A stretch of DNA of 64,000 nt, from positions 3,534,001 to 3,598,000 of the forward strand of contig JAGUCH010000001.1 of the NCBI GenBank assembly GCA_019096065.1, read 5' to 3'. Below, one piece after another: positions 1-64,000 of this stretch. The notes under the pieces were generated by a model. It had not been told where the DNA came from. It ran no database searches and was given only the letters and a program-made list of their open reading frames with translations. Origin of the DNA: Paracyclopina nana. Taxonomy: Eukaryota; Arthropoda; Copepoda; Cyclopoida; Cyclopettidae. How positions within the stretch are numbered: position 1 is the stretch's first letter; each line of letters starts with the position of its first letter. The translations under genes were made by a program, and so were the position numbers.

Positions 1-177
1 CTGCTTGTTGGGCACCTTCGGCATGTTTTTGCACTTCAGAGGTTAATGCAAAAAAACACATTCATTCAAATTTAAGTGAAAGAGGCCATTCGAATGTGCC
101 CTTTCAAAGGTGGAAAGGGTGAAGTATATTTTGCATTGAATCAACGTTTCTGCCCTTTTAAATTCCTCTAACTTTAG

Positions 178-351
178 GCGGCTCCTTGGGGTCACATGAC
201 GAAGTTAAGGGCTCTGGTTTCCGGAATGAGCGTGATGCCTAAGCCAAGGCGAAAAGTCAACGACGTCAGGAAAGGACAGCCAAGAATAACTCCTTATGAA
301 GTTGCACCAAGTGATCCTCAGGGCAACATCGCGTATCAAAGAAGTATTTAA
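178..351 (+). CDS. candidate terminal exon of an unidentified gene
   Basis: A pyrimidine-rich stretch ending in AG at 176-177 is followed by 57 open codons and a TAA at 349-351; an AATAAA lies 43 bp downstream. The peptide begins AAPWGHMTKLRALVSG, is basic and proline-containing in its middle, and ends GNIAYQRSI. This is the shape of a last coding exon with a short 3' UTR. I do not recognise the family. A GT at 42-43 could be the donor of the preceding exon, but its reading phase does not join cleanly to a recognisable protein, so the upstream part is unresolved and lies mostly outside the window. Confidence 0.35.
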   Translation, partial: AAPWGHMTKLRALVSGMSVMPKPRRKVNDVRKGQPRITPYEVAPSDPQGNIAYQRSI

Positions 352-393
352 ACGCATTCACTACTAATAGTTACTACATATGCTGGTATTTAG

Positions 394-399
394 AATAAA
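394..399 (+). terminator. polyadenylation signal AATAAA
   Basis: AATAAA lies 43 bp after the TAA of the candidate terminal exon. It is the main support for calling 178-351 a 3' end. Confidence 0.4.
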
Positions 400-2068
400 T
401 GAAAAAAGCCGATCTTTTCATGGCTGTAGAGTATCTTTTCGTGCACGCCAAAATGAGAGAGAAAAACAGCTAATATAGGAGAGCACTCAGTTAAGGATTC
501 TTCAAACGTACATTTCCCAAATACTAGAAAATGCATAGGTAGCCACTACATAACGCTTGACTAAAAACCAGTTTTTGGTAAACCAAAATTAGGTTTTGGT
601 AAGCAAAAGTCCAATATGGGAACGCCCTAACATCTCCTTCAATGCTTATAAAAACATATTCTCTTTATATTTTCTTAAATTGCAAATTGTACTACTCAAG
701 CCTCCGAAAAATCTCTTGAAGCTTTTCTATTTGAGAAAAACTCGATCGACTTCGAATGAGGCTCTCAACTGGATTAGTTCGAACGCACTCGTCTGATTTT
801 GTTTTGCTTAGTGGCAAAAAAAGACCGTCCTGTGAGTACTTTCGCGAGTCAACATGAGAGATGCAGCTTTTACAATACGACGTGAGAATCTGGCGTTATT
901 GCTCTTCATTTTTTTGTTACTAAAGTGGAAAATGGCACGATTGACCACAATGGGGTTCTTTTTCAAGAAGAAGCGGTCATTAAACTTTTAAATATTTTCT
1001 TCAATGAAACTCTTTTCAGGCCAGGCTGAAAAGTTGCCTGTAGACTTGTAACTTTTGTAGCAAGCTTTTGAATGAAGGTATCAAAACTTTACTCATTTTC
1101 TTGGCTTTCCCGTAAAAAAGAACTACATAGTATTCCATTTTCGTGAATGATAGCCTCGCAGTAGAAGAAGAAATTACTCGAATAGAATGGGATCGTGACA
1201 TAAAAAAGAATGATAACGCATTGTCTATATGGCATAGATCCAAAAGAAGATTGAATTCGCCTACATTCAGTAAGCTTTCGAGATCAGCTGTATTCCCAGT
1301 CTTTGTAATACCTAATATGAGAAAATGAGTTGGCCGACTATCTTTGAGATAAGATACAAGCATAAATTAAAAGAAAAGAAAATACACATGAAAACGAAAA
1401 CTGACAAACAAAAGTTTTGACGAGAAATTTAGCCAAATTTTTAAGCACATTATTCATGAAAAGCTCAAGCAATTATTCCTTACTTTGCAAGAAAAAAACT
1501 GAACTTTAATGAGAATATTTTCAGAATTATTAATGACTCGGGTAAATTGAAAAAGCAAGAAAATAGTTGATGCCTGAGGCCGATCAACGTTTTAAAAGAC
1601 GCCAAGTTTTCACACAAGGGCGATCACGTCTTTGCTTTTTAAAATACTTATAGTTGCTCGCATAAGAACAATTTTTCGTTTGTAATGACAGAAGATGGCT
1701 CAAAAAGTTTTTGCACCCAAGTCGCAACCAGAAACACCAAGGCATCTGTCTTCACATCAGTTTGGGCTGTGCAGCTTTTCCATCATTGAATTGAATTCTC
1801 TTATCAGCTTGGAAACTACTTTTACTGCAGTTAGTTTACTACATTGCCTGCAAAATTGGCAACCTAACTTATGATATGCGGGAAATATTGTCATCTTTTT
1901 TCCTATGGCCCTATAATGTGCGAAACTTGCGTCGCCATAAATCGTAGGTGGAGCTGTGCACATTATCAAAGAGTCTCAAAATAGCATAGTATATTTCATA
2001 GGGTAAATTTACTGGGCGTGAACGATTCGCGAGTTCAAACGTAAGTTTGGCAAAAGCATACAGAACCT
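400..2068. other. intergenic region, no gene supported
   Basis: AT-rich. Short ORFs on both strands (for example 1016-1363 minus, 1143-1328 plus) overlap each other and show no splice structure or recognisable domain. A small palindrome, TTTTGGTAAACCAAAA, lies near 574-590. The 3' UTR of TRAPPC10 (minus) should occupy the right end. Confidence 0.5.
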
Positions 2069-5000
2069 TCAGTGGGAGATATGAAGCATTTCTAGGCCCA
2101 CCGTTGGCCCTGTAACATTAGCAGTCGGTCCAGTAGAGTTTGAAGATGAGCTGGGAGCAGGTAAGACATGGATACGAGCTGTTTTTGTCACATTATAAAC
2201 TTGGCCCGGACAAAATGGCTCCAAACGAGGAATATATGTTGAAGAGTTCTCAACTGCAATAGAGATGGAGCAAAAAATAGTATTGGAAACAGTAGGAAAA
2301 GCAGGAGGGCCCTCACTCTCTTTCAGTAGATAATACCTAGCCTAGCTAAAAAAGTGCCTCAAGAGGACGGAGAAATGGGTTCTTTTCCACCCAATAAACA
2401 AGCCAGGTTGAAATAATCGGCTATAAGCACGCGCCACTTACCGCTTGCGCTGGAATTGATGCCTTCGTTTGTTGACGCGTCAGAGGAGGTGGCCACTGAT
2501 GGTGGTATATATTTGGAAAGCCTGATTTTGGGCAAAGCTAAATGGCCGCCCGTAAGAGGCATGACCTCGACGATAACCGTCTGCTTCTGGGCTGTTTGCA
2601 TATCAATGACTCCTGCAGCTCGACCGCAAACTGCCCACAAACCCTGATCAGCCAACACCTGAAAATGGGAGCATTTTGCCAACTTTAGCTACTACTGCTC
2701 ATCCTCATTACAATACGAGGATGCGCATGAACAAGTCGAAGGATGAAGAATGGCCCACACAATAGGAAATTATCATGATGCTTCACTCCTCTCTCGATTA
2801 TAAAACATTCCGAGAAAAACTCATCAACTTACTTCGTACATCAGCAGAGTGAAGGTTGAGTCGTTAATTTGTTCGACGGTGATGGAGAGGGAGCAAATAC
2901 TCGAGGCTCGACAAAGCTCGCCTCCTTTGGCAGGGTCGATCCGACATCGCAAAACATACAGGGTCTGCAAAAAGTGGGGGTGATGACAATTGATTTCCTC
3001 AGTTTCCCTGATTCAGCTCACTATTAGGCTGGCAAAAATACCTTAAAGTCCTTGAATTCCAGATTTGCGAGGAAAGGGTCCTCTTGAAATTGCGAATCTT
3101 TCCCATAGTGGACTTGCAATTTCATTTTCAGCTCGTTAGGGACCTCCTCCGCGGAGCCATTTGAGGCCATTTCCCAGATGAAGTTAGTTACTGAATGACG
3201 CTTCAGGACCTGCGAAAGATAACAAGTTGAAAAGCCGCGAGGAAAAATTAATGCGAGTAATGCAAGTTTTTACCATGATTTCTTGGGCAGAGTGCACAAG
3301 TCGAAATTGAACAGATTCGTCGAAGCTTTTTATGGATGGGTTCTTGAGCGTGAAAGTTGACTCATCACTGTTGGATTGGAAGGAAACTTGGAGAAACTTT
3401 CGGGTTAATGCTGATTGCATTTTTGATGCAATCGTGAAAGGCGGTCGGAAATGCAACAACAATGTTTCGTCAACACCTGGCGCCCAAGGATCTTCGATTA
3501 TTAGCTGCAACAGAGAAGAAAAACTGGAGACTATTTTCGCTTAAGAACACCAAGAAAAAAGTACACATCTGAAGAAAATTATAAAATGTTCGCAGCAGAC
3601 ATGACAAAAGAATCAAAAATATCCACGCAATCTGCGCCCAAAAACTACATTTTCCTTGTTCGTTTGCTTCGTAAGTAATCCTGATTTTTGCCAGAAAGCT
3701 TAAGAATACCGCCCGAGGAAATATGACGTCAGATGGAGAAACAGGAAAATAGCGCAGATTCACAAACTAGATGTTTCTCGTCAGGCATCATGGAATTAGC
3801 TCAGAAATCATGCTAGAGATTCGTGCGTTCATGGCTTGGATTTCAAAACATTAGTAGTGCTTTCTATGTCAGTAATAGTTCATCATTAACTTTCTTGAAT
3901 AAATTGTCCAGATTCAACTTTGTTTTGAAAAAAGATAAATAAATGAGTAGCCCAAAAATAAACCTTACAAATCAATATCCTCCAATGTAAAAATGGGCAT
4001 TTAGAATAGTAGATGCACCACTAAATGCCATTGCTCAGAAAATGTATATAAGAAACAAATTTACCTTATGCTCTGTAAGCATTCCATCTTTGCTTTGGGG
4101 TAAGTCCGCTTTGACACATAGCGTCACTAATGCAGTGTCAAAAGAAAACGTAGCTGGCACGGATAAGGCCATTGTCTGCTTAAAGTCTTGGGTGCCTTGA
4201 GCAATCTTCAAACCAGAGGAGCACTTAATTGTCAGTTTGGATCCCTAAAAAAGGACAGCAGCATCCATTAGTTTATCCAAAGAGCAATACATGACTTTGT
4301 GATACCATTTTCTTCCATCACGTACCTACTCTAGAGAATAGAAGCTTGTCAAGCCTAGTTTCCCTATGACACAGGAGAGTAGCCATTTTTAGTAAAAAGT
4401 CACGAAAGTAAACTGCAGCGGCATTAGTAACTTTCAGCTATAATTTTGATGCAAATTGGCAAGAACAAAAAGCTTGTCTTTTTCAAAGTTAACTAAAAGT
4501 AAATGTGTACACAAATTGCAAATCAAGTCATGAGATGATTTTTTAGAGCACTTTACTCACTTCTGACAGGCGATGGCTTCCTGTAAAGATTTTAAGGGTG
4601 ATTTCTTGGGGAAAACCAGCCCATAAAATTCCGCAAGATGAGTCAACAACAAAGGAATGCTGTTCCGTTTTCACGCAGAATTTGCTCTTCTTCCAGCTCG
4701 CCACAGGCCATTTGTCCGTGAGAAGGTCTAGCTTGTTGCTCATGCAATGAATTGACAATTGGTTAAGCGCATATTGACCAACTGGACCAGCAGCAAGGTA
4801 TTTCAGTTGAAATTGATTCTGACCAGGATGGAGAGGGACCTCTGAAGAGGAGCTAAAATTGTATCTGAAAAGATGGACAATGACAACACCGTAGCAAAGT
4901 TAGTTTTCAACAAAAGTTTCCAAATGAGTTGCTGTTCCAAGAAAAAACTTGACGAAAAATCTGATTCATTGAGAAGCATGTGAAAAGATCTTCTCAAACG

Positions 5001-8000
5001 AGAAATTGTGAGAGAACTAACTCAGTAATTAGGACTTGACCAAGCATGGTAATAAAAATACTTTTCGTAGAATCCGAAGATACATTATGTATCATTATTG
5101 GCTACGTAGCACTCTACTTTTATGGAATAAAGTAGCGTTATCAATATCCAGCTGACAGATGACTGGAGACGGCAAAAAGCCATAGTTTGCATGAGATGTG
5201 CCTTCCAACTCTTATGCTTAACGTAAGTGCCTTCTTGGCATAATCCTTCGCATGATACTTCAATTTGAGCACCCATTTGCCCAATTGCAATCAAATGGAC
5301 GATTGATGGCAGAAAACATGAGAAAATTCGCAACAAGAGGCAGAATTGAAGGCCAATTTTGAAGGTAATGCATAACAAATAAAGTAGTGATATGAACAGT
5401 GCCATATTCAAAACTGCATCCAAAATACCAAGTAATGCACGTGTGACCACTTGGCCACACTCGCACTCCATGCAAACCCCTACACCCTTTGAATTCGTAA
5501 TGAGCCCCTCCAGCTCGAGAATCAAATTATCTGGGCTTTCAATATTTTAGAATGGACACAGCCCCCGTTTAAAAACAGTGCTTTTTTCTGCCAGGATTGC
5601 CACCTAACCACCACGAGGTGGTCGTGCGTAGAAAATAGTAGATGATCCAACTTCAAGCAAAGTTCTGAGTCACTCACCTGAAATCGGATTGCTTTACAGC
5701 TCCATCTTTGAGAATCGATCCAGAGCTGTCCTTACGTCGTAAAACTCGAGTGGCATTCTTGCAGACCAAGCGAACAAAGGCCAAGTTTTTGTCTTGCTTG
5801 TAATCGAAATGCTCGCTCATTTCCAGCCTTGACGAAAAACAAAGTTACAGCAAACTGCGATATACTCGATCGTGCGTTCATTTACCTATTTTCATCGTGG
5901 TGCATCTCATCGTGATGCTGCATCACATCATCGCCTTCATAATCAACAACAGTCTCGAGGCTCATTAACGAAGAGGTTGTGGAGGCAGTTGATCGATTGC
6001 TGGGGGTCCTCTGAATAATGCTGCAAGGAAAATAGACAGCCAAAGTTTGAGGGATGCCAAAGCAAGCAGCTTTCTATGTATAGAGAGCTGGATCCATGGA
6101 ACCAAATTGGCGCTATGATACCATTATAGGAAACCATTAAAATGATTTGTGTAAAAGCAAATGCATTTCAAAACGATGGCAATCAAAAACGTTAGCGCAT
6201 ATAAGTTAAATGGCTTCGAATGAACAAGAGAGGTTAGATGTCAAGTGACACTTACTTAGTTGTTTTGGCAGCAGAAGATCATCCTAAGCCTTAAAGAAAT
6301 TTCATCTGCACGTACAAAGCCCGGCCTTCATAGTTTTCTTTTCTCAACGATTAAGACGCAAAAAAATCATGCTCTCGCAATGGATGTATGGCAGCTTTAC
6401 ATATTTCACATACTATTCACAGGAAAAGAGCGTAGTGAAAGGAACATAGGGTCGGATACGATTGGGAAAAAAACGTTTTCCCACAAAGCCACCGTGAGTA
6501 CTATGTGAATAGGCATAATGAGCGTTCTAAGTTCTTGGAAGTTTACACTTAGGCTACAATATCTAAGCTTCCTTTTAGCTGCACACCGACACATCATGCG
6601 TGATTACTGGCTTACATCAGCCGAGTATTGTGTGACAATGCATTGGTAACAATCGGAGGTAAATCTGCCATGATAAGCTATGTCAATTGCGATTATTGGC
6701 ATAATTATCTTCATACAGAGAAAAATAGAAATAATTTTCTACTTATCATGCTACGTAAAAATTGTTGCGCTCCTCCTACCATGTACGTACATTTTTTGAG
6801 AGTGAAAATTATGCTAATATACGCAAATAAGATTATGAAGTCATCATTTTTACCTAGTTTGGGCCACCTTGTGCTTTGTTGGCTTAGGTGCCCTTTTGTG
6901 GACTCTTTTGGAGTCTGACAAAATTTCCATTTTGGATATTGGTTCAGAAAAACTCAATGAGACCGATATCGAATTTGCCATAAAGCTGAGTGGGAAACAA
7001 CTCTCCACGTCCAATTCCAGTAATAATTCACTCCCAGGGGTAACCCGAGTGAGATCACTTCCACTCACACGAACCTCAGTTATTCGTAGCATTTCGTCAG
7101 CGTTCATCAGGCATATTGTTTCTAAAAAGAAATCGGATTAGAATGACAATGCAGCTGTAGACGTACTAAGAAAGCCCATAATACAAAAAAAACCTCGGCA
7201 ACCAGTTTTTGTGTGATCTTTCTAAAGCTTCTTCTCTCTCCTAATTTGATGACGAGTCATATGGCTCAGATCTAGATGCACACAACAGCTTCAGGGTGGC
7301 AAAAAAATCACAAACCAATTTTACGTGGCTTTCATGCATTAAGGTAAGTCCTCGTTGCTAAGAGCTTTTCCCAAAGAATATGTTCTAAACGTCCGAGTTT
7401 TAGCCGAGTCTTTATGGTGGCCTAGCTCTCCAATTCGAAATATCTCTACGCACGAGAACAGTCGATTTGTGATTGGGAAAGATTGCGAAAATGAACGCCA
7501 CACTATGTAGGTATGACAACACATTGAGAAGACATCCCGATTTTACTTCCCTCCTAACTCTTTTAATGCAGTTTGATATTGTGGCCATAAAAGGGACTTT
7601 TAACGAGCACGTGGCTTTAGCCGTTGAGCCTAAATGAACGAGGCAGAAAGTAGAAGAGCTTCATCTCTGCTAGCTTTTACGAAGCTTTTCCCTAGAGTAC
7701 ACAAAAAGGTATAGGATTCGCAAGAATCGATAGTGTTACTGAATGAGAGAAAATAACAGGCAAGGCCCTCAGATTAATTTGGACACATGATTGAAAAAAT
7801 CATCCATTTTTCTGTTCAACTTCTCCAGCTGATTTAAGCTCTCTTAATTGACTATAAGATCCCCATAAGAATTGCTTTTCAATTTTGTGCTGCCGCTCAA
7901 TGGGTTCAAATTCCGAAAAAAACAGTGACTAGCTCTGGACTATGCAGTAAGGGTAAAATGGCCTTCATTAAGTACAGACAGACACTTACCCAGCTGTTGC

Positions 8001-10652
8001 GCCGCAGCTATCATTTTCTCACAAAATGCCATTTTTTCTGCTTCATTTACGAGCACGTTGGAGCATGCAATTTGGGCACATGTTCGAGTGAGCCTCTCCA
8101 CGTCTCGTGAAGGCTCGTAGCACTTTGCTGAGTCTAGCAAGGTCTGAATTTTCAAAGCGTTCCAGCCCTCGGAATCAAATGTCTTGAGAGCATCCACCAG
8201 AAATGATGTGGCTTTCTGTATTTGGTCAAGATCGAGATAGAATTTCGCTAGCTCCAGGCCGACCATCCTTGCAGAACGAATCCGTCCAATATGCTTGTAT
8301 GTGCTAATGGCGGTCTCCGAGAGCTCCTAATACCGAGTACAACAAAGACTGCACTGCCATTAGATATTAGATAAGCATTTTGACTCACCAGGTAATACCT
8401 TTGAAAAGCAACTTTTGATGAGAGAGCCTCCTTAAGGCGATCAACAGGACTTTTCCCTTGGTTAGAGCTACTAATATTGTCACGAATGCCAGATGACAGC
8501 TCGACAATAAAGTGCAGTTGTTGGCTCGAAGGTTGGCTTTTTGGAAGCAAACCACATAGCTCTCCTTCATGAAAGATGCATGAGTAAAGCATCGAAAAAA
8601 CCATTTGAAAAATGGATACCTAATTGAAACAGCTTTTGCCGAGCGTAGGCCCAAAGCTCTGCAGTGAAGTAGCAAAATTGGTTGGCTGAGAGTTGATCAT
8701 AGGCTTGGCACGTGTATAGAACTTCAAGGGCCGAAAGCAAAACCCAGCAAGCAACGCTTCCCTCGGGGCAAGATATTTCTAAAATTAGAAGCTCTTGTAC
8801 CACATTGTGAAGGAAGGGCAGGCACCGGCGAGCAATCTGGAAAATAATTGGAATTTATCTCCTGTCAGGATCTAGCGGGAGAGATCGCCACTTTTCCATC
8901 CCAAAAGTTAACCACCATGAAAGAGAAATTTGCATAAGAATCGAGAGACTGCTACTTTAACTCTAGTGCAGAAGAAAAATGCTACATTGGCAGGCATTCC
9001 AGCACAGCTCAACAAAAACAGTTAACAAAAACAGTAGGCAGAAATTTCATAGCTTTCCTAAACTGCATCCATCGTTTTACCAAAGTAGCTTTACCAAACT
9101 TCACCTTTTCATTGTGTGGTATTGGGTCATAGCCTCAGCATCATGCTGTAAGTTTTTGTCACCCAGTTCCCAGTAACAAGCAGCCAAGTGTCAAAAGTAT
9201 GACCAACAAGTTGCGCAAGATCGTTTCTTTGTGTGACGTGTAGCTGCCAAAAATGTTTCAATCTCGTCTGAATGCTTACCTCTCCGGGCTTATTCATCTG
9301 GAGGAGAATCAGACTCTGCTTGGCAAACATGTAATTGCGCACATCTAGCAGAGCCGGTGATCTCTTCAGGATATTTTGCCTAAGCTTGCAATTTTCATCG
9401 GCATTTAGCGATAACCCTGTCCAATCAGAAAAGTTTCCACAGAACGACTCCAACCATTGGGGGCTCTCTGAAAAAAAGAAGTGGACTTGAGAAGGTCGTC
9501 GCTCAACAGCTTTCCAAGAAATTCCAAGAATTTGGTAGCTGTTACAAAAGGACCCACCTAAATTTGCCTACAGCTAGCTTTCAACAAGGCTAAAATTCTT
9601 CGTCTAAACAAAGCTATTTATGAGTTCCAAGTTGCCATTTTTAATTTTGCTACCATATCCAAGAATCTCATATATGTACTGCCGCGTACAGCTATGTCCG
9701 TTACAAGGCTATTACCAGAGACGTGGGAGTTGAGGATGAATTGGGTAAACAAGGCATCTAGCTCGTCGTACTGAACTAGAGCCTCGTCTAGTACTCCTAG
9801 TAGCTGGTATACAAAGGCCAGTTCCTCTTGGAGCAAAAAATAGTCACAAAAGTTCCAATTAGGATCGTTCCGCTTCTCACGTTGGCTTCTCATATTTTCC
9901 TCAAATCTCATTAGGGTTCTATTATAGGCTTGCAGCAGAAATAGCCTTAATTTGTGTAGAAAAGTCTGCCATGAATCCACTGCCCTGGAATCGGTGCGTG
10001 AAGGGTCTGAAAGGCGTTATCATATAAAAAAGATAAATCGACAAAATTGTTTCCCTCTGAACTTACCCAGCAGAGCAAAACATCTGTCAGCATATTTTGA
10101 CCCAATGTCAGTTTTCAATCTGTCAACGACAGATGTCCGGGGAAGCAACTTGTTGGTGCCTTTTCGCGAATCTGGAGCCTCAACAAAAACGATCATCCAA
10201 TCATGTGGAACTCCGCATGTTTTGAGAGCAGTTATCCAGCTGAAGACCTCATCTTTTGTCGTACTCTTGTACTGATCAACATCCTGGAGAGCGAAAAATA
10301 CTTAACGTCAACAAATCTGACAATTTTCATTGCAATTGACAGCAAAACTTACGCTGCATTCGGTCCAATAGATATGCAAAATCGGCTGTCCAATCAGAGA
10401 TTTAATGGAGGATGACGATGACACCTCCTCCAGGTTGAATTTTTTGAACTGGGGATCCAAGACCACATTCTTGGAGGATCTCCCATAGTTTCTTTTCCAT
10501 TCGATCGTCTCTGCTGGCAATTCGGCTTCTATCCGCGGCTTCTGAGCCTCAAATAACGACAAATCGCCAGCATCTAAGGATAATCAAAATGGCTCACAAT
10601 AAAAACATTGAAAAAAGTTTAAAAAGTTACATGTCACGATTGACTTTTCCAT
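2069..10652 (-). CDS. TRAPPC10: TRAPP complex subunit 10 (TRAPPC10/TMEM1)
   Basis: Subunit of the TRAPPII tethering and Rab-GEF complex acting at the Golgi. The start is the ATG at 10652-10650 (MEKSIVTY joined to AGDLSLF), matching the vertebrate start region. I read about 18 exons, including 10631-10652, 10353-10573, 10067-10283, 9716-10006, 9280-9467, 8620-8836, 8389-8564, 7990-8326, 6854-7121, 5886-6020, 5678-5827, 4561-4864, 4065-4244, 3274-3504 and 3042-3209; three more end at the TGA at 2069-2071. Diagnostic segments are LHIYWTEC, EELAFVYQLLGVLDEALVQ, RLKEALSS, WAVCG with VEVMPL, and the C-terminal LEPFCPGQVYN. The total is about 1220 aa, close to the human length of about 1260. Three introns of roughly 810-870 bp (near 4865-5677, 6021-6853, 7122-7989) hold no coding sequence. 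No frame breaks were seen. Confidence 0.95.
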
Positions 10653-12947
10653 TCCGCGCAGGAACTTTCACAAAACCTGTAGGAGTTTAGTCAGGGAATT
10701 TTGTCAACACTTTACACTTGACGGACAAAAACGTGATCGAAAACAAGACAAACTTCAAGGAATTCAACAATTGTACCAAGTTTGAACTCTATTCTTCCTA
10801 TTTTGTGATATTTCAGTTAAAATTAAAAGTTTTAATTGGAATAATTGCTTTCATTTTGATTTCCAAGCTAAATTTTCGGTAAATCTAAGTGTTATTGAAT
10901 GGTAAAATGCCTTAATTTTTGTAGTACTATTGGCAACTAAAAGATGGGAACTGTTAGCTCTGAACTGCGCTGAGCATACTTCTCAGCACGGACCGCAAGA
11001 TAATAAATATTAATTCGTGACTCAACTTGTCGGCATTTCCATTTTGTTTAGCTAAACTCAGAAGTTATGGAACGAGCCGGAAATTTTCAGCTTGATCAAG
11101 CTTCAAGCTTTCTGAAAGGTGTTCGAGCGATCCCAAGCTTTTGAATACTATTATCACGCTTTTTCACGCTCAAAATTTCACATTTCAGGCTTTTCACTTT
11201 TTGAGTTTATTTTTTAAAAAACATAAAAAATGGCGATTACTCACCAGATTGCACACAATTGCCTCAAAAATGCAAAAATGACAGAAATAGCTTTAACTTT
11301 AATTTAAGTACTGCTATTCCTTAGGTATTCATTATTCTATAATCAGCCCTTTTTTCTCTTTATTAAAAATGGATTAAGTTCTGCAATTTTAAGGTGTCAA
11401 GCTTTTTCAAGCTTTGCATTTTTGGGGTTTCAAGCTTTTTTCCAGCTTTTCAAAATTTGGTTCGAGCGATCCCAAGCTTTTTGCTTATGTAGCTCAAGCT
11501 GGGTTTTAGTTTCAAGCTTTCAAGCCAAGCTAAAACTCGTTCCATCACTAATATTAACTCAGTTTGTCTGACTTGGAAGTTGAGAAATACTTTGTTTCGT
11601 TATTTTTAAGTGCAATCCCTAGCGGATTTGGAATTCCTTAGTGCATTCGTCAAATCCTTCGTTGTTGGATGCTTCTCAAGATAGAAGATGTTGTTGACCT
11701 TTTAAGGAGTGAAAAGCGGAACTTTTGTGGTAAGTGCTGTCAATAAGCCGTTAAACCTTGTTTATGCCTTTTAAAACTGATTGCTTCAAATCTCCATTTA
11801 TGCTCGACTGATCACTTTTAAGCAGATAAATAAGCCATTTTTTTGCGCTTATGTATACCTTCTTATGAAATAGCTTTTTGTTCTTGAAAACAAGCCCTCA
11901 TCTCTATCTTGTCAACTATTAGAGAGAAGCGGTTTGTTTAACAGTTGACAGTATTTTAGCGTTGTTTGACATGGTTCCCAAGGGAACATAATCCTTCCAC
12001 TATTCATCTTAGCTTGCATGTTTTGAGTACCCCCCGCAAACGATGCCTTACAAATCATAAGCTTTCTCTCTAAAAATAATTTTAAGTGCACTCATCGTGG
12101 AATGTATTTGGGCAATCAAATTGCGTGTTGGTAGGTTTTCTAGCACATCAAAAGACTAAAATCTTTATTTGCTCATGATTGCATCTGTGACGCCTCTTAA
12201 TGGTCTGTCTATATAATTGTTCCTTTGAATATTAGACTGATAGTTGTTTGACTAAGGAGGTTGTTGTTTTATTTGTTCATCTTTTGATGGTAGGTCGTGG
12301 TTAGTTATCGGTTTTGCAAATATATATGTACGTAGTATATAATTTCTTAGTGACTAGTGTACGTCTTCAACGTTTTAAACATCAAATTTAATAGATTGCA
12401 GTAATGGGAGGAGGTAACGCATAAACTGTTTTAAACTTGAGCTATTTTGTCTAAAGGAAATAGCAGTTCTCCAAAATAGAATGACATGAATTGTTTGCGC
12501 TAGCAGGCACTTTTAATCGTTATGTCTCATCACGGTGTGTCACTCAAAAAAATAGTCTGCAATTAGTAGTTACAGTGAGGGAAGGTTGTTGTTGTAGTTA
12601 GCTGCGTCGTGGCCTCAAAAAGCATATTGTTTAACATTTTTCGGATATGATTTGCAATAACTTCTGACAAAATCTTTTGTAGTTTAATAACTGCTGTGAG
12701 ATGAGAACAAAAGCTATCATCACACAAGTGCGTTCAACAACTCATATATGTATATATGGGCGAAAAGCAATTGTGAAAGAATACCTAGGTTGGAACAATA
12801 TTATTAATGTCTTTCCTTCGCGCGCGAGAGCTACCGCGCGCATGCTATGCTATCATGGAAGATACAACAACTTTTGATATAGCTATTATCTACGCCTTCA
12901 TGAAGTAGGGGTGGTAGTACCATGACTATAAAACGTTTCGTGTAAGC
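10653..12947. other. intergenic region between TRAPPC10 and PPP4R4
   Basis: Contains the TRAPPC10 promoter side on the left, a repeat at 11065-11548 (separate entry) and the 3' UTR of PPP4R4 on the right. Minus-strand AATAAA signals (TTTATT on the plus strand) at 12268-12273 and 12164-12169 are candidates for PPP4R4 polyadenylation. No coding sequence was seen. Confidence 0.5.
11065..11548. mobile_element. MITE-like repeat with GATGGAACGAG-type ends and AAGCTT-rich body
   Basis: The left edge reads ATGGAACGAG (from 11067) and the right edge reads its complement CTCGTTCCAT with CAC after it (to about 11548), giving terminal inverted repeats of about 10 bp. A direct repeat, GTTCGAGCGATCCCAAGC, occurs just inside each half (near 11122 and 11460). 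The body is dense in CAAGCTT words. No ORF is present. The target duplication is not clear, so the superfamily is undetermined. Confidence 0.55.
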
Positions 12948-15900
12948 CTAGTTGGTTCTCATTGAGGTACCAATCGGGAGTCTACTTGAGAATCCTGGAG
13001 TCGGGAGGCCAACTGAATGTTGGGAGTCAGAACTATAAGCTCTTTTGAATTGCTGCTGTTTCTGCTGCTGCGTCTGCAATTGCCTTTTGGTATTGTTGGA
13101 GTAATGCATGCCAAACTGAGAATTGCTTCTATGCGAGGGGGAGCTGCTGCTGCTCTCGTTGGGATTCATTCGTCCGGATTGCCTATGCAAGTGCCTGGAC
13201 TCAAAGGATGGCGGGGGTGCACCCATCATTCCCCTGGAGCCAGCTGAGCTGGAGAACTTCCTTCCATCCGAGGTGTGTGGCGACGAGGCTCTGCTGGTGC
13301 CTGGACTGCTGTGAATGCTGCTGGGCCTTCTTTGTTTGTTGCCATCATGTTGGTGGTGCTGTTGTTGGCCAGCATAGGAGCTCATTTGGTAGGCTCCTGG
13401 TAGGGAGGAAACCCTCTGGTACGGAGGTGGCGGCTGCTCATTCAGATGCCTCTCTCCCGAGTGGGCTCGCATCTTCTGTTGGTAGCTGCCATAATCCATT
13501 TGTTGCTGCTGTTGTCGGCCTCTCAGTTGCACGTTGGTTGTTAGCCTGCTGGCTCCGTCGTTATTTCCACTTGGGCTCGAAGTTCTGTTGTTGGGTTGCT
13601 GCTTCCTTAGGCCTCCATTCTGCTGATCCTGATTGCTGCCACTCCTCGAGGCATGTCCCATGTGGCCTTGCCACATTCGTAGCCCACTCGAACGTCTCAT
13701 GACACCCTGCTGCTGAGCCAAGCTCAAACGGCCGTCAAATTGCCTCGAGTTGTCCGGCAAGTGTCGGCCGCCTCCAGAAGTATCCTCTGGGGTGAGCTGA
13801 GACTCGCTATTGCTACTTTGTGGGCTAGAGCTTCGACTGCTGCTGCCACCACTCCCATGATGGTAGCCTCTTCCGGATGACGACCTCTGCTGCCCAACCA
13901 TCACGCTCTCAGCCGAGGCTGATTTTCCCCCGAATCGATTTTGCTTCAGGTTGCCTCCTCCCTGTTGCCTCGTCATGTCAATGCCTGGAGCCTGAGATGA
14001 GTCGTGGTAGGCGGCTCCACTCGAAAGTGGCCTTCTCTGCGCGAGTGGAGGCTGGTGAGGCCTATATCTTGGGGGTGGCACCCGGGTGTACTTGGGGCCT
14101 CCCGCGGGACTCTCCACGCTGGATTGGCTGCTTGAGCTGCCCGTGGATATTGTGCTTCCACTCGAGTTGCTAATGAGCCCACTTGAGGTGGTAGGCGAAT
14201 GCTCCGGGGATGTGGACTCTGGTGGAGAGTTCACAGACACGATGTAGGGCGAGACTGGTTTGCTCGGGTTGACCTTGTACGTGGTTGGTGACTTTTTCGG
14301 GCTCGGTGGCTGGGGCAGGATTGCAGCTGGCTGAAAGTACGCCTTATTGATGTTGTGGCTTGGCCTTTGGTTCGGCTGGGGCAATTGGCGATTAGCCTGC
14401 TGCTGCTGCTGCTGGGATTTGCCCCCCTGCTGCTGCTGCGGATTGGGCTTGTTCACGCTGTACACAGATCTGTTGGATAGGAGTGAAGTTGACGGAGCTC
14501 TCAGCAAAGAGTTTGAGGTCGGAGTCGGTGCTTGCCTGAACGTGGGCGGCATGGGCAAGGATCGGGGTGGTTGCGGCAACGACCTTGGTGGGTTTGAGGG
14601 CGGCTTGCTCAGAGTTCTTCGCTGAAGCATCTGGGGATTGCTGTAGATTGGCTTGACCACAAGTTGCGAGTTGGCCATTGTGCCGGCCATCGAAGTGCCT
14701 TTGTTGCCTACGTAGGTGCTCATTGCGTCCTGATCCATTCTGCTATGATGGCCGTGGTCGTACCTATTCGGGAAGCTCGGTGGAAGCGAGTAGGGCTGAC
14801 GGCCAGAGCGGAGCTCATATAACTTATTGCTCAGCTTTGGGTCTTCTATCCCATTGATTTCCTCTGATGAGCTTTCGCCGCTTGTCCGCTCGTCGCTGCT
14901 ATCCGAGAAGTTGATCATCATTTCCATGCTTTTACGTCTTTGGTTGGGCTCAATGATGAACTTGTGCACGGCCTTCTGCCCCACCGCCTCTACCTGATCA
15001 GTGAGGCTTAGCCTCTTCTGCGAGGTCGCCGTGGGGATTCCGGGCGTCTTGGTGGGCGGCTTCAGCAGCGATCTCTTCTTGGGTAATCCTTGCTGCTTGA
15101 TGGCCTGCAGTTTTTGCTCCATTATTGAAGCTCGCTGTTGCTTGGCAATCTCGGTCGTTTCGTCTTGGCCCTCCTCAAAGTCAAAGCTCACGCTGGCCAC
15201 TGCGATGAGGCTTTTCCTTTTCGCCTCCCACTTCTCCGCCAGCCGCTCAATTGATCCCTGAATATCGGATCCGGATGTCAACTTTGACAGCGTCGACTGC
15301 GCAAAGCTGGTGACATTGTCAGCCACAGATGTACCAACCGACAGGCTAGTTGGCGTTGAACTTTGACTCGTCGGAGACGAAGTTGGGACTTTGGCGGGAC
15401 TGCCTAGGCGAGATTGTCGTTGGATTCCTATCGGAGGTGTTGATGGGATTGTGGTCATACTTGACGGCATCTCGCCATATCCCGGAAAAGGCTGCTGCTG
15501 CTGCTGTAATTGTTGCATTCCCATCTGGTCCTCAGAGCCATTGGCAATCACACTCGCGCACCTTTTGTACTCGGCCTCGTACTGCTCCATTTCGGCATTG
15601 GATATCAGATACTTTGAAAACTCTCCCTCAAGGTTCACTAGCGACGAAGTTGGCCCCACATTGTTGCCCGCCTGGTAATTATGCTGGACGACGACGCTCA
15701 AGTTCGGCATGCTCGCAGCTGTGGTCAAGGCGTTGTTGGTATTGTCCAGAATGACCCCGGCGTCCACGAGGAACTCCTTGGCCGAGGGATCCAGATTCTC
15801 CAGACTGGACGAGTAAGGCTGCTTATCCAAGGGCCTATTATTGTGATCCATGATCAATGAATCCCAGCTTGCTGCAGAGGTGACCGGGAACTGCTGCTGC

Positions 15901-18426
15901 TGCTGCGGTGGCGGCGGCGCCGGAGGCTGCTGCGAAAAGTCGAAAAAGCTCCGGTCGTTCTTGAGGACAGACAGCTCTGGGGAATAAGTCCTCAATGGCT
16001 CCGGAGTTTGTCTGGCGAGCATCGAGAGGTCTGGCTGAAAAGGTCTCGTGAGAGGCGGAGGAACACTTTCGCTTCTTCGCTTGACTCCCGGATCGTTGTC
16101 GTTCAATCTTTGCCTCGGCGAGGCCGAAGAGGCCGGCACCGGTACATGGCTGACCTTTTTGGTTGAATTTTTGTACAGTTGATCCTCCATTGAGGCGATG
16201 AGCCGCTCCTCTCTGAGCTTCCTCTCGTTGTCCCGGTCTTCTTCCACATTCATGCTGGGCACCCCGTCCACCCCGGTCTCTGTGCCATCAAGGTCCTGAA
16301 TGGAAGTCTGCAGTGCAAAAAGGACATCGGCATCCGTCTCCCTCAGCAGCAAGTCTTTGACTGTGGCCTCTAAGTGCTGGAGGAGAGGTTTGTCGGAAGG
16401 CAGCGAGAGCAAGGCCTTGAGTCTCGGCATCATTGTGCACAATTTGAGCCTCACGTTGGCCACCACATCCGAGCTTAGGCTAATGAGCTCGCCGAAGAAA
16501 TGCACTTTGAAGTACTCCTTGGAAAACAGAGCTATGGCCATTTCGCACAGCCTCAAGTAGAGCATCCTAATATGGCAACTGTTGGCCCTGGCCAATTCCT
16601 CTCGGACTCGGAAGAGAATGTGAGCTCTGTCATCGTTTTTCACCGTGAATCTGTAATTTGGTAAACAGAGTTGAGTCGTCTGATCATATCTGAAAGCATC
16701 AACGAAGATCTGTGTATACTACCTCAGAATGACTAGCAAGGTTCGGGCCGCGGCAATTTTACAGGGCAAAGTGCGGGTATTTTTCATCCTGTCAAAGAGC
16801 AGAGGGATAAATCTTGTTTGAATGGTGACAGGACTGATGCAGTTCGCGAGGCAGGAAAACTTTTCCAGACAATCTGCTTGTAGCCTCCAGTTTCGCGTTC
16901 GATCCACGGTGGCCTCGCAGTGTAAGAGGGCGGCCGAAAGGTCGGCGCTGAACTGGCCTCCTTGGCCGAACTGGAGGACGCCAAATCGGGCCAGCGCGTC
17001 AATGACATGGACCATGTTGGCCACCATGGCATCGAGCACTTCAATGCTGTCATCTACAATGGATTGTAATGAGGGGTAAGGTCTAATTATTGCTGATTAC
17101 GGCTATTACCATGGAACAACCTCACGATTTGTACTTTGGTTGTGTTGAAGCTGGTTCCAACCAACTTGGCCAACTCGTGCAGACTAGAGGCCAAGGTTCG
17201 TTTAACTTTCGGCGAGGGATCCGAGGACAAACCGACGAACGTGGAATAGAGGGATTCGACGAAATTGGCAGGTCCCACGAAGATTACCATGGCAGGAAAG
17301 TTGTAGGCACACTCTCTCCTGCACTCTGAAAACATCTCGGACTTGTCCTCGATGGGCGGCACGAGGTCGGGCATTTGGCCTTCGCCACTGCTCTTGGGCC
17401 GTTTCCCGTCCACGCCGAGGCCCGCCAACAGCTTGTAGAAGTTGACGAACCACGCTTTCTGCTCAGCGCTGATGTTGGGCATAAGTCCGTGGCACAGCCT
17501 TCCCAGGTGGTGAGCAAGTTGGGGCATGGTTTCGTCCTCCAATTGTTTGGCCTGGAAAAGTAGCAGGTCGCACTTGAGCATAATTTCCTCATTATTTCCT
17601 CCCACGCGCTCATCATTATACATTCATTAATTACACGAAGAAGAATAAAACTGACCTGATCACAGCTCTTCATAACGAGAGGGACTATTGTCTGGGAGCA
17701 CGTGTCGTCGTCGAGCAGGCTTAGCAAATTGACCACGGTCTCAATGGCGGCTATCCGCACCTCGGATACCTCGTCGTTGCTCAGCTCCACGAGCTGAGGC
17801 ATGATCATCATCTTGGTGGGCTCTTGGCCCACGCCTCGTGAGAGCAGTGCCAGGTGCTTGCACATCAGGTGGCGCACCTCCCAGTCGATGTCCTGACACA
17901 GGGCAAGGGAAACGGGAAGGACTTCCTGCCTCAGCGCCGAGGCCTCCAGTTTGGTAGAAATCTTGCCGAGCAGCCTGCAGGCAGACTTTCTCGAGGCCAC
18001 GCTGGTGGTCAGCTGGCCCTTGCTCACCGCGATGGCCACGATCTCGCGTTTGATCACGTCCGGCGGCAAGAGGTCAATGGCATCGAGGAGCGTGTCGAGC
18101 CACGCGTTGGCCACCACGGGGTCTTTGCTGTCGATGGACGTCAAGATGCCCCTGAGGAAGGTGTTGGTGAACGAGGCGTTGTTGCCCCCTGACGCACTGC
18201 TGAACGCAAAGTCGGGGCTGGCCTCGTTGCTGAGGCCGGGGTTGCTCAACGCGTGGTAGTTGGCATAGAGGACGTGCTCGTAGGGCGGCGGGGAGCCCTT
18301 GGGCATGGGCGCGCTACCCCCGTAGCTGCCCTCCCCGTCTCCGTTGTTGGCCACGCCCCCCTCGGCCACGCCCTCGTTGGTGGTGTCGCTGGCCGGCGCC
18401 ATGGCCGGGCTGCTGTTCACTTGGAT
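12948..18426 (-). CDS. PPP4R4: PP4 regulatory subunit 4 (PPP4R4)-like HEAT-repeat protein with long disordered tail
   Basis: PPP4R4 binds the catalytic subunit of protein phosphatase 4. Exons read from the sequence are 17656-18426, about 17110-17590, 16723-17053 and 12948-16650. HEAT-type segments match the family: NAWLDTLLDAIDLLP, LCQDIDWEVR, ECAYNFPAMVIFVGP, LGRLCHGL, DSIEVLDAMV and VANVRLKLCTMMPRLKALL. After about residue 620 the protein runs roughly 1100 aa into a Ser/Pro/Gln-rich region with several poly-Q runs, much longer than the vertebrate tail. The first HEAT segment of the vertebrate protein (with the stretch QDVQGTSVI) is not seen here. The start is unresolved: the 18426 edge is a splice acceptor (TTCTTGCAG), with an internal ATG in SSPAMAPAS and a possible upstream exon at 18583-19005. 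The acceptor of exon 2 to 3 near 17590 is ambiguous. Confidence 0.88.
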
Positions 18427-18582
18427 CTGCAAGAAGGCAATGATTTTCGCGTGATTGCTACCATGATGATGATGATTGCGCCGGCTCGTGGTGTATGGAG
18501 CTCGATCGCGCCGCGTGCATGTTTAAATGCCCGCCGTTACGTTTGCATTGCGTCTTGCGCTATTGGGCCCGAAGGCGCCTAC

Positions 18583-19005
18583 CTGACGTCGAAGGGCTGG
18601 TATCGCCTGGGGTCTCGGGTCTCGTGTTCCATGCTCGTTCCCCTCCTTGCTTGGACCGATTGAGGAGTAGCTACTGCGGTCGTAGTAGTAGCAGCCGAAG
18701 CAGCTGCATGCGCAGCAGTAGCCGTCGTCGTGGTGGTGGTGCTTGCTTTCTTCAAGGAGGAGCTCTCGAAAAACGTCAGCGCTGACGTCAGAGCCAGACC
18801 GAAATGCACTTGCTCGCGGGGCCTCTGCCTGTGGAGGTGTGGAAGGCCGAACAGTGGCGATGAATGCTACGCGTTGCGGCTCTTGTCCCCAACTCGCACC
18901 ATCGTCATCTCGAGTGAAACGAGACGGACTGACTGAATGTACAATGTTGTGTGCGTTTAGCCATGGGTCGAGGCGCTCATGCTTGATCAGCACGCGATCC
19001 TGCAT
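18583..19005 (-). CDS. candidate first exon of the PPP4R4-like gene
   Basis: An open frame from ATG at 19005 runs about 141 codons to CGT CAG followed by a GTAGGC donor at 18582. The phase (0) matches the ATC CAA start of the exon at 18426, and the intron would be 156 bp. The peptide has a run of four His and clustered Cys and Tyr and no similarity to the PPP4R4 N-terminus, so it may be spliced 5' UTR with translation starting at SSPAMAPAS. Confidence 0.3.
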
Positions 19006-21553
19006 GCACGTCGTCCCACCTCTTCTTGAGCATCGAGCTCGCTTCCTTGCGCCACGCCAACGCCAAAAAAACGGGCTGCAAAAAGAGAAACTTTTTCAAT
19101 GCGTGCTCTACCGCCGATCGCAACGTTCATGGGCCTCCGATTGGAGCCAAGGACTCGATGAGCTGCAAACTGCATGTTTATCCGATTGTTTCGCATTTCG
19201 TATGTGTCGCATGCCAAGCAGCATTATAAAAGCGCGAGCGCGGAGGTGATGCGCGATGACTCGAATTTTAAGATATTCCACCCATGCGGCGAGGTTTCAC
19301 TCTTGGAATGTGTGTCGTACGCCGCCGCTTCTGCATGCCATTTTCCAAGCCCAACCTGGCCACTTGGGTCCAGCGACGCACTTTCGATGGGTGATGGGCA
19401 CCTCCAGCCAAATTACTTTCTCCGCGAGGACTCTTTATGGTACGCCATGCGTTTCGGCAGATGTGGGATGCTGCCCAGGAAGGTGGGCACATTTCCTCAA
19501 AGGCATCCTTGAAAGTTGGAAACAGCTCTTCTTGCGTTTGTTTGCTCAGCACCCCGCCATCATGTTTTGGCTTCATTTTCCTCCATCTTGCTGCGTCGCG
19601 TCGCCGTCGTTTTGCCGCAGCGAAGAGAGTTGGCAAAAATAGCTAAAACGGAGTCCCTAAAATCTGTCGAGCAAAAAAGCCAAGATAAAGACTGACGAGA
19701 GAATTACATGTTGCGTACGCCCTATGCTGCACGAATCGTTTTTGGTGTGCGCGAGTGGAAAGAGGCACGTAACCGAAAATTATAGAGTTGCGCTGCGAGG
19801 CTGCTGCTGCATTGCCCTGATGGGCGATATGGTTAAAAATAGTGACCCAAGCCATAAAATCCTGGCTTGGACCATGAGCATTCCTCGGCTCGAGATAACG
19901 CTCTGCATCCCTCTCCAAAGTTGGACATTACCTACATATACAGCTATAGCGGATCGGCGTTGCGTTTTCCTTCATTATTGCTAACTCGGCTATACATAGC
20001 ATGTGCGGGCATTTTGCCGTTTAGCTTGATCCGCGAGTTTGAATTATTCATGCGCTGAGCTGCCTTTTGGCTTGCAAAACTTTTTTGCATCGTCTCCCTC
20101 AGACGCCACTCCACATTCTTAAGCATTCCGTAGAAAGGTTAATTTATAATGCCCGCAATAATCGCGTGTCGCGCGCAATTTTTGCTGCAAAAAATACTTC
20201 GGCGTCTATTCTCAAAATGCTGACCCCTTCATTTGACCATTCACGCAACATCGCGGAGATCTCGGTATGCATGAGGAAGAAGTCTTTCTATTGTGCGATC
20301 ACGAATGGACGGCTCGCAAAAAAGGCCTAGCTTTGTAGTCATGTTTGCGTTGCAAAGGAACAATGTGGGTTGAGGCCAAAAATAGCCTTATCTTTGTTTG
20401 CCTGGTCATTTTAGAGTTTAGAGAAGCACAAAGGAAACGAGTAAGAAAGCGCCCCAGTTAGAAAATAGATGGCGCCCTTCGTCGCGACTGGAACTCGACG
20501 CTAGCGCCGCACTGCAAACATTTTTGCTGGCCTTTGTTTCATAACCCTCGGGAGTGAATATTGCGTAGCTCACCTTTCTTTCTTTTGTGCATTTATTACC
20601 CCGCTTTTGTTATATTGTGTAAGCATAACCTAACTAATCGAGGCAAGCATTTTCCGAATTCTCAAATTGAAAAAAATTGACTCCATATCCTTTTTTTAAA
20701 AAGCGTTCACGAAAAAAAATTACGCGTTCTGTCATGTAAAGGTTTTCCTCATTTTTTGTCATATCACTTAACCTTAACGTAAAACGACGCGATTCAAATG
20801 CCCCTCGTGCATAAAGATCACTCCGGTGCAGGTCACCTTTCACTCGCGAACTGCGCGGTGGGTTATTGGAAGAAAGAAATGTTTGCAGTGCAGAGTCTAC
20901 TGCGACATAACACACACACAAAGCCAACTTCAAGCCGAAGCAATCGTCTGTTTGACAGCTCTTCATTCAGCACAAACTCGATAGAGCTGCAAATTGACCA
21001 TTCCATACCAGCAGTAAAACCGAAGAGGCTAATCAGACTGGCTAAATTTGTCAAATAGGTAAGGGAAACCGAGGACTCATTTTTTACCTTCGATCTCTGT
21101 TGCTAAGCCTGCTTCAAAAATCAATAGAAACCAAATCTATCAGGATACGTGCTCGCTCCAAATGTGTTCCAGCTGTTACGTAGAACTGGAAGGCTTCTGA
21201 ATGAAAAAATGCTACTAATGCTATTAATAGCTGATAACAACAAAGGCTGTGCATATAGTCAGCACTGCTTTCAAATCAGGGTGCGGTATGCAGTAGAGTT
21301 GATCGAAAAATGTGCTTGCCATTCCCATGCGAGCTAATGCAATTGTTTGCTTGATTCGGTGAAAAAAAATGGAAAAACTCGTATCTTTGCACTTGAAACA
21401 AGTCTGTTACATGTTCTTACTATTGTACGTATCAACCGAAAACTTTTACTTTTTCAGAAGTTCAATGCACAAAGTGCTGCTCTCAAAGTGGTCTTTCATC
21501 TGCTCACTGCTCTTGTGATTTGCTGAAAAGATACAAAACTAGAAAGAAACAAA
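19006..21553. other. divergent intergenic region between PPP4R4 and BNIP3
   Basis: Holds the upstream region of PPP4R4 (minus) and of BNIP3 (plus). GC-richer than the rest on its left side. The sequence ATAGATGGCGCC at about 20466 resembles an insect CTCF-type core. Several open frames in 19000-19650 on both strands are mutually overlapping shadows without splice or homology support. Confidence 0.45.
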
Positions 21554-22465
21554 ATGTCGAATACTCCCGACCCAACTATTTCAGGTAAAAGTTCAAGTTT
21601 CTGTAGGGTAGAAATGCAATCAGCCAAATTGTTCATGTAGATTCCTGGGTGGATTTGGGTGGCCACGTGTTCTCCACTACGTCACCAATATCACTTTCTG
21701 GAGCGGTTACCCCGACCAGAAGACTCACTTCTGCATATCCTTTTGGAGGAGAGCACGACTACTTAAGAATGCTGCGAGAGGCCCAACGAGAAATTTCAAA
21801 CAGGTCATCGACCAAAGTCTCGCCAATTTCATCTGCCTTTATTTCTGGGAAAAACACCCCAAGCGGATCGTAAGCATGATTGCGGTATATGACCTGAGAG
21901 TGACTCATGAACTCATTTTAGGCCAAAATCACCACCGAACACTCCAAATCCAGAGTTGGCCTCGTCATTGCAAGACGAGCTCAAAGCTGTCTACATCAAC
22001 CACATTGGGAGGCCCGAAGAGGTCCACAATGGCCTTACTGCCTCGGACATCATGTGGGACTGGACTTCCAAGCCCAACATCCCCTGCAAGTGAGTGAATT
22101 CGTTTTCTTACCTGTGTTGCTCTACAATTTCTTGACTTACAATGCTTTCAGGGAGTGGACTATTACTAGCACGCGAAGTCGGAAATCCTCCTCATCTAGC
22201 AAAATGAGTTGTATCAACAATGCAAAAGAATCGATACCCAGCCAATCGAAGCCGAAGGAGCCAAGCTTTTTCTCAAGAGAATTTTTCTTCACTGTCCTCA
22301 TCACCAATCTCGTGTCGTTACTAGTTGGTGCTGGTATCGGGTAATTTGCTACCAATTTTTAAAGTCTTTCCCAAAGCAAATTAAATGACAAACGTTCCCC
22401 TTCATAGAATTTGGATGTCCAAGAGAGGCGTGCATGAAGACGTGATTGTTGAAATTGGAATATAA
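21554..22465 (+). CDS. BNIP3: BNIP3/NIX-type mitophagy receptor
   Basis: Tail-anchored outer-mitochondrial-membrane protein that recruits Atg8/LC3 during mitophagy. Exons are 21554-21584, 21641-21869, 21922-22089, 22152-22340 and 22408-22465, with all phases consistent, giving 224 aa. An LC3-interacting motif, DSWVDL, follows the first ten residues, as in human BNIP3 (SWVEL). The family segment WDWTSKPNIPCKEW precedes a single C-terminal membrane span at about residues 185-208, which ends in glycine-spaced LLVGAGIGIW, the dimerisation pattern of the family. A short luminal tail carries basic residues (MSKRG). A Ser-rich stretch (SRKSSSSSK) just before the span could be phosphorylated. The gene is convergent with GTF2H3, 381 bp away. 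Confidence 0.93.
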
Positions 22466-22845
22466 AAAATGCCTGCTCTGTTGTCAGTGCAGCAATTCAT
22501 TCAGGAGAAGAACTACAACAAATTGGCAATTTCTCACATCCACTACATTTCTCGTATAATGTTTCAGCTTTAACACTCGGTTGATTCTTGTACCACTTCA
22601 GTGTTGTTTCCGTTTCTCACCAAGTATCTTTGGATGAACTGTAAATGTGATGATGTCTACCAAATTTGTCTCAATCCCAAAATCTTGTCATTTTAGAAAT
22701 TAGGTATTATTACTAAGAAGAATTAGGCCAAACAACCGACATCCTATACCAGTCGTTTCTACTTGCATTATTTGTAATTTTCTATCTCCTTCTTCTTCTT
22801 GCGAGAGTCATCAAAGCATGTATGAATATACTATATATATATGAC

Positions 22846-22851
22846 TTTATT
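22846..22851 (-). terminator. polyadenylation signal overlapping the GTF2H3 stop codon
   Basis: The minus strand reads ACCAAATAAAGTC: the TAA stop lies inside an AATAAA hexamer. If used, the 3' UTR would be only about 10-30 nt. Use is inferred. Confidence 0.4.
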
Positions 22852-23751
22852 TGGTCTTTTTCTTCTTCACCATATTGGCAAACACTGTGTGACAAGTTGA
22901 GCAGATCGGAGTGAATTTGCAGAAAATCGACAGGCAGACGGAGCAGACGAAGCCAACGTCAATCAGTTGTCGATGGCAAAAGCATGCAGCTCTGTAATCC
23001 ACGTTGGCAGGGCTTGGAAGGCCGCATTGCTCGCGTAGCTTCGTGTCTGGTAGAAACAGCCATATAAGAACTTGCAGCAAGGTTTCAATTCGGTCTGTCC
23101 GGAAGTAACGGCCACCTAAAACGGAAAAAATGAAAATGGCATAGCTGAAAAAAATGGCGATTGCTAGACTGTACCCGTAATGTCAGATCCTTGCTGCAAG
23201 AGTCCAGAGTCACGTTCTAAAACACAAGAGTCTATGGGAACTCCCAATCTTTGCGCTGTGAAAAATGCGTTCATGTAGTTCATGTAATGGGCCGAAGCAG
23301 CTCCCGACGCGGTCAAAACTAGTATTCGAGCAGACCGTCCATCCCGCTCGTTGAGGTACCTATTGATGAAAGCCAACGCCATGCAAAGGCCGCCAGCTAC
23401 CAGACTTTGACGCACCAAAGGTCCCTGCACTTCACTGGTTATCATTTTCGACAGCTTTGACCTGACGAAGAACTCAAGCTTCCTGAATCCTTCGAATTGT
23501 CCGTCAGAAGCTTCAGGTAGCTGTTCTTCTTCGGAATTTCTCGGATAAAGGAATTCACAAGAGTTGGAGCCGGCAGAAATCAGGGCTGCGTCGTTGATTT
23601 GATTCAAGCTAAGGTGAGAGTTGACAAAGGCCAGAGTGGCGTCTATCCATTGGGTCAGCCTCTCCGAGCCGTGGCCCAGGAAGCTCGGCTGAAAGGTGTT
23701 TGTGTCAAGTATAACAGCCAACAAGTTCCCATTTTCGCTCTCCACTGCCAT
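22847..23751 (-). CDS. GTF2H3: TFIIH core subunit p34 (GTF2H3/Tfb4)
   Basis: Subunit of the TFIIH core complex for transcription initiation and nucleotide-excision repair. Two exons, 23175-23751 and 22847-23115, join in phase 1 (DITG then GRYFRTDR) to give 281 aa, slightly shorter than the human 308 aa. The N-terminal vWA-like domain begins [10 protein letters not shown] and contains [11 protein letters not shown]. The C-terminal zinc-binding region is clear: [20 protein letters not shown] then [17 protein letters not shown]. The Lys-rich tail (VKKKKTK) is also family-typical. The ATG at 23751 was chosen because the frame further upstream has only non-ATG codons. Divergent from TRABID. Confidence 0.95.
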
Positions 23752-25093
23752 AGTGTTGCTGCGAGATGAAAACACTCTAATCAGCGAGTAGCCGAGTACG
23801 GAACTTTTATTTACAAAATATTTTTGGCCGACAGAAAAATATATCTAAAAATGTTGCGAAATGAAAGCAGAGGAAAATCCATTTGCAAGTAGCTGAACAC
23901 ATCAGCGAAGCAGGGAAATGTTTCAACTTTTAACCTAAATTCATTTTGTGGTCGGCTGACCTTGGCTCATTCGGCTGTTTAGGCTCATTTTGGCTAGACT
24001 TGTGATTTTGGCGACTTGTTAGCGTGAATGTAATATGAAGTGGAAAATCGACTTGTTTGGCGCTTTTCAGCAGCAAAAGTCGGCTTTCTATGCACTTGTT
24101 TTTAAGTAACGCTGACTGAGACCAACAGCTGTGTGAGAACTGTGTGAGCAAGAAGAATGGAAGTACTTCTAAATAAGTGAGAGGAATTTTGAAGAAGCTG
24201 CAACTTTTTTGAGCCTTTCATTCTTCGCCACGGTAGGATACCCTGTGCATTTCTAGCCACCATCACAAGCCAACAAGAATGTATTTGTAGCCGTGGGCAA
24301 CTTTGACAGCGTATAACGCTCTCAAGGTGAGTACGTATTTTATGTTCAAGGTGAAACAATATTGCTCTGCAATAATGCTAGATAACATCGCGTCCTTTTT
24401 CTCTGCTCGTGAGTTCGACGTGCAGAATTTGATTTCTGCACGTGCACCCATGCATACGTAATCAGATTCTTGTTATTGTTCGCTCTGTGTGAGTAAGCTG
24501 CGTAAAAAAGCTAGATAGTGATAAGTTGCTTGGCAAGGGGCTCAAAAGCGATCATCACCACATCTTATTGCCTTTGAACACCAGGAACTCAAGCAAACGA
24601 GATTTCGTACTAGCTTTGCTAGTGTCGCAGTGATAAGAGCACAGTTGTTGTTCACCTTTTGTGTTTTATAGGCAGATGTAAGCGAACTTTAGTCGTGTCC
24701 TTCATTGACGTATTTTTTCAGCGAATTGTAAAGCAATAACGCTGGGTATTTGTGTGACTGAATTCAATTACGTTGTTGGCTTGAGCTTACTTAGTGCTTG
24801 CTACCAAGTGACTTTTTTATGGGTGCTTGCCAAGACTGAAGGGAAAAACTCCTCTAACAGGCCTCACCCAAATCTAGCCAACTAGAAAGCATTTTGCAAT
24901 TACAAAAACAAATGCAAAGGTTGTTTTTCCTTCATTCCCCCACATTAGCTTGCATTGCCAAAATATCAACAGCAGCGGTTCTAAACGTCATTGCAAATAT
25001 TTTCAGATGTTTTTATAGTGGAAACATCGAACTACATAAGTTCCATCTCAGAAATCAGAAGTCTTCCAATTACAACTGGAGCAACCAGCCAAA
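23752..25093. other. divergent intergenic region between GTF2H3 and TRABID
   Basis: Presumed promoters of both genes and 5' UTR of TRABID. Short ORFs (for example 24894-25154 plus) end or overlap without homology and are best read as UTR. Confidence 0.5.
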
Positions 25094-27660
25094 ATGCATC
25101 GCCAACAACGACTTGTGGTCACATCTTCGTCCGAATTACCGGCAGATAGCTTGAAGTGGAAATGTGAGGTGTGCACCTACGAAAATTGGCCGGCTTCTAT
25201 CAGGTGTGCAATGTGCCAGTCCACCAACTCGAACAAAGTCCTTACTGAAAATCAGCACAACAACAGGAAATTAGCTGCCGCAGCTTCTGTGAACAATGAC
25301 ATTTTCAAAATGGGCGCTACCTCTCTGAGTCGCTCCACGTCCCCGCAATTGTTGGTCCCCATTAGCCCCTGCATCCAAGATGACCCTAAGTGGCCATGCC
25401 CCCTGTGCACCTATTTAAATTGGCCCAAGACGCTGCGTTGCACTCAGTGTCACACACCGAGAAGGCGTGTGAGTCCTGGGGCTCGCAAACAGCTTGAGGC
25501 CTCATCCAACCCTGCGCCCCCATTATTTGAGAACTTACGCATCAGCACGCCCCCACCGTCCAAATGGAATTGCTCTGTATGTACTTATGAAAACTGGCCC
25601 CGCACCAAAAAGTGTGTGCTTTGCGGGGCTCTCAAAGAGGCATCCCCCACGCGAGACGAGGCCATTTCCTCCATCGTGGCAGCGGACATCACTCGTCCAA
25701 CCATAGAGGCTACGCCTGATTACAAGTCGACTGAGTCTAATTGGGACTACGAGAAGAGAATGCGAACTTTTCGCAGGCGACTTCGCGAGGCTGACTGGAC
25801 CTGGCTGACCGCCTGCATGGGCGTAGTTGAGGGAGACATGAACCCCGTAGAAGCATACTTAAACACAGGAGGAGACCCGACAAGGAAATTAACCAATCCA
25901 GAAGTGGCTTTGCTCAATAGGCCAAGCGTTTATGAGGCAGGACATACCCTTGTGCACCTTGCCATAAAGTAACTATCATTTGCTCTATTCGTGTCTTCAC
26001 TACAACTAACTATTTTTTACTCATTTCAGGTTTCACAGAGAAGACATGCTAGCCAAGCTTCTTTCACAGTTGGAAGGGGTTTCGAGCTCCTCGAGTGGGA
26101 TTAAATGTGTTCCCTCCTACGTCGCCCCAGACTTGGCATCAGCCATTCGCAGGCACATTTCTCAGGCTCTCCGGCAAAGAAAAGGCTCTGTTTCATGCTA
26201 CTATATCAACGAGCTTGCAACCTACACACTGCCACCAGGTAAAGCCTAATATTGCTCTTGTATGTCTGAGAAAAACATGACTCCTCCTCTTGCAGAAATT
26301 GAAGACTTGCCCCCCGCAACTCAAGAGCAGCTGTATTCTGAATTGATGGATCGTGATGCGCAAAGAGAACTTGAGGAGGAAGCTGCCATCATCAACTGGA
26401 GTGAAGAGGTTCGAGTTCGCTTGGGATCTCGGTTGCATGCTCTGTGGAACAGATCGGCTGGAGATTGCTTACTCGACTCAGTTCTCCAGGCCACCTGGGG
26501 AGTATTTGATCGGGAGAATACACTAAGGAGGGCCATGTCTGACAGCCTCCATGAAGCCGGCCACTTGTAAGCACTGTTTTAAGATGCTCATAGGGCGGTC
26601 TATTGATAGCTCATTTTTCATCTGCAGGTTCTATCCAAGATGGCGGGAGTGGGAGATGCAACAAGCACTAGAGCTAGATTATACCTTAGATGAGGCCCAG
26701 CTTGCTGAAGATTGGGCCGGATTGTTAACTCTCGCCTCGCAGCCAGGGTCGAGCCTCGAGCAGCTCCACATTTTTGTGCTCGCTCATGTTTTGCGTAGGC
26801 CTGTAATTGTCTATGGCGTCAAGTATGTAAAATCTTGGAGGGGCGAAAATCTCGGATATGCCAGATACGAAGGTAAATATCGCGCGCAAGCTCGGAGATG
26901 CCATTCATCAGCGTCGGTTCCTTTTATTGCAGGAGTTTATCTTCCTCTTCTCTGGGAGCCGTCTTTCTGCTCAAGATCCCCAATAGCTCTTGGATATACT
27001 CGCGGACATTTTTGCGCCCTTGTTCCCCCCGAGCCAGTGAGCCAGTCCATCAACGGAGCGGCCAGCTCAGCCATTAGTGGAGCCTCGTATTTGGAGCCAG
27101 AGGACGAGGCGAAATCAACTTTTTTGCCGTTAATGACTGCAGATCGTAAACAGCTCCTACCGATTCACTTTATGAGCCAGTCTGAGGCTGGGAATGAGGA
27201 GGTCATTTTGAGGCAATGGCTGGACGTCTGTGCTACCGAAAGTGGACTGGTTGTGGCTAAGCAGAAAATCATCAAGCCCCCTCTTCTGGTAGCTCAAATG
27301 ACCGAAGAATGGCTCAATCATTACAGAAAATTGGCGTAAGTTTTTGCCTTAAATTCTTCTTTTTTGGGACAACAATTATTGACCTACAAATTCGTCTTAC
27401 TTTTCAGGCAAAGCTCAGTAGCTCCGTTTAGTACAAGAAATTCTAGTTCAGTTGGCGCAAATTCTGGGGCAAGCTCTCCTTCGGGAACACCTTGCCTCAA
27501 GTCCGGTCCATCTAAAATAGCTTCTCCAAGTATTGTGGCATCTTCTCCCAGCTCATCTGGCGAAAATAACAACACATACATCAAGAATGAAAACAATAAC
27601 TCCACCGTTGGATCAAATAACGGTGGCTTCTCGAGCGATGGAGATTCTGACGAAGAGTAA
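25094..27660 (+). CDS. ZRANB1: OTU deubiquitinase TRABID (ZRANB1)
   Basis: K29/K33/K63-selective deubiquitinase of the A20-like OTU class. Exons are 25094-25968, 26030-26238, 26296-26566, 26628-26872, 26933-27335 and 27408-27660, encoding 751 aa (human 708). Three NZF (RanBP2-type) zinc fingers occur in the first ~190 residues, each with the T-Y/L-NWP signature (CTYENWP, CTYLNWP, CTYENWP) and four Cys. The ankyrin-like segment is around AGHTLVHLAIKF. The catalytic Cys is about residue 419 in NRSAGDCLLDSVLQATWG and the catalytic His about 559 in GYTRGHFCALV. An acidic Asp/Glu-rich C-terminus follows a Ser/Asn-rich linker in the last exon that is not in the human protein. No defects were seen. 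Confidence 0.96.
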
Positions 27661-27835
27661 AAAGTTTGTCAAATATTGGATCAGTAGTCATGGAAACAAA
27701 TAGTTAGATCCACCCCTTTAAATAGATTTTATGCAGTGTTTCGCTTTCTTTTAAACTTCTTTTCTTTCTGTCGAGCACCTTAATGGCGTGAATGTTATGC
27801 AGAATCTATCTATCATAAAATAATTATATATACAT

Positions 27836-27841
27836 AATAAA
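27836..27841 (+). terminator. polyadenylation signal AATAAA for TRABID
   Basis: AATAAA lies 176 bp after the TRABID stop and 174 bp before the astacin start. Confidence 0.5.
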
Positions 27842-28014
27842 TGATGCAAATATATTCCTTCAAAGAATGATCAGAATTGTTGGCACTTTTCAATTGGCTC
27901 CTTTTTTTGCGTTACATTCCTGTAGCTCTATTGTTGAACGGCTCAGCATCTGGAACTCATTCAGTATATCTCACTTTGAAAGGTAAGGCTGCGTCCTTGG
28001 CAAAACGTGAGAAG

Positions 28015-29057
28015 ATGAAATATCTTGCATTTTTAATATTGTTCATCTTCGTGAGCGTAAATGGACAAGCTTTAACAGATGAGGATTTCGAGCTTGCAAA
28101 AACAATTGATTTCAAAGCTCTAGTTGAGCAATACGAGCGTGAAAATTTCACGGTTGAGCTTCGGAACCCTACTATTAAATTCTTCGATTTCCATGAACGT
28201 GGAGTAAGTACTTTCTTTTTTACAGTATTTTTTAAAAAAGTTTTAAAAGGATTGTTGAATTATCTTTTTGTTAGGCTTTTGCTATTTGGGAAGGTGGTGT
28301 CATTCCATATGAGATTCTTCCTGGATTCTCTGCTAATGATCGAGCAGGGATTGCCAATGCCATATCATACATCCAGACGCATACTTGCTTAAGGTGTTAC
28401 AAGTAGCCTTACTCTATCAATCTTTTAAAAATTAGTTCGTAGATTTTCTCCACTACGAAATGGAGCGAGATCAAGAGACAAGATGACTTTCACTCCTGTT
28501 AACTGGGGTGGATATTGCTACACTTCTTGGTCCAAAGAAGCATCTGGAGCCACTAAAGCCAACGTTCAACTTTCTGTTAACTCTGCGTGCACTGTTGCTC
28601 GTACTGTGGTCCATGAGGTGCATCAAATGTGCAAAAAACCCTAAAAATTGAAAATTCTTTTGGTCTTTGCCATAGATTGTTCATGCTCTGGGATTTTTCC
28701 ACACTCACACAAGATATGACCGCGACAGCTATGTGGAAATTTACAAGGACCTCATTGCGGTGAATGCTAGAAATCAGTATGATATATGCACTGGATGCTG
28801 CTGTGACACTTGGGGATTCCCTTATAATTGTGAGTCAATAATGCATTACGCCAAAAACCAATTTTCAATGAATGGGAGAGACACAATGAGTACGTGATAA
28901 GTAATATTTTTTTTCATTTGTAATGTTTCGTAATATTTTAGGAGCTAAAGTGGCCAATTGCAAATTACTCAGCTTTAATGAATGGCAAGTTCACTACCCT
29001 TACTTTTCCTCGCAAGACATTGACATGATTCAAAATCATTACAAATCGTTCTGCTGA
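28015..29057 (+). CDS. secreted astacin-family zinc metalloprotease
   Basis: M12A endopeptidase, probably secreted. Exons are 28015-28203, 28275-28393, 28443-28617, 28676-28889 and 28942-29057 (270 aa). A signal peptide starts MKYLAFLILFIFVSVNGQA; a short propeptide runs to about residue 62. The mature domain starts near AFAIWEGGVIPYEI, the usual astacin N-terminus. The active site is complete across an intron: HEIVHALGFFHTHTRYDRD (zinc His residues, general base Glu, conserved DR), with the Met-turn SIMHY later. Six or more Cys could form the usual disulfides, plus an extra CTGCCC cluster. No EGF or CUB domain follows, so it is a minimal astacin. An alternative upstream ATG at 27877 in the same frame would hide the signal peptide and is not preferred. 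The coding end overlaps GPLD1 by 19 bp. Confidence 0.9.
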
Positions 29058-31942
29058 TTATTGACTTGGTAAATGTACACTGCACCACTTTGCTGAACCG
29101 AGCTTCTACTTCTGGGAGCAGACACTGCAATAAACTCATTTGGACCTCTGGAAATTGACTTAACTTGGTGACCATATAAACTCCTTTTTTGATCTTCTGG
29201 TGGTACCAACAATGTTTCGATCCATGATTCGATGCAAGGACTTGGCACATTGTCAGGGCACATTTTAGTTATGTCTCCAATAGGCAAGTTTGTTGCTTTT
29301 GACAAAACAAAGACAGCGCCTTCTTCTTGTAAAGCATTTGACTTCTGAAAACATATATGCTCGCATTAGGTATCTACGTACATTAATGCTTTTTCACAAA
29401 TCGGGTAAGCTGATTAAGTAGTATACTCAAACAAATAACGACATTATTGTAGCAGGAATGTCTTTTAAAATTATAAGTTTGCTCGCGCATTATATTACTT
29501 AGGTGCAGACATACTTTACTTTCTTGGCGTTAATTTTGGCTCACCTGATGATATCTTGGTGCACCAATAAATATTTTTGTTTTCGATTGAGCCAAAGATC
29601 GGCCAAATCTTCCCAATGCTCTATCAGCATGCATTTTCCCCAAATATTCATAAGTGTTAGCATCAAAAATGTATATGGCTCCTGCATTGGTATGAATTCC
29701 ATAAGTAGCTACAGGCGCACCAACAATGAGACAAGGTCTGATGCTTCCTTCAATTGTCAAATTGGAACTCAATAGTGAATAGCCGAATTGGTCAGAATAT
29801 CCATCTGGATGTTCGATGGTGGCAATTTCGGCAAAACTTTCTGCATCAACAATTTTTACTTCTCCTACGGTATTGACTCCTCCTTTGGCTTTCATATGAA
29901 CAGAAACGGCCAATCTTGAGCCATCTAATCTGGTGATGCTGTTTCCAAGCCATGAATATTCTTCTGTTCCAAAAAGGGCATCTTTAATTTCAGAATTGTG
30001 AGATCTGATACTGCCAACTTGTCTGGAACCATCTTGACTTGCAAAAATACCAGACGCCAAGATTTCATTGTCTTTTTTAGAGAATAAAGAGATACCAAAA
30101 TTGCCATCTTGATCTTCTTTGTGAATGCACTCTTGGGTAACAAAACTAAACCTCCCATTCGATGCTCCATGGAAAGTCGAAACACAACCATCATATTGAG
30201 CCTTTTCTCTGCCCGCTGTGGGTGAGCCAACCTAAATTGAACAGAGCTATCAGGGCATAAAGCCAATCATATTTCAGACAACACTGGTGTTTTCCTGGAC
30301 GTGCGATGCTATGTAAATAAAAGATTACTTTATTACCATTAAGTCCAGGTGCCCGTCATTGTTATCATCCCATGAAGCAATGGAATGGCCAAATCTTTCA
30401 AACTCTCGAAATCCAGGGGAACAGATTTTTTCTAATTCTTCCTTGACATCCAATTCAGCACCTAATGTAAAGCTTCCAAAATTGTTTAGGAGGTACACAC
30501 AGCCTTGGTTCCTCGATCCTGCCACTTGATATCCAGGAGCTCCAATGAGTAAGTCTTCTAGGCCATCTCCATCAATATCAGCAACGAGCAAAGATTGCCC
30601 CATGTTGGCAAATGCTTTGGAGGAAACAACAGCCCAGTAATTCTTTGTTGCTTGGGACTTTGGTTTTGGACTCAATGGAGCTTTTTTGAACTGATCATTA
30701 TCAATTTTGAAATGAACTCCATTTGGGCCATCTGTCACTGTTATAACTTGATGAGCAAACTCAAGTAAATCATGGATTCCGAACTTGTTCTTAAGAGACT
30801 CAAAGAAAGCTTTTTTTCCCTCTTTGACTTTCTCTTCCGGGTAATCACCAAACTCTTTCGTAATCTTCTTGTAACCATTACAAAATATTCCCATTGGATT
30901 TTTTTCAATATGACAATTATCAGTCCCCTCAGAAGCCATGATTAAACTGAAAAAAAACTAGTTGTCTTGATGTGAAATTACAAACTTTTCACTTACCCTG
31001 TATCCCAAACAATTTGAGTCCATGCAGCCATGTCATTTAGCCCTCCCGAAAAGTAATCCTAAAAAGGAGGTCATGGAGCTATTTTCAGCTGCTGTTTTGA
31101 ATTTATTTTTACTTGTATTTCATCTAGGAAAATTGGAGCTCTGATCGCTTCTGCTGGATACAAAATGGCTCCCAATTCTTGCTCAGCAATTCTTCCGGCC
31201 AAAAGCATAAGAGTGCAAGAAGAAATGAGATTTTGGCTGATTCCTTGATCATCCCCATAATATTCAATGAAAATGTTGTGTAAATCTCTCACTGGAACAT
31301 ACCTAATATCCAACAAATGTAATTGTTATTCTTAACCATGAAGAAAAGTACCATTGATCAATGTATGAAGTATTCCATTCCAGCATGCCCAAAATGTCTC
31401 CACCAAAGTCAGCATAGTCATGAGCAGAGCCAAAGTTGCCATCAAAGCTGGTTGAGGAGAGCATCTCAATCATACCGTTTTTTAGCCCAGACAAGCTGTG
31501 CCAAGAGACATCAGTTACCTATCAATTGGCTCCAATGAAATTGGTCAGGCAAGGAAAAAAGTCTTACTTGATGAGACGTTATGCCAAGGATAAAAGCCAT
31601 TAGTCTTTCAGCATCCTTATTGCCGATTGGCTCTGGGTATGTCTTTTTAAAGTAGTCCCAGGCTACCTTTTGGTATGCGCCCCAATGGATGTCTTCAGAT
31701 TGAGAATGGTGATTACCACCCGCACATAATGAGTTGTAAAATGCATCAGGATATGGAGCTCCTGCTTGGAAAGCTCCCCTATGCTCATTAAGGATTCTTA
31801 CAACCTCACCAGGACCAAATATAGGGTTGTCATAGTTAACCAAGGCTCTTTCAATAACTTCAGTATGCGTTGATATGCCACAACTTTCCACATTTTTAAA
31901 TAGCAGAAATGTTAGCAAAAAGGGGCACAAAGAAGCCATCAT
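29039..31942 (-). CDS. GPLD1: GPI-specific phospholipase D (GPLD1)
   Basis: Secreted enzyme that cleaves the inositol-phosphate link of GPI anchors. Exons are 31568-31942, 31352-31518, 31113-31302, 30997-31058, 30337-30946, 29545-30231 and 29039-29344; phases agree throughout (798 aa; human 840). A signal peptide (SLCPFLLTFLLF) precedes CGISTH. The N-terminal zinc-dependent phospholipase C-like domain keeps GITSHQVTDVSWHSL and SAHDYADFGGDIL with the metal-binding His and Asp residues. The C-terminal half has FG-GAP/integrin-type repeats, such as DIDGDGLEDLLIGAPGY and DNNDGHLDLM, and ends GAVYIYQV. The TAA at 29039-29041 lies inside the last exon of the convergent astacin gene. ATG at 31942 or 31939 are both possible starts. 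Confidence 0.95.
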
Positions 31943-32294
31943 TTCTATGAGTACCAATCAGTCACAATGAAGACGTACTTGCTCTAGATAAGGTAACGAA
32001 GTTGTAAAGTAGAAGCTTATTTAATCTCTGATTAAAGATTTGAAAAAGCTTGGATAAGGATGTCAAACAAACATCATATGAAAGAAATACTAAAATAAAA
32101 GAGTCTTGATGTCGATGCAGGTTTAGAATATATTTTCTCTCTATCAGCTGTTCGTGAACAATCACTAATTATATACATTTATTACCACAAAAATATGGCT
32201 CTGACTGGCTCTCCTTGATTTTTTTAAAACTTTTCTGTACCATTTGCACAAAGTGAGCAAGTCCAATCCACAATTTTGGCTCTTTTTGCTTTTT
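31943..32294. other. upstream region of GPLD1 and left flank of the transposon
   Basis: AT-rich, no gene seen. The stretch TTGCTTTTT directly precedes the transposon's left end. Confidence 0.4.
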
Positions 32295-32898
32295 CCCCAC
32301 CAGAATATAGACTTGTTTATATGAGACATTCAAAGTCATTAAATGACTTAAATAATGAGTCATGCCTTGAGTGTACCATGTTCCTAAAATGTGTCATTTA
32401 CTAGGCTGATCAAAGTGTCCCAAAATGAGTCAAAAAGCCCGGATTTATCATGACAATATCTATTTCATATGATTAATGAATCATCAATGGCATCATTTTT
32501 AACTAAGTTTATGTTTCATTTCAGGTGTCATCTCCTTACTTTGGATGCTCAATTGTGAACAGGCCAGCCATTATCTTGCCTTGCTCATGGAGAATGGCAC
32601 GTCCAAGCCTTTGTTGGCACTATTTGTGTGAAACCATCAATTACTCATTCTATCTCAAATTATGATGCACTAATTTTGACATGTCATTAATTTGCCATTA
32701 AATTTTGGGTTTTTATGCTCATTGACGTCTAATTTTTTGGTCACACTATGACTCATTCACGGTTGACGATTGGACTATGATCCAAGCTTGGATAACTCAT
32801 TAATTATGTATTGAAAATGCAGATTGCATCCTAGTTTTGTTTGTGGATAAATCGTTTATTACCCATTCATGACTTATTCAAGAATAAATTAATCTGGT
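32295..32898. repeat. internal copy of a transposon end (possible nested short element)
   Basis: The stretch at about 32865-32898 (CATGACTTATTCAAG then ATTAATCTGGTG) resembles the element's right end at 41115-41146 (CATGACTCATTCAAG then ATTCTGGTG), in the same orientation. With the left end at 32295 it could delimit a 604-bp non-autonomous copy, or be a duplicated subterminal segment. No ORF is present. Confidence 0.45.
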
Positions 32899-33006
32899 GT
32901 GCATTCAATAATAAACATAAATAATTTTCTTCAATCGGCAATATCACAACATGAATTTTCTCCAATTATTCCTCGCCAGAAGGTTTGGTCCTCTTGAAAG
33001 TTGAGT

Positions 33007-36000
33007 TCAGCATCTTGAATTGAATGCCCAGTCAGTGAGATCATTTGCATTTTGCTGTAAAATAAAAATATGTCTTAAGAACACTAGCTAAAATTTCATT
33101 AGCTAATAAAAATATTTGTAAAAATGGATGTGAGCGGATAAGATTGGTAATTAGGAAAATGAATTGGGACTCACAGGTGGATCAAAGGTGAAGTCTTCAT
33201 CAATTAATTGCCTCATTCCATTGTACTCAAAAAGCGACCTTGAATGGCTCATTGATGGCGGTCTCACTGCAGAGGTGAGTAAAGTGTCTCTAGTGATTAG
33301 TTGCGCTGGAGCAGTGATGGCCAATGACCCTTCAAAATCATCTTGAATAGTGCATAATCCAAGACTTTGACTGTCCTGGTAGTCAACAAGTTGTTGTGAC
33401 ATAGACCTAGACAATTTACGCCTGTCGCCACTTTGACCCTTCTTTGACTTGGCTATGATCTGGCCATCAATTGCTGTTTCGTTGTCGTTGTTTGACTTTT
33501 CAGACTCTGCATCAGCATCATGTCCCTTGTCAGTACTGCCATCATCTTTGTCTTTATCTTCCTCATCTGCATTCTCACCTTCCTCTTCTCTTTCTCTTTC
33601 AGGCTCACCTTCTGGCTCTTGACCACCATCTGGCTCATTATCGCTGTCATTATGGTCACTATCTTTTCCCTTGTCGCTGCCATCTTTATCTCCCTCCTTG
33701 TCACTTTCCTCATTGTCACTTTCCTCCTTGTCACTTTCCTCCTTGTCACTTTCCTTTTCTTTGCTGTCATCTTTTTCCTTGTCACTGTCCTCTCTCTCAC
33801 TCTCCTCTTTTCCACTGTCTTCTTTGTCACTCTTTGACTTTTCAGATTCTTTTTCACTGTCACTGTCCTCATTTTCGCTTTCAGACTTGTTGCTGTCTTC
33901 AAAAGGAGGCTCGTCATCAACTTTTCGAGAGGACTTTCCCTTTCCCCTTTTTTTGCCTTTGTTTGGCTCATCAATGGCTGCTTCAGTCTCAGCTTCTTCA
34001 ATAATGTCGTCAACAGCATTGTCACTGTCCTCATCATCGTCTAACTCGACAATGTCCTCTTCTTCTGTTGTCGTGAGCTCTTCCTCCTCTTCATCTTTCC
34101 TACTTTTCAAGGAGCTCTTCTTCTTTCGGACAATCTGCAGAGATGAATGCAATTAATGATTAAATCAAAGTCTATTCAAAGTTGACTAACCTTTACTTTC
34201 ATCTTTTGCTTCTTCTTTTTCTCATTGCTGGATGACGATTCTTGAAGTTGAGACTTTCTTGGTGTTGTCCTATCTTCTTCATGAGCGCTAACAGCAGCTG
34301 CCTTACTAGCTCGCCTTTGAATCTTCTTGCCTTTTGATTGGCTTGAGCCAGGAGTTGCATCCAAAGTTTGCATATCAGCAACTGCCTCAGCTGCAATGGC
34401 CTCAACATCAGGAATGACAAGGTTCCTTTCTCTCATTGTGCGGACGAGATCATCAAAAGTGTGATGTGTTTGCAGCACACGCTTATATTCGGCGAAAACC
34501 TATAAATGTTAATTAACGAGAATTAATGATCAATTCATAGTGCACTCAAAGTCAACTTTACCTCTGGCACATATTTGGCACTGTCAATGGTCAAAGACCT
34601 CCAGTTGCGGCCAAATTCAGCAGCACTAGCGCAAATGATGATGACAGTGTCAAAAACAGTCATGTCATCATGCATCACTTTTGGCCTGACACTTGCAAAG
34701 CATTCAGGATAATCCATGATCACCCTTTCTTGTCCTTCTGGAGTCGACTTCAAGACAAGCTTCTTCTTATTGGAGTTCTTGTAGCTTTCAAAAGACTCCC
34801 TCATTCGTCCTTTTGGAATGGCAAACTAAACGATTTCAAACAATTAAGCTAATAAATGACCCACTCATAGCTGAATCAAAGTATCTTACATTATTCCTGG
34901 AATGATATGTTGTGTCCAAGGCATACAACTTCCTAGCCATTTCCTCAACTGTGTCAGAATGCTGTCCTGCTAACTCAAGGATTCTGGTACGGGCATTTTG
35001 GCACATGTTAGCAATCACTGCCTTGAAAACAGCAATGTTGTCACCCAAAACTTTCCCTTGAGAAGAGAAAACTGTCTCCAGATAGGGCATGATTCGATTT
35101 TCAATCATCTCGATGAATCCAGGCGGCAGGGGCCTTTTCTGCCATTGAATGTTCTCCCAAGCACTATAACATTTAATTGCAATTGTACTTTGATGTGCCC
35201 ATTTATGAGCAATTAACTTACGTGGAAGACTCGCCAATGATGCAATGTCCTCTTGCAATCACATTGAACATCTTTTCAAAGACGTTACGTGATATGATGC
35301 GAATAACGCCCTTTCCGCCAAGACCATTGATGAACGGCTTCAGGTACTGGAATGCTATTTCTTGGCCATAATTGAAGGCAAAAAATGTCTCACAGCATTT
35401 TCCCATAATGTCAAATGGGAACAGTTGTGCAGCCACTCCCACACCTCTTGACTTCCGTTCTGCTTTGGTGTCGGCAAACTCTTTAACAGTCATTATGACA
35501 CTTGTCATCAGGTTTGCCATGTCGTCAAACTTGGTTTCCATTGAGACCAGCGACTTATTAGCCTTCTAATTATAGATCATCAATAAATGGGCGAATCAAA
35601 GTAAAAACAAAGTATACTTACTCCATCGGTGATTGCTGAGGAGTGAACTTTGGTCTCCAACTTGCCAAGACTGTCCTTTGCAGCCTTTCCATCCTTCTTC
35701 AATTCCTTGACATCTTCTTTAATGTCCTTAATCTCTGATAGCAGCTCTTTGTGCATTTTCTGCATCTGATTGAGAATGGATTTCAATTTATCATCCACTC
35801 CTTTCTGAGCTGCTGCCTGATTTTTCAAAATAACCGGAGTATCAGTATCAGTGCCAGCATATGTGAAGTTTCTGTCACGACTTGCATCCTTTGAAGTGCC
35901 AGGTGCCACAAAGGTGCCTTCATCCAACCCTGATCGACCTTTGGATTGGCTATGAATTGCCTCAGAAGGGGTTGATGCAGTGGGAGCAACAAAGTCGTCA

Positions 36001-37254
36001 CTGTCACTGTCTGCAAAAATGTTTCGGACAATGCTTCTCTTAGCTGCTGTAGGGCCAGTCTCATCAGTCTCGTCTCTTTTCCTTTTACTAGCAGACCTTA
36101 AGCCTGCCTTGGACGTGGATGGCTCATCAATAGTCGAGCTGGCGCTGGAGTCAGTCTTTTTATCTGACTGTGACTTCTTCTTTTCCTCAGCTTTTCGCTT
36201 CTCATCAGCCTTCTTCCTATCATCCGCTTTTTTCTTCTCCTCGGCCTTTTTCTTCTCCTCGGCCTTTTTCTTCTCTTCAGCCTTCCTCTTCTCCTCAGCC
36301 TTCCTCTTCTCCTCAGACTTCTTCTTCTCCTCAGCCTTTTTCTTATCCTCAGCCTTTTTCTTCTCCTCTGGCTTCTTCTTCTCCTCAGGCTTCTTCTTCT
36401 CCTCAGCCTTTTTCTTCTCCTCAGCCTTTTTCTTCTCTTGTGACTTGCTTTTGATGTCAGTCTTTTTCTTTTCAGAGCTGGCCTTCTTGTCTGATTTTGC
36501 CATCTGAAATAAATTTGGTTTTTGGAATTAATGAGCTAAACATAGCGAGATCAAAGTTACTGACACTTTTTGCCATTTTCATTGCATCGGCTGTGCTGGA
36601 CGATGGCTTGGAGTGAGAAATGTCTTTAGTTTTTTTGCTCTCGTCCTCACTCGTCTGAGGCATTTCAACATTTTCCTTCCTTGTCGTCCTTCCAGTCATT
36701 CTAATCAATGCCTCCTTTCCAATTTCAGGATAATTGAAGTCGACTAGCATTTTCTCATGGAATAGTGGAATCATGTTGAAGTATTCAATGCCACGTTTAT
36801 CAGCTGGCGCCTTCTTGATTCGCTTGTTCAACTTGTCAAGGTTAGCTTGAAGCACTTGATCGTCAAGGCCTGAAAGATTTTTATTCAATTGAATAATACA
36901 TTCAGGTTGCATTATCCAACTTTGATCTGGCCATGAATGGCCCATTAACGATTGTGAAAAAACAAACTCACCTTTTTCAACTCTCGCAAAAACTCCGTAG
37001 ATGTGCAATCCTCGATTTTTCATGACGGCCCTTGTGGTTCCCCGAGCTCGATCGCTTAGGTGGTTATTCACGTCACAAAAGTGGAAAACGTCATTTAGCG
37101 TTTTCCCGTCATCCATTGTCTCAGTGTTAGGTACGACAAAGAAAACTGGGTCTGCCTCATTGTTGGCAAGAACTACTCGATCGTAGACACGTCGGGAGTC
37201 TTCTTTCTCAAAGGCCACCTCGTCCTCACTCTTATCTTCTGTCATTTTTGACAT
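33007..37254 (-). CDS. transposon accessory protein, highly charged, unknown family
   Basis: Nine exons were read (36972-37254, 36565-36869, 35622-36503, 35222-35565, 34890-35163, 34562-34825, 34191-34499, 33175-34134, 33007-33054), all phase-consistent, 1222 aa. Order: an N-terminal domain (about residues 1-160, with VFFVVPNTETMDDG and GLHIYGVFARV); a Lys/Glu coiled-coil-like repeat region (KKKAEEKK units); a central uncharged domain of about 330 aa (for example GKCCETFFAFNYGQE, IICASAAEFGRNW); then basic and finally Ser/Asp/Glu-rich acidic repeats. I do not recognise a family. Its place, opposite the transposase, is like that of TnpA-type accessory genes in CACTA elements, so DNA binding or transposition-complex assembly is an inference. 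The first intron is 102 bp, in frame and stop-free, so retention would also code. The last exon could be skipped by read-through (stop at 33151). Confidence 0.75.
36190..36460 (-). repeat. 24-bp coding tandem repeat (KKAEEKKK units)
   Basis: The minus strand encodes about ten imperfect eight-residue units of the type AEEKKKAEEKKK (with PEEKKK, AEDKKK and SEEKRK variants). The DNA repeat unit is 24 bp. The pattern predicts a long charged helix. Confidence 0.85.
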
Positions 37255-37794
37255 TTCAAAATTTTGAAAAAAATGGCGTCCTCACTCTTCAGTGGACGTC
37301 AGCTGACTGATGACGTCAATGCTGCCTGGGCTTTGGATCGCCCATAGACGGCAGGGGTCAACTGTAGAGGGGGAGGCGGAGCTTAGGGCCACCGATAAGA
37401 TTTTTTTAAGGCTAAAAAAAAAAAATTCTTTTGAAATCATTCGTAGTTATGATGAAGACAATTCAATATTCAAGTTGTTTTTTAAGTTAATTGCTGAATT
37501 ATGATTGTGGCAACGAATCAATCATGATTTAGCCATTTTTCAATAATTAATGAGTCATGATATCTGGATCGGTACAAATTTTCGATCAATCGCGCTTCTT
37601 GCCAACAGCTGCTGACAAATTTGCTTAAGCGTCAATTGCACAATTTCATACTGTCAACGTTAAGGATTAATACATCTACTCTAAAGGTAACACAGCTTAC
37701 ATTCAAAGCTTTTACTGCATCATTTCATATGATGTGCGACCCATGAAGTTAGTGCTTTCTGTTAGAAATACTTTAAACTTTCAGCAAGTCAATA
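37255..37794. promoter_or_regulatory. shared divergent promoter region of the transposon genes
   Basis: The 540 bp between the two divergent start codons is non-coding. It contains an ATTAATGAGTCATGAT copy of the element-wide motif near 37545-37560. Promoter function is inferred from position. Confidence 0.5.
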
Positions 37795-40586
37795 ATGCCT
37801 CGAAAAAAGAAAGAGAAGATCATGACGAACGCTGAAAAGCAACGTTTGAAACGACAGATGAAGACAGCAAAGAAAATGCTACGTGAAATAGAAGGTCGTC
37901 TTGAAATGGAGGAGAGGCAAGCCAAGTTGCGTTTGAATCCGGGCATTAATGAGCCAAACATGGTTGGTCCAGGTACTTTTGAGTGCGATATAGTAAACAT
38001 TTGCTCGGACAACGTGAGGGATATTGTGAAGCAAAACACCCGTTTATGGAAGGAGTATCAGAAAGTGGACCCAAAGATGCTGCCACTTCCTCTACTGGAT
38101 GCAAATGTTGACGAATTGAATAAGGAGATGTCAATTCCTGACACATCTGAAGACAGTGATGCATTTGCTGGCTTTGTATCACCAGATGAAAGGAAGGAGA
38201 GGTATATATCTCGTCACGAAAAGGAGCCACTGCCATATGAGCAACGAAATGTCACTTTCAACAACAGAGAACCTGACTCTGAGAAGTCTATGTCTACCAG
38301 TTCCGAGATCGATGACACCAACCTTAGACGGACCATTTATGAGCAATTCTGTGACAAAAATGGGTTCGCCGAAATTGCTGAATTGAGAGCTTATGAAATC
38401 ATCAACAACATCCCTCTTCTTGAATTCCGACCGCCACTGCTTCCACCAATTCTTGAGGATGAGTCCAAGCCTGGAAAAGATAGAGCAGTCGTACTAGAAA
38501 GTGGCTTCAAAGTGGACGAATTAGCTGCAAGATTGGAACAGATTTCGTTGCGCAACGATGACAGTTCGTGTTCAGAGAGTGTAAGTGCTATTAATGAGAC
38601 ATCCATGGCCAATTCATAGTACATTTCTTTTAGGTTAAAGATGACATCTCATCAATCAAAAGCAACGAATCTAGTGGAAAAGAGCATGGAAATGCGGATA
38701 CGGACAATCTAGCCATGGGCCATGGTGTTGGACATCGCAATATGCCTTACATTGACATTGTGAGGTTTATCATCTATCAAAAATCATTGCCAACAGTGAA
38801 GCAGAGGGATGAGGCTTTGGAAACCTTTGTTCTTGCAATGACATCGAAATTCATTATGAAAAAAGTGCAGTCTGACTTCCTGTGGAATGTGGTTCGAGCT
38901 ATCATTCAGGTTTATGATAAAAGCAAACGGAAGCCAATGTGCTACAAGTCGATTCGATCAAAGTGGCTTCGTCTCATGCCTCGGGCATTAATTGACTTTG
39001 AATTTGTGGATCAGTTGACTGGTGAAAAATTCAATGTCACTTCTGATCATTATCCGAAACGTGAATATCCACTGAAGCAATACAAATGCACTTCACAATG
39101 GACAAAGGTGGCTGTGGAAGATGTTTATCGCCATCATTGCCGTGAGCACCCAAAAATGCCTACTGTTGCGCCATACAGTGTCAAATATGACTTGGGGGTA
39201 GATGGTGTGCCTTTGTCCAACAGTGGCCAAAATCAAATGACGCTAGTGTGCATACGTTTTGAGTGTTGCAGCAAAATGATTTACATTGGTGGAGTTCACA
39301 TTTATGTGACCGATGAAAAACTCATTCTGCGCCGGAAAATCCGTGAATTGGTCATTAATGGGCAAGACAAAGGATTTATACTACGAGTTGTCATTGCAGA
39401 CAGTCCGATGCGAGCAAAGTTGAAATGCTTGAAAGGACATTCTGGAAGGTACAGCTGCGACAGGTGCTATGCACCAGGAAAAAGCATCAATGGCCGCATT
39501 GTCTTCCCTTATAACTCTGTGGATTACAAGGAGAGGACTCATGTCGAGTGGATTCAAATTTTGGAACGCAAGAAAAAGGCGGACAGAGAAATGACAATTG
39601 ACGAATGTTTCGGGATCTCTGGTGAGAGTCCTTTTCTGGCCATTGATGGGTTTGACATAGTCGTTCAAGTGCCAATTGAACCCATGCATAACCTTTTTCT
39701 TGGAATGACCAAGGCAATGATCAATAACATCCTTGCACGCACAAAGGGGAAGAACAAATTTCTTGAAAGGTTCGACAATCAGTGGAAAAAGTTCAATATT
39801 CCAATTGATTTCAACAGAAGGCCAAGAACACTTGAAGCAAACCTTGGCCATTACAAGTCTGGTGAGTATGCAGCTATTGTCTTCTGTGCTCCATTTGCAT
39901 TTGCAAGAGCAATCATTGGTGATGAAGGGCAGGCATTAAAGAAAGTCTGGCTGCTGTTCACATACCTGCTTCGCATTGTCTTCTTTGAAGATGATCAGTA
40001 CTGTGAAATTGTCAATGCATACCCCATTCATGACCTGCACAAGATCTTCTATGCCTTGTATCAAGAAGTATTTGGGATTCAGAAATGCTCGTTCACAGTT
40101 CACGAATTCTATCATATCAGGGATACTCGTAAGAACTTCACTATGAGTGAGGTCAGTGCTGAGCCGATCGAATCATTCTTTTCCTATCTGAAGCAAGTTT
40201 TGTGCAACAACACCATTTCAGTTGGCAAACAGCTCATGGATGCCGTGAACATGGCCAATCTAGGGGAGCATTCCTGCACACGAGACATGAAAGTCATCAT
40301 TGGTGATCGGCGCGCTAATACAAGAGATGATCTCATTTACACCAAGGATCGAAAATTCTTTCAAGTTATTGACCAAGTGGATGACTCCTACTTCTGTAGA
40401 AGCATTGAGACCTCCAAGTACAAACGTGAAGAACTCAATTTCCTTGATTACAGTATTGTTGGTGTAGAAGTGAAGGAATCAGTTTCAGCAGAGATATGTA
40501 TTGTTAAGGAGACGGATGTCACAGGCAAAGCTGTTTTGGATGGCTCCATCTTGATTGCAATTCCAAAGGACGCACTTTTGGCTTAA
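37795..40586 (+). CDS. DDE-type transposase of the 8.86-kb element
   Basis: Two exons, 37795-38580 and 38634-40586, join in phase 0 to give 912 aa. The basic N-terminus (MPRKKKEKIMTNAEKQRLKR) looks DNA-binding or coiled. The second exon carries features of a widespread animal transposase-like family: LGVDGVPLSNSG (Asp about 452), VIADSPMRAKLKC (Asp about 518; the family's CDAPAR position), then the zinc-knuckle-like KGHSGRYSCDRC, VPIEPMHNLFLG (about 611) and SAEPIESFFSYLK (Glu about 772/775), giving a plausible D-D-E set. Assignment to CMC/EnSpm is by remembered similarity only. The single 53-bp intron contains ATTAATGAGAC. The reading frame is intact with no stops, so the element may be autonomous. 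AATAAA follows at 40666. Confidence 0.82.
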
Positions 40587-40665
40587 AAGAATTGTTTCTC
40601 TCCAACCCTTTGTTCACACCATGTTTTGCCCATTAATTTGCAAAGAAAAATTAATCAATACTATG

Positions 40666-40671
40666 AATAAA
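40666..40671 (+). terminator. polyadenylation signal AATAAA of the transposase gene
   Basis: AATAAA lies 80 bp after the transposase stop; a second one follows near 40723. Confidence 0.5.
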
Positions 40672-41265
40672 TTTCAATGAATACATGTTGTTGTCAGAGC
40701 GACATAATGAAAAAATATTGCAAATAAAAAAATTATCTTCTATTCATGTACCGTGGCTTTTATTTAATTACAGTAGGTTGCGGCGTATTAGCATGTACAA
40801 CAAAGAATAACAAATCTCACAGTGTTGATAGTCCAATTAAAAGTTCTTGAAGAATGGCTCATATTAACACATGACATTAATGAGCGAGGCAATGTTAACA
40901 CAATTATTAGCTCATTTAAAAATGACATGCAATGGACAATTCTAAGTCATTTTATAATGGCCCATATCGATTGCATCCATTAATGAGTCATTAAAGATTG
41001 CTCAATTTTGACGAAAAACTTAATTATTCATCTCATTTTACAATGAGTAACAATGGGCAAGCCATGGCGTCTTGGATAGCCTGGTATTATGCCCATAGTT
41101 GACTATGAGCATATCATGACTCATTCAAGGTTCAATAATTCTGGTGGGGTTGCTTGTCGTCTCAGGAAATGCATTATTGGTCCAAGTTTCTTGTCGTAAT
41201 ATGCGGCTAAACAGTTTTTAGCCATCCCTATCAGGAGAAGTAATTTTAACAAATAATTTGCACAT

Positions 41266-43552
41266 TTATAGGTGGGCTCCTAGCCTATCCATTTCTTCGA
41301 TCATAAAGTCAATATCTTCCTCTCTGATGGCTGGGTTGGACAAAATATTTCTGAAGAAATTTGGCATGTCTCCCAGAGGCTGATAGCTGAACATCAAGGT
41401 TCCAGCCATCATCATTTCTTTTTTGAGCTGAGTGGTGACCTTTTGAAAAGGATGGAATTCAGGATACCGGCATATTTATGGCAATAATAAGCCCTGCCGC
41501 TTAAGTCAAGTAGGGTAGTCAGCGCCGTCTTGCGCCAAATTTGAGCGCGCAATTTTCTAGGCAGGCTGCACGGTACTGTCTGCCCACTAGGGCCATTCGG
41601 CCATAGTGCAGTACGCGCTTAAGGTACCGCCATCTCTGGACAGTTTTCTCAGCGGCAGGGCTTATAGTTACCTTGCCCAATTCAATTTGCTTCTCCTTGG
41701 TCATTTCTATACCTCGCAGGCATTTAGGCAAGTACCAGAAGCACACGTTTACGCATTCTGGATCATCATTAACAAATAAAACTTGTCTGATAAGTCCTTC
41801 ATTCTGTCAACTTGTACTTTATGAGACCCATCAAACGGTCAACTTGATTTTCCATACCACTCTTCCCCTAAAAATAGATTTTAGCGCTAAGATGGATCAA
41901 GGAGACTAGGAAGCTATACCTTTGCCCTCCACATGTATCTTCCGCATTGGATAACTTTATCACCGGTATCGAATTGCACGTCATAATGCTTATACTATTG
42001 GAATAAATAGTCTGCTGCCAAAGTATTGCAGTCATGCAGAATACCCTGAAAATCAACACGATCTCATTAACTTGTTCGTCGATCGTCATACCTATAAAAA
42101 TTGTCAAGTACCTTTTCCTTCAGGTGGAATGTGGCGCACTGCAACAAGGTTCCAAGAGCTTGTGTGGATTCCATGTTACCGAGTCTGCTCTTTCGACCCC
42201 TGAAAATCTGGTTGGCCTGTATTTTTCACTCATTAGCGATCCACCTCCCCATGCAGCCTAAATATTAATATCTTCATTGAAACAATTGTGCTAATTAATA
42301 TTTTTTAGTGGCTTACATCAACATGCATCCACATATTATGCTTTTGGCAAATATCAGCAATATCTTTGATGGGATCGAATGCTCCCATGACAGTAGTTCC
42401 TGCAGTGCAATTGACAAAGAAAGGCGTTTTTCCTTGGCTCTTGTGCTCCGCAATCATTTCTTCAAGAGCACTTGCCAGCATACGTCCCCTAAAAAAACCA
42501 AAGCCATTGCCAAACCATGCGCACTAATAATCTATTTTAACTATATTTACCTCTCGTCACAACGAACTGGGTAGCAGTTTTCTGTACCAAATCCAGCGGT
42601 TGCACAAGCTCCCTTGATGGAGTAGTGACACTAGCAGGGAAAAATTAATGTTGTTTGCTTAATTCCATGGAACTTAGAAAGACCTACCTGGGAAGATGTA
42701 TAGATGGCAAACTTAGAGTTGTACTCTTGGGCTCCTTTGGATTTAATGGCAGGGAAATGCTTGTGTCTCACGCAAAGGAGAGCATACAAGTTCGAAATGG
42801 ATCCACCGGGGGCCCAAACAGAATCTCCATCTTGGTATCCTATGATTTCCCTCATTTTGCTCAGAACCTGGCAAATGTAAGCTAGACACAAAAATTTTCA
42901 GTTCAAATAAATTGTTCTCACTTCATGTTCCATCATTATGAAAACTGGAGCAATTTTGTATGTAAACATGTTGGTATTGGCCATTGCGGCGAGCCATTCT
43001 CCTGCCATGGAAATCATGTCCAGTCCTTGTGATAGCTGATTCAAGAATTTTGGGTGACCTAAAAGACATAATTTGTAAGATAAATATGGATGCACAACAC
43101 AAGGAGAATAGCTACCTGTTTTGATTTGGTATTTAAGCATATCTTTGCAATCAACCAGGATCTGATCAAGGTTTTGGGGCTTGTCTGGCAGTGAAAAGTC
43201 CATGACTTCCAAAAGCTGGTGGGGGTGGTGGAAATCAACAATTTTCGTCTTTCTGTCATTGCTCTTTTTGATGAAGTCAATCAAAATTCCATGGACCTCG
43301 GTTAAAAAGGCTTCGGTGTTTATTTCAGTCTTGGGTCCATTCAAAACAGGCAAAAGATCTATTTGCAATGTTACAGCTTCTCGTCAACTTAAGCATCAAG
43401 AAAATTATAGATACCAGAGAAATGAAGATTTCCAACCTCGATGATTGGAGACTTTTCTCTCTCAACATCTTGGCTGTTGATGATGTTTTCAGTTTTGGTT
43501 TCCTCAATCACTACATATTTGTTGTCGGAATGCAACTGAGTGCCAAAAGTCA
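41266..43552 (-). pseudogene. CSAD/glutamate-decarboxylase-like pseudogene, intron-containing
   Basis: The ancestor was a group II PLP-dependent decarboxylase, best matching cysteine sulfinic acid decarboxylase. Intact-looking exons read [83 protein letters not shown] and [15 protein letters not shown], reaching the PLP-lysine site [10 protein letters not shown]. Lesions: a 1-bp loss near 42150 right after NPHKLL shifts the frame; an in-frame TAG at 41995-41997; about nine codons missing between IQCGR and MWRAK near 41935; a frame break near 41802 (LTE followed by EGL in another frame). The last exon (41266-41439) still reads GTLMFSYQPLGD to the stop. Introns remain, so it arose by gene decay or DNA duplication, not retrotransposition. 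Several lesions make a single base-calling error an unlikely explanation. Confidence 0.85.
41490..41662. mobile_element. 173-bp MITE in a pseudogene intron, TA target site
   Basis: The ends are AGCCCTGCCGCT and the exact complement AGCGGCAGGGCT (12 bp), flanked on both sides by TA, which suggests a Tc1/mariner-type non-autonomous element. It is GC-richer than its surroundings and lies between the last two exons of the decarboxylase pseudogene. Confidence 0.75.
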
Positions 43553-44375
43553 TTGTGCCTTTTGGGAGACTGACAAGCAAAGAGAAAGACTTCAACCAAT
43601 CCTGGACTTTTATACAAAAACTGGGCAGGGTACAACAATATTGCATGCCTTCTTAAATTGAACAGTATTTAGTTACTTTTTCAATCTTAGACATTTGGAG
43701 GGGGCAACCAATTTTTGCATTCTTGAAAAGGAAAATGCATTATTTTTATCAACTTCAAGAAATACAGTTTCTATGTGACAGCCTGTATTGGCCTTGCAAT
43801 TGGTACACTTGATTGTCTAATTATGCGTCAAAAAATGATGAGAAACACTTGTTAGTACAATTCATAATACTATGCCAAATGATCTGAAGTGTTGATAGCT
43901 TTTTAGCAATCCTCAAAGCTTGAATTGCATTGAGATATGACAGTTGCTAGGTGCTGTTGCCACCTGTTTGAACTATATACAAAGAGCCATAAAACTGTAT
44001 TTTTTCAATTTGCACATGAAAATTGTTTTAAGCATCCAGTTGTCAAGTAAAGTCCATATGAAAGAGGCCTATACAAATAAGTGTGTAATTTTGACTAATT
44101 ACAAACTGCTTATGTCAATATTCAAAAGATCTCCAGGAGCATCTCCTTCATGATGTACTACTACACATGCAAAAGAAGACTTATTAAGTATGACTCTTGT
44201 TAAGGTGATAGTATATTTCACCACAGAATGAGAGGGTCGTGGTGCACTCAGCACACTACGCACACTATGATGTGGCATGTGAATTTCTTTTCAGTGTGCA
44301 TTTTACCAATTCATAAAAGGCACACTGAAGTGACAATGAGATGATAAATAGGGAAGTGCAAAAAAATTATCATAG
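43553..44375. other. intergenic region, no gene supported
   Basis: Upstream of the pseudogene. A hairpin-forming pair CAGTGTGC / GCACACTG lies at about 44298-44330. ORFs such as 43944-44153 have no support. Confidence 0.45.
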
Positions 44376-44430
44376 CACGGTGGATCAAAAAGCAGATTTT
44401 ACGCGCACGAGAAATTACGTCAAATCGTAG
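44376..44430. mobile_element. diverged fragment of the Transib-like MITE family
   Basis: It begins CACGGTGGATCAAAAA and continues with ACGCGCACG then AGAAA, the same order as the element at 59651. No matching right end was found, so it is truncated or too diverged. Confidence 0.55.
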
Positions 44431-44684
44431 ATTTCCGATTTTTGCACAACTTTTCGGCTCCTAATTAGAATGACTTCTAGGCTACCTTAAGAGCACAAAT
44501 TAATGTAAATTGACAGATAAAGATTCAAAGGTGCAGAAAAATAATTTTTGGAAAAAAGTTGATTTTGGCAAATTCAGTAGAACAGCAATTTTGGGCAAAT
44601 TGAGCAAAAATTAGCTCTAGCAGACTTGACAAAGTATTCAATTATAGGTGGAATTGCTATGGAAATCACTGCTTGATGCGAATT

Positions 44685-45279
44685 TAAGCATCATAATCAA
44701 AGACGGCGAGGAAATTATTGTAGCCTGCCTGAATTTTGAAACCAGGTCTGAATAAGCTGCCCCACTTTGTGCTTGCGCTGCTTTCTCAAGGACAACCGGG
44801 GAAGTCAAAAAGATCCAAAAGAAAGAAAACGAGGAAGATGGTGAATATGTCCCCATGTCAGTGGTGGAATTCCTTGATGCCATCAAGGAGCCTTTAAAAG
44901 ACCAATACCTTCCAGAAGCCAAAGGGAAAACCATATATGCTAGCCTTTTAGGTACTGCTGCACATTTATCACCCATTCAAAACGTCCAGATAAAAATCTT
45001 TAAGGAAAAAGAATATTCTCTAAGAGAATCAAGCTGATATTTTGAAAGGTGACTTTGTTCATGGAATTGGAGAATATTCGCCATGGAAAGCTAAAAGGGT
45101 ATGAGGGCATTTTCACGACTAATGCAAATAGGCTTACACAGCATATTTCTCGACTCTTGGGCTACCAAGTCATTTCTACTGTGCAAGTCAACCAATATGA
45201 AGATGCCAATGGCACCAGACCTTTTGCAGAAGCTCCTAATGATCTTGTGACCGAAGTTGCTCTAAAGTGGTTTGACTGA
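44685..45279 (+). pseudogene. frameshifted relic of an unidentified protein-coding gene
   Basis: A protein-like reading runs through all three frames: DGEEIIVACLNFETRSE, then a stop; GEYVPMSVVEFLDAIKEPL to about 45034; ADILKGDFVHGIGEYSPWK to about 45105; then YEGIFTTNANRLTQHISRLL and FAEAPNDLVTEVALKWFD to TGA at 45277-45279. Two frame shifts and at least one stop show decay. No introns are evident. I do not recognise the family. Confidence 0.55.
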
Positions 45280-45463
45280 TCAAGCCAAATGTGCTAAAAA
45301 TTGTACATATGATCTCCAGTAAAATAAACAAAATTTATTGCATTCAAAGTAGAGTAATCGACTTTTTGTGTGCCACTAGTATTTTCCTTGTCTGCAGAGT
45401 GCATAAAGTGCAATGACTGGCCGAACTTGTAAAGATAAATCAATGCACAAAAAGTGTGTTTAC

Positions 45464-46207
45464 TCAATTGTTGCCCTCTTTTTTGTGGGTGAGCACAATT
45501 GGGTCCAAAGTTTGCTTCCAGCCTACGTTACCCCCGTTATAGTTAACGGATAAGTGCAGAGGCCGGTGCTGGCTTTGAGCATGCTCATCAATTTTTATCT
45601 GAGCAGATTTGGGCAGTCGTTTAAGCGGGGTCAATTTGCGGGGCCTGACAAGGCCCAGGTTGTGCCTATCGAGAGAGTAGTCGAAACTGGTCGAAGCAGA
45701 CCACGATGAGCTACGAGAGGATGAGTTTGTGGCAGATTCAATGTTTCGGTTGAGCGAAGTCGAAGTCCCAGGCCTGTAGTCCAATTCATTCGACTGCCTC
45801 TGCAATTCAACCAGTTTTTTTAAAGCGACCGAATTTTCTCGCTTTGCTCAACGTACTACTTGTTGTACCTGGTTCCGTTCAAAATACATGTTGGATAGGG
45901 TCAACAGGTCTGGTGGAGTCGACTTTCGCTTCTCGCCGCTCGGACATATTTCCATCTCTTCATTTTGCTCGTATAAAGGGGGTGCATTTGAGAGGTCCAG
46001 TAGCGAAGATCGGTCCATTTGGTCAAAATCCTCAAGCAATGACTCGGACAAAGCAAGACCAGTGGGTGGAACTGGAGTGGAAGTTCTTGGAACAGAGTAG
46101 CTTCGCTTCAGCTCTGCACCTCGGCCAAAACTCAAACTCAGTTGAGGAAACTGCACAGTTTTCAAGGCGTCGTCTTCTTGGATTTCAAAAGATACGGATT
46201 TTTTCAT
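45464..46207 (-). CDS. disordered Ser/Pro-rich protein, unknown function
   Basis: Two exons, 45869-46207 and 45464-45799, give 224 aa. The intron (45800-45868) is 69 bp, a multiple of three, with GTACAA donor and TTGCAG acceptor, and contains an in-frame TGA. The protein is polar and low in hydrophobic residues, starting MKKSVSFEIQEDD, with clusters of Ser and TP/SP sites (RTSTPVPPTG, SSSRSSSWSAS). KSVSF resembles a PP1-docking RVxF motif. No folded domain is recognised. An intron is preferred over stop readthrough because both splice sites are good. Confidence 0.6.
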
Positions 46208-47395
46208 AGTATGATATTTCCATCATCAATGCTCGCACTGGACTATCGCCTGAACGGCTGCTGATTGGGCTTTTTATGGCCTATTTAGAATGCATGCAGT
46301 GTAGTGGTGTTCTTTAATGCCAGGTACTGAAAAGTCCTTTCCCACAAAATACGTTCCGCCGTATGTGTAGGCACTGACATAGTACACTGGCACAGTGGAC
46401 CAGAATCAGTCTATAGTTCATCTAATTAGCTGACAAATTAACTCTAAACTGGGTTAATCAACTTTTGCATGCTACTTTTAAGCTTTGGATAAGTAGCAAA
46501 GGATCAAATAGCGTGCAATGAATTTGGAGTTGATATTCAAATGGATCCTCCTAAATGCACAAGGCTAATTTGCGTACTATGCATAATAAAAATCTGTTCA
46601 TTAGCAAAGCATTCCTTCCTGTCAAAAGCAAGGGCAACTTTTTGAAGCGCGCTAGAAATTGTATTCTTACATTGCATGTCTTATTAATGGGTAGATTTAC
46701 TAGCAAATTGTCGCGGCTCGACAACCCAATCAATACCGCTAAAAAATAGGTCAATGCTAAAGTTGTTCATTTTTTATGGCTTTGGTAACCTAAATCGTGC
46801 CAAGCACGTGTGGTGACAATTAGCTAAAATCATCAAACATTTCACGAGTTCATCTCTATTGATAAGCGGTCCCTAATGTTGCTACTAGTAAAGCAACTTG
46901 ACAGATGGTGAAAGCTGTTATGTATCAAGCCATCGTGGATACGGCCTTCGAGGACACGTACGTAGTATATTTAATGCAGTGTCTAGCATAACATTAATTA
47001 CACGGCCTTGACCTTGTTTTCTTTGAGGGTCCTTCAACCTGTTTTTTCAAAACTGACAAGTGTCTATATGGCTTATTGAAAACGAAGTCAACAATAGAAG
47101 CCAAAACAGCATTTGATGTTCTAATCTAAATACCACGGCTTTTTTTTCAATTATTTTGTATGGAATTATCTTCAAGGATCTATGCGATTTCAAGAATTAG
47201 GTGATGTCTTACCTTAATGCAACTCGACAGCCGAAAAGATCTTTTGAAATAATGTCATCAGTTTTGAACCAACATCTTGTCACACACAAATACACTGAAC
47301 ACAAGGCAAACTTTTGAGGTCACTTAGCAGAAGGCCTTTCAATTTAGGTTGTGCGCATGAATCGTATCAAACGGATGCAAACATTGCTGTGACGA
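46208..47395. other. intergenic region, nothing supported
   Basis: AT-rich. Overlapping ORFs at 46551-46754 on both strands are shadows of each other with no homology. Confidence 0.45.
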
Positions 47396-47602
47396 ATGAA
47401 AATGACATCGCAACAGCAACAAAAAAATTCTCCAACTAAAAGTACTCAAACTGAGCTCCGACTTCGGAGCATGCCACAGTCTGTGGCACACAGGTCGCCA
47501 GCATCAACTAGTTTTACCAAGCAGAGAAGTTTAGGCCAGATAGCTACAAAAACCCGACAAAAATTAATGAAAAAAGCCCATAACATCCCGTTTTGCGCTT
47601 AA
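47396..47602 (+). CDS. small uncertain ORF with a dynein-light-chain-like motif
   Basis: 68 codons from ATG to TAA, Gln- and Ser-rich, no domain. The stretch SPTKSTQTELR contains KSTQT, which fits the LC8-binding KxTQT pattern. Start context and splice partners are unclear; it may be an exon of a larger gene or non-coding. Confidence 0.3.
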   Translation: MKMTSQQQQKNSPTKSTQTELRLRSMPQSVAHRSPASTSFTKQRSLGQIATKTRQKLMKKAHNIPFCA

Positions 47603-50453
47603 ACAGACATATCTGGTACTAACGCTATTTCAAGTTCCGTTCAACTTACCTACTTGCCTCAAGGTTAGGCAGCTCGGCAGTCGAGGCTGGTGAGCACACA
47701 GCATCGATCAGCTTTGACCTTCGAAGTTCGAAATGACCGGCGCGGCTCTAAAGTCTAAAAGACTAAAACTCTAATAGTGAACAGCTCAGTGGGTTTAAAG
47801 TTTCATATGATGGTGCAAAGGAGCTCGGGATAATAAGAAATCAAGCCAATTATCGACGTCAAGCAGAAAATGGAAACTCAGGTAGGCTCATTTCTTTCTT
47901 TAAAGAATGTTTTATATTCGAAGCAATGAATTCAGATCGAATTCGAGTTAATCTGTACAAAGTTGAATTTTTCAGAAGGCTATTTACCTCTAAAGTGGGC
48001 CTTCGTTATCGTTTGTGAATAGCAAAAAATATTGACGGAATGCCGCACACCATTTATCATCGAATTGCAGGTGTTACTACGAGTCTTCATATATGGCCAT
48101 AAATTCCTTTTCGCGAGAATTGTAGTTGCTTTACTTTTCGAAAGGCCTTACCTGGGCAATATAAGGAGAGTATAAACTGTTGCTAAAACTGTTGAACAAA
48201 ATGTTAAAATTAGTCTAGTCACACTGACAAATTATCTTCAGAGCAGCCATGACATGGGTGCAGACTCAAAAACACAAAGTGACTCTCAGTTTGTATCAGC
48301 AAGCACTATACTCTCCTTCAGTGCCGTAAATAAAGAGGGTTTCGTGAATAGCTTACTCAGCTTTTGCTGAATATAAGGTTTTGCCGAAATATCAGTACAT
48401 TGCTGCCATTAGGTGTTTGGCCGGCCTATGCTAGCAGGCAAGCTGCCAAGTACACTAGAAATTGCCAAAAACAAGCCCTTTAACTGAAACTATGTTGCTA
48501 TTTTTGACTGGTGATTGCATTTTTTCACTAATGCCTTCCTACAACTACCTTCCAAACAGTGAAAAATGCTAGAAATTATAAATAAAATCATTGCTGGTTT
48601 TCATCCCACCCTCACCAATTCCTCACCCCCCTCTCAATTGCTTCAGTGTGACATGAGTCTCAAAAAAAGTTTCAAAATGTGCCAGTTCCAAGGCTTGATT
48701 TTTTACAGAACTTGAGCTTCCCTGCATTAGTAAGGTAAGGGAAAACTTAAGATTCTTTAAAGACATTTCAAACCTGTAATTTCTCTGTTTCAATCCAATT
48801 TTGCTAGAACTATTTGCAGAAAACCAAGACAGCTAGCCTGCATTCCATGCCATGTCAGTACAAAAACTGTAGCATGAGCAACAGCATTTCTTGAAAGCAA
48901 TGTTTCAGGGGAATATCTAAATATATGGCTTTTTTATCAAAAAAGTGGCCAATTTTGAATTATATTGTCCAAAGTTACAAGTTCGTTGTGAACCCTTGAG
49001 CTATCTGATCAACTAAAAGTAAGGCTATTTTCATCATAATCCATCCCTCCGCCTATGAAGCTTTATTTAGTTGTAGTGATGGGCTGAATGAAGCAAATTG
49101 CCTTGACTTTCATGAAAATTGACCAAAAGTATACCAAATGAATCCTAAAATAATTAGAAAAGCTACAAGCTTAGTCATAGCTCTTTTCTTGGTCAGTTGA
49201 AGGAGGAAATAGGCAAAAAACATTTGTTTACTTTTCAAAAATGATGTGATGACATCATAAATGGGTGGGCCAATGGCGTAAGAATTTGCCCTACTTTCAT
49301 AATGGCTGCTGTGGTGGGATGGCAGTGTTCTAGACTCATCCTTTTAGAGACAAACTGTACAGACATTTTGGCACTTCTTGGATCAAAATATGAATTTGCC
49401 ACTAATAGTTCAGAGCTCCACTTCATGCTTATTTGGCGGTAATTTTAAAAATCAAAGCAAATGCAAAAATGCAAATATTTCCTAGACATTCAATCAGAAC
49501 TCAACTTTAGTTAAATATTTAGGTACTTATTTCACAATTACTTAATTCCTTGACAATTTTTTCTTCATCAAAGTTGATTTTGGCCTTCTGTTGTAGCATT
49601 TTATTTTTCCATCACTGACTTTTAGCTGCTCGGTTTGTTATACTCTGTTCTCATCTACTGCTCTGCTCTCCTTATATTGCCCTGGGCCTTACTACTCTGC
49701 TTATTATGTGGAAATTGAATACTTGCGCTCACACAACCTTTCACTAGGCAAAAAATTTTGTGCCATCATGAGTATCATGAAAAGAGTAATTGTGGAATTG
49801 CATTGCAGTCTTTGATAGGCTAATTTTATAGCAGAACTTGAAAGGAATTTTTCCTCCAAAAAAGGCAGGGCATATTTCAAGGGTGCTTTTGACAGTGCAT
49901 CGATCAGACCTAGCACATGAGAAATGAACCGGTTTTGAGCTATAAATAGTAGGATTATCCACATATTCTGACAGGATTACCAAAAGGGTCTCATGTAGAC
50001 CACATGAGCTGCGTAACAATTGATTTTGTGTATTGAAACATGTGAAAGTTTAGGTCAGAGCCTCCCCTGATTATGAAAATTAATGACTCCATTATCTTTG
50101 AGAGAAAAAAAGAGAAAATTTCCGTTTGTAAAAGAATTTGGTTATCGATCTATGTCCATGTCACTTTTGGGCTTCCGGACATAAACTCAGTTTAGCATAG
50201 CAACAATAATATAGTAAGATATTTCCACCTTAGCCAAAGATTGTATTTTCTGTTAAACTTAAATAGCTACATTTAGCGATCGAAATCTCCGCTATTACGT
50301 GATAGGAGTGAATCAATTTCTTCCTGAATCATGGACCACTTGACGATAAAAGCCGGTCTACTCCGGATGAAGTAGCTCTGCTATCTATATGCAAATTGAG
50401 TTCATTCTTCTACCTTCATCACTCTTGAAAAAAAGTTCCTTTGCTTGAAAGGG
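47603..50453. other. 2.85-kb region with no supported gene
   Basis: AT-rich, with only short overlapping ORFs (for example 49704-49964 and 49744-50019 minus). I see no splice-joined coding pattern, tandem repeat or clear element end. Part is the 3' side of the sulfotransferase gene. Confidence 0.45.
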
Positions 50454-51532
50454 TCAATGATGGTGGCACTTTTCAATGATGCTGATCCAAGGTGATGCTT
50501 TGGGCAAGAGATCCATTGATTTTCGGATCGGGTTTTCCCCTATAGCCTTTTTGGTATGCTTGGAGTCTGGACTGAGGCCTATAAAGTGCATGAGTGCCAG
50601 GGACTGCGAGAGCCAGTTTCGCGCGAAATCTTCGACAAAGTAGACGGAATGAATGCCAGGTCTATTGCCCTCGATTTCAGCGGCCCGTTCCGTGTCGAAC
50701 ATCATTCTTTCGCACATTCTTTGAGCATGCTTGTCCGCTCTCGCGTCTTGGTCAGGAATCTCTTGAATTAGCACAATCTGGAAGCAGCAGCAGCATTTCA
50801 ATCGCTACCATCTGCGCGATGAAACCAACCGCGAAACGCATAATTGAATCGAGTTGTAGTACCTTTAATGTCGGTTTGAATAAGTGCACCAGTTGCTCCA
50901 GCTGCGTCAATTTCAGATCTCTCAAAGCCATAATTTTTATGCCTCTTTGTTTGCACAGGCTGTTCAGGCAGCTGACTCGGTCATCAGGGCTCACATGGGA
51001 GTGAGATTTGCACAAATGGGGCATGCTGTGGTCCCTGATCAGATGGAGCTGACTTGCGTTCACGTTGCAAGACAGCGAATTCGCGACGAATTTTGCAGCT
51101 TCTCCGACCGTAGATTGAAGGGCGGATTGCGACGTTTTTGCTGCCATCGACAGCACAGCGTCAAAAGGGTTGGCGCTCATAAACCACAAATCAGCGTGAT
51201 CCCACAGCACCGCCTTTGCTATTTCAAGCCCAGCATTTGAATAGGTCAAAACAAGCACCTTATCAATTGGCATTTGGGGCTCGAAAAGTTCATGTTGGCC
51301 GTAGACTGCAAATGGAATAATAACATTTTGGTCATGCATATAATGGTAGCTTCAACATCATACCTTTTTCTCGTATCAAATCCTCGACCTTAACGAGTGT
51401 GTTGGGGTCGTCCGAGCCATTGCTCAGGCGGGGGCCAAAAAGGAACACGAGGGCTAAAAGAACGAGTAGGGCTAGTTTAAGGATTCTTTCGTCAGGGAGC
51501 CAGCGAAGGATAGCCCTTCGCCGGAAACTCAT
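50454..51532 (-). CDS. carbohydrate-sulfotransferase-like type II membrane protein, degenerate PAPS sites
   Basis: Three exons, 51364-51532, 50863-51305 and 50454-50777, give 311 aa. A short basic cytosolic tail (MSFRRRAILRWLPDER) precedes one membrane span (LALLVLLALVFLFG), the Golgi type II layout of CHST enzymes. The family skeleton is visible: VLVLTYSNAG where the 5' PAPS loop should be, a Cys-rich middle (CLNSLCKQRGIKIM), LEQLVHLFKPTLKIVLIQE at the position of NLKVIQLVRDPR, and a C-terminal FVEDFARNWLSQSL resembling LRYEDLA. The key TxRSGSS and RDPR residues are replaced, so activity is doubtful. The protein is also shorter than typical members (about 390-480 aa). Divergent from ACSBG. 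Confidence 0.75.
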
Positions 51533-53441
51533 GGCTTCAAATTAGCTTTGATGGGTTGCCGACCCCGCTTCATTTATTGTAGCATCCACTTGACTTTTCA
51601 TGCCTTGGCTCACTTTGGAAACGATCGAAAAACTCAGGTGTAGTAGAGTGGCCAGTATGGCCACTGCAAGGCCAACTTTGAAAACCTGAAAGGCTCTCCT
51701 GATGGCCATGTTTGGGAAAGGCCAAACGAGTTGCCACGATTGCGGCCAGTCAACAACAATGTGTTGCTATGGACAAAGCGTGAGTGTGTGGCGATAGTAG
51801 TATATGGCATAATTCCTTATGATAATGCATCTCCATAATGTCAGGCTCGTCCTGGCACCGCGTTCATTACAGGATAATAAACTCGTCCACCCATAAGTCT
51901 AGATGTGCCATATAAGGTGCCTATTTATTTTGACCTTTATTGTGGGATTGCGCGCATAAAAGAACCCGTACGTTTTTTTGAATGTAACCCCATCATCAGG
52001 GAACGGAGCATCTTCTTCCTTGGTAGCTAAAAGCGCGGCAAGTTACACCAGATCCAACCGAGATTAGTAATGAGCGAACATGTGTAATGCAGGCTCAAAA
52101 CAACAATGGTGGCTTGTTCTTTTTCCATTTTGCGGCTGCTGCTGGGAATCAAGAAGAAGTTGCCACTTCCCTCCAGCAAATTGCACATCGCGCACTTCAC
52201 TTCTCTCATCTCTCTTTCTATATGACCCATATATCCTTGAACTGTAGCTCTGAGTCAACAGAAGGTCGTTCCCAAGTCAAATCTACGAAGAAAGAAACGC
52301 TGCTAATCCTCTTGAGCCGTAAATCTCATTAGAAAAAAGCTGAACGCGAGCAAAAACAAGCCAAAGCAATAAAAATCCTCAACAATGTAGCAGATTGCGG
52401 ACGACCGCGCCCAAAGTTATTTAGCCGAGCAATACGCACAACAAAATAAAGTTTGCGCTTCGCTACGGAAGCAATCGTCTTCCATCATGCATATTATTTG
52501 CTTTTATTGTTTTGAAGCCAGTCCAGACTTCCGTTTTTAACCTTGGTCACTTAGGCGAAAAATGTGAACGAAGTACGGATTCGTCGAAAATCAGGAGCGT
52601 TTAACGCTTGGAATGCGGACCAAATGCCTTTAGCAAAATATGACTTGCTTTATATGTGTATTTTCAGAGGCAAAGTCCTAGGAATAATGCTTGTTTTATT
52701 GGGTTAGCGTTGATAAACGAAAATTGTCTGTGTCCTGGAATATCCATTTGAGCATCAGTATTGCAGGGCAAAATATATCTGGCGTAAGGGCGCGCGTCTC
52801 GATGCGTCGCGCTGTTACGTGCTCGCGTCATTTCGGATCACCCACGATCCACTGGTTAGTTGATGGCAGCATAGACAATGGCACGAACTGAGGCTGCCAA
52901 TTTGTTGGTGACGCTACAAGCAAATTAAATATTAAATATTTATTACATCAGTGAAAGAAAAATTGTGATATTAGAAGACCTCTTCAGATATCAGGTAAGT
53001 TGTTCAATTTAGTCCTACTAAAATTGTTGTTAGTCTATAGTACTTCCTTTTTGAATTTAGCAATTTGCATTCAAACCTGACCAACTCGTTTTGATTTAAA
53101 CCTCACATTCTGTTTTCCTGGATTTTCGGGGTAACAATGCAGATAAAGAGATTGTTACAACTGATGAAACTGAGAACAAAAGCATCCAAGGAATGCTGAA
53201 TTGGATCATTTGGTTGCAACTTATGGGCGCTTTTAGGCATCTGACATCTTTATTGTCTCCATTTAACAAATGAGCCTTACTATTAAAAAAACCTTGCAGT
53301 GCACCTTCGGAAGCTATTTGGTTTTAGCATGTAACGTCAGATTGGAGTTTTCAGGCACGACTTTTTGACAATAATGAGCGACGGTTGAATAGCATATGAG
53401 TTGACAAAACTTGGTATGATGCATCACGTTCCTTTCGCAGA
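51533..53441. other. divergent intergenic region between the sulfotransferase and ACSBG genes
   Basis: Presumed promoters. Short ORFs at 52027-52332 overlap on both strands and have no support. Confidence 0.45.
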
Positions 53442-56400
53442 ATGATAGGTAAGCCAGCGAGGAGCAACGCGACCCTGGCCCCACCTCTTGACCCTGCTAA
53501 AGAGCCAGCATGTCGCAGATCTTCAGGATTGGCCCATTTGATGTCAGCATTGCATCAAAATGCTGCAGCTGTAGTCAATTCTAAAACACAACTCAATGGA
53601 CCAGACCAGGTAAAGAGCGACCTTGACGGCCGTTTGCGACACTTTTGAGCGTTGGCATTACCCTAACACGAGTTCTGAGTGATTAATGCGTTTGTTCCAC
53701 ACCTAAAGCAAGCTGCCTTCTAAGTGTGCAAAAGATTTTTAGCCCACCAGCCAATTAGGATTTTAAAAACCACGCTTCGGAGCTCCCAGAGATGCTGTTC
53801 AAAGGGATATTAAAACTGCATAACCTACTCTAGTCAGAGTTCATGCCTTGCTAGAGCTCTCATCACTTGACAATTTTAGCAAATGCAGGAAAATCAAAGA
53901 TGAAATTAATATTACATGATTGCTATAGATCTTGCCGGCAGAAGAATACACGACCTCGGCTCGTTTTGGCTGTGTCAAATTGAGAAAGGAAGAGACGGGC
54001 CTCGGGTCAGAAGAGCCCATTTCAGTGCCCTCCCTGTTGAAGGACGCTGCTGATGCCTACCCCGATGTAAGCTGGGTTTTTTATTGCTCCACAAAAAAGT
54101 GATACCTACATAATAGAGTGATCTGCATTTAGATTGTGGCATTGAAAGTCAAGAGGAACGGAGAATGGAAATCCTGGACCTACGAGCGCTATTTGAGGGA
54201 AGTTCAACTGTCTGCCCGAGGTTTCATTCATCTGGGACTGAACAGGCACCATTCGGTGGCGATCATTGGCAGAAATTCTCCAGAATGGGTCATTTCAGAT
54301 CTAGCAGCCATTTTTGCTGGGTAAACCTAATTATTGAGGCTGTTGTTCTAACAGCATGCTTTTAATTTTCATTCATGCAGCGGAATTGCTGTGGGCCTGT
54401 TCCATGAAGTGGGCCACGAAGAGATTGCCAAGGTGGCCCTCGAGAGTAAGGCCGACATTATAGTGGTGGAAAATGAACAAGTGCTCAAAAAGGTGCTACT
54501 GATACATCATAAACTGCCTGACCTCCGAGCAATTGTACAGCTTGTGGGGGATCCGCCCCTCTCGGACAAACGACGACTTCACAAGACTCACAAGGTTAGA
54601 CCATGATATCCGTGCAACCTTGAATTACACGCGGCATCTACACCTATAGTGTAGATAAAATTGATGTCAATTCAACTTTATTTATTGTTGCTGCAGAAAC
54701 TCATCATCTCGTGGTCAGAAATGCTCGATATCGGCCGCGAATTGCCAGACTCGCGGCTGGATGAGCGGCTGCGTCGCATCGCGATCAACCACTGCTGCAC
54801 CCTAATTTACACTTCAGGGACAAATCGACCTCAAAGAGGCGTCATGTTATCCCATGACAACCTAACATGGTGCTCAAAAATGGTGAATTCGCCTCCTACT
54901 CGTAGCTAGGACATACGCTCAAAATGCTGAAATGTTGGGTTTTTTTTTCCAGGTTCTCGGAATTATTCGGGCCCCGGGGTTCAATAGATTGCCTGCCCCT
55001 GGCGAGGAGCTCATCATGTCGTACTTGCCACACTCTGAAATCGCCTCTCAAACAGTATGATGATCAATTTTTAATTGCACATTCCACGCAAGAATGCTCT
55101 TTTCAGATTGATATTTTCTACTCTATGAGCATAGTTGGAACGCTTTGCTTTCCTGGTGAAGAATGCGATACCGTGCACGACAGCTCAGCCCTCTTGGACG
55201 CCATTTTCGAAATCAGGCCTACCGTCTTCTTTGGAGCCCCCTGCGTGTACGAGCGAATCTACCACTACTTTCGTGACATGAAAAAGCACACTTCGGGCGT
55301 CTCGCGCCTCATCCTGGATTGGTCCAATGGAGCCCTGAAAACGAAGCATTTGAAGGACAACTCGTCGAGAGCGGCCCCTGTGCGAAAGCTATCTCAAGTG
55401 CGACACTCGTTGGCCAAGACTGCAGTCTGCAAAAAATACAAAGACAACTTGGGATTTTCCGCACGGACCGTGTTCCTATGCCGAGGGGCTCCTTTGGCAC
55501 CCGAGGTCCTCAAGTATTTGGCGGGATTCGATATCCTGGTGCACGAGATGTTTGGCCAGTCTGAAAACTGTGGCCTCTTGACTGCCAACATACCCAAACG
55601 ATACGTCAAGCTGGGCACCACCGGCAAATCAGTGCCTGGTGTGAAAACCAGGATAATCATGCGTGATGAAGAGGTCTTGAAAACGCCTATGCTTGAAGGA
55701 GGGTTCAGTCCAGAAATAGGAGAGGTAAGAAAACACTTAAGATGCAGTATTCTAGAATGCTTGTCATCATTCGCGTGCATAGTATTCAACATTGCATGCC
55801 ATTAATCTAAAAGCATGCAACTTTTTTCCGAATGCATTTGGGTTTTTTTAAATTCATGCCAGAGAACCCCAGTAGTATTGCTTGACATTTACTATGAATT
55901 TGGATTCAAGGTGGTGTCCGCTGCTGTCAGCCTGTGGACATTGCAATCATTTCTTGAGCAGTTGTGACGTTCATGACCAAAATAGAAAAACATTTTGGCC
56001 TCAGGGCGCCATTAGCAGTATATGATGTCAACAGAGAATCAATAATGTTTTTTTGCTGCAGATATGCGGATGGGGCCGAAATGTAGCTATGGGCTACCTG
56101 AACAAAGAGTTTGAAACAAGGGAGGTAATTACCGAAGACAATTGGCTGAAATTGGGCGACCTTGGATATCTCGATGAAAACGGCTTCCTCTCTGTGCTGG
56201 GCAAAGAAGAAAACTTTATTACGCTGAGCACCGGAGAGGTCATCTCGCCCCTGGCTGTAAGTTGTCAATTATGCTGCAAAGAGTGCTGTTGAAAAATGAT
56301 GGCTGCATAATAATCCTAGATCGAACAAAGATTGCGTCTGGAGCTGTCATGTGTAGCTCAAGCGATGGTGGTCGGCGATGGTCAAGAATATTTGGCCGTC

Positions 56401-57721
56401 TTGCTGACGTTAAGGACGAAACGAAGTGAATCAAGTGGAAAAATGACAACAGAGTTGACGGAGAATGCGAAAAGATGGTTCAGGCTGGCAAGGTAATAAC
56501 TATTATGAACAAAGGAATCATTTTCAAAACCAGCCAGCCTTATTGGTAAACTTGCAGTTTGTGCTTTGTAATGTTTGAAAAGTAATGATGGGAGAATTAT
56601 GCTAAGGTCGTCAGTGCAATAGTGCCACAAAAACTGGAGTTGACTGATGTACGTGGCCGATTCAACGTTTACCTTTTTTATTGGATCAGACAATTTAATT
56701 TCCGTGTTCCCTTAATTGGACCGATATTTTGAGGCGCAGCAATTATGGCTGTGAACGCTTTTTTTAATTACTATTTTCAGGTATGACGTGAGCACCATCG
56801 GGGAAGTCCTCGACCAGCTTGACCACGGACTCAAGCACGTGATTCAGGCGGGAATAGATCGTGCTAACCAATCTGCCAGGGTCACAGCTCAAATGATTTG
56901 TGATTGGAGGATCATGCCAAACACATTTACGTACGAGGTATGGAATGCCTCCCTCCCCAATGTAAATTGCTCACTTAACTTTTTTCCGCATATATTATTT
57001 TAGGGAGGTGAGCTGGGGCTCAGTGGAAAACTGAAGAGGACCGCAGTGCTCGAAAAATACGGTGCTTCGGTAGGCTCAATGTTTGTCCACAAGCATCAGC
57101 ATGGCTTGGACGCTGCAGCAGCCGCAACCACAATTAAATGCCACATGACAAGCCATTTGTCATTTGTAAGTACAAATGTATACCAAACCTTAGTTTCTTA
57201 TCGCCACCAACACACGTACCCCTGACAAATGGCCCCTCTAATTAGTTCCGGCTTGAGGTCAGGTCCCTTCCCGTGCCTTTTTTTAAATGGCTAAAATAAT
57301 AGTTATAATTGGTACTGCACCCCCCAGCTAGCCATTTGACCTAGCAGTGAATGTCAGGCTACCCATTATTTAGTGAATGTAGTGAGGAGTAGAGCGTCAC
57401 GACTTGGCCATAAGTAGGCCCATAATTTCAACAGAGATGCTGTTTCAGATAACCGAAGAGGATGAGCGTACCTCGTCGCGGAACTCTATGGACAAGGATT
57501 TTGCAGAGAAGCTGCAGCGACAATTGTCTGCAAAGGAGGAGACTTCTTCCATTGTCGAATCAGGAGATGGAGTTGCGGTTATCAAAATTGGCGGAGGAGA
57601 TTTGTTCAAGCAGTTCATAGAGATTGAGAACAATGTGGAAAAAAACGCAAGTGATACCACTCACAGAAAAATTTCAAGTTCGATGGAAGTTCCCAACTCT
57701 GAGGAAGTGGGCAGAAATTAA
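53442..57721 (+). CDS. ACSBG: ACSBG (bubblegum)-type long-chain acyl-CoA synthetase
   Basis: AMP-forming ligase that would activate long-chain fatty acids to acyl-CoA. Twelve exons: 53442-53609, 53929-54066, 54133-54320, 54381-54594, 54697-54882, 54953-55054, 55107-55724, 56062-56256, 56320-56492, 56781-56937, 57004-57165 and 57449-57721, all in phase, 857 aa. Family landmarks are WKSWTYERYLREV, IIGRNSPEWVISDLAAIFAGG, MLSHDN, SYLPHSEIASQ, LGDLGYLDENGFL and the C-terminal catalytic-Lys region GELGLSGKLKR. The ATP loop reads TSGTNRPQRGV in place of TSGTTGxPKGV, and FGQSE replaces YGxSE. The loop after GDLGYLDENG also departs from the usual ITxGGENVxP. A Ser/Glu-rich C-terminal extension of about 100 aa is unusual. 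The frame is open throughout, so it is a gene, but its activity may differ. Confidence 0.9.
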
Positions 57722-57748
57722 TGCTGTCAAAGTTCCATCCTATGGCCT

Positions 57749-57754
57749 AATAAA
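57749..57754 (+). terminator. polyadenylation signal AATAAA for ACSBG
   Basis: AATAAA lies 28 bp after the ACSBG stop. Confidence 0.5.
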
Positions 57755-58301
57755 AAGAAATATTTATCCTGAACAAATGCAATTTCATTTTCTGGGTAAA
57801 TGGGATGGGTTTCGAGACTTGTTTTTAAAGCTTGCGCAGAATTGAGAACGTTTTTGCTGCTGTCTAGCTTAAATTGCAAAGTACAGAGCTGACATTTTTA
57901 TAGCTTGCTAATTAGGCTATTTATAAGATATACGAACGTTTCAACAATTTTAAGAAAATTTTTTTGGCAATTGGCTAAATCCAAGGTAAATGCGTCGACA
58001 TTTGGCCTAAATAAGTTGCTATTGGATACCTACGGAGTTTCTCTTTTTTTAATGAAATGTGTAACACTCTTCTCAAAATCAACAAATCAAAAGCTAGATT
58101 TATAATCACATGGCTATATAGCGAAAAAAGGAAAGTAATTCCCTAATGATTGCTAAGCCTACAAATGCACCTTTGCAAGCCTACTTCTACTATATACTTG
58201 TAAGTAACAGTTTATGAAAAAAGAAAACTGGAGCTTTAACTAGTAATTGGCATTTAGCCAGAGAAGATGTCGCGATTTAAAGAGAGCATCGAAAAAGTTA
58301 G

Positions 58302-58565
58302 TACGACTTTCTCCAGCCAAGCAATGACCCTGCTGGAAACTGCTGTACTACAGATCGGTTTGGCCAGCAATGCTTCAGTTTATTTACAGTTGACCCAGCT
58401 TTTTCACCACGGTTCCAGCCTAAGGAACAACTAATCGGTGTTTTCGGCAGCAATTGGCCAAATGGTTTTTCTCCGCGAGAAGCTGAAGTGAGGACAAACA
58501 CGTGGCCATTTAAAAAGCAAAAAGGCAGAAGCAGCGCTCTGAGGAGAGTTCAAAAAGTGCATTTT
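58302..58565 (+). CDS. orphan coding exon candidate
   Basis: Exactly 88 open codons lie between a TTAG acceptor and a GTAAGT donor, phase 0 at both ends, and TAG immediately precedes in frame. The peptide starts YDFLQPSNDPAGNCC and ends RRVQKVHF, with a Pro/Phe-rich middle (FSPRFQPKEQLIGVFG). It has no ATG. It might be an upstream exon of the LIM gene at 60786, but its phase does not match that gene's second exon (phase 2), so a further exon would be needed. Family not recognised. Confidence 0.4.
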
Positions 58566-59650
58566 GTAAGTGAACATTTGTCTCGTCAGTTTGATTGTCA
58601 CCTTTATTTTTGAGTGGAATTACAACTGGCGAATCTTTGTACGCATGCAAAGATTAATATTGAGTTGTACTATATGTAAGCGAGGACAATTCTTATGAAA
58701 GTGCTCACAGAAAGCAGTGGAAAGCAATTAGTCATTTAGAAGGTGTGGTAACCTGAGTTGGCAATTTTCAAAATATCATTTGAAAAGAACTTCTGTTCAG
58801 GGTCATATCAATCGATAAGAAGAAGCTTTCCACTAGCATTCATTTGAATTATTTGCTTCTACCGGTTTTGAATTAGTGCCCAACTTTCACATTTCCTTTG
58901 TAGTAGTCGTGCATTCGTAGTAGTGTATTTGGATTTTTGTTTGTTTTCACTACTTTCACGGGCATTAACATTTCTCGTTTCTTTTTGAGCAGCAGCAGTA
59001 CTTGAAAAAGGCCGCCAGAAGACTTTTTGCGGAAAAGGTCATAACTGCCATAAAAATCAGTTCTCTTGGTGAACAGCAAACAACAATTTTCCCATAGATG
59101 TTCCTCGTGGACGACGTGTGAACAAGAGTGATAAAAATGCTTTCTAACTTTTCCTTAATTAATTTACTTACCTATGCAGCTACGCAAAGTAGTAACTATA
59201 GCAAGAACGTCATTTAGGCGGGGCCTACTGTTTAGGCCAACGTGTCTGCCCTTATACTATGTAGACGGACAAAAAACCTTTTTGAACACGGTCAATTAAT
59301 TCATGTCAGCCATGATGAGCTACACAAATGTTGATGCTAAATACTGGGGGCTATTTCCATAGGTAAAGGATGAGGCGTCTGCTGCTCTCAACTGAAGTCA
59401 TCCATCAATAATAGGATAGTCACTTTACTAGAGAAAGTCATTTTCACACTTCGAGTTCAGCTGGGCCTGAGCCATTTGGCGGTGTTCTGCACGTGTAATT
59501 TCATAGCTTGGCATTTCATTTCAACTTTTCTCTGTTGTGATGTTTAAGAGGATAATATGACATTTAGAGGCTTCTCGACTGCAACTATCACGCGCCATGA
59601 AATTTATGAAAGAATTGCAAACCAAAAGCATATCATGCAATCAACCATAT
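58566..59650. other. intergenic or intronic region, nothing supported
   Basis: Between the orphan exon and the MITE. No splice-bounded ORF or clear repeat was seen. Confidence 0.4.
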
Positions 59651-60106
59651 CACAGTGGTTCAAAATCCCTTCTAGACGCGCACGGAGAAAAAACTCGCGA
59701 AATCGTCGAAGTCAATTTTCATAGGGCTCTAAGCTAAAAATTGACTTTCAGAGCTCCCAATTCCGCACATTTCCGCAGCCAATTTTGATGAATAATCATT
59801 AAATGGGGTCTGATTATCATGATAGCAATAATATCTAAATGTCATTCAATGTCAAAGGAAAGTTATAGAATCCTGAAAGTAGGCAAAATTGGCTGTTCTA
59901 CTGTTTTTCCTCATGGAAACTTTTTCAAACAAATTTTCATTTTAAAGATGAATTTCAACTCTTTTCTGTCATTTTTCACTAATTTGAGCTATTTTCATGG
60001 CTAAGAAGCTCTCCCAAAAAGAATCTGAAAATTGGCGTCAAAATGAGAATTTGGCGATTTGGCGGAATTTCACATGAGCGTGAAAATGGCTTTTTGAACC
60101 ACCGTG
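59651..60106. mobile_element. 456-bp MITE with Transib-like ends
   Basis: The left end is CACAGTGGTTCAAAA and the right end is the complement of CACGGTGGTTCAAAAA. Both sides carry CATAT (59646-59650 and 60107-60111), a perfect 5-bp target duplication. A CAC-starting heptamer and a 5-bp duplication are the combination known for Transib/ProtoRAG elements; CACAGTG is also the RAG heptamer. No transposase is encoded. Confidence 0.8.
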
Positions 60107-60785
60107 CATATGATTTATCAAGGATAATTGTTCGCTTTTTATTGCAGCCAATTTCGATTATTATTAAAATAGCCTAGGTAGGTACTATCTGAACTGAGAT
60201 TCAGATGAGCTGCAGATTTTTCCTATGCAATTGGAGCATGTTCTGCAAGCTTCTCAACTCTCGCTATGATTGAATGTTAATCATGTGGCCTTGATCAGGC
60301 AGCAAATGTTTGCTACTGCCTCGATCAAAACGTTCTTCTTCTGCACTCAGCCCTCAAGCAGCGCTGGGTAAATTTAGCAGCAACTTGTTTATGCTACACG
60401 GTATGATTTTAACGACGAAAGTTTGCTGCTAGAATCGAATCCAAGACGGGAGGACGGAGGGATAGGGAACTGTGGAGGCTGAAGGGAAAAACTTCCTCCG
60501 ATCCCAAAAAATAATCCTTACCTATCACTTCGACAGTGACTGAAAGGAGATGCTCCATTTTTCATTGAGAGGAGGAAGGCTCACATTTAAAAAGGGGGCG
60601 CGGTCTTTTGTAAAGTCATGTGTGTAAGGTAAAGTAGTAGCTCATCAGGGGATTTGGAAAAGCAGGCTTGCAGGCATCGCGGTATTCCATCCGATCTGAG
60701 CTTTCTAATTCATCTGCAGTCGCTCATTGACAACTCGATGCTCCTATTATCAAGCTATTCATAATTTTACTGAGCAACTTGCAAA
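60107..60785. other. upstream region of the LIM gene
   Basis: Presumed promoter and 5' UTR of the FHL/limpet isoform starting at 60786; no coding sequence was seen. Confidence 0.4.
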
Positions 60786-63064
60786 ATGTCGACCGCCGCG
60801 GCTGAGACCAAGCTGAAAAAGGTTAAGAAGGTGGTAAAGAAAGGCCTGGGCAGCTCAGGCGAGACGGAAACGACAACGATCACGACAACTACCACGACTT
60901 TGTCTAGCAATGGCGGCGACAATCAGGACACTCCCAGGTAAAAGCTGGCACTTTTCTGACAGCATGTTTACATCTCGAGCCCTTAAAGAAATCATTTGCG
61001 GTAATATTCAGTATTTTACCGCGACCCCAGCAGTCATGAGCACTCCACTGGAATCGAGCGAAGCACTCGAAATTAGGTGGAAGCCGCAATTATGAAAAGT
61101 AACGCTTGAGTATATTTGATTTCGTTTCCACTAGCGTTGAAGAAAGCAAACATATCGAGGAATTCTACGAGGAGAAAATGTTTTGCCACCACTGCGACGA
61201 CTCGTTGGCTGGCCACCGCTACGTTCTCCGTGACGACCATCCCTACTGCATCAAATGCTACGAAAACGTGTTTGCCAACAATTGCGACGAGTGCGGAAAA
61301 ATCATCGGAATCGACTCCAAGGTAAGTGTTGGTGTGCTCGCTGTTGGATCCTCAAACTGGGACTTGAGTGTTGAAAGATTAATGATTTGTCACGGCGTAG
61401 CTTTCCATTTTGAAGGACTTGTCTTACAAAGAAAAGCACTGGCACGAGGCTTGCTTTGTCTGCTCTAAATGTAGAGCTTCATTGGTCGACAAGCAGTTCG
61501 GATCAAAGGCCGATCGGATCTACTGCGGACCGTGCTACGATGCCCAGTTTGCCACAAGATGCGACGGATGTGGCGACGTGTTCAGGGCAGGTACCAAGCT
61601 TTCGATTAACAAAATTCCTTTTAAATTGACACGCATCTTCACGGCTAAGGCATGAAGAAAATGGAATACAAAACTCGTCAGTGGCACGAAAAGTGCTTCA
61701 TCTGCTGCACTTGCCATAACCCCATTGGAACGAAGTCGTTCATTCCCAAGGAGCACGACATCTATTGCGCTAAGTGCTACGAGGACAAGTTTGCCACAAA
61801 GTGCATCAAATGTAACAAGGTGAGTCAAACCTGCACTTGAGGGCCAAATAGCATTGCATTTTTGTGGACCATAGGTGATCACCCAAGGAGGAGTTACCTA
61901 CAGGAATGACCCCTGGCATAGGGAATGCTTCACTTGCACGCACTGCCAAAAGTCGTTGGCCGGCCAAAGATTCACATCCAGGGATGACAAGCCTTATTGC
62001 GCCGAATGCTTTGGAGAGCTCTTTTCCAAGCGGTGCACTGCTTGCTCCAAGCCAATCACAGGTAAAAATGGCCTGTTTACTCATCACACTTTCAAAGCAA
62101 AATCTTCATGGGATCTTAACAACTGCCCCAAAAAAATCAATCTCGCATGCGCATGATAATTTCAACAATAACAGGAATCGGAGGAACCAGATTCATCTCA
62201 TTCGAAGGCCGTCATTGGCACAATGACTGCTTCGTTTGCTCCTCGTGTCGGGGATCCTTGGTGGGAAAAGGCTTCATTACAGACTCGGATGATATCATTT
62301 GTCCGGAATGTGCCAAGAAGAAACTCATGGCTGATACAGTGGAACAGTAACACCAATTAGCTCTTCCCGTATCATATTCACTTTACTTGATTTGTTTGCA
62401 CTTTTCTTAACAAAAGGAAGTAATAAAATACTCTTTTTTGCTAGCTGTTTTACACGCACGCACTGCAATTCTGCATGACGTTGCTTGGCTTCTAGGTACT
62501 CTAGGCGAATTAACCTGAGAAAACAGAAAGCAATTTTTGCTTGCCCTATATACTATACTCCTACTATATGCACACTCTCTGTTACTATCGAAGACTTCGT
62601 ATGAGGATGCTGCTTTTCCCAAAAGAGTGTGAGTGATTTTCCCTACCCAGTTCATCTCACAAATGAGGAGCTGTTTAAGCTCAACATCTCCTTAATTTAT
62701 TAGTGCACGCGTCGTTTACTTTAAGGCTCAAAAAAGCGTTAGTACTGCTTTTTGGAGACCAGACCTTAGCGTCTTGCATATTTGCTTGTTTTGATGAGAA
62801 GGCTCCAAAAGACGAGCCCGCCTGCTTTTCGGTTTGGAACGATGAAAAGAGGTGCTTTTGCTAATTTCAGGTAAAGGTGGCTTTGGCAACACCAAGTTCA
62901 TCGCCTTTGAAAAGTCAGCCTGGCACTACGAATGCTTCATCTGCGCTCACTGCAACGAATCCATGGTGGGCAAGGGATTTATTCAGGAAGAAGGCAGCAT
63001 CATTTGCCCAGAGTGTGCGCGAAAAAAAATGTTGGAAGAGATGGAGGCAGAAAATCAAGAGTAG
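60786..63064 (+). CDS. Lmpt: four-and-a-half LIM protein (FHL/limpet) with alternative last exons
   Basis: Adaptor protein of the FHL family, usually found in muscle and nucleus. Shared exons are 60786-60937, 61135-61321, 61416-61590, 61650-61819 and 61875-62061. Two competing terminal exons follow in the same phase: 62175-62350 and 62871-63064. The N-terminal exon is Lys/Thr-rich (MSTAAAETKLKK). Then come a half LIM (FCHHCDDSLAGHRY), LIM1 (HWHEACFVCSKC), LIM2 (QWHEKCFICCTC), LIM3 (PWHRECFTCTHC) and LIM4, finished by HWHNDCFVCSSC or by AWHYECFICAHC. All zinc-ligand Cys/His are present in both versions. The isoforms are about 295 and 300 aa. AATAAA at 62422 and 63263 would serve the two ends. 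Drosophila limpet makes many isoforms, so other starts are likely. Confidence 0.93.
62422..62427 (+). terminator. proximal polyadenylation signal, LIM gene
   Basis: AATAAA lies 72 bp after the stop of the first alternative last exon, so that exon can act as a true 3' end. Confidence 0.5.
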
Positions 63065-63262
63065 TCACTTTCAACGACAAACTCGATATTTGCACATTCT
63101 GATCACACTAATTGTACATAACGAGAGAAAAATGCTTGTATGCGAAAGCCTCTGAACTAACCCCCAAAAATGCTTGTATCCAAACAAGTCCCACACTATT
63201 CAATATGGTAAAAGAATTATTATCATTTTGGCTGATGGCTGCTTGTGAATTATTGTTCTTGC

Positions 63263-63268
63263 AATAAA
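63263..63268 (+). terminator. distal polyadenylation signal, LIM gene
   Basis: AATAAA lies about 200 bp after the stop of the second alternative last exon. Confidence 0.5.
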
Positions 63269-63459
63269 GAAACAAATATCATAAGTTACAATAATTTCGA
63301 GCACTCATTGTAACAGTGCCTTTTTGAGAAAATGGCCATTTAACCGAAGCTGCTTTTTGCACCAGTCGATTGGTCGGCCGGTTTTCTCTTCGCTCCGCCT
63401 CTAGTGCTAAAAGTGAAAGCTCTTTTAGGAAGCTGGTAATTCAGTCGGTCTGCTTTTAC

Positions 63460-64000
63460 ATGATGGAGCACAACCACCACCAGTATACGCCGAAAAAGTC
63501 AAACAACTTGAGCTTTTCCATCAGTAACATCCTTAGCACGGAAGCTTCTGATCAAAACTCGAGTTGCAAGGACGACTCGGATAACTCTGATGTCGGCTCC
63601 GAATCTGGCACTATTGCTGAAAAATCTGAGGATGTCATGAAGAAAAGGCCCGAATCGGGACGTCAAACCCCGGAAGAGGAAGATGGCGGATTTTCTCCCC
63701 CCACAGGATCTTGCTTGCAGTCATCATCGCTAATTTCGCACGAGTTTTCGCCATGGCTTTATCGGCCCATGCCCCTACCCGGTTACATTCCCCTACAGAC
63801 TAGTTTTTTGGCATCAAAATTCGCAGGTTTGCCCTTGCTTTCAACGAGTCCTTACAAATTTGCAATTTTTGTACAAGAAGAAAATGTGTTTTCAGGCCCA
63901 CTTACCCCGCGACGAATAGGCCACCCTTACCAGAATAGAACGCCCCCCAAACGAAAAAAGCCTCGCACTTCGTTTTCACGCCTTCAAATTTGTGAACTGG
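63460..64000 (+). CDS. C15: TLX/C15 (clawless)-type homeobox gene, 5' part only
   Basis: NK-class homeodomain transcription factor; only the first exon and the start of the second lie in the window. Exons are 63460-63826 and 63896 to the window end, joined in phase 1. The start is ATG ATG GAG. An Engrailed-homology-1 repressor motif (SFSISNILS) lies at about residues 19-27, as in TLX proteins. After a Ser/Glu-rich region and a Pro-rich stretch (PLPGYIPLQ), the second exon reaches [19 protein letters not shown], the TLX-type homeodomain N-terminal arm and helix 1. The rest of the homeodomain is beyond 64000. Confidence 0.92.

Follow-up and report, generated by a model that had tools for sequence, protein, structure and literature searches.

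The segment 32295–41149 (8855 bp) of the window, that is, of the whole 64,000-nucleotide stretch of the Paracyclopina nana genome analyzed here, is one complete DNA transposon. With a probability of about 0.85, we read it as a complete, apparently autonomous cut-and-paste element that belongs to the CMC/CMCT clade and has ends and a target duplication like those of the animal TRC elements. The original prediction of an intact two-gene transposon with inverted ends is borne out by a second copy on contig C6, which covers exactly the same segment and in which, as in the window, both the transposase gene and the accessory gene are open, with no internal stop. The window element is apparently recently mobile, and its family has probably been active of late.

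The left terminal inverted repeat, CCCCACCAGAAT (32295–32306, forward strand), faces the right one, ATTCTGGTGGGG (41138–41149, reverse strand). The degenerate end CCC[AC]AC[CT]AGAA[AT] has one match per strand in the window, at the two element ends; these are CCC..GGG and, as predicted, neither CACTA nor CACTG. When 201 bases of the left end and 200 bases of the right end are used as queries against the genome, each finds two matches, one in the window and one on contig C6. The C6 copy has the same ends and is 99.5% identical to the window element (41 mismatches and one 6-bp gap). The flanks of the C6 copy are unrelated to those of the window and, because similarity ceases exactly at both element ends, the limits of the element are those of the insertion; a paralogous site without the element also exists (see below). 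On the splice model of both genes, the coding differences between the two copies are 10 nonsynonymous to 15 synonymous, for an expected nonsynonymous share of 0.80 (P = 1.6e-5). The transposase contributes four nonsynonymous and six synonymous differences (expected share 0.79, P = 0.008) and the accessory gene six and nine (expected share 0.80, P = 0.0007). The genome that contains the window amounts to 92 Mb in 10 contigs. Three contig starts were read; CCTAA/TTAGG repeats open C2, a GGCCT-type repeat opens C1, and neither stands at the start of C3. TTAGG is the usual telomere repeat of arthropods, which makes an arthropod host probable.

The target duplication of the element is 2 bp, in the window TT (32293–32294 at the left and 41150–41151 at the right). 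The original prediction had offered two lengths, the dinucleotide TT and an imperfect 9 bp, of which the first holds. All six large insertions are flanked by a 2-bp duplication (TT/TT in the window and in L011, AA/AA in the C6 copy and in L009, GA/GA in L014, and TC/TC in L015). Further insertions (n = 33, all on contig C1) were obtained by pairing, by eye, opposite-facing neighbors of the end motif among the first 100 matches listed; one further candidate pair (849507/855590), at least, was not included. An exact 2-bp repeat is present at 30 of the 33 (six match at 1 bp too and one at 4 bp), and a 3-bp repeat at none; neither do repeats of 5–12 bp occur at any of the 33. The 2-bp duplication is thus present at 36 of the 39 insertions examined. 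Of the three insertions that lack it, one (L040) is an ordinary short element; the other two (L066 and L067) contain rearranged or doubled short-element sequence and may not be single insertions. The duplicated dinucleotide has no fixed sequence (TA and AT together make up 12 of the 30).

The search for a site without the element was also successful. The window flanks, joined with a single TT, match contig C2 at 16964048–16964301 across the junction (90%), and longer flanks match there at 92.9% over 364 bases and at 92.5% over 333 bases. The C2 site is a diverged duplicate of the neighborhood of the window, without the element, and is therefore paralogous. When the flanks of the C6 copy were joined and searched in the same way, no site without the element came up. 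The window flanks together exceed the C2 site by 9 bases, and the difference can be read either as TT plus one extra 7-bp CTTTTTG unit or as a 9-bp duplication in which three of the nine positions have changed. The C2 locus by itself does not decide between the two readings. The longer one, in which the element would make an imperfect 9-bp duplication, accounts for the surplus and for the agreement of the flank bases at six of nine positions, but the same surplus is obtained with the CTTTTTG unit. Because the insertion is young (three mismatches in nine bases are improbable when the element copies differ by 0.5%) and because the other sites show 2 bp, we regard a 9-bp duplication as extremely improbable.

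The transposase is encoded on the forward strand in two exons. Exon 1 (37795–38580) carries a basic N-terminus (MPRKKK...), conserved in L009 and L011, and exon 2 (38634–40586), supported by alignments with relatives, carries the core. An intron of 53 bp (38581–38633, GTAAGT...TTTTAG), which has the best splice consensus among the 28 listed GT-AG joins compatible with an open frame, connects the two open exons into a protein of 912 aa, the predicted length. In the residue numbering of the open frame at 38634, five features are invariant in all 12 aligned transposases: D190 in the motif DGVP (39201–39203), D256 in ADSPMRA (39399–39401), the C(2)C motif C275 and C278 (39456–39467), the H(3)H motif H490 and H494 (40101–40115), and E513 in SAEPIES (40170–40172). 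In each of the 12, exactly two residues separate the cysteines and three the histidines. A catalytic role is probable for D190, D256, and E513, judging from their conservation. The set D-D-C(2)C-H(3)H-E is that described for the CMCT clade (PMC12730594). These conserved residues support the predicted assignment of the transposase to the CMC/EnSpm-like (CMCT) type. The 2-bp duplication falls within the 2–5 bp of the CMC/CMCT elements. The CCC..GGG ends of the window family depart from the 5′-CA..TG-3′ ends that CMCT elements show "in most cases," and that are not strictly required (PMC12730594).

Domain and structure collections gave the transposase no profile or fold match to known members of the clade. 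The 14 aligned transposase members have weak Pfam matches, none of them to a transposase model. No match at all was obtained for three additional relatives, a repeated member, and exon 1, with a library that does recover a neighboring decarboxylase. Transposase_21 (PF02992) was found neither in the 14 members nor in the three further relatives at E values up to 1. Searched against the whole genome, PF02992 had no match, a result of little weight since 14 controls were equally silent. The predicted structure of the 623-aa open reading frame alone has no usable fold (pLDDT 34.1, pTM 0.22), and a search of solved structures returned a single irrelevant match (E = 0.77). In viral contigs scanned with the 14-member transposase alignment, there were 11 pattern matches and no relatives.

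The ends and the duplication have counterparts in animals. The TRC elements, described in 2006 as related to CACTA, comprise SmTRC1 of Schistosoma mansoni and the TRC of Tribolium castaneum and Aedes aegypti, and they have CCC ends and 2-bp direct repeats, observed for SmTRC1 at seven of 14 copies (PMC1636069). The window family resembles them in beginning with CCC, in its flanking 2-bp direct repeats, in a CXXC downstream from the second D with a motif of PMH..LG type in between, and in encoding more than one protein (in SmTRC1 through spliced transcripts) (PMC1636069). The size of the window element, 8.9 kb, compares with 4.5, 5.2, and 9.2 kb for the TRC elements (PMC1636069). There are also differences: The window family has no Pfam Transposase_21 match; of the TRC motif I (D-G-X3-F/Y-X7-9-W-P; PMC1636069) just D-G is present, with F/Y and W-P absent from their set positions; and the second protein has a gene of its own, on the other strand. 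Of box A (L/V/I-D-X-L/M-H-X3-L-G; PMC1636069), P-M-H and most of the remainder are kept in the window family, and its D is E in nine of 12 members, K in one, and D in two. Spongebob_HMa (EnSpm-4N1_HM) of Hydra, classed as a TRC element, has CCCAGCC ends (CCCAGCCAACATTGAC) and is like the window family in the initial CCC and in its 2-bp duplication; it differs in the end sequence past CCC, and its description offers no intact transposase for comparison (PMC4298943).

More distant systems share other traits. The plant CACTA elements (En/Spm, Tgmt*) are likewise two-protein elements with subterminal motifs that vary between families. Unlike the window family, they have CACTA ends and 3-bp duplications, and their TnpA and TnpD derive by splicing from one transcription unit, whereas the window family has two separate genes. 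The fungal Plavaka and ESTA elements have the CMCT residue set and short duplications, of 2 bp in PlavakaA and of TA in ESTA, but their ends are TGT..ACA in PlavakaA and CATCA..TGATG in PlavakaB, and the ESTA duplications are always TA (PMC12730594).

The original prediction had taken the unusual ends as a possible sign of an undescribed kind of element. That part does not stand, as CCC ends with 2-bp duplications are already published (PMC1636069, PMC4298943), and a new superfamily is not needed. What is supported is the other part, a new family or divergent branch inside the CCC-ended animal kind, because a Pfam transposase match is absent and TRC motif I is just partly present. The same two observations, together with ends that differ from CA..TG, could be taken to place the element in a new DDE superfamily with CCC ends, outside CMC/EnSpm. 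We consider this quite improbable, given that D, D, C(2)C, H(3)H, and E are all invariant in the 12 transposases and that the published CCC-ended elements with 2-bp duplications are CACTA-related. The present family did not appear in the published literature searched, with Repbase lying outside that search. On account of the Pfam and motif I results, strict membership of TRC is not claimed, and the element is filed as a CMCT-clade element with TRC-like ends and duplication.

The accessory gene (33007–37254, reverse strand) and the transposase gene are arranged head to head. In a simple splice model, the accessory gene has seven introns (or six, with the gene ending at 33151), and its protein has 1260 aa (1252 aa when the last intron is dropped), with predicted exon ends. 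An open gene on the opposite strand had been predicted, and that stands; the length of 1222 aa given for its product compares with these modeled values. In the C6 copy, one difference removes the first ATG, and the next ATG occurs three codons downstream. Pieces of the gene are kept in the related large elements (five of seven in L009, four of seven in L011, and two of seven in both L014 and L015), where they also sit upstream of the transposase on the opposite strand. The relatives that keep it have transposases 38–57% identical. For the nine pairs compared across branches, synonymous change has reached saturation (pS 0.77–0.83) and pN is 0.17–0.31.

The accessory protein contains acidic and lysine-rich repeats and, against Pfam, has nothing above the cut-offs; its matches are all below them, many of coiled-coil type. 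Such a protein, with no recognizable domain and with repeats that would fit one acting on chromatin, might be cargo or be directed at the host (in anti-silencing or at chromatin, for example) instead of being a transposition factor. We hold this to be somewhat unlikely. The conservation of the gene and the lean toward synonymous differences show that its role in the element is a lasting one, without saying which, and a second protein is required for the transposition of En/Spm (PMC1636069, PMC2613891).

The two genes are separated by an intergenic region (37255–37794), presumably a shared promoter. The sequence TGA(C/G)TCA, which is the AP-1 consensus, occurs six times in the window element: at three left subterminal sites (32356–32755, starting at 32356, 32426, and 32749), at one site between the genes (37551–37557), and at two right subterminal sites (40984–41123, starting at 40984 and 41117). 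In the terminal 600 and 500 bases of the element, the commonest 7-mer is AATGAGT, found eight times. The count of the top terminal 7-mer was reached in four of 200 shuffles for the window element, one of 200 for L009 (where that 7-mer is poly-A), 15 of 200 for L011, and 116 of 200 for L014. Because the AP-1-like motif was singled out post hoc, the P value of 1e-6 obtained for it is too favorable. In L009, two of four TGA(C/G)TCA sites are within end or intergenic regions; L011 has none anywhere, and L014 has none in these regions. Among the four elements checked, no subterminal motif is shared by all branches. The confinement of TGA(C/G)TCA to the ends and the intergenic region is a property of the window family alone, and the relatives checked differ.

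Plant CACTA elements have subterminal motifs that vary by family, and TnpA-type proteins bind to them (PMC2613891). Because of this parallel, we propose motif binding and self-control for the present element: The arrangement suggests that the accessory protein, or the N-terminus of the transposase, may bind the candidate motif AATGAGTCA. The 912-aa transposase, of DDE type, would recognize the CCC(C/A)ACCAGAA ends, excise the element, and insert it with a 2-bp stagger. The accessory protein would act like the plant TnpA, binding the AATGA(G/C)TCA-like subterminal repeats and bringing the ends together, and the intergenic copy of the same motif would regulate both genes. Alternatively, the sites might serve host bZIP factors that drive transcription of the element. 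The identity of the motif with the AP-1 consensus and the position of one site between the genes are in keeping with host factors, which we see as a possible but not a probable explanation: Five of the six lie subterminally, on both sides of the element, where the complexes of CACTA transposases usually bind (PMC2613891). Binding by a protein of the element itself can be fitted into a broader picture, a deep arthropod branch of CMCT invisible to Pfam, with a transposase head to head with a TnpA-like protein of independent origin and an AP-1-like motif that, from its positions at the two ends and within the shared promoter, would couple the recognition of the ends to self-regulation. Taken as a whole, this picture is rather doubtful.

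The window element belongs to a large group. A protein search of the genome with the transposase gave at least 85 matched rows, a lower bound coming from 71 scored of 234 candidates, and 80 of the 85 are without an internal stop. A second protein search, with L025 as the query, gave 72 rows, of which eight contain stops, some of them several, so decayed copies exist too. The end pattern CCCMACYAGAAW has 949 matches (467 forward and 482 reverse), and its reversed control 38 (23 and 15). Besides the window and C6, CCC-type right ends were found at 18 of 20 transposase loci. Pairs of near-identical relatives (99.7%–100% over 3.4–4.1 kb) suggest recent movement. In the branch of L025 and L026, the two loci diverge three bases past a GGGG.

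Short elements accompany the large ones. Fifteen of them (L032–L046, 272–285 bp) are 89%–98% identical to L031, and in this set of 16 the 2-bp duplication is present in 15. Two others, L048 and L049, of 1.23 kb and 93% identical to each other, have the 12-bp ends of the window element itself, and have no similarity to its interior at E = 1e-3. The short elements look like non-autonomous passengers. An origin of the 285-bp elements as simple internal deletions of the window element, L009, L011, L014, or L015 was considered and rejected, as there is no alignment at E = 1e-3 (for the window query, matches starting in the low-complexity stretch 33500–36600 were left out).

What is added here is a large and diverse group in one genome, without a Pfam transposase match and with a conserved head-to-head partner gene. 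Routine domain annotation may overlook such a group. The window element is a practical candidate for testing the movement of CCC-ended animal CMC elements, and it is suited to ask whether animal CMC elements, like the plant En/Spm, require two proteins.

The element at window positions 32295–41149 lies a short way beyond the 3′ end of a gene for a pyridoxal-dependent decarboxylase (41266–43383, minus strand; PF00282 match). The region next to the element has a duplicate on C2 (16963400–16965000), 92%–95% identical and without the element. As for the contig starts, covered over C1:1–1200, C2:1–1200 and C10:1–6000, C1 opens with a short tandem repeat of the GGCCT type, C2 with telomere repeats of the TTAGG type, and the 268-kb C10 with a degenerate TGTGTTCGC-like repeat.

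In the 12 aligned transposases, the residue ahead of the conserved PMH motif is acidic in most cases (E in nine, D in two). In the related locus L024 (C9:2692741), a K replaces this otherwise conserved residue, and the enzyme is possibly inactive or altered. A second large branch includes the transposases of L025 (C3:11278618) and L026 (C5:2109278), two loci without a difference across 3804 bases, together with three copies spaced by about 8 kb at C2:2568779–2587228. Many transposases of this branch carry long N-terminal extensions, with open frames of up to 963 aa, and its ends, tentatively ..CACTTAGTGGGG, may differ from those of the window element.

A short, high-copy element of 272–285 bp has CCCAACCAGAAA ends and, in 15 of the 16 examples (L031–L046) drawn from the end-motif matches listed on C1, 2-bp duplications. 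Genome-wide, a pattern search for such end motifs, which covers short elements and longer relatives, gave 949 matches vs. 38 for the reversed control. Two 1.23-kb elements, L048 (C1:2879390–2880743) and L049 (C1:2944047–2945397), are 93% identical and have 12-bp ends exactly those of the window element. Sequence comparison found no similarity to the window-element interior in either; both are possible passengers of the window-element family.
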